From: Escallonia rubra
Lineage: Eukaryota; Streptophyta; Magnoliopsida; Escalloniales; Escalloniaceae
Assembly: GCA_033065855.1 (NCBI GenBank)
Contig: JAVXUO010001560.1
Span: 310,001-374,000 of the forward strand
Length of the DNA stretch: 64,000 bases
Direction: 5' to 3'
The translations under genes and the position numbers were made by a program. This document shows positions 1-64,000 of this stretch, in pieces. The notes beneath the pieces are model-generated. The model was not told the DNA's origin, ran no database searches, and saw only the letters and a program-made list of their open reading frames with translations. Within the stretch, counting starts at the first letter, position 1, and every line of letters starts with the position of its first letter.

Positions 1-330
1 TTGACTTTTGGCGACGGATTAATTCCGTCGCTAAATAAGCTTTTTAGCGACGAAATATTCCGTCGTCGCTAAAACATTATTCCGTCGCTAATTTGACAAA
101 AAAGAAAATAAATTAAAATACTAAAAATATAATTAGCGACAAATATTTCGCCGCTAATTAAAAATAAATCCGTCGCAAAAAATTACATATTTAGTGACGG
201 ATTTCAAAATTCCGTCGCTAAACTATTAGTGACGGGCTTTTATACGAGGGACTTTTAGCGACGGTGAATCTGTCGCTAATTGTTTTAGCGACGGATTTAC
301 CTGTCGCTAAAAGTCTTTTTTCTTGTAGTG
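1..330. mobile_element. CACTA (En/Spm) transposon, one terminus
   Basis: The sequence ends at 330 with CTTGTAGTG, the reverse complement of a CACTACAAG terminus, which is diagnostic for CACTA elements. Inside this end lie at least ten copies of a motif close to TTAGCGACGGATTT in both orientations, which is the usual subterminal transposase-binding array of the superfamily. The other terminus lies outside the window, so length and coding content are unknown. The expected 3-bp target duplication would begin at 331 but cannot be tested here. Confidence 0.85.
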
Positions 331-715
331 AACCATCTCCAAGTCAGTGGCACTACCATTCCCACCCACTCAAACAGATATTCCACCAACCAACCTCACA
401 TCACCATCGCATACAGTACTCCACCCAACACTACACCAAAAGACCACCCATCACAAACGCATGCCCCTGAAACCATAGATCTGTTTCCCACAACAATCAA
501 CTCACTAAACCATGCTGAGCAACTCATCCCCACCGCACACCACACTTTCTGACGCCCATCAGAGCGCTCAACCCACAACCTGCAGGCACGACTAGATCTC
601 ATCCACTAGGAGTTCCATAGCAAAATTAAACCACACGACAAGAAATAATACACACCTACAGTACCACGCTACCATGCACCGGAGGAAACCTTTGGTGGTG
701 ACGAAGGACTAAAGC
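331..715. other. Non-coding, A/C-rich stretch
   Basis: No gene is recognised. The stretch is rich in CA and CCA steps, and its short open frames look like products of composition. Confidence 0.5.
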
Positions 716-1565
716 AAGTACCCTACCCTTGCGGGTAGGGTATTACCCGCGGGTAATAATTAATAGATGTTCTTCCTTTCTCGGTTCTTCCGTCTTTTAT
801 TACACAAACAGAACCTCAAAATTTCACATAACAATCTCCCATGAAGATCCATCACACAACAATCACCACAAGAGATTAAGATCCATTACACAACAATCAC
901 CACAAGGCTGAAGATCAAGATTCTTCAATAAACAAAATAAAATACAAGAATATTCAAGATCTAAAGAACTGGCCGAAATTTGAAGATCTAAAGAACTGGC
1001 CGGCGACGGTAAACTTCAGATCTGGGCGGCGATGGTGAACTTCAGATCGGGAAAACATAGATCTGGTCGGCGACGAACAACGTAGATCTGGTTGGCGACG
1101 GAGAGAAGAACAACGCCGCTGCGGTCGGTCAGACAGTCACTTACTCGAATGATGATAGATTGACAATGGGTAAAGTTTCAATAGATCCATGACAGTGAGG
1201 GGGAAGACGAAGTGATGGGAGGCGATAGATCTTTGCGAGAGGGTCAATGGCGGCGCAGAGGCAGAGAAGAAGGGGAGACGGCGGAGGCGTAGAGGCAGAG
1301 AAGAAGGGGAGACGACTGAGGCGCAGAGACAGAGAAAGGTCTGAGTGAAGTAGAAAAATGAAAGTGATGGGTTTCTGGCTTAGGGCACACTTGTTTATTT
1401 ATATATCCTTTGAAAAATGGGTAACCCGTCAACCGACCCGAAAATTACGGGTCGGTTTAGGTACGGGTCTATTTTCAACGGGTAGCATATATGTGTACCC
1501 GTACCCAGGATTTTTGACCGGATACGGTTCGACCCGCGGGTACGGGCAGAAAATTTCCAGGTCTA
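716..1565. mobile_element. hAT-like element, family A, copy 1, 5'-truncated
   Basis: The right end (CCAGGTCTA at 1557-1565) and the arrays of GGGTA/TACCC motifs at 716-760 and 1420-1550 match the two intact copies at 37880 and 47947. The TAGACCTGGCA left terminus and roughly the first 90 bases present in copy 2 are missing. Copy 2 has the same motif run at 37971-38015. The interior carries short direct duplications (for example AGATCTAAAGAACTGGCCG near 957 and 982) and no transposase. No target duplication can be seen because the left end is lost. Confidence 0.75.
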
Positions 1566-3514
1566 CTTGGAGTTGATCGATTTGCATAATTGAGGTAAGG
1601 GTTTGCTTACCCATTTACCCTATTTGAATTTTGATTATCGATCCGTTTGTCAATTGATTTGTTGTTTAAAGAGATTTATTGATTCTTTAGAACCCTAGTT
1701 ATATTCTTGATCGTTACTATAAATAGTTCTTTGTACTTTTGATTATTGACTTTGATTCGTGCTCTTTTTGTTGTAAATCTTTATAGCAACTTTAAGAGTC
1801 CGTAACTTTTTTGTTCCTTGTCTAATTTCAGTGTTCCTATACTTTTTGAAAACCTCACATAGTGTACTACAACTTTATAGTTTTGGGTTTTTCAAAATTT
1901 CAAGTGATTGATATTCGAAAATAGACCTAAACATTTTTATGCTTATATTTCTACCAATTCAAGTCAGCCAACTTTGATTAATTGTATCTTATTTGTTTCT
2001 CATTGGTTTTTAATGATCTTGGATTCTGAAATCCTTGAAACGTCTTCTTCAACTTTTTAGATTAAGGTTTTATCAGAATCCGTTGGTTCTTGGTCAAAAT
2101 TGAGTTTGAAAGTTATTTATCAGTGCAGACCTTTCTGTTTTTGACACTGTAAATCAACTCAATTCGATTTGTTCTATCTCCTTTTATTTCTCATTGGATT
2201 TTGATGATTCTAGACAATATGAAAACCTCAAAGATTCCTTTTAAACTTTTTAGTTTTGTGTTTTATCAGAATCCATCTATTTTCTGATTGAAATTCAGTT
2301 TGAAAGTTATTCGTTGGTACAAAAGTTGTTGTTTGACACTGCAAATCAACTTACTTTGACTTGTTCCATCTTATTCGTTTCTTATCAGTTTTTGATGATC
2401 TTAGACATTACAAAAACAGTAACGTGTCCTCTTCAACTTTTTGGCTTTGGTTTTTCTTAGAATTCGTTGATTTCATTGTTGAAGTTAGCCCTCGAATAAA
2501 ACTATTTTGCGTAGAATCGTGTGAACGAGAATGACTTTGTCGGCTTCAAACTCTTGGTGTTTATTAATTTGATTTGATATATTTTTTATAATTTGGTGAG
2601 CCATGTCACAGTGTATGTGACTTATCTATTTCTGACTTACCCACGTGGATTGGAACGTGGGCTAGCTTAGCGGGATGAGCTAGAGATCGCGATTTTAATT
2701 TCTGAACCTTGTCTCACGTGTTAGCGATGGCACGTGTGACACTTTTCTGAATGGATCGCGTGGTCTTGATCTTTGTACTGATTGAACATTTGAATTTTGT
2801 TATCTGATCTATTTGAAGACGTTTTCGAACTTATCCAAAGTATTATTGAATTCACTGAAGTCTTTTTGAAATATAAGATATCGTTATCAGAACTTGTGGA
2901 AACGTTTCGAACCTAATTTTGTATTACTTTAAACACATCGAAACCTTTTGACCCACTGCATATTTTGTTATATCTGGCAATTCCTTACTTTGAGATTGTA
3001 GTCCGCTGGTACAAGCTATTTGATCTTGTTGCTAATATGATTTTTGAATTGAAAATTAGTGCATTGGTTTTGGTATTCGCCATGCACCTTGGTATCATAT
3101 TTTATCAATTCCAAGTACTATTATCGATATAGAGTGCTTAGTACTCTGCGGGTAGGTGTGTGCGATTATCTTTACTACGCTTTGTGCTCACCCCCCTTAC
3201 TTTCAGGTTATCAGCCAATGTTCAGAACTGTGCAATGGATTATAAGGCATGGCTAAGTAAGAAGCTTTTTAGAGAAGGATTTTCCTTTTATATTTATTGT
3301 CGAATAGATTTCACTTTAAATTTTATTTTGGAGCTCCTTGTAGGAGTAATTGAGGTCAATGTAACTGTTTTAAGCCGGTGTGGCATTTTGTTGATGTTTC
3401 TTGGAGACTTATTCTTAGATGCTCTGAATACCCAATTGGGAGACTTAAGGATATTTTGAGGTTTTTTGCCTTTGTTTATTTGAAATTAACGCTTCAAAAA
3501 ATTGGGGCGTTACA
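1566..3514 (+). repeat. Gypsy-type LTR remnant ending at 3514
   Basis: An AT-rich, gene-free stretch ends in GGGGCGTTACA (3504-3514) and is followed after two bases by a primer binding site, which is the normal layout of a plant Ty3/Gypsy 5' LTR. I could not find the expected TG start, so the 5' limit is uncertain and may have been lost next to the hAT element. Degenerate tandem units lie inside it (separate entry). No matching second LTR was seen downstream. Confidence 0.55.
1810..2500. repeat. Degenerate tandem repeat, about 190-bp unit, inside the LTR remnant
   Basis: Three to four diverged units recur. Shared blocks include TTTTATCAGAATCC (near 2070 and 2260), GTTTGAAAGTTAT (near 2105 and 2300), GACACTG.AAATCAACT (near 2142 and 2336) and TTTTGATGAT (near 2200 and 2392). 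The spacing is about 190 bases. Confidence 0.65.
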
Positions 3515-3516
3515 GT

Positions 3517-3528
3517 TGGTATCAGAGC
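3517..3528 (+). other. Primer binding site (initiator Met tRNA type)
   Basis: TGGTATCAGAGC is the common plant retrotransposon primer binding site complementary to the 3' end of initiator methionine tRNA. The same 12-mer follows the 5' LTR of the chromovirus at 29010. The following 600 bases (3529-4149) show no readable gag, so the internal part of this element is lost or unrecognisable. Confidence 0.8.
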
Positions 3529-4149
3529 TTAGGTATGAGATTCTGTACTCTTAGGCCTTAGATGATTAGTGATTGAGGTTAGACTTAGAGAAGGTGGATT
3601 AGGTTTTGAAATTTATTTGATCTTTCAGCATAAGATTGAGATTTGAGTTGAGCATGCAGTAGTAGACCCCATGTTACCTGCCTTTAAAATTCAGAGATCT
3701 TAAGCGTTAACCACAGAGGGTGGTCAAAGGATAAGATTTTGATATTCTTATGTCTTTGAGTAGCTCTAGGAACTAGTAGCTATAAGCGATAAAGGATGTG
3801 ATTGCGAGATACAAATGATGTATAACTTAGAGACTTGAAATATTAATAGATGCGCCATATATATGAGTTTGGTATGAACCTAAGCTGCCCACCCATGTAC
3901 ACCATGCCAACCTCGATCCTATTACCGCTTCTTCAAGCCACCTTCAGCTGTCCAACTTTCTTATCACCCTTGCCAACCTAGCTCATGCCTATGTACCACC
4001 ATTGACACCCACGTCACCAATGATGGCCTTGACACCTTATGGGTACTACATTTATCTACTGCCTTATGAACGCACGACTACCTACCAAGGAACACCTCAG
4101 ATAAACGGAGCTACATCATCTCATAAGTCCATAGCCTTGCTCTATCCTT

Positions 4150-4990
4150 GACAAACTGCCTCTGAAAAAGACCAAAGGTCTTCTCGAGTCGCCATCTTAT
4201 TTTTTAAGTTAACCAAATTACTAACAAAGGAAAACAAGAAAATCAAAGTTTCCACTCTGGATTGCCCAATTAAAGCTTTTAACCTTTGAAACTGTAGATT
4301 CGAATTCCGAGACTAATTTATATGACGCAAGGTGTTAGACACCCCGTCATATCCTAGTGGTCTCTAACATGTTTTTAATTAAACGAAACACAAATAAAGG
4401 CAAAAAATACCTAAGATAAACCTGAATTTGGTTTGAATTCGACAACTGCGTCAAATGGACTACATACTTGAAAGGACAAGTCGAGATTAAAACCTCGTAG
4501 TTCAACCGACCTTAGGGGATGTGACCTAAATCTCGGTATGTATTCCTTTAAAGCCCTAACTCAATTCAACTTCTTCTAGTTGAATACTTTAAGATTTCTT
4601 ACTAGACTAGATGTCTAATTAAAGCAGAAGCCTAATTCTAACAAAATTCTAATCCTAACCAACTTCTTCTAATGGCAGACCTATAGGCTGTTTTCTGATT
4701 TTTATCACAGACCAAAGCTTGGTCACGAGGAAGGGAAATCAAAAATGAAAATTACTCTAATATAATCTAAGACTACTTAAACCATTCTAAGGAAAACGAG
4801 ACGATAAGAACCTAAGAATTACCTCTTAGTTTGAACTGTTCTGGTCGTGAATTATCCACGATGTGATGCGAGCCACACACTAAGAACTCGAGCTAACAAA
4901 ACAAATCTAAACTTTTCTAGTCTATTTCTTGCTAATCTAACCCACTCCTGATTTTTGGTAGCCTTTTGGGATGATTTTTTCTCTCTAATA
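4150..4990 (+). repeat. Upstream LTR-like direct repeat
   Basis: This is homologous to 10690-11390 over most of its length. It contains an extra stretch of about 200 bases (roughly 4430-4650) that the downstream copy lacks. The shared blocks include the GTCTTCTCGAGTCGCCATCT segment and the CACAGACCAA...CTTGGTCACGAGGAAGGG segment. Confidence 0.65.
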
Positions 4991-5699
4991 GAACCTTTTT
5001 TTGGGAGGCTTGAGGTTATAAATATAGAAATCTAGGGTCTAGAGCTGTAGAAAAGTAGCACAAAGAGAATAAGATGCAACCCTAGTAGCCACAAAGAAAG
5101 ATAAGGTAAAAAGACCAAAAAAACCCTTTATGAAATAAGTACTAGTTGGTTTATAGGTGAACCGACCAGCACTAAATAAGAACCGACTGATTTTCTTTCC
5201 CTCCTTAAATATACTTTTAAACCAACTCCAAAAGGAAAAGAATACATTTCTAATCGAAACACACATGATTAATATACAATTGGGACAAATATCCAATTTA
5301 ACACTAAATCAACTGCTAGACCCCTTATCCTATCTAGACTTTTACATGGGTTAAGCCTAAACTGATTGGATAAGCCACTCGAGTGGACCAACTAAATTGG
5401 GCTTACTAAAGTAGATTCAAATTCTTAAAATAAGCCAAAGATATATTATATAAATATATTTTATATACGAGTGAACATCACCACAAACAACATATTTTTG
5501 TAAGAAAAACAGGAAAAAGACCACAAGATCTACAAACAACGGGAATACTAACACAAAGATAGGTCGGACCTTTGTAAGGCTTCCTACATATTGTAGTTAG
5601 AAAAGCTGGATAAAGACATCACTCAAAATTGGAGCGAAAAACGTGTGGAAGTGGTTGGTCGTCGAGTAGAATTGACATGAAAACTTGAGATTGAACTTT

Positions 5700-6880
5700 A
5701 TCTGGAGCAGGAGTCAACAATAACAATGATTGGTCACCAGACGAAGATGCTAGAAGTTAGAGCCAACAATAACAATGATTGGTTATCTAGGAACACTAAA
5801 AGGGGACTTAAACCTAAGAGTCGGGTCAACAGTAAAAAACTATTTGTAGTTTAGGCACAAGGCACCCCCTCAGAAGTCAGCGCCGATAGTAACAACGATA
5901 GGTTGTCTAGGACTAATAAATTATTTGGAGTTTGGGAGGCAGTAGTAACAACGAGCGGTGACCATATAAAGGGTACATTACTAGAAACCAAAGCCAACAT
6001 AAAACAGCGATTGATCGCTAAGAACACTAAAAGGAGAGACATACCTAAGAGCCGAAGCCAACAATAATAATGGTTGGTCGCTTAGGCAAAAGGCACACCC
6101 CTATAAGCTAGAGCCAACGGTAACAACGGTTTGTCATCTAGGGATACTAAAGGTCATGAGTGCCTGAACTGACAGTAACAACAATTGGTCATTTAGAAAA
6201 TAAGAAGAGAAACATTTGTAGAAGCTGAAGCCAACACTAACAATGATTGGTCATCTATACATACCAAAAACTTATGACTAAGAGTTGAATCCAACAGCAT
6301 CGTTGATTGGTCGCTTAGCCACAAGGATGCACCCCTCGAAGCTGGAGCCAACAATAATGAGGATTGGTCTTCTAGGGATACTAAAAGGTAATGTCTAAGA
6401 GCCTGAGCGAACGGTAATAATGATTGGTCTCTTAGAAAATAAAGAGAAAAGCATATATAGATACCACCGTGTTGGTCATCTAGATATACTAAAGACTTAT
6501 TACTAAGAGCCGTAGCTAATAATAACAATGATTGGTCTCTTAGTCATAAGAGAGAAGCATATTTAGATGTTGGATCCAACGGAATGATTGTGTTAGTCGT
6601 CTAGACATACTGAAAACAATGAACCTAAAAGGCGGAGCCAACAATGCGTGAAAACAGCTGGTTGCTTACGAACACCGGGGGCTGATTATGAAGAGCTGGA
6701 GCCAATAACACGTCAAAGCAACTGGTCTCTTAGATACAAGGAAAGAATCATATCTAGAAATCAGAGCCAACAACGTCTGGAAGCGGCTGGTAGTCTTGAT
6801 ACACCAAGAATAGTTGTAGAGGAGTCACTCACAGTCGGAGCCAACAATCCCCAAGGTCAGTTGGTCGTTGAGCAACGTGA
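5700..6880. repeat. Minisatellite array 1, about 59-bp unit, about 20 copies
   Basis: A core close to GCCAACAATAACAATGATTG followed by GTCGTCTAGG and an A-rich segment recurs about every 55-65 bases (for example at 5713, 5763, 5992, 6056, 6112, 6230, 6345, 6512, 6636, 6702, 6766, 6839). Copies are strongly diverged, and the last four units have a different middle. No coding capacity is supported. Confidence 0.85.
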
Positions 6881-7059
6881 ACCTGATGATTGACTCTCTT
6901 ATGGAGTTGAGAGACACGATATGTTGACTCACAACAAAACAAAAAAATAATAATTTACTTCATCTTTTTATATATATTTTTTATCATTTCAAAAATTCTT
7001 TTGAAAACGAGGGGCATGAAGTAGAATCCTAGAACTTAGGCTTAGACGAACAAATGTGA

Positions 7060-7870
7060 GGGAAATCACATAGAGCCCCTGGACAAAATTGCATACAAAT
7101 AAAATTTACCATGATATAGACTGGATAAAAATAAACAATGTCACGAGTGTTAGGAGAGATGAATCACAAGGAGCCCCTAGATTAAATGCATGCAGATGAA
7201 ACTGACAATGCAATTAACTGGGTGAATGAAAACAAACACTTTCCTAACTTCATAATTAAGGAATCACATGGATCCCCTAAACAAAAATGGATACAACTGG
7301 TACTGATCATGTAAATAGACTAGGTGAACAAAGACAAACACTATCTTGACTGTCATGTGAAGCGAACTGCAGGGAGTTCCTAGAAAAAAATGCTTGCAAA
7401 TGATACTGACCATGCAATGGACTCGATAAACGAAGACATAAGTTATCATGACTGTTAGGAAAGGATAATCAGGGATCCCCTAGATTAAAACAAATTGCAC
7501 GCGAAGATAGACACTATCTTGATCGTCATAAGAGGAACACCATAGGGAGTCCCTAGACAAAAATGCATGCAGACAAAATGAACCATGCAATGGGCTAGCT
7601 GAACAAAGACAGACACCATCTTGACTGTTATGAAAGGGGATCATAAGAAGCCCTTTAACAAATATGCGTGCAAACGATACTGACCATGCAATAGACTGGA
7701 TAAATACAAACAAACAATATCACGATTATCAGCAGAAAGGATTCATTGGGAGCCGCTCGACAAAAATGCATGTAAAGACAGATACTATTTTGACTGTCAT
7801 GAGCGGGAATCACGTAAATACCCTAGACAAAAAGAATAGGGTTGACCATAGTAGACCTACAATGGAGAGG
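7060..7870. repeat. Minisatellite array 2, about 100-bp unit, about 9 copies
   Basis: Units begin near 7066, 7161, 7261, 7363, 7464, 7535, 7639, 7741 and 7808. Each starts with a block like AATCACATGGAGCCCCTAGA and continues through a GACCATGCAAT block to an ACTATCTTGACTGTCAT block. Two units are shortened to about 70 bases by loss of the middle. The unit is unrelated to array 1. Confidence 0.85.
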
Positions 7871-7959
7871 GAATCACTTGCGAAGCCCCTAAGGATCTTG
7901 ACAAGGACAAATCTAAACACAGAATATCCTTTGCAATTCGAGGAGCATGTTTGAATTGA

Positions 7960-10689
7960 AAGATATTTTGATTGCCCAATATGATAAATTGACCAATCAC
8001 TTTAAGATCTATTTATCTTTTTCTGTTGCACAAACCGTTTTGTCATTTAGAATTTTAAAGTAATGGTACCTTACTCTATCGATGAGTCTATCAATACCCA
8101 AAGAGATGAAGATCATCAAAACTTTTTATAAAAAATATTTCAATTCTTTATCATTAAATGTCAGTCAGCTTCACCAAAAAAGTTAGTTCTTAACCCAAAC
8201 ACACAAGTTTGAATCCTCAAGACTACAACAAGTATGTAAGGAAATACCGGTGTATGGGCTGTGAGGCTGAGATTAGCTTGGCTCATGAGTAGCAAAAAGG
8301 TCAAGGTGTATGACTGAGCTGAACCAAGCAAATGACTATCAAATGCATAATAGAAAGGTCATAAGGCACGAGATAAAGTCATAAGGCTTATTTGTTGGTG
8401 ACGTGATGGTGAAAATATTCAAATTATGATCGTGAACTTTCATGGACTATGCAAGGTAGATCCCAAAAAGGGTTGTCATACAAGCCACATAGAGGTGAAC
8501 ATATCATGTCACATTGTTACAATCAAAAAGTGCATGAACCATATTAGTTTTTTTTTCATTTTTAATACTCTTTTTAACCTCATCAAAGTGTAAAGGAGCA
8601 TTTGACTTCCTGAACAAACATAACCTCTTTATCTAGGACACAATGTAGGCTAAGACGTGGGCTAAGGAAAAAATAGTAACAAGGCTCAAAACCCAAATAT
8701 GATACCAAAGCCCTTAGTATTTGTCCATGGAGACCAAGCCTAGATGGTGTCTAAGCTCGTATACTCATTGACCATTGGGGGAATCAAGTCTGATGAAGTT
8801 CAAAGCTATATAACCTGAATATGTCTTCTTCAAACTCAACCAAAGTCAAATCTATATTGGTTCTTTGTAAATTTTTTTTGTGATGCTCCTTCTACTTTTT
8901 CCTGTTTTTTAATCAAATAATACCAAGATTCGAATCATCTCCTCTATTAAGGTTCCTAGGAGACGAAGTCTTTCTTGTTGAGTCCAACAACAATATTGGG
9001 AACATAGGCCATAAACAAAAGGACTAGCAAATGAAAAAATCTAACATAGGGTAATCATGATAATATGTGGTGGCCAAACAATGATCTTTATCCTTGGGAA
9101 TGCTTGTTTTCAGGAAGACTCATGTAGGACTTACATTCTTTTGAAGCTCATTTTTTTTCTCTAACTTTTGCCTAAACCGCCCTTTTAAGGTATTTAGCAT
9201 AACATGTTTTTTTCCAAGATAAGTGATTCATACTAGGAAATGGCTTAGTGAGATTCGAAAAACAAAAAAATATTGACATCAATGTGATACCCTATTATCT
9301 TATAAGGAAGCATAGGGACTGGCTCGTTTCTATTGAGTGAGGATGGCAAAGAAAAGAAGTCTCGGTCTGTTTTTTTATTATCTTTCAGGATTCTCCATTG
9401 CATTTTTATTTTCAAATCATATTCTTCTATTAGTTTACGAGATCCAATTTCTAAGAACCTGATATTTTAATCTTCAAGCTTGAAAAGACAGTGATCATCA
9501 CCCCCCAAGCACAGAAAAGAAGTGTCAATGAGAAATACTACTAGGCTTAAATTCAAAATCATCTTCTTTATAATTCTCGAAGTGATTGGCGGTTCAACCA
9601 TTTTAAATGTGGGCAATTATCTTTTGCTCGAAAAATTTCTATATGCTCTCGATTTGCTAAGAATGGACTCCTAGACTTACTGGTGGCACAAAAATGACAT
9701 AAAATATTTAGTTAACTCGAAGCCAAAACTCCTAGAATTAAAATATATATTTTCAATCTTTGAACTTCAGAATTTTTCGGTCTTTTTATTTTTAGCATTT
9801 TTTCTTTTACCCTAAAAAGGGAAAGAAAAGATGACTCAAATGGACTAGATAGCACCACATAAAGAGGAACACATCATATCACCACACGGCATAGCATGAA
9901 AAAATGCCAACATAAACTGGCTCGTAAATCTGTAAATCGCTCTATACACACATAGGATGTACCAGGAGGGAATAATCCAGGGTGAAAAATCCCTTCAAAT
10001 AGACCTGGAGGTACACCAATGAAGCGGTTGGCATACATGCTCGCAGATTCATAGTTGTATCAGGCTGGTTTATATGTTTTGGTGCTCCTTTTTGGTATAT
10101 TCTTTAGGGGTTTACTGGCCAGTTTCCTTCATCCTAAAATATGGTCTATGTTCAACCGTTCGATTTGAGTGTACCTGTCGGTTCACTAGTAACCTTTTTT
10201 GGCAATATATCTTTATCGAGAATACCGGCCGGTTTCTCAGTCTGTACACCCTAAAACAATGAGTGTTCTAAAGAAGGTTGCTTCAATCTTTGGCTTAAAG
10301 TTACTCCCTCGGCCCAATTTACATGATATACCTCTTACTCGTAACTCTTGTAGTTAATAATAGGCAGTCATCAGTAAGTGTGCAATTTTTTTGATATACC
10401 GATAAACCAACAGGCTCTCAGTATTATGGCCTTGGAGGTGAGAGGACAATCCAAAATCACTTGCAACTAGGAAGCTAGAAGGTTTCAACCGTTGCCCTCA
10501 CTTAGGTGGGCAGGGGGACAAACATGTGCGTTGTCACTACAAAAGAAGAAAACAAACACGTTAAACGTATGTGCACGTAAAAAATACAAAAATTCTAAAA
10601 ACAAAAACATCAAGTGAGAAAAACCATCAAGATCACAAACAAGTATTTTTAGTCTAGTCCTCTTAACGTAGTTCCTAGCAGAGTCGCCA
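7960..10689. other. AT-rich interior of the LTR element, no gene seen
   Basis: No conserved protein, RNA gene or clear repeat was recognised. Short open frames, including one of 62 codons near 10074, show no recognisable motifs. Confidence 0.5.
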
Positions 10690-11390
10690 TTGTGACGAAT
10701 TGCCTCCGAAAAAGACCAAAGGTCTTCTCGAGTCGCCATCTTATCTTTTAAGTTAATTGAATGACTAATAAAGGAAAACAAGAAAACCTAAGGTCGACTC
10801 TAGATTGTCTAATTAAAGTTTCTAACCTACCAAACCGTTTATTTAGATTTAGAGACTAATTTATATGACGAGAAGGTGTCAGGTACCCCTTCATACCATA
10901 AGGGTCTATGACTTATTTTTAAATGATTACATGCTTTTTATCCCGACACACAAATTAAACAAATCACAAATAAAGGCCAAAAAAAACTAAGCTAAACCTA
11001 TTTTTTTTAATTCGATTAACATTAGGGGTCGAATTCTAATCCTAACCAAGTTCGTCCACTGGCAGAATAAAGACTGTTTTCTATTTTTTGTCACAGACCA
11101 ACACTCGGTCACGAGGAAGGGAAATCTAGAATAAAATTTACTCTAGTATATTCTACGGCTACTCAAAACCATACTACGTACAAAAAACGTCAGGAGAAGA
11201 ACATAAGACTTACCTCTTAATTTGGACTGCTTGGGCTGCTTGACCGTCGATTCTGGATTATCCACGATGCAATGCGAGCCACACGCTAAAAACTCGAGCT
11301 AATGAAATGAATATGAACTTTTCCAATCTATTTCTCTCTTGCTAATCTAGCTTTCACACGATTTTTGGTAGCTTTTCGGGAGGATTTTTT
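10690..11390 (+). repeat. Downstream LTR-like direct repeat
   Basis: This is the partner of 4150-4990. It is preceded by CAGAGTCGCCATTG, and homology stops abruptly near 11390 after a GAGGATTTTTTT run. It is shorter than its partner because of an internal deletion. Confidence 0.65.
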
Positions 11391-12227
11391 TAAAGGCATC
11401 CCATAATACAGAAGTTCTCTTTTTTTTTTTTGTTAGACGGTAAGAAATATCATTGGGTCAGATTTAACGTTAATCGTGACTCAGTTTTCTCCTCCAGCAA
11501 TTTTAAAGGCGCATCCCCTCATTGACCTTGTGCATTCAGAGTAGCATTTTTTTTCCGGCACCTGACCTCAAGATTTGAACCATAGGAGTCAAGGAAGAGA
11601 GAAACCTACTTGACGACCAGCCAATCCTTTAGAAATTAATCAGAAGTTTTCACAATAAAAATTTATTTTTTTACAATGTACTCCCTTTATCCCAAAAAAA
11701 CTGAGAGTATTTTTATATTGAGCTATCCCAAAAAATCATTTATTTTTTAAGTTAAAAAAGATTATCTGAGAGTGTGTTTGGGTGAGGTAATTGAACTGAG
11801 AATTTCACTTTCATAGAAGATTTTGAAATACATTGTATTAAATCTCTTGTTTGGATACTGATAAGATGGATTTACCAAATTCTAGGAGGGATTTGGAAAG
11901 GGAATTTGATGTGTTATCCAGACTAGTTATTTGTCAAAACCCTTCTATGAAAAGAGTCTCCATTATTTTAGGTAATTTCTTTCATAAAAAAAAAGGAGAT
12001 GCTCTCTCTCATTAGTTTATACACTATTAAATTATCTAGGTTCAAATTTTCAAGGGTTAATTACTCACGGCACCCCTGAGGTTTACCCTAAATTACACTC
12101 GGACCCCACTATCTTTGAAAATTACACTCAGCCCCAAAAATTTAGATTTCTTTGACGGGGTTAACGGCTGGTCATAAAAAGACCTTTCTGCCCTCGTATA
12201 TAACCACACAGTGTCTCTTGGGTTTTG

Positions 12228-12470
12228 CAGAATCAGCTTCTTAAGGCACTTTTTCTTCCTCTTTGCAACCTCCAAACAAGTTTTTACAGACTCTGATGTA
12301 CTTAATTTTGAAGCCTCCATCTCTGCTCTAATCTCCGCATTCTCAGTCTCAAGCCCTCTCACAGCAGCATTTGCACGGTCCACTTGGCCGCTTGCCTTCC
12401 TCAGAGCATTCTCCATCTCTGAAAGCCTCTTCATCGTAGGGTCTTCAGGGGTCGGCTTCCCTTGCTTCAG
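12228..12470 (-). pseudogene. Captured fragment of a RING-type E3 ligase gene (RF298-like)
   Basis: Reading on the - strand gives a coiled-coil segment containing KRLSEMENALRKASGQVDRA, then ETENAEIRAEMEASKL and CLEVAKRKKKCLKK. I recognise this from the central coiled coil of plant RF298/RF4-like putative E3 ubiquitin ligases. Only about 80 residues are present. The RING finger and N-terminus are absent, and similarity ends at CLKK shortly before the element's inner flank. It lies downstream of, and in a different frame from, the captured galacturonosyltransferase-like start, so a read-through transcript would not fuse the two proteins. It is cargo of the surrounding Pack-MULE, not a working gene. 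Confidence 0.8.
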
Positions 12471-12483
12471 TCGCTGGGTATGT

Positions 12484-12901
12484 AGATCTTGAAGCTGAGC
12501 GAGGGGAAGGTGGATCGGACGAGTTGGGTCAGGACTCGGGGACTGACCGGGTCGAATTCGGCGGCGATTAGGTGGAAGAAGAGATTCTCCGGGCAGGACG
12601 TGTGGCGGAGGACCGAGTGCACCGCCGCCATCGACCCGCGGAGGTACTCCGAGTCGAGGGTCATCGCCACGTGGACCAGCGACGCGTCGCACGACGTCGT
12701 GCCGACACCCTTGCCAGAGCCACCGTTGACAACCGGACAGTCAACTCCGTTACGGTACTCCGGCGCCTCGGCGAACCCGAAGGACCCATCGGAGCCCAGT
12801 TCCGTTCTCGCCGGGAAGGAACGAATCCCGAGGCAAATCAACGGCGCAGAGAGGGTTATCAGGAGAAAAGCGACGGCGGCGATTGAACCTGGAAGAACCA
12901 T
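12484..12901 (-). pseudogene. Captured 5' part of a galacturonosyltransferase-like (GATL) gene
   Basis: The likely original start is the ATG at 12901-12899, giving a hydrophobic N-terminal anchor (MVLPGSIAAVAFLLITLSAP), then the family signatures EAPEYRNG, LVHVAMTLDSEYLRGS and CPENLFFHLIA. This is the beginning of a GATL family glycosyltransferase (GT8), a type II Golgi protein of pectin or xylan synthesis. About 140 residues remain. The DxD catalytic region is missing, and the frame hits a stop at 12467-12469 just after the junction with the RF298-like piece. The upstream 60 bases hold a possible TATA element (TTTATAAATT on the - strand near 12960), so promoter and leader were probably captured too. 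Confidence 0.85.
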
Positions 12902-13596
12902 AATGGGTTCTTCTGGAGAGGAGAAAAAGCAACTAGTCAAAGGGGCTTGTTTGCCCCGAATTTATAAAGCGGCAGTGATTGCATTGTCGAGCAAGGAAGG
13001 AAGAAAACGACAGTTCGGGAAGATCAAAAAGGAAAAATGGTCAAAACCCACGCACAGGCATTAACAAGGGTGATTTATACGTGTAAGGAAAGATTCATGG
13101 AGGTGCATAAATGTCAAGAATAAAGAGCTGGGATTGCAAAACGCCCAAGAATAAAGAATGAAGAAGAAGAAGAAGAAGAAGAAAAACCCTAAGGGGCAAG
13201 AGGGGTTTTATTCAAGAAAGGGAGGGCATTTTGGGGATGAAAAATCCAAAAAGTGAAGTGTCAGAGCATCTTTCGACGGAGTTAGGGTCTCCGTCAATTT
13301 TGTGGGGCTCTGTGAAATGCGGGTACAAACCTCAGGGGAGAGGAGTGTAATTTTCAAAAGGTATGGGGGTCCGTGTGTAATTTAGGGTAAACCTCAGGGG
13401 TGCCGTGAGTAATTAACCCAATTTTCAAATGTAAATACACATATAAAGTATTCAATCTACAAAATCGCTCAAACACAATATTTACAATTCCATAAATTTG
13501 TAAATCAACGAATTTCAAAATGAATGAATTTTGAAATACAAAATAATTTGAAATTCCTCGTTCAAACGCACTCTAAGTATTTTAGGACGGAGGGAG

Positions 13597-14421
13597 TAAT
13601 ATTTTCCGGCACCCACCCAACTTGGGCAAAAACATCCACTTTTTCCTAATTTTGCCTACTTAGGAGTTAGGAACCCTCTCACCTCCACCTCCACCTCCCA
13701 CCCCCCACGGCCTCCGCTTCTCTCTCTCACACACACTCGCACTCACGACACACAGTCGCACACTCATCCCTCTCTCTAGTTACAGAAGAAAATGCAGTTA
13801 AGACCTCACCTACCCACACTACTCCCTGATCTACATTGTTGCCCAGACTGCTCTATATTTGAGGTTCAGCTTGTGTCCCCCATCTATTATCTACAATATT
13901 TTTCTCGTCATCACCACATCATTGCACCACTGCACTTCATTGCATCACTTTCACATGCTTCGTCTAACCATTGGGCTTGGTTCCCCTCATATTACACTCA
14001 GTTGTCATAATTCACTTGCCTAAATAAAACCCATATTCCATCGTTTCTCATTGTTGAATATGTAGGTAGTGATAGAAACTCAGTTGCTTAATAGTAGAAC
14101 TCGAAGGTATGCTTTGGTTCTGAAAATGGTCTTGCTTCAGTGTTTGCAAAATAGGTCTTCTTAGTTGTTATACTCGGGCTTGATTTCCGTTCAGTTCTCA
14201 TTAGAAGTGGTGGATTGCTCATTTAGTGTACGCACTTTATTTATGATTTTTCTCACTATGTACTTCAGTTCATACTCTATTGCATGTCACCTTTCTAATA
14301 ACCCAATTTAGGACTGAGTTTAGTCGTTGGTCCTTAGTCTTCGGTCAATCTAAACAGATACACACTTCTTCTACTTCCCCCTTTCTCCCTCTCGTGTGGT
14401 TTTGGAGTAGGTGAGGGAGGA
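13597..14421 (+). promoter_or_regulatory. Promoter and 5' leader region of the LRR receptor pseudokinase
   Basis: This is the only unique sequence between the nested transposons and the receptor start codon. It holds pyrimidine-rich CTCTCT runs around 13720-13780 typical of plant 5' leaders, and ATG triplets such as that at 13792, so a leader intron or an upstream reading frame is possible. Neither a TATA box nor leader splice sites can be fixed by eye. Confidence 0.4.
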
Positions 14422-17400
14422 ATGCAGTCCATATGTTGGATGATATTGTTGTTAGTAGAATTGGCAACAGGAAATCCTGACTTGGATGCACTTTTGGAGA
14501 TAAGAAAAGGAATCCAGAAAGACCCATCTGGGCGAGTTCTTGAGTCATGGAATTCCACTTCCTTGGCATCTGATGGGTGCCCCCAAGGTTGGTATGGCAT
14601 CAGTTGTAGTGATGGCCACGTGACGTCCATCGCGTTAAATAATGTAGGGCTTGTTGGAACCTTTGATTTCCCTGCTATTGTTGGGCTTAAAATGCTTCAA
14701 AACTTGTCAATTTCAAATAACAATTTGATGGGTAGTATCGCCGTGGAGATTGGTGCAATTGAGTCCTTGGAATATTTGGATCTCTCTTGCAATTTGTTTC
14801 TTGGGCCATTACCAACTCAACTGACCGATTTAAAGAATTTGGTGCTGCTGAATCTTTCCTCAAACAATTTTGAAGGCATAATTCCCTCCAGCTTTGGAAA
14901 TCTCGAGCAGTTAAAGTATCTTGATTTGCATTCTAATGGGTTTTCAGGGGACATTACACGTCTTTGGACACAGTTGGGTAGTGTGGTCTATGTGGACCTT
15001 AGCAGCAATGGTTTCTCTGGATCACTGGACTTGGGATTGGGAAACTCGACATTTGTTTCTGTGATTAAGTACTTGAATGTAAGCCACAACAACTTGACTG
15101 GAGAGCTTTTCTCTCATGATGGAATGCCATATTTTGACAGTTTGGAGGTGTTAGATACAAGTAATAATCGGCTTGTGGGTACTGTTCCTCCTTTCAATTT
15201 TATAGTCTCTCTTAGGGTACTTAGGCTCGGAAGCAACAAGTTATTGGGGTCTCTCCCAGAAGCGCTTCTGCAGGACAGCTCAATGATCCTATACGAATTG
15301 GATCTCAGCCTTAATCAGCTTGAAGGTATGTTGATTCTGATGCAAATGCTGGCATACCTGTTTTCAGACTAAACATGGGCAGGCACACCGAAAAGTGCTT
15401 ACCTTTAAAGGAAAGAAAGATTGCTGTTATCGATTCCTGGCTTCATATTTATGTTAGAAGTTTGTATATGATTTGGTGTCACTAGTTGTTTTACAATCTA
15501 TAGGACAAAAGAAGCTCTTTCCAGAACATCAACCAAGTATTTGCATTTTTCGCTGTGTTGATTTGACCTTATACTGTTGGTACATAGCTTACAATTTTGT
15601 GATAGTAGTTACATTGACAAGACTCGTTAGTAAGGTAACCCTGGTAAGGCGATGTACTGTAATCATCAACATTTCCTAAACCAAAATCATTGCAGCCATA
15701 TTGTGTTGTGTCCAGAAAAATGTCAGGTTGGAACTAGTTCAAATTTCTACATTTTCACCCAAGTAGTATATGGTTAAGTTTCTTCAAGCTAGTAATGTGA
15801 ATAAAATGTCGATGTTACCTTTAGTACATAGTGAAGTAACAGACAGGAGAAAAATATGAGAGAAAAAAGAAGCAAAAGCCTAGAATGATGCATCTTTCCA
15901 TCTCTTAGCTGTTGAGTAGTAAGTTAGAGTGCTGACTTGACAATTGTAATTATTGGGGGCAGAGACATTTGGCTTCAACAATACAGGTGGAGATTATACT
16001 GCAAGTTGGATTAAGCTTTTCTAACTTTACTTTTTGTTGGTAGGTATATTCCAACTTTAGTTGGACACAATCTAATTCTCCCTTAGAATTCTTCGGTAGG
16101 TGCAATCTAACCTTAGTTGGACACTCCTTCTTTAGAACTCTTCTGTAGGTGCATTCTAACCTTAGTTGCATGCATGGCAGAACGATTTAAGCACCTGGGG
16201 AAAATGCAGCTAAGTGCCACCAGAAGGCCTACATGTTAGATGAGAGAACCCAGCCCTCAATGAAAAGACTTAAACCAATAGATCCTGTATCCATCCTAGT
16301 ACATGTCCTTCTTTATCACACTCATCTAATTTAAGACAACACCTTATATGTGCTTACTTCCCCCTGTCCTCCCCCTTCCTCGGCCCCATCTTCTCACCAA
16401 AAAGAGTTGCTTAATTATTCTTTCATTTTAGTTATCTGAAACTTTGGAAGTTCATTCATGGGGCAAATTGTCATGATTTTTTTTCTGTAGAATGCTTCGT
16501 GTTGCTGACGGGGCATGTCATGGAATTTCGTCAATTATGTCGCTGTTATCCCTTTGTTTCAGTTTTTCAAGCCCTGACTTTGAATGTCTCAGTAGAATTG
16601 AGAAATGATAATAAATTGAAAGGAACCTTCCTATTCGACCATCCCAACAAAAGAGTGGCTACTGTCTCGTGCTTGTCAATCCAAACTGTGATGCTTGCGT
16701 TGGCATACTGCAGAATCATGATGTTCAGAGTGATCAGGAATACTGTATTCGGTGATTACATCATTTGCTTGACTGGTTGTCTTACTTGACCCCAATTTAG
16801 AAGCCAAAATTTCAAAATTCCAAGTACTATGTATTTTTAAGTGTTAATTAGACAGGAATGTGAAACGCAAGCAGAACTCAATGAGGTGTAGGCAAGCATT
16901 AGACGATGTGCATTAGACATTCCCATTAGTTTCAGATAATATGCCCATATGTCTGAATGTTTACTCCTCATGAATGTTGGATATTGCCTATGGTTGTCTA
17001 GTTTACCCTTTAACTCTTGTTTCATGTTAATTTCATATAATAGCTAGCTCAATCTTAATATCTCTCTTTCCTCTCCGTTAACCCCTGAAATAGTTAATTA
17101 AATTATCATATGTTACAGGTCCAGTAGCAAGTATCACCTCTGCAACTCTTAGGTATCTTAACCTATCATCTAACAAGCTGTCAGGCCCCTTGCCTGCCAA
17201 GATTGGGCACTGCGCCATCATAGATCTCAGTAATAATATGCTTTTGGGCAACCTGTCCAGAATTCAGGGTTGGGGAAACTATGTGGAAGTGATTGAGTTG
17301 AGTTCAAATTTATTTACAGGAACGTTGCCCAACCAGACTTCTGAATTCTTGAGGCTTGCTTCCTTCAAAATTTCCAGGAATTTGCTAGAAGGTGCCCTCC

Positions 17401-20400
17401 CAGCCATATTAGGTACATACCCAGAACTGAGGGTGATTGATTTAAGCCTCAACCGGCTTAATGGTCCCCTCCTTCCTAGCTTTTTCAACTCAACTGTCTT
17501 GACTGATGTCAACCTGTCTTTCAACAACTTCACCGGGACCATACCTATTCAAGAAAATAATTTATCAGTTTATGCTACCAAGAATTTGAGCTTGACATCT
17601 CTTGATTTGTCACATAATGCATTAGCTGGTCCGGTACCACCGGAGTTTGGTAAATTTCATAACATGGTGAATCTCGACCTCTCTAGCAACCAATTTGAAG
17701 GCGGTATCCCTAACGACCTTCCAGATGAAATGAAAGGGTTCAATGTGTCGTATAATAATCTCTCTGGGGTTGTACCTGAAAGTTTACAGAGGTTTCCTGA
17801 TTCAGCATTTCATCCAGGAAATCCGTTGCTGATTCTCCCATATTTGGCATATCCACCGAGAAGTGTTCCAGCCATGAACTTGAGGCGGCATGGTTCCCAT
17901 ATGAAGTCTGCTATCAGGGCTGCCCTTGTTGCAGGTTTGTTTGGAGGCATCTGTTGCATAGCTTTATTGGCAGTGATGATCTATTGCAAAGCCCATCGAC
18001 ATGAAGGTGGGAGACAGAGTCTCAAAGAAAGTACTGAAAAGAAAGGTGTTCAGCAAGGGGGTTCCCTACCAGACGCATCGTCCCTGAATACACACATTGA
18101 CCCACCATCATCTTCAGCACCACTGAGGCATCTGAAGGCCTCATCAGGTGTACAGGTTCCCAAAGATCTTGGTGTGCAAGAACCAATTAGAAAACAGGAA
18201 AGCATATCTTCTCCCGTGTCTCTCATGTCATCTGCACCTTCGAGAAACCAACTTCAGTATGAGAATCCTGGTTCAAACAAGGCACTTTCTCCAGATAAAC
18301 TAGCTGGGGATCTACATCTTTTTGACACCTCTTTGGTGCTGAGTGCTGAAGAACTTTCATGTGCTCCTGCAGAAGTTATTGGGAGGAGTTGTCATGGAAC
18401 ATTATATAAAGCTATTCTTCCCTCTGGCCAAGTAATCACTGTTAAGTGGTTAAGGGAAGGGATTGCAAAAGGAAAGCAGGAATTTGCAAGAGAAGCTAAG
18501 AAGCTTGGACACATCAAACATCCAAATTTAGTGTCACTGCAAGGGTACTACTGGGGTCCCAAGGAGCATGAGAAACTTATATTGTCGCATTATATCAATG
18601 CACCATGCTTGGCTCTCTATCTTCATGGTAAGCGTCAAGCTTTTTATTGCATTGCACAACCTAGAACTGTCTTGTTATTTTTTTCTTTTTTTCTGGATTG
18701 TCGAAGTACGGCTAATTAACTTGTTATTGTGGGCATCACTCCTTTTTCTATCCAGTAATATGTTTAACTCAAAGATAATCTAATGAAAAGTAAAAATTAG
18801 AAGCATGATCGGAAACTTGAAAATGCCAAGTTCTGATGTTCAAAACTGTTCAATCTGGTTGAGTGGTATACTGGCTAGATCTAACCATGAGAAAGTAGTC
18901 GTACCTTGCTAAAGTAAAAGACCAAAGAATCAATCCACTCTCCTTTTTTATATCAAATAATGGTGACATAGGCTTCCATATTTCGTTGAAGATAAGAAGT
19001 CTTCCTATCATTAATTTGTCTGAACTTTCAGCACTGTTTTCCTGTTGTATATGATCTTAGTCTAAAAGCCATCTTAACAGAACCTTGACTTAACTGTAAC
19101 CAGAACACATTCACGTTGTATTTGTCCCTAACAAGCAGTGGCAAGCAAGGAAATCCACATAACTTTATATTCAGTTAGTGTGCGATAAAATGGTGAGTTA
19201 CTGAATGTGCAGGAAGAACCAGCGTTGAATTTTCTGGGCTGGCATGAAATATGGCTTAAGTGTTACTTTTGCGTGAGCAGAATTTGTTTCTAATTGTGCT
19301 GTCCATTTGGATGATACACGAGGCACTGTTACATCAATCTTGAAACCTTTTTGCTTTCATGATATATATTTTAGCAACTGGCTATAGTTACTATTAGTGT
19401 GATAATTAGGATTAACGTGTCAGCAAGTTCTTATATGGTATGATACGCTTTATCAGTATTTCTTGAATGTTAATTATGAACACTTCATGACTGTAATCTC
19501 TGAAAGTTCAAGAGGTCTGAGGATTTACCACTCTACACTTATGGACTATAGTCCTCATTAGTATTCATGCTTATAAATCTTTTCAATGTTCTTAGAGTCA
19601 TCTGTATTCCCACCTTGAGATAATCAAAAGTACTAAATGGAACTGAATTTTGGAACCGCTGGCCAGCTTTATTGAGTTGAATTACTTTTTCCCTCTGTCT
19701 GAAGTCATATTGAGTTGGTTCAAATTGGCAAGATTTATCAAAATTTAGGGCATGGTAAAACCAGGTTAGGAAGGAATCTTATTAGCGGGATATAGTATGT
19801 TTTTAATGGGCTATTAACTGCTTTAATCATTATACTGGTTCCCAATCACATCAGGCAACTCTTTCTCACTCACTCTTTCTAGAAGGCCTAATCACACAAG
19901 ACCATTTATATTAGTTTGAGAGTGAAAGTCACATCCATTTCTTTCTGTTTCTGCAGAGACAGACCCCAGAAAGTTCCCACCCTTGTCTCTTGATGAGCGG
20001 CTCAAGATTGCTATGGATGTAGCCTGTTGCCTTAACTACCTTCATAATGAGAGAGCAATACCCCATGGAAACCTGAAATCCACTAACATCTTATTAGAAA
20101 CTCCCAAACTGGATGCACTCCTAACAGATTACAGTCTCCACCGCATATTGACATCAGCTGGTACGGCTGAGCAGGTTCTCAATGCAGGTGCCCTTGGATA
20201 CCGTCCACCCGAATTTTCCAGCACAAGTAAGCCATGTCCATCTTTGAAGAGCGACGTTTATGCTTTTGGGGTTATTTTGTTGGAGCTTTTGACCGGGAAA
20301 GACTCTGCGGGGATAGTATCTGGGAACCAAGGGATGGTGGATCTTACAGAATGGGTTAGATTGTTGTATGCAGAAAACCGTAGCACCGAGTGCTTTGATG

Positions 20401-20564
20401 TGCGGATGTCCGATTCGCGTAACGTGGAGGTCCTACCTAAAGAGCTTTATGATATGCTTCAGGTAGCTCTTAGATGTATCCTTCCAGCAGCCGAGAGACC
20501 TGATATGCAAACTATTTTTGAAGATCTTTCATCCATAGTACATGAACTAACCTTAGCAGGGTAG
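14422..20564 (+). CDS. LRR receptor-like pseudokinase (At2g27060-like), 3 exons
   Basis: Exons 14422-15325, 17119-18627 and 19957-20564 join in frame (phase 1 at both junctions, GT-AG introns) to 1006 residues. A signal peptide (about 1-17) precedes an LRR ectodomain (about 60-535 with many LDLS/NLS repeats), one transmembrane helix (about 569-591), a Ser/Pro-rich juxtamembrane part and a kinase-like domain (about 715-1000). The ATP lysine is present (VKW, K744). The P-loop is altered (GRSCHGT), the catalytic HRD is HGN (841-843) and DFG is DYS (862-864), so phosphotransfer is unlikely. The order and the phrase GHCAIIDLSNN match my recollection of Arabidopsis At2g27060 (LRR-RLK), a family acting at the plasma membrane in signalling. 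The ligand is unknown. The start is the first ATG before a good signal peptide. Confidence 0.93.
15326..17118 (+). other. Intron 1 of the LRR receptor pseudokinase
   Basis: It has a GTATGT donor and a TGTTACAG acceptor. The intron is 1793 bases long and contains a three-copy tandem repeat at 16041-16170. Otherwise nothing is recognised in it. Confidence 0.9.
16041..16170. repeat. Short tandem repeat in intron 1
   Basis: Three units start at 16041, 16096 and 16146 with TAGGTG/TATA(A)TTC and contain AACCTTAGTTGGACAC or close variants. The unit is 50-55 bases and the third unit is partial. Confidence 0.75.
18628..19956 (+). other. Intron 2 of the LRR receptor pseudokinase
   Basis: It has a GTAAGC donor and a TTTCTGCAG acceptor. 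The intron is 1329 bases long and splits the kinase-like domain between the N-lobe and the helix preceding the HGN motif. No repeat or gene is recognised inside. Confidence 0.9.
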
Positions 20565-21839
20565 AGACCAGTAGGCTTTAATTGTACTTCTTCATTTGAT
20601 TATTCATCAGTCCTGTGTCTATTTTGCCGTCCACGCCATCTCTTCTGTAATGTTGTAATTTAGTGTATTCTCATTCAGGTTTTCATTGTCTTCAGATTGA
20701 TGTCTTGCTATTGTGTTCTCTCTCCTTTTATTGTCTGGCATTGTCTCCAGTCCTATCAAAGGAAGAGTAGTTTTTTGGTTGCTTTGTCTAACTTAACGGT
20801 GAGCGAATTCACTGCGCTATGGTGTAACCATCGAAGTCTTAAAAACCGCAACCCAAACCCAAGGTTCTGTACCTCAGGTATCAGTGTAAAGCACGGGATG
20901 GTCAAGATTACATTTGTTCTGTAAGGAGGCAGTCAGGTAGACCATTTGCAATGTGCATTGTACGTGGTAAGATAGCAATCTTCAATCTTCTCTTGTATGT
21001 GGTTTATTTCCATGATTTACATAGATGTTTTCTATTTGAAATGACAACCATTGTGGGAGGGGAGCGAGGGAGCGGGAGTACCTACTTTCGATAGAATCTG
21101 ATGTCTAACTCCATCGCCTCTTTACCTTTAATTTGTTTAAAAAAGAATTCTATCTCCTTTTCCTTGTTTTCTTGAAAAGAAAATTAAGTGATGATATAAG
21201 ATAATAGGAAATTTTTTCATATCATTCTATCACATGTTCACTTGCCAACTTTTGATTTGAAAAGTTGAACAGTGCACACTAACGATTAAAGCTTGGCGTG
21301 TCAGTTGATTACTTAATTGGCATAAAATTATTTTCACAAACTAACTTAATACCACGTGACACTCTAAAATTTATTTGAAATTACTCGCTACAAATGCCCC
21401 CCACTTCAAGGTTCATTGGCATGTAAAATTGATCGCAATAAACTGCTTGAGAATGCCCGCCCCCTTCACGAATTTAGTACATGATCATACCTGTTCCCAA
21501 TTTCTCCTTTTGTGATTATGCACTCTGTTTTGGATTGGATAAGTTACCACTCCGAAGGGCACTAGCATGACATGTTGCTTCGGTTGATGGAATTTACACA
21601 GCTGAAAACTTTGATGAAGTTACCGGCGCACAAATCCTAACTCTAACACAATTCCGAGACCAACTTGTTCACCTCAAGCAAGCAAACTTGTTCCATGAAA
21701 GATACTGTAGGCAGAGGTTTCTGCCTCCTGGACGGGGGGGACTCAGCCAAGCGAACTTGTCTGGCGTATATATGCCTTGCGCGCTTGACCTGTTAGCCCT
21801 CTGGACGCTAATCCTCCTGACAGGGTGTCCGCGTCTGGA
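20565..21839. other. 3' flank of the LRR gene and intergenic sequence
   Basis: The first few hundred bases should hold the 3' UTR of the receptor gene, but no clear AATAAA signal was found. The rest shows no gene. Confidence 0.5.
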
Positions 21840-22870
21840 TTCTCCACTGGAGATGGTGGTTATACTTTGTTTTTGGTTAGGGGATGCCACGTTAACTTTT
21901 CAGATGTCACCCTTTTGATTAGAGCTTCGATGGCTCGCTTGACGGATTCGCAGTTATCGGTCGTATGCCCACTATCATTGTGAAATCAAAACTAGAGATT
22001 ATTGTCCATCTTGTCTCGCCACCAGCGATTCTCCTTATCTCGAACCTCATGCAGAATTTAAGAGGGGGCAAGTATTCAACAGCGTTTGATTGTTCATATC
22101 GATGAATGGCTCTTTTGAGTGCCGTTCATCTTGCATTTTTCGGATTGGTGTTCTCTTTAGGTCGTTTCCAATTTATCTTCAGTCTGCATGAACTTGTTGG
22201 CCTTGTCTAGCTAATAGGGTCTTCGATCATACTGCTAGGAGGAATCTTGTTTACTGAAAAAGCAAAACGTGACGCTGGATGTATCAAGGCACATACTCAT
22301 TGACATTATCCACCTTGACAGTTGCTGCATTAAAGCGGCCAACGTACTTGGACAAATAATATTCTTTTTCTTGCACAATGTAGAGAAGGTTTGCAGAATA
22401 CTTTTTTTCCAGACCCGGCTACTCGTTGTTTCTGAAAATGATGCGAAAGCTATGAGGAAGTTTGAGTAGACCTAGAAGGCAAAGACTTGAACCATGCACG
22501 CGCTGCTTTTCTAAGCATGGTTGGGAAAACCCAGCACAGCCTTCATCCGAGACTTGCAAAAGCATAATGCTGTCTCAAATTGGTAGACGCCATTGCCATT
22601 GTACGTTTCACAGAGGGGCATCTTGGAGTCCGGTGGGAGCTCTGCTTCCTCAATAGCCTTTGAAAGGGGGTAACCGCCCACCGATGGCGCGCCTTAGGGA
22701 TACTCGTCCTCAAGGACGGTGTGTTGGTGGCAGTGACATAAAAGAACTTCCTTGCCGCGATGGAGCCCTTCAATAACATAAACCACTTCTGATCGTTGTT
22801 CTTTCCGAACAATGTCAGGTTCATAAGTTGGATCATACCTTGAATCGCATCTCTTATCATTGCTTGAATG
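21840..22870 (-). pseudogene. Decayed Tat/Athila-type Gypsy gag fragment
   Basis: Read on the - strand across several frames, the sequence shows ARAWFKSL (near 22490), then SHHFQKQRVAGLEK, LSKYVGRFN-like residues and, near 21920-21985, FHNDSGHTTDNCESVKRAIE. These are the capsid and the short zinc-knuckle-like segment of Tat/Athila clade gag proteins. Stops and frameshifts are numerous. No LTRs or pol were recognised next to it, so it is an isolated remnant lying between the two converging genes. Confidence 0.75.
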
Positions 22871-23413
22871 AGAAGAAAGACGTAGGGTCTAGCTAGACCG
22901 ATTGCGGTGAGACTGATTGGTTAATGTCGAGGCCGACAACATGAGTTGACGACGTCCTTTGGTGGTTGTTGACCACATCTTTAAGTTGATAGATTTCTTT
23001 AGTCGAATCTGGATGGTAATTTCTGGTTGGTTCGATGGCGAAGGTCGTCGCCTCAATGGGTAGGCTAGCGGAAAACTTTTCGCGACGCTGTCGGTCTTCT
23101 GAGCTACGATTAAGCGACGTCACATTGATGTGATGGGCATTGGTTGGATCGGTCTGAAGAGATCAACTGAACTTTCAGGTGCGAGAATGATCGGTTCAAC
23201 GGTGGGTTTGTGATTGGCTAAAATTTGTGTAATTTGCTATAAGTCATGATCTTGGTCCCAAGGATAGCGTCAATCTGTCACTATTAATATATGTCATGAA
23301 CCAAGGTGAAGCATGAAGCCTACAAAAGACAAAGTGATTGTCGATACGGCTCCGACAAAGAAAAAAAGAAAAATAAAGCTTTTGTGTGATTAGTTATCCA
23401 CGTACAGCACTTA
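22871..23413. other. Likely remainder of the decayed Gypsy fragment
   Basis: No motif can be named. Composition and the open - strand frame at 22893-23123 suggest N-terminal gag or leader sequence of the neighbouring remnant, but this is only positional inference. Confidence 0.3.
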
Positions 23414-23945
23414 TGGCTGTAAATGAACCGAATTGTTCATGAACTGCTCGTAGTTCGTTCCCCAAAGAACTTGTTCATGTTCGTTTGTATAATATATGAA
23501 CCGAACATGAACAAAATATTAGAGGTCATTTATTAAACGAGCCGAGGATGAATATTCTAAAGTGTTCATGAATGTATTCGTGAACAATTCGTCTGAATAA
23601 TAACTTAATTATAATATGTTTCAAACTCAAAAGTCATATAACTTAATTATAGTATAAATTTGTTTAAACTTGAAAGTCTTAAAATCAATTAGACAATTGA
23701 ATCAAGTAAGGTGTAGTTCTAGTTTGAAAATAATTGTTTTGAACGAGAGTACAAGTTTTTAAGTTCGAGTTCGACTCGTATAAATAAACAAATGAACTCG
23801 AACCGAACACGAGTTTTGTGAAACGAACCGCGAACAAATTCCAACAAAATTTTGAAGATTAAACGAAGACGAACATGACCTGAAACTAAACAAACGAGTT
23901 TGAACATACCTCTGTTCGGCTAAGACTCGATTCATATACAATCCT
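23414..23945. mobile_element. GAAC-motif-rich inverted-repeat element (hAT-like, family E)
   Basis: The ends TGGCTGTAAATGAACCG (23414) and, in reverse, AGGATTGTATATGAATCG (from 23945) form an imperfect inverted repeat. Between them, motifs such as GTTCATGAAC, GAACCGAACATGAAC and GTTCGAGTTCG recur on both strands near both ends. The design resembles hAT families A-D. No 8-bp duplication was found, so the class is inferred only from architecture. Confidence 0.5.
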
Positions 23946-24299
23946 ATTAACGTACCCAGAAGTCCCCCATTTATGTAGAGATATAAGTACCGGAGCCAAA
24001 TATAACTATATTCGACCGTTTAGGCTTGGGCCTATTTCTTGGGAGGCAAGACAACATTCTCGTGACTCTAATTAAGAGCAAGACAAGTCTTTGACTTGGA
24101 GTTGACCAAATATGCCAGTTGTCACAATCTGACCGGTGACCTGCTTTTAGCCATTTCAACCTTTTTAGATCTAATGCTTACATTCTACAACTGTAGAATA
24201 CACAAAAACGCATTTTGAATATGCATGAAAGTATATCGAGTAGAACAATATGAAACATGTAAAGCTAGGATAGCTGTGTATGTACACAGCTATGCAGCA

Positions 24300-24823
24300 T
24301 AACTGAAATTTTTTGGAGGCCGCATATATTAGTTTTCAAAATCAACATTCATTTGCATACACTCTTCCATCACACACACTGCTGAAGACAAAAAAAGGTG
24401 CATTAAACAAGCTTCTGATTTGAAGTAGCAACTGCAAATACACAAGCACTAGATGAAAGCATAATATTGAACAACAATATAGAACCCATGTACATTTGAT
24501 CAGCGGCAGAACTGTACCTTTCTTCAGACAATCCAAAGCTATACAGAATATCTAATCAACTTATCACTGCCATAACCAACCCCTTAATCTCTCAGTAATG
24601 AGACTATAACCAGCTACTTTATTTCTTTTTAACTTCACCTAGGAGACAGCTTCAGTATACCAAATTATTTCTCTCCCCATGTATTCAGATGTAATCATGT
24701 CTAGTAAGTCATTGAATCACTATTTCTTGCAGCGTCAGCAGTGTCTTGCAGATACTCTACGTTGAACACTGAAGTCTACAAATTATTTCCAGTTTCCGTC
24801 TATGTATCTGTATCGAAAGACTG
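24300..24823 (-). other. Probable 3' UTR and downstream flank of the DUF632 gene
   Basis: This is the - strand sequence following the stop codon at 24824-24826. A candidate AATAAA poly(A) signal lies at 24618-24623 (read as TTTATT on +), about 200 bases after the stop. The true cleavage site cannot be seen. Confidence 0.45.
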
Positions 24824-27800
24824 CTATGATTGGGACATCGTTTTTGCATACTTACTCTTGGCTTCTTCAATGGACTTTTGAAGTTCAGTAAACATCGTAA
24901 CTGAAGACCCTGCAAAATTACTCAAGTGGGCAAGAAAACTCACCAAGCTTGACCGAAAGCGGTCAAAACCTGATATCCACTCCTCCGAAGCTTCATCTCT
25001 TAATAGATTGACTCCTAAATCGCTGTTCACACCCTTACCTTGGCTCTTATCTTGACGTGGTAAGAAGTGGGCAATCTCAGCTGTTAAGCCTTTTATGGAA
25101 TCTGCAACTTCTTTCGTAGGCAGAGTAGCAAGCATGTCCAACCAGACCCCGCAGGTGACATATATAGGTGGGCCATAGTTTCTCAAGGAAGGGGGTGGCA
25201 CCCTCCTTTTCCTCTTGGAGTGTTTCTGTTGAAGAGAGACACACTTGTGAAGCCACCCATTTATAACCTCAACGTATGTCTTCTGAGCAGCAATCCACTT
25301 CGTAAAAGTTGAAGATAAAGAGCTCAATTCATTCTCAAGATGGACGATTATCTGTCGATGCATGTCTGATTGCAAGGAGATCTTGGGGTTGCGATGGATG
25401 TATGCTACTGAAACAATCTGGAACTGATGCTTATGGCATTCAAACATCACTTCCCACATTTTCCTTAACCTGTCAAGAGTAAGGAGAGTGAACAGATAAG
25501 CTTGGCAAGAAAATAGTTACTCGGGTATTTCAAAAGTCAAACCATGGATAGTTATGCAAAGTGAACCTATAAACAGAGACAGAAGCACGGCCTTCTGCCA
25601 ACATACATCTAGTTATTTTAGAGAAAGACCTACACCCGGTGGTCAGCCACAGTAGCTTTGCAGAAATTACAGGTGCACTCGAACTCACGTGTTTATCTCT
25701 CTGCGCATTGACAAAGTTAACCTCATATGCTTTACGTAATCTCACATACAAAGGCACGTGCACTCTGAATATGTATTTACGTAATTATTGAACCGCTTGA
25801 TATTAGCCCTCCTTCATATATCCAATATTCATAAAAATATGGGGGATCAAATGCATGTACATAGAATGATTACTAGAAAACAATGGGATGGGACATATGA
25901 AATCAGTGTAAAGGCCACTAGGTGTACGTACATAAAATGGTCAGTACATAAAAAGTTCCACAGCAGAGCATACATGTATAAGCATTTATTGCCACGTGTA
26001 CGGCTAAGATTCCTCCCCACTGCTAAGGTAGAAACAAAGTCTGCTCCTCTAAAGATTAGATACAAGATACCAGAATACCAGAGCCACCAAATTCTAACAT
26101 GGGATAGTTGATAAATGGTGGGAAAAGGTTTCTTTAGGACCTAATTTTCACGTGTACCAGTAACTAGTAAGTGCCAAATTTATAAGCTCAACTTGTGAAA
26201 CTTCCAGCAAGTTTGCAGGGGAGTTCATGCACGGTTTAACCCGTGACAGGACACCTTTGAATAAACCTTGATCAACAAAAGGTACAAGAAGAAAAGGGCC
26301 GGGGTAGGGAGGGCGGAGGGGATAAAAGCAAAGATATATATTTTCCTGATAGGTAAGAAAGATATTGAGAAGTATTCTGCATAGAATTCAAACAACGAGT
26401 CCCTAAGTTGGAGTTAGCATTGCTCCATATTATTATACAACAAAAGAAAAAGTATTAGGTGAATAGTTACACTAACAAAGGAAAACCTATGCATGTGATG
26501 CATCATCAACAAAACTTAAAAATCACAACATAGAATGAGAGAGAGAAAAGTGTGCTCCCTTTCTTCAAATTTGGGCATAGCTCACAAAACATGTTATAAC
26601 GCTCGTACGAAAAAAATTGCAACTAAAACGACAAAATTCAGCAATATGGTTTTCTGCTGTCTCTAAACAAATGGAAGAAACTGTAACCTACTCGGATGAC
26701 GGTGTCTGCTATTCTCGAATTGAAAAGAGAATAAATGTAGCTACCTACACATGTATTACAAGTGATGATCAATGAATCGCAGTATTAAGTCCTATTTTTT
26801 AAGGTCTAAAATGAAATCCAAATTCTGGAACAACTTTGTATTTGCACTTTTCTACATTAAGCAATGAGAAAAACAAAAGATTAATAGGTGTCACTATTCA
26901 GAGATTTTACAACGATGATGCAAGCACCAAGAGCATGACAACATCTTTGAAGAATATGTCGCCACCCCAACCCCAAATGCAGCTCCACCCAATTCCCCCA
27001 CCAAAACATAAAGAAAAGCGAGAAAACAAATTAAGCAGAGATGTGCAAGTCATCCTATTAAGACCAAAGATTTCGACCAAAAAAAAAAAATTTCTATTAA
27101 GACCAAAGATGGTTTTAGATTGCTTTCTATTTCTGCCCACACAAAACAGACAAACGAATAAAGGTAACAGTAAATTGGCCCCTTCTTATTGCAGTTTACC
27201 TCCTGCGTGAAACCTCCATCTGTGTTACAAGGATATGGGTCGAAGGGTCGGATTAGTCTACCTCTCACAACCCAAGATACTGGGGACATGGCAAACCATT
27301 CTTATCTATTGTGTATTTTTAGCTGTTCTTAAGGTAGAATGGTATTTTACGTAACACATATTGTTTATCTCATCTCAAAGCAATAAAGAATCAAGAGGAA
27401 CACTATAAGAGAAAGTTTGTAGTAGGATATCCTATAAGATGTATCTTATATGTATCCCATACCCATGTCCAAGTGTCGAGTGTCCGACATGGGTACTTCA
27501 CGCATAATGAAGAGTCCATGCAACACAGACCTCAATATACTTGAAGGAGAAAAAAAAAACACTAATTGCGGTTAAAAGCTCAAGAATTTGTTGAGAATAG
27601 TGACATTTTCTAATCATAAGTCAACTTTTGTCCAGTTTTCCAAAATATAAGAGGTTTAATACAACTTTTCAAAGTACAGGGAGGTACACTGCAACTGCCC
27701 CAATGTGGAAGATTTCAAGCCCATTCTTATTATCGGTGGGGATGGGATGGGGCAAGTCCTAGGCTTCTCCAACCAGAAATTGTTGCCCGAAATCAAATAT

Positions 27801-30800
27801 AAACACAAAAATCACCGGTCACTTGAAGGAAGAAGGTAGGATTTCCATTCCTGTCAAAAATAATGATTGCTCCAGCTTCCACTCAGTCACTATCCAATAT
27901 TGATGCCAAGTAGGTTTTGAGTACATGTGGAGGTACCACAAAGAGTGTAGTCCAAGTCACATGAAATATAAATATTGTGAGACAAAGCAAGGTTAGGAGC
28001 AACGTAGAGACCAAGGCATCCTAGTCAGAGCCTGAAGAGTGGCAGTGCTGCAATAGCGAAGGCGCGGAGTGAGTATGGAGTGACAATCAAAAGTCCAAAA
28101 TACTAGGGGCCAGAGTCTGAGTCCAGAGTCAGGTCCACTGCTTAGGATCTGATGCTTAGGTTCTCTCTCTTTTGTAACTTGTTCGTTATGAAGTTTTAGA
28201 GTGAGAAAGTGAAAGTGTGCAAATGAATTCGGTTTCCAAATCCTTCTGAAAATGAGCTCTCTAGTCCGTGGGCTCATCGGCAGCTAAAAATGTCTCGTCA
28301 TCAAGTGACACATGACGCTCCCTGGTGTCACGGGCTGCCCCTTGCACCCGCCCAGCACCGCGCCCCCGCGCCCATCCTGCACAGCGCCCCCGCGCCCATC
28401 CTGCACAGCGCCCCCGCGCCCATCCAACACGCGCCCATGCGCCCTCGCAAGTTCTTCAAGTCTCGCGCCCATGCGCCCAACTGCAATGCCCGTGCACGCC
28501 AAAAGCCAACAGTGAAGATCTGAAGATCCAGGCGTGCGTTTTTGCTCAATTTTGGTGGAGATCACCCTTGTATATATTTAAGTTTCCCAGTAAAATTTCA
28601 AGTCATTCCGAGTTGTATTTCTCTAAAAAGGGACACTATGACTCCTCGCACATAGTGACGTCTACTACTGTCACTTAGGAAAATCCTCTTAGTGGTACTA
28701 TATGGGAGGTCAAGTACACCCATACCCGAGAGTCCCTTGCTTTGTTTTAGTTTGCCTGTTTAGCTAGATTGCACATTGTGGATGCAAACAAAGCCTTCTG
28801 TAAGTTGTACTGATGTTGTTGAAGTAATGAGAATATTTGGGACCGCTTTGCTCGTGTTGAAATTTACTTCTTTGTGCACTGTTTTATGCAATGTCGATGC
28901 ACTGCTTGCTGTAGATTGTTGGGATTGTTTGGCGGACTCTTCTTGCAAGAGGCAAGTCGAGTGCCACACACGGTTTCCTTTGTGCCATCAAGGGCCACCG
29001 TGTGTCAGGTGGTATCAGAGCCGCGGTTGCCCAAGGGACCGTGGCTTCAGCTAAGAAAATAGTGTGGGATAGTTTGTTGAGAAAAACTATGGCCAACACG
29101 AAAGAGAGAATCGATGCTTTGGAAGCACAGATACAGAGCATGTTCAAGAGCGACCAGGATGCTCCAGGCATCCTGAAGCAATTCTCCCTTCGCCTGGACG
29201 CGTTGGAAGTGAATCTTGAAGCCACTGATAATGCCCGATATGCTGAGAACATGGATTGGGAGGGCAGGTTTCAGGAGCTTCAGGATCGAGTGGAGCACCA
29301 AACACGGCATACTGAAGGTATAGACTGGTAGTCTAAATTTCAAGAGCTCCAGGATCGAGTGGAGCTTCTTAGTCGTGCAGTGGTTAACACACCCGCAGGG
29401 GGTGCGGAGCACTCATCGAGGCCCCGAGTGCCAGAGCCCAAGAGTTACGAGGGAGCCCGTGACGCCAAGGAATTAGAAAACTTCCTTTTCAATATAGAAC
29501 AATACTTTCGAGCCATCAGAGTAGACTCGGAAGCGACGAAGGTGTCAATGGCTGCCACGTACTTGGTTGGAGATGCTAAGTTATGGTGGCGGAAGAAGTA
29601 CGCAGAGATCGAAGATGGGTCTTGCGTCATAAACACATGGGATATACTCAAACGCGAGCTAAAGAGCCAGTTTTTCCCAGAGAACACCGCATTCAACTCG
29701 AGGAAAGCGTTGTTGGAATGCAAGCACACCGGATCGGTCCGAGAATATTGCCAGGCATTTTCTACCTTGATGTTGGACATCAGCGATATGTCTGTAGTCG
29801 ACAGACTCTTCTTCTTCATGGAAGGATTAAAACCATGGGCTTGCACAGAGCTTAATAGGCGTTGGGTGAACAACCTTAACGAAGCCATCATCGCTGCCGA
29901 GAGCCTTTCAGATTACAACTCCGAACCACAGAGACCCCCTCAGAGAGGGAATCCAAGCAGGAGTAATGGTGGCAAGAAGCCAGGGGGTCAAGCGCCAAAC
30001 CAAAGTTGGGGCAGTAAAAGCAGTTGGGCGTCAAACTCTTCCACCCAACAGAAGAGTGGAGTTGGGTTCAAAGCCAAGCCTGACGCTAGCACCAGCGGAG
30101 AAGTGAAAAAACCTGCTTTCAGGGGTTGCTTCTTGTGTCAAGGGCCGCACGTGATCGCTAACTGTCCGCAACGACAGATGATGAATGCCTTCTTTGACAA
30201 CATTGGGCAGGTGCAACGTGGGGAACAATCTGGCTCTCAATCAAGGCATCCACCAACAGAGGAACAAACAGACGCACAAGATTACGAAGAGGAAGATGCC
30301 GTCGGGGCCTTTCCTCAGTGGTGTAATGCTGTGACAATGCAGGTTAGGAACCCCGAAGAGAGCTCGACTGGGGAAAAGCCTAAAGACATGCCGCCAAAGA
30401 AAAAGAGCGATGTACCAGGGAAAGGCTTGATGTATGTGGACATCAAGGTTAACGGGAAGGCCATCAGGGCCATGGTGGACACAGGAGCTACCCATAATTA
30501 CATTTCAAGCACTGAAGTGGAAAGACTGAGTCTAACTCTAGAAAAAGGGTGCGGACGGGTGAAGGCTATCAACTCTGCCGCACAGCCAGTAGCGGGGATA
30601 GCGAGATCTGTTTTGATCAAGATTGGCCCATACGAAGGAAGGACCAACTTTTCAGTAGTCATCATGGACGACTTTAAGCTGATCCTTGGGTTGGAGTTTC
30701 TGCGTGACACGAAGACCACAGTGATGCCATGCACCAACTCTCTGGCCATGCTTGGGAGTAAACCGTGTGTCATCCCGACTATATCTCCTAGGGCGGGAGA

Positions 30801-33800
30801 GCGTTCTATCTCAGCCCTCCAGTTAAAAAAGGGATTAAAACGGGACGAAACAACCTACCTTGCCATGCTACGGTGGGACAAGATTGAAGAAGTATCGGGA
30901 CCATTACCCAAAGAAGTTAAAGTGATATTAAACGACTTTGAAGATGTGATGCCTGATGAATTGCCGAAGAAATTACCACCCAGAAGGGCAATTGACCATG
31001 AGATCGAGCTTGTGCCAGACACGAAGCCACCCGCCCGAGCTCCGTATCGAATGTCACAACCAGAACTTGCTGAACTCAGAAAACAATTGACAGAGTTGCT
31101 AGACACGGGTTTGATCACTCCAGCGAAGTCGCCTTATGGTGCACCAGTCCTCTTCGAGAAGATACAAGATGGTTCCTTGCGGATGTGTGTGGACTACAGG
31201 GCGCTAAACAAGGTGAGGATTCGGAATAAGTATCCTATCCCTTTAGTCGCCGATTGTTTTGATCAGCTTAGTAGGGCGAGAGTGTTTACCAAGTTGGACT
31301 TGAAGTCTGGGTATTGGCAGGTCCGAATCGCCGAAGGTGACGAGGCGAAGACAACTTGTGTCACCAGAAACGGTGTGTATGAGTTCCTGGTCATGCCGTT
31401 CGGCTTGACCAACGCCCCGGCCACATTTTGCACCTTGATGAATCAGGTTTTGCAGGACTACATTGACGATTTTGTAGTGGTGTATCTCGATGATATTGTG
31501 ATCTACAGTTCTAGTTTGGACGAGCATCTGAAGCACTTAAGGAAGGTGCTTACCCGACTGAGAGAGCACGAGCTATATGTGAAGCTGTCGAAATGCACCT
31601 TTGCCCAGACCAAGATTAAATTCTTGGGCCATATGATAGAACAGGGTCAGATTAGGATGTACTCAGCTAAAGTTCAAGTGATACAGGAGTGGCAGCCGCC
31701 AACTAATGTTTCAGAATTGAGATCTTTCCTAGGATTGACCAACTATTATAGGAAATTTGTTCGAGATTATTCGAGAATGGCCCATCCCCTAACCGAACTT
31801 CTGAAGAAGAGAAAAGTTTGGGAATGGTCCAAGGAATGTCAATCGACCTTCTTGGCCATGAAGCGGGCTATGTCTGAAGATCCGGTACTTGCTCTCCCCG
31901 ATGTGTCGAAGTCCTTTGAAGTTCATACAGATGCTTCTGACTTTGCACTAGGAGGAGTTCTAATGCAAGAATGCCACCCGGTGGCATATGAGAGTAGGAA
32001 GCTCAACGAAGCAGAACGTCGCTACACCACTCAAGAGAAAGAGTTACTCGCGGTAGTGCATTGTCTCAAAGTTTGGAGGCACTACCTGCTTGGTTCTAGC
32101 TTCATAGTGCGGACAGACAACACTGTTGTGAGCCACTTCTTGAGTCAATCTAAGCTCACCTCGAAACAGGCCAGGTGGCAGGAACTTCTGGCAGAATTCA
32201 ACTTCATGCTCGAGTACAGGGCAGGCTCAACCAACAGTGTAGCAGACGCCCTCAGCAGGAGAGCCGAACTAGATCAGGTAGCATTGATGGCCATGAATGC
32301 TATTGTTAGAGCAGACAGCCGAGTTGCCATCAACATCGGAAAAAAGATCAGGAAGGCCCTTCCCAGGGACCCGGTTGCCCAACAACTGCTGAAACTGATC
32401 GAGAGCGGTAAAACTTGACAGTTTTGGCAAGAAGATGGTTTGCTGATGACCAAAGGAAGACGGGTATATGTCCCCAGAGTTGATGATATGAGACGAACAT
32501 TGATTCGAGAATGTCCTGACACCCTTTGGGCAGGCCATGCCGGAGGAGAAAGAACATTAGCTCTCCTTCAACAAGGTTACTACTGGCCCCAAATGGGGGA
32601 TGAAGTGCAGGAGTATGTGAAGACATGTCTTACTTGTCAGCAGGACAAGGTGGAGCGTAAGAAGAAAGCAGGGTTACTACAACCGCTGTCGGTCCCCAAG
32701 AGATCGTGGGAGAGTGTGTCGTTGGATTTCATCACTGGTCTGCCGAAGGTTGAAGACTTAGGCACGATTCTTGTTGTCGTTGATCGGTTTAGCAAGTATG
32801 TGAGCTTTATCGCAACACCCAAGTATTGCTCAGCCGAAGACACAGCGCAACTTTTCTTTAAGTATGTGGTGAAGTATTGGGGCATGCCTCAAAAATTGTC
32901 AGTGATCGGGACTCCCGCTTCACTGGAAACTTTTGGACTGAACTCTTTAAGTTATTCGGATCCCAACTTTTGACGAGTTCAAGTTATCATCCAGAATCAG
33001 ACGGTCAGACGGAGCGGTTCAATTCCATGCTAGAAGAGTACCTCCGCCATTTTGTCAGTGCAACAAAGAAAATTTGGGTCAAGCTACTGGATGTTGCCCA
33101 GCTGTGTTTCAACTCACGCAAAAGCTCTTCGACAGGGAAGAGTGCTTTTGAGATTGTGAATGGACAACAACCGTTACTACCCCACACAGTAAATGTCCCC
33201 AACGCAGGAAAATCTCCAAGGGCCATAAGCTTCAGCGAAGAATGGAGGCAGAATATAGATCTAGCTCACTCCTACCTGGAGAAGGCAGCCAGAAGAATGA
33301 AGAAACACGCCGACAAGAACAGGAGATCTCATGAGTTTAACGTGGGCGACAAAGTTATGGTTAAGCTATTGCCACAAGATCGCAAATTTCTAAGGGGAAG
33401 AGACTCTCGTCATTTGCAGAAATATGAGGGACCCCTGACAATAGTGAAGAAGATAGGCAAGATGGCTTACAAAGTTGATCCGCCACATTGGTGGAGCCGC
33501 CAGCTCCATCCCGTCTTTCACGTCAGCATGTTGAAGCCATTCTATGAAGACACAGCAGACCCCTCCAGGGGCCAAATCAGGAGACCAGGACTCAAACCCA
33601 AAGCGGCAGGAAAGCGAGTTGCTGAAGCTATTTTGAATGATAGAGTGATTACAGCATCCCGCAAGCGCCATCAGGAGTACCTAGTCAAGTGGCAGGGATA
33701 TATGGACGAAGAGAACACTTGGGAACAAGCAGCAGACTTATCAGCCTACACCGACAAGATTGAAGCCGGTACATGCAGAAGTTGACGAGGGCGTCAACAG

Positions 33801-36800
33801 CTCTAGTGGGGGAGAATGTAACGGGCTGCCCCTTGCACCCGCCCAGCACCGCGCCCATGCGCCCTCGCAAGTTCTTCAAGTCTCGCGCCCATGCGCCCTT
33901 CAAGCACAACGCCCGCGCGCCTAACTGCAGTGCCCGTGCACGCCAAAAGCCAACCGTGAAGATCTGAAAATCCAGGCGTGCGTTTTTGCTCAATTTTGGT
34001 GGAGATCACCCTTGTATATATTTAAGTTTCCCTGTAAAATTTCAAGTCATTCCGAGTTGTATTTCTCTAAAAAGGGGCACTATGACTTCTCGCACATAGT
34101 GACGTCTACTACTGTCACTTAAGAAAATCCTCTTAGTGGTACTATATGGAAGGTCATGTACACCCATACCCGAGAGTCTCTTGCTTTGTTTTAACTTGCC
34201 TGTTTAGCTAGATTGCACACTGTGGATGCAAACAAAGCCTTCTGTAAGTTGTAATGATGTTGTTGAAGTAATGAGAATATTTGGGACCGTTTTGCCCTTG
34301 TGTTAAAATTTACTTCTTTGTGCACTGTTTTATGCAATGTCGATGCACTGCTTGTTGTAGATTGTTGGGATTGTTTGGCGGATTCTTCTCGCAAGAGGCA
34401 AGTCGAGTGCCAAACACGGTTTCCTTTGTGCCATCAAGGGCCACCGTGTGTCACCTGGGAATGACAACTCGCCAAAGGTGCAACATGTGTCAGTACTCCA
34501 CGAGCTGTCAGATCGCATACTCACTCGACCTATCCCTTACCCTCTACAACTTGGCTCGATTGGTGTACAAAGGCCGACTAGAGAGCGCTCTTGACCAAGC
34601 CACCAATCCAAAGCCCTTACAAAGTTCTATTGAAGGCGTTAAGAGAGGTGAAGAACCTAACAACAATGGGGAAGGCCCGACGCTCAACTGCTAGGCAAAT
34701 AAGGGGAGATGCCCTACAAACATCTACTCTCATTGCGAAGTGACCAATTCGTCACAATCCTTCAGACGACAATGACCTCCAATGCCTTAGTGTTCAGGGT
34801 CACAGTTCAGGCGTGCCAAGCGTCATGCGATTTGCCTAGACAGAGAGTATCTGGGAGAACGAACTTATCCCACTCCGAAACGTCTTTGTGCCGAAGCACT
34901 CAAGCGGAGCCCCCCTTAGAATGTCGCGCTCTTTGGAGAGTGGGCGGAAGCATGTTCCATATCCAAGGTGAGGTGCGCGCAAGGCATAGTGAAGACATGA
35001 ACCAACGCCAAGGGAGCAGGAGTGTGATGGAGTGCCGAGGGCATGTTTGTATAAACGTTGCAGCGCATAGGTGCAGTAGGATTTTTGTGGCACCAGGGCA
35101 CACTCAATGGAGATGGAGCGGAGGGGCGGTCAATAAATGTTGCACAAGGGGATAAAATGGAGGTGGTACATGGGCACTACAAATGGACGCAATGCCGAGG
35201 GCACGTAGCGTGGAGACGAGGCTCCGGCCAGATAAATGTCATGGCGCGTAGCGCATGGAGCCCTATAAGGACTCCAAGACTGCCCAAGTACGGAGGCCTT
35301 CACTTGGCGTATGTAAGATGACCTAAGAAGAGAGGTCAAGGTGGGGTACCCAAGTGACCAAGGAGGGGATGGGGGCCCCCAAGAGAGGTGAAGGCACGAC
35401 GAGGGGGTGAAGGCTCGAAGAGGGGGTGGGGACCCCAAGAAAGAGGACCACCCTTCCCGTAAAGGAGGAGGAGGACCTCAAGGATAACCCCCCCTTTTTT
35501 CCCCGCACAAAGCAGTAGGGGAACTCAAGGAAGAGGAGGCACCAAAAGCGAGGTGGTGGGTGGCTGGGTTGGGATGCTAGGACTCTTTAATGGGGAAGGT
35601 CATGTCCGACCCCAAAGACTGGCCAAGATGCGTACAAGGGGGCTAAGGGGTGCCGTTAAAACCTTACACTGGGAAGGCCAGGCTAACCCCCAAGGCCAAG
35701 GGCATGTAGTCGACCCCTTTTCCAACTGGGAGACGCAGCGATTCTATCACTGAGTTGGAGTGTGCGCTCCAGGTTGATAGCGTTGAACTTTCATCGTTAA
35801 ATATTTGTTAACGTGTTGTGAAAATTGGAACCCAAGAGCAGTCAAAGGGTGTAGCAAAGCCATTAGCAACATAAGGCCCCTGGATGGATGCGGTATGCGC
35901 ACAGGGCCGAGCCGGGCATGTAGTGCAAGTAAACTTGCTAGCCCGCTAACTATGGAACATTTTAAAGTAGCTCGCTGAAAAAGAAAAAGATGACCAATGC
36001 ATAAATTTTTTAAAAGTTGGGGGGTGAAAGTGTAATTAAGTTGATAAGGATTGGGTGGACGAGACTGGATCTCAATAGACTCACATTGAAAGAGGACTTG
36101 GGATATTTCTTAAGGTCTCTTCTCATTTCATCACCTACAATTAAAAGACTAGTGTGTTTGGAACCATGGAATTGAATGGATTTCATTTTAAATACTTAAA
36201 TTTATTGTTTGGAACATTAAAAAAAAGGAATTGGAATTGAATTTTATGGGAATTGACTGAAATTGTTCCTGTAGTGTGAAATCTCATAAGAAATGGTCAG
36301 ATTTCATGGGATTTGGATTAACATGAATTAAAAAAATTATTTACCTTTCTTACCCTTCCTTGAATCTATACAACCAATGAACCCACCATCATTGTCTTCA
36401 CTACCGCTACTGCCACACTACCTTTACTACCACAACCACCACCTCACCACTACTGCCACCATTATGTTACCGTCACTACCATCACTAACGGATCGCTATA
36501 CCCACCACCACTGGACGGTTACAACCACCACAACCACCATACTATTGTCAACGCCACACAACACCACCACCACCATCACTATAGTCACCACCATTGTCAA
36601 GCGTGTTACATAATTATTATGACCACCGTTGTCGTCAATAGATTGCCATCGTCACTTTCACCGCCACACCACTACTACCACCGCCACCATCAGTGCTACC
36701 ATCACTCTCACTGCCACTACCATTACCACTAGTGCAACTGTATCAACCCTGTCAGAATCAACATGTCTGTCATTACGACCACCAAAGTTTGTGTTACTGC

Positions 36801-39800
36801 CACCATGATTACTATCACCAACATACCACTAGTGACACCTGGGTACGACCATGATCATTACCATCGTTACAATACCGCCTCACCACCACCGTCGTCGATG
36901 CCACACCACCACCGTCGTCGTTAATGCCACACTAGCACCACCACCATCTTTGCTACCATCACCGTAACTTATGTCACCAACATTACCACAAGTTACGCCC
37001 TAGTACCACTAGCACCACTACTGCCGGTAACATCATTAGACCGCCCCACCACCTCCATCACCACTGCTATTGTTGTCGACTGCCTTCGATGCCATGATAC
37101 AACACCACTGCTGACGCCACACCATCACCACCATCGTTGTTGATGCCACCATCACTAGTGTCACCATTCTTACCAATAGTTATACCTCAGTACCACCACC
37201 ACCACTACCATCGTTACCATCACTTGATCATGACCACCCCACCACTTCCACTACCAATGCCGCTACACCACCACTTATATCGCTATTATTCACACACCAC
37301 CACCACCATGTGGTACCACCAGCACATGTCAAACCACTTACCGTGGTTTGTTTCATCGTAAGCCAATGATATAATTGCCAAAAAATTCATTACCTTTCCA
37401 TTTCCTCTGTGTTCCAAACACAAAATAGGACCTCTGTGATTTGAATTCCCTTTTATTCCAAACAACAAAAAGTGAATTAAATTCCAGATCTAATTCGCAA
37501 TTTAAAATCCAAATCTGGATAGAATTGGTTTCAAACAGAGTGTTAAAGAATGAGAAAGGCAGAGAGAGAGAGAGTGCCTTAGTTTTATGGCACCCACCAA
37601 GGAAGAAGGGAAGAAGCATGGCTAGGATGATCGCAGGCAAGGAATGAGGGGGTCCTCAACGTCCCAAAGCAAAGGAGACAGCCAACTCAAGAATAGAGGA
37701 ACCGAGATTGGTTGCCCTGAAGAAAGGTGTTACATGTGAAGCGGCGGCGGGTATGGGCAACCCGAGGGCGGCGTGCGAAAAGGACAAAGGGAGACAAGGG
37801 GATGGAGGAGATAGGAGAAAGGGTGAAGGAATGAACCCCGGGGTTAAGGGTCGGCCAAGGGAGGAGACGCATATGCAAGTAGACCTGGCAATCGGGTAAA
37901 CCGGACGGGTACGGATAAAATCGGATCGGGTAAAAATTACCAGGGTTTTTCGGGTAACTTTTCACTGGATCCGTACCCTACCCTTACGGGTAGGGTATTA
38001 CCCGCAGGTATATACCCGTTTTTTTTTTAAATTGTAATTCTCATACTGATTTGGTTACTACTGCTTCTGCTTGCTCATATACCCGTGTCGCCGGCGAGAG
38101 CCTGAAGACTGAAGATTGACGAGCTTGAAGCCTTGAAGAATGAAAGAGCTTGAAGAGTGAAGGCTGAAGACTAGAGGCACAGGACCTATGTCTGAAAACT
38201 GGTCGCCGGCGGTGGAGAGACAATCTGACGATGTCGTCACGGTTAAGCCGGCGGTAGAGAAATAAAAAGGACAACTGAGTGACTGACGGTGTCATCACGA
38301 TTCACGAACGCCGGCGGTGGAGGTACAGGAGCGTAGAGGAGCCGGCGGTGGAGGTATGACCCTTGATCGACAGTGTCACGATCTGCCGGATCTGGTCACC
38401 GACGGTAGAGAGACAAAGTTGAAAGCGGCGGCGTAAGAGAACTCTTGAGTCTCTGATGGAGACGACTGACGAGAGGAGAGAAATGAGCCGAAAAGGGTTT
38501 AGGTTAATTAGGGCATTGATTTTTTCTTCTATATATACCCTAGGAAAACGGATATCCGCGGGTACCCGAAAATCGACCGGACAAACCCGAAAAACTACGG
38601 ATCGGTTCGGGTACGGGTCAAAATTGCACGGGTACTCTATATAGGTACCCGTACCCAGGGTTTTTGAACGGTAACGGTTTGACCCGCAGGTACGGGTAGA
38701 AAATTGCCAGGTCGATATGCAAGGTTAAAGGTCAACCCGTGCATGGACGACCCGAGGTAGGGGACCTTAGGCGGGGTGTTGGTTTGGGTGAGCTCGGCTG
38801 GTTGTGGATGAGTAGAGGGCGATGGAGATTCGAATGGCATGCCCAGGGGGAGAGACTGAGGTCGAGGGCTTGGGTAAGCCAAGCGAAGGTGCAGGAGAAA
38901 AGAATCCATGACCAAGGAGCGTCACCGTCGGGCCGTGGAGGTTAGCCCACGCAGTGGTGCTTCAGGTAAGAGGGATGGTGACGGGAGAAAGGTGTCTCGG
39001 GCCGTAGTGTGCTGGCCAAGGGAGAGAGGGAGACGGATGGCTCATGCGGTAAGTAAGAGGTCGGGCCGAGGCCTTTCGAAGAGGAGCGAGAGAATGAGGA
39101 GAAAGGGGCACTTAGAGTTGAGGTCGAGGCTACAACCACGAGGCTTTGAGCCGAGGCGGAGACCATATGCGCTCAAGCCGAAGTTACGGCAAGATGTCTT
39201 GGACATGGTAGAGCTAGAGAGGGAGTTAGTTCACGAGTGAGACCCATCATTTGAAACTGAACATCACAAAGTTGAGAGGGGCAAAGAGAGATTGCCCACC
39301 TCACCCCTAGACAGTCGATCATGTGGCACAGAGGAGACTTCTGGTCAATGTCCAGACTAAGACCGAGGCACATTTAGTGACACTGACATTTGCGGAGCCG
39401 ACGCCCAAGAGTTATCATCAACAAAAATAGCATATTGCTTGGGTCAACAAGAATAATGCTGAAGGTACCCAATAAAGCTTTGTCGAGGCAGCAAGGTGCC
39501 CAGGTGGTGAGTTGGAAGTTTTCTATTCCCTGGAGTGGTCCATCGGCGGGCACATAGTCGTGTTGCCGTCATCTTATAACATATTCCCAGATGGTCCCGC
39601 TGCACCTTTGACAGGATCTTGGTTAGTCCCGAGCTTGCTAGTGGATGGACTTGACATACTTTGGGTAGCTGTGTTGTTCAAGGCTCACATTACTAGGCCC
39701 ACAGAGTTTGGATGATTGGTATGACTTCACTTTAGGACTAGAAAGCACCGACACCTTATATAGGTCGAGGTATGGTGTCCGATACCTGCCGACACCTCAC

Positions 39801-42800
39801 CGATACCTCCGGACACGTGTCCGACACCTCTCAGCGGTGTCCGAATTTATTGATTTATTTTTTAATTACCGGACACCGTGTCGGACACCACTTAAAGAAG
39901 TGTCGGACACCAAGCTAACCAGTTCATAGGAAGATACGTCAGCATATCCGATCCGACCTCATTTACAGACCCATCTAGCTATATATGACATCTCCTTGAT
40001 CCTTTTGTCCCATGTTCTTCTCTCTTGTTACTGTTGAGACTCTAATCTTGTTATTGTTGAGACATTCATACTACTATCTTACTTTCTCATTCGTTTCGAA
40101 CGAAATTCAGCTACTCAAATTGATATTTATTCTTATCATGTACATATTTAATACATATATAAATGTGTGTATATATTATATAAATATATACAGAAAATAA
40201 AATTAAAAAACTCAGCGGTGTCCTGCGGTGTCCAAAATCTGGTTTTTTAAAAATTGCAGTGTCCGGTGTCCCAGTCGGTGTCAGTGTCGGACGCGATGTC
40301 CGTGCTACCTAGCTTTAGGAATATCCCCATGGGAATGAGATGATACTTCTGCCGGGCTTGCTATTGACCTGACACACAGGGGGCTAGAGATCACCAAGGA
40401 CATCAGTGGGATCACATTGCTTATGTCCAGATGGAGTGATCAGGACGCACACCTTCATCATTTAGTTCAAGGAGATAGGCCCTACGCTGATAAATGTCGC
40501 CATGCTTGGGCCTGCCGATGCTTGGATGAGAGGACCTATTCACTGTGAAGTTGTCCTCAACGGAGAAGAAGGTTCTCACACGGATGCTGAAGATCTTGAC
40601 GTAGACGCTGCTCATGCAATTTCACAGAGCGAGGGTGGGACAACCAGAGCGAGTAAGGATGATCCTTTGGAGTTCGACATGGGGCCTTTGTTTACTGACA
40701 AGACCTATGCAGGCCTCCTTGGATATGTTCCTTTCCAGTAGAAGTTATGTCTTATTTATGCCTTGTTATGCATAGCGTAGGACTTAACATGGCCGGGAGG
40801 ATATCACTTGTCAGAAGGAGGCCTAGTTGCATGCTTAGGCCCTGTCTTGCACTTCATATTCTTCACACTTAGATTAGTCTTGAAATTTTGTTTCCATACT
40901 TGCATTTGTAAGCACGAGTTTGAGGGCATACCTGAGGACTGGGTCTCCGAGAGCGTTCCCCATGCCCATCCGGTGGCGAAGGGGGCACAATATGGCTTGG
41001 GTCCAATATACATGAAGACTATGAAGCACGGGTGCGGCATTTAGGCCGACGCACCAGCACTGGATGCAGATCGGGTGCGGGTGTGGCTTGGGTGCGGCCG
41101 GGAGCACACGGGGTGCGTGTCCATAATAATTTGATTTTTCTATTAATTTGCTGACCTTCGGGTGCGGCTCCGACGCGGCAGGGACACGGCTTGGACACGC
41201 ACCAGGTGCTTGAGGGCTCAAAGTCGAAGCTGGGAACAAGTTATCTGGGTCAAAATAATGATTGGCGACCTTGGGAAGAGAGAGGAGGAGGAAGAAGAAG
41301 AAAGCGGCAGCGACTGGAAGTTGGCGACGACTGTGTCCGGCTACAGACATCGTCGTGTGATTACCGAAGAAGAAAAAGAAAGAAGAAGAAGAATAAAGGA
41401 GGAGGTACCTGATGGCTCGTCTTGGAAAAGAAGAAGGACAGCCTCCGTTATTGTCTTGGAAGAAGAAGAAGAAGACTTGTCTCTTTTCTCAATGTTACTG
41501 CCTCTGCTAGTGTCTTGGAAGAAGAAGACTGTCTCTCTTCTCGATGTTACTGCTGCTACATGACTATATAATTTTCAATGCCTTTATTTGGAACCCACTT
41601 ATTAGCTTATTATCCAAACTAACCCCATACATTTTTAGAAATACTAGTAATACCCCAACTCAAATAAGCAATACTATATTCAGCTATAAAATTTTAATAA
41701 TTCCAAAACAGCCGGCCAATTTAATAAACTTCCTCACTCACTAATTTGGTTGGAAGGATTAATCTTTGTTACACATATAAAGACCATATTATTCACATAC
41801 ATAAGTAAATATATGTGTGTGTAAAATTTGCCGTATCCCTGCCGCACCCGTATCCTCTTTTTTTATAAAATAACGTATCCGCGTATTTGCACCCGCATTG
41901 GAGTCCGTGTTTCCTAGCATGAAGACTTTGTACACTCGGCTGGATTAGTTTGCTGGTGACACAAGACGGTCTCAGGTATTAAGTGTTGATTTATGTGGAC
42001 CGGATGTTCTTGCAGGGGTACCTATATGAGAGCTTTGAGGAGTACCGGCCAGCTGGGGCCCTCGTACACACTGCTGCCTTTCAAGAACCAGAAGCTGTGA
42101 TGTTTAAAGCATATTCAAGGCCTCACAATGATCGTGTGACGACCTGGATGGAGAAAAAAAGGTGGGAACCGGTTGTACTTGATTGCAAAGACTCCACGCT
42201 TTGAGGGGTACCACGCCTATACGCCATTCTTTGGGGAGGAGAATATCCGAACAATGTTGACGTCATGAGGAGGGAGACCATCACGCCAGCTATGATCAGC
42301 TTGATGATGTCCACCTTCCCGGGCTGGCTTCCTATTCTGATGGATGATAGTAGCAAACCGGCACATAATAGATAGTATGTGGCGAGGTATAACCCTGATC
42401 GCCTTCTCTTGGCATTTGGCTATGCCTTGGAGCCTCCTATTGGGAATGGAAACCCGTGGAGTACAGCTATTGCGTTCAGCTCTACTCTAGTTTGCAGGGC
42501 TTGTGAGTGTCCCTGTGACAAATTGGACTATCCTTGCCGCCTCAGTGAGGCTGGTGGTGACAAAGGAGTATGCAAGGTGGTGGAAGCGTGTCAGGGCCTC
42601 TTTCACAGTGGCTCAGTCTGGCGCATGCTTCCGTGGAGGTGGTTAGCGTGTACGCTAACGGCAAGGCAATGGGGCCTGAGCCTCGGGGATGTTGCTCTCA
42701 ATTGCTGAACAGGGCCTGCGAGATTGCCACCAGAGACAACGGGACTGAGGAATCTAGAGGGCAAGATCATGTAGAGGGAGACACTACCGCAGGGGATTAG

Positions 42801-45800
42801 AGGGTACTCTCGCAGGTTCAGGAGCCGGCTCTGAGGCAGGCCCAGGCAAGGGGCCTTTTCATCAGCCATCAGCTGATACCAGAGGCAAAGAGGACGAGGC
42901 TCAGATGCAGACAGCAGTTAGAACTGGGCAAAACTGCTGGCATAACTCAGGACACTAAGTTGCATGGAAAAATTGACCTCATCGACAAGGAGCTGTTTTC
43001 TGGCTTATCGTAGTTAGCTTGTACTTTCACTTTAGTTAATGTGTTTGTTAGCTTGGTTGTGGTATGAACTCTCCGAGTTGTATTTAGACCTGATTATCTT
43101 TCTTATTGCTTGTTTCCATTTTCTTGTGTTGATTTGTGATTGCCAATATTTTACAAGTATAGCTAGGCTAATAGAATTATGCATCTCATCATAAGAAAAA
43201 TGTAACATGAGAAAAGTCTGAGGTGTAAAATCGAGCTTTCGTTGATAATAACTAGGCAACGTGCCTTTGTACGTTCACAGAATGACAACTTGCAAGAACA
43301 AAAAACTACGATTGCAGAAGGAGAGGATCCTACCCTAGGAAGACCTCGAAATGATCCGCGGCTTGGGTGGGTGGGGCACGTTACACAGCCAGCTAAGCAG
43401 AGTACTTCTTTAGATACCAACCTTTAATAAGGAGAGTGACCTCTCCGCAGTCAGGGTTAAGGAGGAGGTAGGAGCCATTCTGCTTGGCTTCATGAACTTG
43501 GAAGGGACCTTCCCAATTTGGCGTGAACCTAGGGGCAGACATCCCGATGTGCACATTTTGGCAGCACGTAGGACTAGGTCGCCTTAATGAAGGACCTCGA
43601 CAAATGGACTTTACTGTAGGCTTTAGTAAGCCTTTTGTGATAGCTTTGCTTGCGGTCCAAGGCCTTGACTCTTCTTCCTTCAAGCACCTCAAGGGCGGCA
43701 AATCTAGTTTCTTCCTCCCCAATGCCAATGTATGACATACTATCCCCATAGACGAGGGAGAAGGAATGGCCTTCAACACAGTATGCTTGGAAGTCCGTGC
43801 CATGTTCAGCTTGTCTGACCAGACTTGTTCCCGTCATAAACCATCCGCGACAAGACACGTAGCAAAGTCTTGTTGGGGCCTCTGCTTGGCCATTACCCTG
43901 GGGTTAGTAAGGAGTAGAATTGGAGTCGTTTATCTGTACCCGTCTATGAGGGCGCGCACCTCTATTGATGGACTTGTCGTTATCCGAGACAATTGCACAG
44001 GGGTTACCGAAGCGATAGATCACATATTGATGGAGACAGTTGGAGAGAGCACAACCGGTGGCTCTCTTAAGATGTATAGCCTTGGTAAGCGCTCGGCAGC
44101 AACCATGATCCGTATGTGGCTTTTGGAAGGTAGAGAGATAAGTCCAATGAGGTCGAGAGACCAAGAGTGGGATAATGGCCATGAAGCCAAAATCATGTGG
44201 AGCTTGGAGGCTGGGGCGTGCATCTTGTGGACATACTTTGGCAACGCTCACAGTGCCTAACATGGGAGATGGAGTGGGACTTTGAATATAGTTATTGGGA
44301 GCCTTAGTGCTTACCGTAGTCTCCATTGTGAACTTCAGTTATAAACTCACCAGCCCAGGTACTCTGCAAGCACCCGAGGCTACGCCCAGGGAAACCCTTG
44401 GGAAGCAACTCTCCCTGAGAAAGAACTCTCCTCGGTCATAAAGTATTTGGCAGACTTCCCTCTAGTAGACCGTGTTGAGCTCCGGTCCGGGGAACGAATC
44501 CCACGAGACAAGTAGCGAATGAAAAGTTGGCGTCATTCAGCTTGGACTTAAGCCACCGGGGCCTCGGCACTATCTGGAGCAAATTTACAGGAGGGGCAGG
44601 CCTCTTCAACATCTAAGGCGTCCTCGCCTGTGGATGATGAGACCCATGGCCCAGAGGCATCATAAGAGAGGGGTCTATTTTGACCGCAACACTAGTGAAG
44701 TCGCTATTTTGTTTTTGGGGGGCTAGGCATCTACTTGGGCAGCGCCTAGCATTAGGAAGCCTGCAAAGTTGGACGCATGAGCCAAGGAGGGATTTTGAGT
44801 TGGTAGATAATCAAATGCCTACACTCTTCCGACGTAGAGTCCTTAGCGACAAGGTCCAAAGATGTAAATTGTTTGATCACAGTATGCGTCTCTATTCGCC
44901 GTTCACTTTTATCTTGGACTCAATGGTGGCTAAGCTATCCGCATTCCTGTTGTGACATCCGTTGTGATGTTCACGGTGAACATGACTAAGTCTTACCTTC
45001 AAAATAACAGATCAAGACAAGGTAGGGTACCAAGGCCGGTTCCTTGGTTGCAAAGTCTCCGTTGGCCTAAAGGACAGGGAGGTGGTGACACCGTTCAAGC
45101 TTTGGAGGTCAATGTCTGATGACTTCTCTACTATGATTTTTGGCAGTTGCGAAGGCATCAAACTTCGTCCACATTCTATCGATGTCAGTTGCTAGGGTCT
45201 TCTTCTCCCAAGGCAATTGGTATGAGGTTAGTAAGAAGACAGAGGTCGCAGCCTGACTGCGGAGAGCTATTGGGTTCTTAATAGTGAGGTTGAACTCCAC
45301 AAGATGGAGTAACCATCGGGTGAGGTGCCCAGACAAGGCTAGTCTGGTGAGCATATACCAGAGGGGATCAGCCTTGGTGACGAGGGTGATCAAGTGTGCA
45401 AGGAAGTAGTGTCTAAACTTTTGAGATGGATACACGAGGAGTGGACAATCCTCCTCCAAATGGGAGTACTTGGCTCCGGTCCCTAATTAACCGACTGATA
45501 GAGTAGATAGAACATTTTCCCCACCAACTCTTAGGCCAGTAGGGCACCTATGGACCGGGGATGTAAAGGTCAAGTACAGGAGCCGGGGCATACCTTTCGA
45601 GGCACACAATAGTTTCAAAAAAAGTGAGCATAGACTTTTTCTCAAACGCTCGTTGCTAGCGCTCACCCACCGACAAGCGACAGTCTGTCGTACCAAGTGC
45701 TGAAATTGGACGGTAAGTTCGGCCAAGGCCGGGATGAATCGGCAAAGGCGGGAATTTGCCAAGGTGCTCCTTAACTATTTAGTTCTCTTGGGAAAAGACA

Positions 45801-48800
45801 TCTCCTATATCGAAAGTGATTAGGGGTTCTTCCCCCATGTCAGCCAAGTTAATTTCTTTAAGGTCCTCAGCTTGAGGATGAAGACCATCTTCATAATAGG
45901 GAGGTGCCAAACCTAGGATGAGGTCTAAGCCTGGCGAGCATCCTTCAGTAGTGCAACACCTTTCAAACTCTCCCAAACCGGAGGGGCAAGGTCGTGTAGC
46001 TAGACAAGGAGTAACCTAGAACCACCGCACACCGTCATAACTGGTAGTAAACCTTGCCATCCAGAGGAGGTCCATGCTACATCTGTATATTTCTTCTTCT
46101 ACTTCTTGGACTTTGTCTCATTGCCACAAATTTCATCCCAATCATGGAGTTTGATAGAGTGGATAGAGTTCTCACCATCTTCAACTACAAGTGTGAAGGA
46201 GACGTCGGCCTTGATAATAGGCATGTCCACGGGTGTTTTACGTCTAGGAGGACGAGTCACAAGCTTGACACATGGATGGTTTGTGGAGGGGACATGGCAT
46301 GGATTTAGAGTCGACCAACGTGAAGATGAAGGATGGCTTTGAATCAATGACATGGAAGGTATGGATCATAACGTCAATGGTGATATGCCCCCGAGTTTGT
46401 GAGCTATGCCCGAAGCTGGCATAATCGATGGTGTTCTTGACTATTTTTTTAGCAGGGATGACGTCCTTTTAGAGGGTTGACAAGTGCATGATGTTCGCAG
46501 AGGCACCACAATCGACTAAGGCACGACGAAAAGCTGCTACCACTAACGATACATATTAGGTAGAAAGTTCAGTTGTGGTGCTCAACACGTTGGCTTCCAT
46601 CATCGATGAGGACCAAGGGCATTGATAGCAGGTGACAGAGCAGTCGGGACCAAGGCTGATAGCTACCTTAATGAGACAGCTAGAGAGATAGGCTCAGGTT
46701 TTAGGGAAGAACCTTATGTCATAAAAAATAGTTCTTTATCTTTGTCGTTCGTTCAAAGGCAGGGGTAGACTAGACATAAGAGGTTTCTAGGGTGCCACCT
46801 GGGGAGGGGCTTGAGTTGATGCTTTGATAGTGGAAGGGTCGGCCTCAATGTCGATAGCCACGAGGACTTCATGAGCTTTACCCTTATCTCGATGAGATGG
46901 GTACAAGCATCCGTAGAAGTCATTGTTTTGTTCTTCTTTAGCTTTAATTAACCAGATGCAACTTTCTTGGCAAACTCATGTTTTAGGCGATTACAATCTT
47001 TTAAAGGGTGCCAATTGTCTGATGGTAGGGGTAAGAGTTAGGCTCATGTCCTCCTCTAGGGGTGTGGGGGGCGAGATTTCTTAGCCGGGAAGTTTTCATT
47101 TTGTTTTATCTAGTCTTTTAACAAGTCGTTGATAGTGTCGTTGTCACAAAGGTGGTCGGGCCAGGGTTCTTGCTGTCTCTTTTTTGTCAAGGTTGTCGGT
47201 CCCACTCCTAGGACTGGCGCCTGTTGTTACAGTTTTCGTTTCGGTTGCCAAAGCATTCCGAGGATGTGGCTTCCAGGCTTTACAGGACCGGACTTGAAGG
47301 TGCGATGAGCAGTCTCTTTGAGGTAAACCTAAGATCTGAACCGGAGGCTTTCGATATGAACACAAAAAACATCACATTGGGTTCTTTATGCAAATTGGAA
47401 AACAAAAGTCTTATCCTTGCTAAAGTTGGTGCACTCAACGCACTTGAGGTGGAACTTGTTCTTTACATTGGAAGTCTTATCCTTGCTAAAGTTGGTGCAC
47501 TCAACGCACTTGAGGTGGAACTTGTTCACATAAGCATTCAAGTTCTCCCCAGGGTTCTGGCAGATGCTAGCAATATCAACGATGATCACCCTCTAGGCCT
47601 CGTAATTAAACTTGTCAAGCAAGAGTTGGACCATATCATTCCAAGAGTGGATAGTCTCCTCTGGGATCTAGCGGTACCAAGAGTAAGAAAGGTCTGTAAT
47701 GGTAAAAGTGTCATCCGGTCTATATTGCTCTAAGGAGCCTACGGATGAGGTGCTCACGGGCGTTGCCCTCTTGATCGTCAAAGCGCACAAAATTTGGCTG
47801 CTTGTACTTGTGAGGTTAGGGGGTGGCGGTGACATCGCCAGAATAGGGGCCATGTCCAGATAGCCCCGGCTAAAGAGCTCGGTCCAGAGGAGTCCTTGTG
47901 GCAATGGATGATAGCTTCCGTGAGGAACTTGGTGATGTATGAGGGGTAGACCTGGCAAAAATCTACCCGTACCCGCGGGTAGAACCGTACCCGGGGAAAA
48001 ATCCCGGGTAAGGGTACTTATACTTACTACCCGCGAAAAATAGATCCGTACCCGAACCGACCCGTAATATTCGGGTAAGTTCGGGTCGGATACGGTTTAC
48101 CCGGAGATAGGGACCTCTAGGGTTTTCATTTCACTTATACTTTCTCAAATTCTCTCATCCTGCGCCGTCCTCCCTCCCTCTCTGAACTCTCCTCTCTCTC
48201 GATCGGCATCGCTCGACTCGATCTCACGACGTCCTCTTCCTCGCCCACAGTCAGATCCGCCATCGATGGATCTGCCATGGCTCCGCTGTTACATGGCTCC
48301 GCCGTTACATGGCTCCGCCGCCATAGATGGAGCTGCCTTCAATGTCTCCGACCAGATCTGCACGGATCTGCCATGGCTCTGCCGCCATCGATGGAGCTGC
48401 CTTCAATGTCTCCGACCAGATCTGCACGGATCTGCCATGGCTCTGCCGTTACATCTTCGTCACCACCGTCTCCGATCAGGAAAGAGATATAGTACCGAAG
48501 AGCGAAGACCGAAGTGGTCTCCGATCGTGATCTCCTCGATCGATAGCTTTGTAACGCTTGATAATTTTTTTTCTCGATCTGCTTGTAACATTTTATCAGA
48601 TCTGCTTCTATTGTTTGTGTTAATTTTTTCCAGATCTGCTTCTATTGTTTGTGTTAATTTTTTGTATGTATTTAAGTGTTTAACTACTTTAGACTTAGGA
48701 ATTATTTTCGTAGGTTATTTTCTGGTAATTGTGTTAAGTTGTTTGCTTATTGTCTTTGGAGGCTTGGAAGTTGGAATTGAGATGATTGGGTTGATTTGAG

Positions 48801-51800
48801 AATTGAGATCATCACCCAACCCAACCGGTAATTGTAGAGATCAAATCAGAAAGTGTTTATTGTAGGCTCAAAAAATGGCATGAATAGAAAATTATTAAAA
48901 CTTAATAATTTACCCGCGGGTAATACCCGCCCCGTCAGGGTAGGGTACGGATTCCAAAAATCCCTACCCGTGAAAAATCGGGTAAAAATTACCCGAACCG
49001 ATTTTATCCGTACCCGGTCGGATTTTACCCGTACCCGGCCGGGTTACCCGTTTGCCAGGTCTAATGAGGGGGAAGGCTCCTCAAGGTCGGCTGAGACATG
49101 GTGCCCAGTAGGGATAACCCTGGCGCTCGAGCAAGTGGGTCCAGCAATTTACTATTACTAATGGCATGTGTAAAACATGACTTCTTATCTGAATCATACA
49201 CGTAGACGTCTACTTCTGCAGCTAAGACTCAACCCCAGCCATTATTCATATATCGTATCGTTGACGTATATAGCAGAATTGTAGAGCTATTATCATTGAA
49301 AAGAAAAGTCACATGCCATTAAAAGGTGTAGCAATCTAAGTACCACTAGTCCCTCTTAGCGTTGTTCCTCAAATAAATGGTTAACCGACACAAAATGTAG
49401 ACATCAAATAACATTTGTTTACATCAATGGAAGGTTGCAGTGTTGTTTAGTCATTCAAGGTGCGTCTCTGTTAGCATGCTTTATATGACATAGCTCCAAG
49501 TTCATTACTTAAGCACAAAGCTCCAAACAAAATTTCTATGACCAATTTGTCAAGCACGAAGAGGAAGAACATACCCTTCAATCAACTCCTCTAACTGTGG
49601 CTGGAGCTCTCTGTCTCTTAAATCCTCAATTTTCTTCGAGATGGAGTCAATTCTATGAATAGCAACTCTAATTCGAGAGTGCAGATCCTTGACAACAGCG
49701 CGAGTTTTATCAATACTACGGAAACTTCGTCCCTCTGATTCTAGCTGTCTAAGAAGTTTGCACTTCTGATCATACTCTTTTCTGACCATTTCGCTAGCCT
49801 GAAATCAAAAAGATTCTTTACGAAATGCACTTGAAAGTAAGGACAGTTGTCAAGTATAATATGTACCATTAACATAATTGTGACTTCATGATTTCAACCA
49901 ATTGGCAAGATGGTGCATAGTTGACAAAACATATAGCAATGTGCCAGAAGTGTAAGTTTTGGGATGAAAGTAAAAAAACTGCATTGGTGTCCATCAGATC
50001 AGTCAACAGTAAAATGAATGATCAAAGTTTGCAATCATAATGTTTAACCGTCACAATACAACATAAATAAAAAGTAGCTCAGGAGACAGGAAATAAAAAC
50101 CTGTACTAAGAAAACTCCTCTCTCGGTTTCATGATTTTGGTACCTCTTTCCGTTTTGAGATGTTTTGAAATTTCGGTACTATCTCTAAAGATAGACTACA
50201 AACTCATACGTCCTTCAAAAAGCGTATCAATGAAGGATTCATATTAGCCATCCATCATGTACTATTAGGTATTGAGCAGATATAATTGCATGGGAAATGA
50301 CTCAAAGTTCAGTAGCATCAATTGGTTTGAACATTTAGTGCACTGGTTATCACCCAATTATTAAGGAGCAAATCAGAATTTCAAACTAAAACAATAGTAA
50401 AACATATTACCGCCTGCACTGTGTTCCACTGAATTAGTAACAGTTCAAGTCCTCCGAATAATGTAAAATGAAATAAACACGAAGACCTTTTAGAATTTGG
50501 AAGAGAATGATACCCCCTCCATCGCAAAAGTATTCATCAAATTTCCATTTTTGGCCGTCCCAAAATATTGGATACTTTCCAAATTTGAACTAAAAAATTT
50601 CAATCGCTTCCTTTTCCTCTAATCAAACACTTGAGTTGATTTCTAAGTTTCAGATCTGCTTTTGAAAGATTCTAAGTTTTAGGTTTATATTTTCAATTTC
50701 TGGTTACACTAAGATCTGATTCCAGACTCAATTAATTTCTCACCAGAGGTGATTAATTCGGTGCCAAAGCAGAGAGTGGTGGTTGGTTGAGGATCTTTGG
50801 ACGGTTGTTTCTTGAGTAATTCCCGTGATGGTTATAGGTGGTGGTTTATGGCGGAGGAGGTGGCTTTGGATACCTGGAAAAACACCCTGAATGCCTAAAC
50901 GAGCGACTTGGTAGCCTAAGAGGACAACTACGCTTCCAAGAGAGACTTACAAATAGGTAGCCTAGGCAGGTTGCGCGAGGCGCAGGCTGTTTGGCTAAAG
51001 ATTATTCTCTCTGATGACAGATTTTTCTGAATTGATTGGATCATCATATAACGATACTCAAGAAGTATAGAAATCATTTTACAAGAGAATTTTTTATTCT
51101 GTAATTACTCAGAATTTGTTTTGGGTAACTTGTGATCTGGAATTACACCCAATTTGGTCAAAATACTTCGAAATTGAAATTGATGCAGTGAGGATCTGAT
51201 GGAATGGAGATATATACATGAAAAATTGATCAGAGTAAGAAGGCTTAAATGGATAAACATAGTGATGCTGTATGTTGAATGTGTGCGTGTTGTTAGGGAG
51301 AGGGAGAGAGCAAGGATCACGTGATCATACTTTTGGGTTAATGTGTACAGGAGTCGGAAGGAATAACCAAAGTGATGAAAGCATAACTATAGGGTAAACA
51401 TGGAAAATGACGTATAATCTAAGAAGCACAGATTCCGGTGAGGGTGCGGATACGCGGATACGTCATTTTTTCAAAAAATAGGATACAAGTGCGGCGGAGA
51501 TATGGCAAAAATTTATTAACATATATTATTTGTATGTAACAAAAATAATGCTATTTTATACAAAAGAATAGATATTTTGTTAATTTGGTGGGCTGCTTTA
51601 GAAATATTGAAAGTGCATAGCCCAATATGACAATATTTGTAGAAGTTCTGTTATTTTTTTAAAGTAGTGGGGCTATTTTAAAAGATTGTCAATAAATCTC
51701 AGACTTCAACATGATAAAGAGAAAGTTGGATAGAAACCCTAGTTTATAAACACAGCCGTCACCCATAGAAAACATCGACCCATAGAAAACATCGACAGAC

Positions 51801-54800
51801 AGAGCTCTGAAGGAGGGGCCGTCGCCGCTGCTGCCGGACACCCCGATCACCTCTCCTGCCGGATATCAGCGGTTGCCACTACTGCCGGAAAACCCTCGCC
51901 GCTCCAGCGGAGGTTGTTCTTCTCTTCTCCTTCTGCTTCTTCTTCTTCTTCTTCTTCTTCTTCTTCTTCTACTTCTACTCTCTGCCAAGAAGCCTCTGGT
52001 TGTGTGTCCTTGCCGTATCCCTGGCGTGTCCGAGCCGCACCCAAGATCCAGAAAATTAATTAAAAAAAATAGTTTTGGACATGCACCAATGCCGCACCCT
52101 AAGCGCACCCGCACCTGACGCGCACCTGGTGCTGGTGCTTCCCCCAAACTCCACACCGGTGCTTCATAGCATATAATTGATCACTTTCATGAACTTTGTG
52201 CAAGTCGAATGTGAGCAATAATTTTGGGGCGGCAGGAGCAACTATATAGCAAGAGTCAACAAATTATTACCTTTACTTCGTCATAAAGCTTCTTCTCCCA
52301 TGCGTAGAGCCTATCTAAGGTTGAGGCATGACTTCCTGAGTTCATATAGAGATTCTCAAAGAGATCACCTGTTAGGTCCTCAATATCATCTTTTGGGTTT
52401 GCACTAAGAGGATTCCTGGATGAAGATGAGCGCGACGACATTGTCCGATGCCAAGTTAAGTACTTTGTGCTAGTTTGAGCAGGCCCTAATTGGACAGAGA
52501 ACTCACAAGCAATTAAACTAAAAAACACTTGTACAAGTAAGGACAGAAATATTAACAGTTGAGACTGAAAGACTTATTGATGCTATATTACATGTGAAGT
52601 GTTTGTGTTTCCACAAATAAACAATGTAACCAAAATTTGGAACATTTGCTTATGATACATTCTATTAAAAAAAAATTCCTAGTATTTTAGCTTATTCTTG
52701 ATAGGTCAATGAATAACACGAATTTAGAAAGAATGAATAAAACAAAAACAAAAAACATCACCTGGAGAAACGCTTAAATTTTACGGAAACAGTTATATTA
52801 TGCTCTTGAAAGAATCCCACTGCAATACAATTGATATAGCAGTGACTTCAAATAATCGCCGTCACGTGCCTCACTTGTGCTTACCTCTATTTTCTTCTTC
52901 CAAAACAAATTTGAAAGTGTTTGATTGATATCATAATTCAACTTAAAAGAACAAACCTATGTTATGACCCAATAGAAAGACCTTATAATTTCAAAGCAAT
53001 TTAAGGGAATAGTAAATTATCAATGCTCAAGGTTTTCAAACCCAAAAAACAAATTGATGTCTAATTGAGACATCCAATTCACAGATGGAGGGGTGCGGTA
53101 TATTTGGGAGAAGGTTGCACTGACCAAGATATATACAAGAATACATGTGAAAGTCTTAATCTTTGTTAAAAATCAAGGATCGATCATAACTATCACGGTG
53201 TAAGATTATATTTGATTGATTATTGCAGTAATAAGTTAAGCATACAAGTCTATATAAAATCATACAGTAATCTATTGGGCTGAGGAAAAAGGATTAACGA
53301 ATGAATTCAACTCAAGCTGAAAGAAAGAGAAAAGGTGAACAAAAGGAGGGAGATCAGAGTGGAAAAATAAAGTAGCGCTAGATTCTGAAATAAAATATTA
53401 ATAGCTATTTAGAAATTCTGACTTCTAAACAACAAATATCTAATACTCTTAAAATCTTTGCGCTTTTTTAAAGCGGACATCTTTTCTTTCATTCCAATAC
53501 ACGTAACCTTTTGCTCCACACCTAGCAAGATGGTCTTTGAATCTTTTGTCATTCTTTTACCTACTGACTATTGTTTCATCAGCTCAATACAGACTTATAT
53601 AGCATGTAGGAGGGTACTACTGATTACGTAGGCCATGTGGTACCAAGTTCAGAAAACAAAGGAACGCTATGTCAAAGGTATAGACACCTCGTTCTTGCAT
53701 TCTTGCGTTCATCTTGGAGCATTTTGCATGTATAATCAACTCATTGTCATCATTACACCTCAATTTATTTATAGCATGTTATAGCAGGTTTCCATGGGTT
53801 TTAGATCATGCTTTATGATTGTCTTGAATTTATGCTTGTTAGAGTCGATTTTCCTCTTTGGTGAATTATAATTTTCTTGTCTTGAAGCATTAATTTATGT
53901 GCTTTACATCATTAGAAAGGTCTTTAAGTTAGATTTCCATGGACATATCATGCGTTAAATTTCGTCAAGTATTGATCGAGATAATTAAAGCTTACCGAAC
54001 TTGTTCTAAATCTGACACACCGTTAGTATTTATTGAATATCTCGAGCCATACTTCATACATTATAGTGATTCACATTGCATGTGAAGCTCCCATAGTTGG
54101 GCCAGTTGCGCACTCCTGTCGGCACTCCCTGCTTCACAGGCACACAAAAAAATAGCTACTCACCTTCCAACCAGTACATCTACCCTAAGGGACAGACGAA
54201 AGTCTTATCGTCCTCTAAATTGACTATTTTAAGGGTTGTATGTCCTTTTTGCACTTCCACGCTATATTTTAAGGCTGTAAGGCTCATTCCAAGGGAGAAA
54301 TTCATCGGACACCACTCTGACGCTCTGTCAAAATTGCCTCTAACTCATATAACATAATCCTCCATCATAAACCCTGATCATCCAAGCCACCTCCGACCCA
54401 TTCCACATCAACAGACGGCGATTAAGGTGCAAATCAATCAACCTTTTCTCTCCAATTGATACCAATCTTGTGGAGGTTTAATTAAATAAAGGTAAAGGAA
54501 ATGCTCTAGATATTTGTCGCTAACAAGGTAAGATCAAATTTGTCGCTAAAGGTAATATCTAACCATTGGCGATCGCAAACTCTATGGTTTATCTTTGAAT
54601 ACGATTATCACACTTGTTATGTGATTTAATTGACATGATTATTTATTAGATTTAACACTCTGGATACTTACCTTTGTGATTGATATTGAACATGATATAC
54701 ACACACATACATATATGCATATCTATATATGTATGCATACAGGTACACACATACACTGATACACAGACATATAAATATCTGTGTATATACATACAATGTA

Positions 54801-57800
54801 TATGTGATGTTAACCTCCGGTTTTGGTATTGTGTTCACGATTTAGTGTCATAGAACTCCCTTTTTATCCAAAAACTCGACTTTCCTCGCATCTATTTTCA
54901 ATATCTGAAACACTACTGCTTTTATCAATTAATATCATCAAAGATCTAGTTTTCTAACTAAACACTCAATTTGATATCAAATCCGGATACAAACCAAGAA
55001 CTACCACAATATAGTACTCAGTGGAAATACATTGGCTCTGATTCCGATAAAGAGTAGGACATGTATGCAATTCGAACCCTATTCTTGGATTCGAATCCAA
55101 TTTATGTCTTTTTATGTGTTTTCTTTGATGTGTCAAATTGTCTAAGTTTGTCTATTGTTATTAATGTGCTTTCTCTAAAAGCAAAATAATAAGTATGCAA
55201 TATCAGATCGTTAGGATATGACTGGGTGCCTCATACCTCCTGTCACATAACTTAATCCCCGAATCCATATCTAGGATTTTTGCGTCCCAGATTAGCTAAT
55301 TGTGTTAACAGAGTTGACTTCAGGATTTTTCTAGTTTTCCCATTTCATGGAAATTAGTTGACGACTCTTTTGTCGGTGAAAGCGGTAGAATTTTCACCCC
55401 AACAGGCACGTGTCATCACAAAAGGAACACGATGAATGCATTTACGAGAACCTACATTTTTGCATAGGCTCTATTCTAAGTAACTAGGTAGTGCTGAAGG
55501 ATATCACAAGTAGAACGGAAGTCCGACGAAAAAAGCAAGTTAAAGAAAAAGATACGACGTGGCCTCACGTACGAATAGGGTGTTTCTCGACCAAAGAAAT
55601 GGCATTCTAAGCATTTATCAAGTTAGACATCTCTACCAGTAAAACTCTGCCAAAGCACATCGTTTCATTCCGGTCTGAAAATGAAACACAACAGACACTT
55701 CAGTTGTCGTTATGATGTTTCACAGTTTGTGTCTTCCTTCTATGGAAAGATCTTCCACAACATACCTACACTTTGTTTGAAGGAAGGGAAAATTATTCCA
55801 TCCAATGTCTTCTTGGCAACACCGTTCCAACGTGATCTTCTTTTTTCAGTTCTGATTTGTGCTATGTGAAGAAAGGATTGTTTATGTAGCAAAAAAGCTA
55901 TATTGGCAGTTAATCGCCTCAGAATTCCGATGCTATTTATCATTTTCTGCAGCTTACCTTGAAATTTGAAACCTGGTGAGTATTTTTATCATCTCCAACA
56001 ATCTTTCATTATGTGCACTACTACAGTCGACACTCAACAATTGGTGTTCATAATAATGTATTGTGGAACCAACTTGGCTCCCGTAGCTAATTTTTAATGT
56101 GTCACAATAGATAATTGTCTAGAATCAACATGTGTAGCTGTTCATTACAAGAGCGATGATATGTACATCCACCTGTGTATAATGTATAAGTTATAAGTAT
56201 ATCCTAGATGGTAAAAACAGAGCAAATGATAATAATCCATTGAATGTTGCAACAAAGATTTTACTTGCGTGATCATTTTCAGGTCGAAGGAAGGAAATTG
56301 CACAAATTATGATTTCCTTACCAAGTTGAGGAAGTTACAAGGAAAATTAAGCTACAAGCAAGTGCAAGAAGCTCAGCCTAAGCAAGTTCACAAGAATTTT
56401 AGGAGGGTTTTTATATTTTAGATTCTATGTTACATGGACCCGGTACGAGTGTCCGGGTCGGATACGTGTCCAAGTGTCGGATTCATCTAATTTCCAAAGC
56501 ATAAGACACGAGGACACGGCAAAATGGTAATATCTATTGTTACTTTTTGGTTAGGTAAAATGGTGTTTATTGTGAAGCACATTGTTTTAATTGAGAAATT
56601 GTCTCATCTCAAAGCACTAACGAATTAAAGAAGACACTATAAGATAGTGATCATAGTGGCATATCCTATGAGATATGTCGGACACATATCCCATCCCATG
56701 TCCAAGTGTCGAGTGTCCGACACGGGTACTTCACGCATTCTGAACAGTCCATGTAACATAGCTTAGATCAGATTTAGTAGTACTTGATAAAATGTAGCAA
56801 CTAGGGCAGAGAAACTATGTAGGTTGCCCACTCTGTGTTTAGATATGCATACCTTCAGTAATAATCAATACTTCAAATAATTAATGATTTTCCAATCTTC
56901 CAAACTTAAAATTTTTAAGAGAGTCAACAGTACTTGCAATACAAGCTTTAGTTCAAGTAAAGTTGAAAGAGTACAGCTGAAGCAAAGTTTGGTTCAATCA
57001 AAAACATGCCAAAAAATGAAGCATTCTGATACTTTTTTAACTCCTTATCTATCCCTCAAATTTGTGTTAAGACCTAAGAAAGTACGACTATTGAGATTAC
57101 GGTGTATTATAGGTTCTCAGCCATACGTAAACGTCATTTGGTTAGTTCTTAATAATAGCATAAAGGATTAATTCACTAGCTGGTTGCAAGCCTAATCTTG
57201 CAGTGTTTAGTATTATTTAAGCTTGGACCAAATGCTGGTTTGTCTATTGAAAAAATGAATTTCAACAACCATTTCACAGTGGTGCAGTTCGTTCACATCC
57301 AGAATCTCATCTACCTCGAGTTTTAACAAAACTTGGACAGATGTACAAGGCAATATATGAAACAAGAAATACAGTGTCTAATCACTTCACAGCATTACGG
57401 ACGACATTATATAGAATCTCCTACGCAAATACTTCATGGAATATGTACAGGTTTCTATTGATGCATGTACAGTGTCTATACACTACAACATGCCATATAA
57501 TACAATGGAGAGACCAACCTTCCTGAACTTGGCTTGGATCTTCCCCACAGGAAAAACAGTTTAGCAGTAATGACAAAGTCAGTGACCCTCCTGACAAAGA
57601 AAAAGATTCTTCCGTTACCAACTAAAACATAAAATAGCTTCTGAAGCTGACTAGTAGCCAGGCTGAAGTATAAATCTGCATTTTTCTCTCCTTCCTCTAA
57701 AAATCCTCTTCTGAATAGATCACTGTGCTTACTTTTTCCAATAAAGGGATGGATAATGTAGCTGGCCTTCTGCCTAAATCAGATAATTTAAGAGGAAGAA

Positions 57801-59109
57801 CAGGCTTGACAACAGCACAGGGATATAATCATGCTCCCTGATATACAATCCCCATTTAAAAAAGTTCACCTTTTGGCTGCTTACACTAAGCAGAGAACCA
57901 AAAGAAGAACCAGAGTTGAGGAAATTTTCTGGACCATTAGTGAGGATGTTGACTTTTGTGTGTGTGTGTGTGTTTGAGAGAGAGAGAGAGAGTACGTTCT
58001 TTAGGTGCAAAAATTGGACGAAAATGAAACTTGTTTGCTTCAAGCATCCTTGGAACTTCTCTTCCAGAGTCAGATGCTTTAACAAAGAGAGACTCAATAT
58101 CTTTCATGGTCGTAAGGAAATCCTTGTGGGAAACCTCGCTTTGATGACCATTTTCCTTCGCCGGTGTTGTCTTTACATCATTGGGGAGTACGAATCTTGA
58201 GGACGTGGCTCTTAGTGGTGACAAATCAGGAGAGTTGCTCTTCTCCCCATTCAAAAACTCAGTATCTGATGTTTCTCTTTCCGCAGAGGGCATGCCCGGT
58301 GTAGCAGTTGCAGCATACTTATCCGCTGCCCTATTAACATTTTCAAAACTTCGAACCAGCGTATCTACAGATGGCTCATCATCAAATTCATCTTCAGATT
58401 CCTGAGACTGTTCTGTTGCAGAAGAAGAAACACTCGCCTCATCTTCCAGTTCAGGAATTCCCTCCTCTTCCCCAAGTCTATGCATGTCATCAGCATTCTT
58501 CAACCCTTGGTTTGATCCTCGACCTTCTTGAGGAGAGAAATGATTGTCAATTGGATGCAAAAGGCCGAAGTAATCCCAAGGTGGAGTTCCGGCCTGGACA
58601 GAAGGAGCATCGAAGGTCGAAGATGTTGCATGTCTTTCAACAGAAGAAGGTATGGTGTCCCTCGGGGGACCTGAAGGAGTTACTAACTCTGCAATAGGAA
58701 CAGAAGGTTTCTCTTCAACCATTTTAGAATAAGAACCTCTAAATTTCATATAATTCGTATGGTACCGAGTCGAAGTTGGAGGTGAAGGAGGTGGAGAACT
58801 GTTTTCAGCTGCATCCACACGTTGCGAAAAAGAGGGAGAAGAGAGTGCAAATTGGGAAAGGGACTTCTCAGTTAGCGCAACTGGCTCAGGTGTTGCACTA
58901 GTGGAAGTATATAAGGAGGACTCTCTTGGAGCTTCAGGTTCAAAAAACTTCCTTAAAGCAGTACCTGCGATTCTGAGTGACTGTATATAAGCAACGTGGG
59001 TGGCTGCTAGTGAGCACCTGCCATTAAGTGCTTGTCTAATAAACTTCTTTCTTTCACGACAAAGCCGTAGAGCCTTGCCTTCCTCTATTTTAGAGCTTGA
59101 GGCCCCCAT
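24824..59109 (-). CDS. DUF630/DUF632 protein (NRG2 family), 5 coding exons over 34 kb
   Basis: Coding exons on the - strand are 59109-57996, 57590-57519, 52485-52271, 49798-49575 and 25469-24824. All junctions are GT-AG and in frame, giving 756 residues. The start MGASSSKIEEGKALRLCRER is the canonical DUF630 start with a potential N-myristoylation glycine. A Ser/Pro/Glu-rich linker follows, then DUF632 from about residue 326 (VSHKDFLTTMKDIESLF, FSCGEDPSQVQE, KYLTWHRT, YAWEKKLYDEVK, RIRVAIHRIDSIS, MWEVMFECHKHQF). The family includes Arabidopsis NRG2, a nitrate-signalling regulator, and the At1g52320 type. The role of this copy is unknown. The exon 2/3 junction gives glycine where I expect glutamate, and the exon 1 donor is the non-consensus GTACTC. 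Intron 4 is 24.1 kb. A 5' UTR exon probably lies near 61576-61700. Confidence 0.92.
27220..27528. mobile_element. hAT-like element, family C, copy 1 (309 bp)
   Basis: The termini CTGTGTTACAAGGA and, in reverse, CTGTGTTGCATGGA are flanked by ACCTCCAT (27212-27219) and ACCTCAAT (27529-27536), an 8-bp duplication with one mismatch. The interior aligns end to end with the copy at 56425, sharing the block CCATGTCCAAGTGTCGAGTG and a run of GTGTCCGACA motifs. It has no coding capacity. Confidence 0.85.
28326..29007 (+). repeat. 5' LTR of the chromovirus
   Basis: It begins TGTCACGGG and ends GTGTGTCA. It holds three tandem copies of a C-rich unit (CGCCCCCGCGCCCATCCTG and variants, about 28358-28430) that the 3' LTR does not have. 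A TATA-like TTGTATATATTTAAG lies near 28567. Confidence 0.93.
29010..29021 (+). other. Primer binding site of the chromovirus
   Basis: TGGTATCAGAGC starts two bases after the 5' LTR and is complementary to the initiator methionine tRNA end. Confidence 0.9.
29089..33785 (+). pseudogene. gag-pol of the chromovirus, interrupted
   Basis: Domains in order are gag capsid (about 29440-29900, with WWRKKY), a CX2CX3HX4C knuckle (about 30130), aspartic protease (DTGA at 30478), reverse transcriptase (YLDD at 31483), RNase H (about 31915-32265), integrase (zinc region about 32500-32640, then the D, D, E core to about 33010) and a chromodomain (about 33675-33740, YLVKWQGY). Defects seen are an in-frame TAG at 29329-29331 in gag, a TGA at 32416-32418 between RNase H and integrase, and a frameshift between about 32880 and 32930 inside the integrase core. 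The first histidine expected in the integrase HHCC motif appears as proline. The element therefore cannot make its own full polyprotein. Confidence 0.92.
33804..33816 (+). other. Polypurine tract of the chromovirus
   Basis: The purine run AGTGGGGGAGAA lies directly before the 3' LTR start and serves as the plus-strand primer in this class. Confidence 0.8.
33817..34453 (+). repeat. 3' LTR of the chromovirus
   Basis: It begins TGTAACGGG and ends GTGTGTCA. It lacks the tandem C-rich units of the 5' LTR but has a short CTTCAAGCACAACGCCCGCG insertion absent from it, so the LTRs differ mainly by repeat-unit gain or loss. Confidence 0.93.
34459..36140. other. Unclassified, probably old transposon sequence
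   Basis: No protein motif is recognised. About 35330-35500 is purine-rich with repeated GAGGGGGTGAAGG-like pieces. Its composition is unlike the flanking unique intron sequence. Confidence 0.35.
36149..37542. mobile_element. MITE-like element with a long CAC-rich core
   Basis: The ends CTAGTGTGTTTGGAACC (36149) and, in reverse, CACTCTGTTTGAAACC (from 37542) start an imperfect inverted repeat with AT-rich arms (36149-36370 and 37360-37542). The flanking TTAAAAGA and TTAAAGAA are a possible imperfect 8-bp duplication. The core is a strand-biased CAC/ACC tract. No transposase is present. Confidence 0.6.
36389..37340. repeat. Degenerate CAC/ACC trinucleotide-rich tract, about 950 bp
   Basis: CACCAC, ACCACC and CACCAT steps dominate, with interspersed GTT and ATC triplets. 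G is nearly absent on this strand except in short GTT/GTC pieces. The His/Thr/Pro-rich open frames in it are products of composition. Confidence 0.85.
37880..38715. mobile_element. hAT-like element, family A, copy 2 (836 bp)
   Basis: Termini TAGACCTGGCAA and TTGCCAGGTCGA are flanked by an exact 8-bp duplication TATGCAAG (37872-37879 and 38716-38723). Both ends hold dense arrays of CGGGTA/TACCCG motifs. The middle is GC-rich with CCGGCGGTGGAG repeats. It has no transposase. The 8-bp duplication and TIR type indicate hAT. Confidence 0.92.
38724..39489. other. Unclassified GC-rich sequence
   Basis: An open + strand frame at 38908-39240 is Arg/Ser/Gly-rich with no family resemblance and is probably chance in a GC-rich repeat. 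No function is proposed. Confidence 0.3.
39738..40312. mobile_element. hAT-like element, family D (575 bp)
   Basis: Termini CTAGAAAGCACCGACACC and, in reverse, CTAGGTAGCACGGACATC are flanked by an exact 8-bp duplication CTTTAGGA (39730-39737 and 40313-40320). Both ends are filled with GTGTCCGACAC-type motifs, and the core is AT-rich. No coding capacity is present. It sits inside the PMD-like pseudogene. Confidence 0.92.
41019..41917. mobile_element. hAT-like element, family B, copy 1 (899 bp)
   Basis: Termini CTATGAAGCACGGG and, in reverse, CTAGGAAACACGGACTCC are flanked by an exact 8-bp duplication CATGAAGA (41011-41018 and 41918-41925). Subterminal GGTGCGG/CGGATACG motifs and a GAAGAAGAA-rich core match copies at 51419 and 59329, to which it is inverted. 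It splits the PMD-like pseudogene between GPIYMKT and LYTRLD. Confidence 0.92.
43011..43392. other. Junction between the PMD-like pseudogene and the Gypsy remnant
   Basis: No gene is seen. The + strand PMD-like remains and the - strand Gypsy remains converge here. Confidence 0.4.
47406..47527. repeat. 66-bp in-frame tandem duplication in the Gypsy gag
   Basis: The block at 47406-47461 recurs at 47472-47527 with a period of 66 bases (22 codons), so a FHLKCVECTNFSKDKT segment of the - strand gag reading is doubled. The copies are nearly identical, so the duplication is recent compared with the decay around it. Confidence 0.9.
47947..49063. mobile_element. hAT-like element, family A, copy 3 (1117 bp)
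   Basis: Termini TAGACCTGGCAAA and TTTGCCAGGTCTA are flanked by an exact 8-bp duplication ATGAGGGG (47939-47946 and 49064-49071). It is inverted relative to copies 1 and 2: its right end, reversed, matches the left end of copy 2. CGGGTA/TACCCG arrays occupy both ends. It contains a 64-bp duplication (48317-48444) and a 34-bp duplication (CAGATCTGCTTCTATTG at 48597 and 48631). It lies within the decayed Gypsy gag. Confidence 0.93.
48317..48444. repeat. 64-bp tandem duplication inside hAT-A copy 3
   Basis: The block beginning GCCGCCATAGATGGAGCTG at 48317 repeats at 48381 with a single obvious substitution (ATAGATGG to ATCGATGG) through CGGATCTGCCATGGCTCTGC. Confidence 0.9.
49799..52270 (-). 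other. Intron 3 of the DUF632 gene
   Basis: It has a GTAATA donor (from 52270) and a TTGATTTCAG acceptor (ending at 49799), and is 2472 bases long. It contains hAT family B copy 2. The rest shows nothing recognisable. Confidence 0.9.
51419..52169. mobile_element. hAT-like element, family B, copy 2 (751 bp)
   Basis: Termini CTAAGAAGCACAG and, in reverse, CTATGAAGCACCGG are flanked by CGTATAAT (51411-51418) and CATATAAT (52170-52177), an 8-bp duplication with one mismatch. Subterminal GGTGCGGATACGCGG motifs and a CTTCTTCTT-rich core (about 51930-51970) match copy 3, in the same orientation. Confidence 0.9.
54690..54815. repeat. CA/TA-rich simple sequence
   Basis: Alternating ACACAT, ATATGC, CATACA and TATATAC steps form an imperfect purine-pyrimidine alternating tract within intron 2. 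Confidence 0.7.
56425..56761. mobile_element. hAT-like element, family C, copy 2 (337 bp)
   Basis: Termini CTATGTTACATGGA and, in reverse, CTATGTTACATGGAC form a near-perfect inverted repeat. The flanks TTTAGATT (56417-56424) and CTTAGATC (56762-56769) share six of eight bases, so the duplication has decayed or the limits are off by a base. It aligns end to end with copy 1 at 27220. Confidence 0.8.
57591..57995 (-). other. Intron 1 (coding) of the DUF632 gene
   Basis: The donor is GTACTC, directly followed on the - strand by a CT repeat and then an AC repeat. The acceptor CTTTTTCTTTGTCAG is strong. The join gives KERGSLTLSLLLNCFSCGED, which matches the family pattern, so the unusual donor is likely used. 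Confidence 0.85.
57957..57992. repeat. (TG)n(GA)n compound microsatellite at a splice donor
   Basis: On + the tract is TG repeats (about 57957-57974) followed by GA repeats (about 57976-57992), ending two bases from the exon 1 donor of the DUF632 gene. On the transcribed sense it reads CT then CA repeats immediately after GTACT. Confidence 0.92.
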
Positions 59110-59328
59110 TAAGACAAACCTTGTTTTGCTGCAGGTAAATCCTTTAAGTAAGTAACCAAAGCAGAAGCTCCTTCCTGAGGAATAATTACCTGTGTTAGAG
59201 AAACAGCAAAAACCATGAGGAAATGCTGGGAATCAAGACTCCTCCAAAGTTGCTGCACAGAATAGCTAAAGTTACTTTATCAAAATGTTTAGCATATACA
59301 CACAAAACAACCTGCATATAGATGTGTG

Positions 59329-60191
59329 CTATGAAGTACGGACATAGTTGCGGGTGCGGATATGCGGGTATGGCATTTTGAAAATTTTAGGATAGGGGTG
59401 CGACGGGGATACGGCAAATTTTGTAAATATTTTTTTAACTATGTAAACTTTAGTATTGAATTTCTAAACAATTTGAAACTTAAGAATCATAATATATGTA
59501 TTAGATATATGTAAAAAGATATTAACATTCCAACCGAAGTAATGAGTTTTTAAGTTTAACATTCCAACCGAAGTAGTGAGTTTTTAAGTTCAATGGGTTG
59601 TTTCTTCAATTTTGAAGTTTTCAACCAAATTAGTTAGAGTCTGTTAAGTTTAATGGGCCGTTTTACAAATACTACAATTGTATAGGTGATCAGAATAAAG
59701 TTTGTAAGTGGCATTACTTTTATTTCTTTGAAAAACTGGGGCTGGTTTAAGTAATCACATAATTATTGGATACTTAATAAAATAACAGATTTGTAGATAA
59801 GTTGTCAAAAAGTCATCTCCAGCCAACATCGATATCATCAATTCCGTGTTCTTCTTCTCTGGAATCAACTGCACCCACATCGCCGCACGCCGCCTTTGGT
59901 CGCCAGTGAGTCCTTCTTCCTTATCCTTCTCCTTCTCCTGCTTCTTCTCCTTCTCTCCAGTCTCCTCTCTCATCTCAGATTCACTGCCGGTTGTTGCCGG
60001 AGTTTCCGATGGTCGCCGGTGGTCACAGATCTGCCGACAATAGTGTTTTCATTGATCCGATACGCAGCGAGCCACACCCGGTATTTAAGACATTAAAAAA
60101 ATAAATCAAGAGTACCGGACACGCACCCACGCTGCACCCGACGCGTAGTGGTGATGGTGCTTCACCAAAGTGCCACACCCATGCTCCAGAG
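59329..60191. mobile_element. hAT-like element, family B, copy 3 (863 bp)
   Basis: Termini CTATGAAGTACGGAC and, in reverse, CTCTGGAGCATGGG are flanked by an exact 8-bp duplication GATGTGTG (59321-59328 and 60192-60199). Subterminal GGTGCGGATATGCGG motifs and a CTTCTCCTTCT-rich core are as in copy 2. A 34-bp tandem duplication lies at 59523-59590 (TAACATTCCAACCGAAGTA block twice). It sits in the 5' UTR intron of the DUF632 gene, about 220 bp upstream of the start codon. Confidence 0.93.
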
Positions 60192-61575
60192 GATGTGTGT
60201 GTTAGTATATGTACATATGTACGTATAGCTATTTCCTAGACCCCACAATGGCAGGAGCTTCATGCACTAGGCCGCCCTTTTAAATAACAAACACACTGTA
60301 AGTATGTTGTTTAGCTAAAAATACAAGATGACAGGCCATGAAAATTCCAATAGCAACTTAACACCCGAATTGAGAGTGACGTATTATTCTAAAAAGCAGC
60401 ATGGATCCAAAATACCAAACCTGAAACACGCAATTTCAGAGTTCCCAAGATTAACCGGAATGTGCTGAAAGGAGAGTTTTTTAAAATTTTAGACAAAATT
60501 GACTAATATCTTAAGCTTATAGAAACAGATTGTCGGCAAAGATTACACCAAAAAAACCATGACGTAAAAGAATGGTTACGAGGTTCATTAAAATCACTAA
60601 GTGATTACTGAACAAACAAATAGAAAGGAACAAATGAATCATCAGAAACTACCAAATGCAATAAACACTGAAATGCGAGGATTTTTCAGGAACAGAGAGT
60701 TTAATCATCAGGGACATCTTAAACCGGCAAGAAGTGGTTCAGCAGCATGTTTAGCTCTCTAAGGGGAACAATTTCATAACAGAATCGACAAGGGTAAGTT
60801 TTGCTGCAAAAATGGATTTCCTATGGGTTTGAGAAATGTAAGAAAAACCCAAGAATTGTATGAAAGAACTCAAGCTGATCAATCAAGAAAATAAACACCC
60901 AATATTGCATAAATGAAGGACTATTATAAATAAACTATCTGAACTAAAAAGAAGTTCCCCATTAAAAAGTTGGCGTCAATTTCAACCTCACCAGACCATA
61001 CTAGCATCATATATTACCGAACTTGAACACATGGCGCATGTTCATTTACATCCACGTAAGAGCTTTAAACCAACATAGAAGACGCAGAAAATGAGAAAGC
61101 TGCAAATTCGAAAGCAATTGAGTACTTTGTCTCTGATTGCCTTCATCAACAGAATTAAATGAAACCCATCAAGAGAGTGATCGAGAACCATACCTCATAA
61201 AGATGGAAACCATTTTGGGACAAGTAAAACCCAATAACTTAAACTAAAAACTCATCAACTTCACATCCAATTCAACCTCTGACACACACTTTACAACGCA
61301 TCAGAGCTCACCGCAGCACTCAATAGAATAAATCAAGAATATGTACTTCCAATAACTATAAATCAAAAGTAATTACTGAATAAAAGCAACTACAAATCAA
61401 AAGAAAATTCAGGAATAGAAAAATAAACAGGGAAGTAACTATTCAACGCAATTGGGTGGACCCAAATCCATTCAATTAAAGCACAAGCAGAAAAAGTGAT
61501 GACTTTGAGATGAAAACGAAAAGATTTAACATAAAGCTACTAAAAAGGCTAAAGTTTCATGGGGATTTTGTGTAC

Positions 61576-61700
61576 CTGTCGGAGTTCAAATCGAAGCTGT
61601 TGGTTGCAGAACCGTGGGTTTCGGAGAAGACCCACAAGTTTGAATCTTGAAATTGTGAATAGAAGAAACAAGCGAAGAGCATGAATGGGGGATTTGGGGT
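61576..61700 (-). other. Probable 5' UTR exon of the DUF632 gene
   Basis: On the - strand a unique, non-AT-rich stretch ends in TCCGACAG followed by GTACAC, a plausible donor. A matching acceptor lies near 59189 (CTCTAACACAG) or 59174 (ATTCCTCAG), upstream of the ATG at 59109. This would place a 2.4-kb leader intron holding hAT-B copy 3. The transcription start is not visible. About 60200-61575 shows no gene. Confidence 0.5.
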
Positions 61701-62160
61701 AACAAGCAATTAATCCGTACTAGTTTCATATATTTCATTCATATCATACCCCATGCAAAAGGCACATAGAAAGACAAAGGAGTGTGTGTGGGCTGTGGAG
61801 CCCAGTAAGCATAAGTCCTATTTCGAGAAAGAGGAAAGCTACAAAATATACTTGATGAAGATGACAACTCCGCTGCTTGGACGCGGTTGGAATACACATA
61901 CGGTGTGTACTCGCCACCTGGAAGTGTTCTTCATCTTCAAGTTTTGATTGACCGTCGACTTTTACAAGGTGGTGTTGCGTTTTCGGAATCCATACACTGC
62001 CTTGTTAATTTGGACTTGTTCGCTTAATACATACATCATCATCATTATTCAAAACAAAGACCATTAAGAGCATATGATGATGACTCGTTAAAAGGCATTT
62101 TCAAAAGAATGATTCGCTTAAAAGGAATCGGATCATTTATATTAAATCTATATATATTTT
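61701..62160 (-). promoter_or_regulatory. Presumed promoter region of the DUF632 gene
   Basis: This is the sequence directly upstream of the inferred leader exon. No TATA box can be assigned with confidence. The next feature upstream is an inverted-repeat transposon at 62161. Confidence 0.3.
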
Positions 62161-63219
62161 TTGGATGCGATACATATTTTACTTTGACGTTTAAACTTTG
62201 GCATAATTTATCCTAAAGTTTTTAATCTGGGCTCAATTCATCAATTGATGGACTAAAGTCATTTTTGAACGACATCAATCTTAGAGGGCTAAAATCGTAA
62301 CTTGAACCGTTGTTCATCCATCTTGGTAGCCAAATCAGCCTCACTAATCCACATGGCGGCCACATCAGCTTACTTACTTCCCTTGTACAGGCCCAACACC
62401 ACAATCACCAAATCCCAAAATTACCACCACCAAACCCACCAGTAGCATCACTGCCTCAAGCTCCATCAGGCCAACACCACCATCAAACAAATTACGTATG
62501 GTAACAGTGTAACACTAAACCCTAACCGCTATAAGCTCTCTACCATTAACATCACCACCACCATAACCTCTCTGCGCTTGCATACAAATCCCAGGTTCAC
62601 ACCCTTGAGGCTATGGTGGTGGAGTTAAGGCTTGGAACTTCAATTTTGATTGCAGTGCATTTTTGGGGTGAACTAAAGTCGTTAATTATTGAGAATTGAA
62701 AGAAGAAGAAGAGAGGCAAAAGAAATCTACGCTGGCAATGGTGGGATGTGGATGGCACTGGTGTGGTCGGGGTTTGGATATGCTGGTGTCGGTAGGGGTT
62801 TGGACGGCTGGCGTTTGGCGTATACGATGGACGGGAATTTATTTTACAACAAGAGAATGCATTGGGGTACTGTATGTGACAATTGGCGCGGATGACGGTA
62901 TTATGGTGTTGATGGCGATAGAATTGGGTAGGGTGCTATTGGTGTTGGTGGTGAGTCAATTAAACGTGAAGGAGAAGGCGGAGATGGTCAAATTCTCAAA
63001 GGTCTCCACTGTCAACTCCTAATTGGCTAATGCTTATTAGGTGACTGTTAGGACAGAAAAATAAAGGTAAAGTTATGATTTTAGCCCTAAGTTACTGACG
63101 GGTGTAACAAAAAATAGATTTTATCCCTTCAATTGGTAAATTAAGCACAAATTGAAAAAATTGAGATAAATCGTGCCAAAAATTGAAACATTAAGATGAA
63201 ATGTGCACCCGCCTCAAAA
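62161..63219. mobile_element. Long-inverted-repeat element, possibly Mutator-like
   Basis: The left arm (TTGGATGCGATACATATTTT...TTTGGCATAATTTATC) and the right arm read in reverse (TTGAGGCGGGTGCACATTTC...TTTGGCACGATTTATC) pair imperfectly over about 120 bases. Both arms contain GGGCTAAAATC(G/A)TAACTT. The interior has a CCACCACCA-rich part and open frames without recognised domains. No target duplication was confirmed. Confidence 0.5.
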
Positions 63220-64000
63220 GTATACAGTTTTATACGCAAATGACATATATTGCCTTTGCTTAATTTGGATTTTTTTCGTTTAATGCACTAAAAACAAGGG
63301 AAAGGCAAATTTTGTGCCATGTCATAGAGAACTTCTCCATTGCATGGGACCAAAAACACAACTATGCACTTATATCAAGCGGTTCAAGCCTAAATGTATA
63401 AGTTCATGAAGGGTAAATTAGTAATTTGAGCTTTAAAATTAAACCCTAATTGTTCACCAGCATTCTACTCTCCTGCCTCCACCACCACGTCGGCGATCTC
63501 CTTCTTATCCCACCGGAACAACGAAAGGCCAGTAGAAGCATCGCGGCCACCACCATCTCTCTCTCTCTCCACCACAAAGCCAGCAATCCCCTCCTCCACC
63601 TTGCCGACAAAATATAATGTACCATCGGCAGGATTTAACGAAGCTCTGGTCCAATTCAAGGATAATAAAGGTGATTGTACTCCAACCTCGTTTCTTCGCC
63701 GCCTCTGTGCATTGCAGGTGGTGCGGAAGGTTCGAAAAGGAATTGGACAATTAAGATTTGTAAACAGTCAAAACTAAAATCACCTCTTTATCCTTAATAA
63801 ACTAACACAAACAGAATTGAAATAAGGGAATGATTGGTGTTCTGATTCTATTTCAGGCAGAAATCCTCTGTAATATAGCAACACATCTGATTTCCCCTGA
63901 AAAGAAAGACCATATATTGTAATGATTCATTAAAACTTAAAAAGAAAAACTTCGATCAAAACCAGATGAAGTATTTTTTCAACTTAAGCAATTCATATAA
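63220..64000. other. Right edge, no gene identified
   Basis: About 63460-63720 is CT- and CCACC-rich, as in a plant 5' leader or a first exon of a gene continuing beyond the window, but no start codon or protein family can be supported. Confidence 0.35.

Follow-up and report, generated by a model that had tools for sequence, protein, structure and literature searches.

A Pack-MULE with pieces of GATL9 and MIP1, nested in two MITE-like elements of Escallonia rubra, and its sibling copies

Background

Pack-MULEs were reportedly the subject of Jiang et al. 2004. Derivatives of MuDR/Mu elements carry internal deletions with very short microhomology at their ends. Stowaway and Tourist MITEs are defined by TA and 3-bp target duplications (TSDs), respectively, and a short TIR together with the 3-bp TSD marks the Tourist/PIF-Harbinger-like class.

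Passages of PMC8277862 size Pack-MULE duplications at 305 bp, call protein-coding Pack-MULEs rare and the origin of Pack-MULEs perplexing, and discuss gap-filling and template-switching models. In the portion of PMC8903248 that concerns us, multi-locus Pack elements are reported to be frequent in maize, and the assumption is made that one sequence should seldom be captured more than once independently.

The window examined here, by which we mean the whole stretch of 64,000 nucleotides that was analysed, is C1857:310001-374000 of the Escallonia rubra assembly GCA_033065855.1 (566 Mb and 3233 contigs according to the assembly paper, PMC10759652); the genome searched has 3222 contigs and 566 Mb. 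E. rubra is a South American shrub. We regard it as highly probable that the window holds a Pack-MULE within a Tourist-like MITE within a Stowaway-like element, that the cargo was captured at the DNA level, shortened by end-joining deletions and mobilised in trans, and that the window copy most likely has no protein role.

Results

The MULE and its TIR family

The MULE spans 12054-13419 of the window (1366 bp). A preliminary description had claimed an exact 9-bp duplication and a TIR perfect over 45 bp, and both are there: AATTTTCAA stands on the left (12045-12053) and on the right (13420-13428), and the first 45 bp of the two ends are identical, within a full TIR pair of 68 nt (12054-12121 and 13352-13419) that is inverted at 91% identity. 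The left end (12054-12234, + strand) consists of the TIR and subterminal sequence with, judged by eye, about 7 bp of filler at its end; the right end (13120-13419, + strand) begins with about 35 bp of locally repeated sequence and continues as the family right end and TIR. The element therefore has the 9-11 bp TSD and the long, similar TIRs of a MULE. A Pfam search for a transposase in the element, covering 14 of 27 ORFs of at least 40 aa (the longest inside the element included), gave no match. Judged on its sequence, the core of the stack is confirmed as the Pack-MULE that had been proposed: pieces of host genes lie between MULE ends, intact parental genes stand elsewhere, and the scanned ORFs are free of transposase matches.

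Searched with up to two mismatches, a 35-nt TIR core gave 446 + 404 matches in the genome, against 0 for the reversed control; the occurrence of this TIR is not due to chance. At two ends per element, these matches would correspond to about 400 elements. Other MULEs sharing it, a search for which had been suggested, were found across the E. rubra genome. Fifteen further loci with the same TIR were read at both ends, and nine of them carry an exact 9-bp TSD, all different, with the window as the tenth; L011 has a 10-bp TSD, and L009, L013, L022, L024 and L025 have no exact 9-bp TSD. The left end of the MULE recurs at 94-99% identity in members with other cargo (L021, L022, L024-L027, L030-L034). 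The Pack-MULE belongs to a large E. rubra family with one common TIR. Members hold MIP1 sequence of a second cargo family (family B, below), actin-domain pieces and other open frames, so mixed cargo is ordinary for MULEs with this TIR.

Some members are recorded here in their own right. L025 and L026 are nearly identical elements, and a 313-aa ORF was read in L025. Pfam recognised an actin-domain piece, which we take to be ARP6-like, as cargo in both L021 and L025; L024 and L026 were also grouped with them. In L025 the piece is joined in an open frame to a tail that presumably resembles the tail of an auxin response factor. Pfam gave no match on this tail, nor on other open frames of the family members.

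Cargo and donor genes

The cargo of the window copy lies on the minus strand throughout. A 247-bp fragment of MIP1 exon 1 (12235-12481) is 99.2% identical to the donor at C3139:79502-79748. It is followed by truncated GATL9 coding sequence (12479-12901), with the ATG at 12901, a stop codon ending at 12467 and an ORF of 144 aa, and by GATL9 upstream DNA (12902-13119), recognised by comparison with the donor, in which TATAAA lies about 60 bp before the ATG. The whole GATL piece, coding plus upstream (651 bp), is 98.2% identical to its donor.

The two pieces had been named as GATL and RF298-like; the first was borne out, as GATL9, and the second had to be reassigned. RF298 was discarded as source of the second piece, since the match to the MIP1 protein of E. 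rubra is 96% and covers 75% of the region scored, and more distant paralogues reach at most 55% to MIP1. By these similarities the RF298 label is a near miss, and the second gene is MIP1, which encodes a RING protein.

The preliminary description had asked for intact donors with introns and full domains, and had named the absence of matching donor genes as grounds for abandoning capture. Both donors are present in the genome. The GATL9 donor lies at C3077:145725-146831, and its protein (P0243, 390 aa) has a full GT8 domain. The MIP1 donor occupies C3139:78232-79875 + 84013-84531, encoding aa 1-548 and 545-717 of a 717-aa protein; the split of the protein over two genomic blocks points to an intron of about 4.1 kb, and the RING and PIR2-like domains are intact in the annotated protein, P0123. 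No MULE TIR was found beside the donors (L019, L020, L029, L035, L041), and an adjacent TIR was rejected as the cause of capture for the donor places inspected.

Sibling copies and internal deletions

The genome search returned the window copy and ten further copies of the cargo, plus pieces of both donors. Ten complete copies, that of the window included, were aligned; L017 (C536), which runs into a contig end, was left out. The longest copy, L012 (2080 bp), is made up of the left end (1-181), MIP1 (182-510), filler (511-515), GATL9 (516-1777) and the right end (1778-2080). Its MIP1 piece is identical to the donor at 329/329 bp. Its GATL9 piece (1262 bp against 1264 donor bp, 99.05% identity) begins 220 donor bases ahead of the ATG, so that the TATA is part of it, and reaches codon 348 of the 390; a 2-bp gap in GATL9 relative to the donor is found in the copies compared. 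On this alignment L012 is close to the progenitor, and the copy in the window does not represent the capture in its original form.

Relative to L012, a gap of 711 bp is present at four sites (the window, L010, L011 and, by its identity with the window, L009), gaps of 134 + 26 bp in L013 and L015, one of 676 bp in L014 and one of 632 bp in L016 and L018. Because the L012 sequence continues both donor genes unbroken, the gaps must be losses from the nine shorter complete copies and not gains in L012. These nine fall into four different forms of internal deletion, and the larger breakpoints show microhomology of 2-3 bp. The GATL-MIP1 join of the window is, by the same comparison, an internal deletion of a longer capture, with TAT (12479-12481) as its 3-bp microhomology. 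An 11-bp microhomology at the 711-bp deletion, read from a BLAST overlap, was rejected, the exact common bases being TAT only. One base, at position 143, is common to the 711-bp-deletion copies only. An exact 9-bp TSD flanks 7 of the 10 complete copies; that of L011 has 10 bp, and none is clear in L009 and L013.

Over all 1366 bp the window copy shows no difference from L009, which stands at another site; this is consistent with recent movement, although the 100% identity may be overstated, since polishing of a nanopore assembly can homogenise copies, to judge from methods passages in PMC10759652. Against L012, the remaining copies diverge by 0.6-1.9%, and the copies overall are 97-100% alike. 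In a table of nine copies, from which L009 was omitted as the exact match of the window, six fixed substitutions set the copies apart from the donors, which corresponds to an age of about 0.14-0.54 million years at assumed substitution rates of 7e-9 to 1.3e-8 that do not come from Escallonia. We also considered whether uneven fixed differences place the capture of GATL before that of MIP1, and rejected this (P(0 in 329) = 0.21, Fisher 0.36).

Further captures of the same genes

A second cargo family, B (L030-L034; C884, C1526, C1845, C922 and C2096), has the same TIR and carries a neighbouring part of MIP1 exon 1 (764 bp, 98.3-98.8%). One larger MIP1 capture, trimmed differently in the window family (A) and in B, would account for the shared TIR, the same orientation and the position of the two parts, 77 bp apart in one exon, and the fixed changes do not set the families apart (0/329 in A against 6/764 in B, not significant, Fisher 0.19). 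We nevertheless think a single capture rather unlikely, while treating it as a serious contender: B retains about 35 bp more of the common left end than A, and each family has its own join, so that separate trimming needs extra coincident breakpoints.

L072 (C1146:16600-18700) contains the GATL9 3' end with sequence downstream of it at about 87%, flanked by long inverted repeats that are about 80% alike; portions of this stretch recur in L073 and L074. Since the inverted repeats of L072 are unlike those of the window MULE, a second transposon has probably taken up GATL9 as well. Together with family B, this makes it probable that each donor was sampled more than once.

Coding potential and gene models

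L012 contains a 365-aa ORF in which 345 of 348 residues equal those of GATL9 and the GT8 domain is whole (E 2e-53); at its end, 17 other residues replace the last 42 of GATL9. In L016 (C1332:34856-36302) the 632-bp deletion between the captured genes has fused GATL and MIP1 in one open frame of 295 aa, with 110/115 residues matching GATL9, a short stretch, and then 111/120 matching MIP1 aa 388-507. It is conceivable, but in our estimate decidedly improbable, that the MULE family is a mobile gene assembler, which carried off a near-whole GATL9 with its core promoter and whose derivatives have in-frame GATL-MIP1 fusions, such as that of L016, that are transcribed and translated. If this were so, capture, fusion and spread could be traced in living sister copies.

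The nearly complete ORF of L012, its full GT8 domain and its upstream DNA with TATA could also be taken to mean that this copy is a working mobile glycosyltransferase gene under selection. This we hold to be very improbable: GATL is broken, truncated or fused in 9 of the 10 complete copies, that is, in all but L012 (L018 has a stop), the GATL9 end of L012 itself has been exchanged, and divergence is too small for a selection test.

As a protein gene the window copy most likely has no role, since its product would be no more than a GATL N-terminus of 144 aa. The MIP1 piece of this copy is in a different frame from the 144-aa ORF, which presumably stops upstream of the catalytic DxD motif of GATL; a PDB sequence search with the window GATL piece gave no match. 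The GenBank model RJ640_016291 (P0003) corresponds to window 14630-12467 on the minus strand, and we could reproduce its exons exactly: a GT-AG intron joins the 144-aa GATL ORF to an exon 1 that is antisense to the receptor kinase exon described below. We judge this model to be a prediction artefact. In RJ640_015419, on the contig of L003, the MULE GATL piece is likewise fused to other exons. Annotators should be warned that both models rest on transposon cargo.

Mode of capture

The captured GATL9 upstream DNA argues that the cargo would have been copied from DNA and not from mRNA, leaving the donors intact. Capture from processed mRNA might have been read from the lack of introns in the cargo. 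The GATL9 frame is, however, open in one piece and the MIP1 piece lies within a single open exon, so that missing introns prove nothing; the 220 captured donor bases upstream of the GATL9 ATG include the TATA box, and a run of A is absent at the joins inspected. We therefore consider an mRNA origin extremely doubtful.

Bases of no assigned source occur at three joins (about 7, 5 and about 35, partly judged by eye), the stretch of about 35 bp with a local repeat; a DNA-level origin by template switching during break repair fits such bases at three joins and the local repeat in the last. We envisage that template switching during the repair of a break in the MULE supplied the cargo. In L012 the MIP1 exon piece and the nearly whole GATL9, with its upstream DNA, are linked by the 5-bp filler. 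The internal deletions would then stem from incomplete (abortive) repair finished by end joining, and a MULE transposase encoded elsewhere would drive movement in trans.

The nested stack and its genomic setting

The proposed nesting was upheld, with a Stowaway-like element split by a Tourist/PIF-Harbinger-like MITE and the MITE in turn split by the 1366-bp MULE. The left part of the middle element (GAGTGTGTTTGG...; 11770-12053, + strand) and its right part (ending ...CAAACGCACTC; 13429-13573, + strand) were delimited by a joined-flank search and an alignment of eight copies. The query of 541 nt had the MULE removed and one TSD kept, and 40 of 779 candidates were scored. Of the resulting 51 match rows (one being the window itself), 43 cross the MULE point; 38 of these 43 begin between query bases 74 and 103, and every one of the 43 stops between 485 and 530. 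In all eight MITE copies fetched the MULE target is single and unbroken, reading AATTTTCAA in six and AATTTTTAA in two. The TSD of the middle element is TGA on the left (11767-11769) and TAA on the right (13574-13576, compared with the eight fetched copies), with one mismatch. An exact 3-bp TSD flanks four of the eight: TAA/TAA (L057, L063), TTA/TTA (L061) and CAA/CAA (L062). L059 gives TGA/TGA only if its right end is shortened, and the other three have no clear TSD. These duplications, exact in four copies and in a fifth with a shortened end, suggest that the middle element is a Tourist/PIF-Harbinger-like MITE.

The outer element comes to 109 nt once the inner layers are removed, with TA flanks and CTCCCT ends. 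As had been claimed, it is flanked by TA and Stowaway-like: TA (11679-11680) precedes CTCCCTTTATCCC, and GGACGGAGGGAG precedes the paired TA (13597-13598), so that a TA TSD and a CTCCCTCCGT-type TIR are both present. The two ends agree over a short span (27/60 ungapped; 28 columns aligned). Its left part (CTCCCTTTATCCC...GATTATCTGA; 11681-11769, + strand) was recognised by similarity to relatives, whereas the relatives read match only the first bases of its right part (GTATTTTAGGACGGAGGGAG; 13577-13596, + strand). Nine relatives besides the window match at 75-82%, mainly in the left part; the eight fetched (L064-L071), at 74-82% identity to the left part, are all uninterrupted at the insertion point of the middle element and differ from the window in their right halves. 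In L068, GATTATGTGAGTATTTT is unbroken where the window holds the middle element. The genome search found no close full-length copy of the 109-nt element. The distance of these relatives and their divergent right halves make this the weakest-supported layer.

MITE copies without the MULE and outer-element relatives without the MITE make the order of insertion recoverable, and on these sequences it would run from the outer element through the middle MITE to the MULE. Sites lacking each layer had been proposed as a check; within the E. rubra genome, related copies were found that lack the MULE or the middle MITE. The MULE-free copies are clear (eight of eight fetched), and the putative MITE-free outer relatives, such as L068, are more distant. 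The preliminary description had also held that the order of events can be recovered, which stands for the three insertions and the deletion and falls for the relative timing of the GATL and MIP1 captures. The larger tandem duplication that would have undone the insertion, or any segmental duplication or inverted repeat mimicking one, has virtually no chance of being correct, for although several short direct and inverted repeats occur in the region, the 43 crossing rows pass the site without the MULE, the target is unduplicated in every fetched copy, and the same MULE stands elsewhere with other TSDs.

The stack was said to lie about 0.8 kb upstream of a receptor gene; by our measurement, about 0.82 kb separates its end from the ATG (14422) of a + strand LRR receptor kinase gene (14422-20564), with LRR and kinase domains across three open stretches. 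Elsewhere in the window, a Ty3-type retroelement coding region lies at 28915-33785 (+ strand), with gag, protease, RT and RNase H domains in the frame 29332-32418, and an open stretch at 57937-59232 (- strand) carries DUF630 and the start of DUF632 and is probably the first exon of such a gene. An Rfam search of the window at gathering thresholds gave no match, and a tRNA scan of the window found none.

Discussion

The two outer layers resemble Stowaway and Tourist MITEs in their TA and 3-bp TSDs, in the CTCCCTCCGT-type end and the GAGTGTGTTTGG-type TIR, and in the multicopy nature of the middle element; the outer element differs from Stowaway MITEs in being a short form of 109 nt. Like the deletion derivatives of MuDR/Mu, the MULE copies have very short microhomology at the ends of their internal deletions. 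Here, unlike there, the deletions remove captured host DNA, and one of them put two captured genes in one open frame (L016).

The closest likeness is to the Pack-MULEs of rice, maize, tomato and Arabidopsis, as passages in PMC3310237 and PMC8277862 portray them: a non-autonomous MULE with a long TIR and a 9-bp TSD, pieces of host genes whose intact donors stand elsewhere, multiple copies with different TSDs, and microhomology or filler at the joins. The E. rubra family differs in retaining a copy with a nearly complete ORF and upstream DNA; against the 305 bp given in that part of PMC8277862, L012 holds 1262 + 329 bp. Like the Pack-TYPE elements treated in the relevant portion of PMC8903248, the E. 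rubra element combines DNA taken from different chromosomal loci. Set against the assumption made there that repeated capture is rare, MIP1 pieces occur in two E. rubra families with the same TIR (though perhaps from one larger capture), and part of GATL9 occurs again in L072, an element with other inverted repeats. Literature searches gave nothing relevant to independent captures of one parental gene among the matches listed, and the term GATL was absent among the matches listed for Mutator-like capture.

Multi-gene Pack elements are already known, and the E. rubra case is unusually complete in its intermediates. One genome holds both donor genes and a copy close to the progenitor, along with the four deletion forms and related sites that are empty. 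The joins are legible to the single base, so that models of gap filling, of template switching and of abortive repair become testable. The E. rubra stack is a well-preserved example of known plant gene shuffling, in which the intact source genes and the sibling copies are still present.
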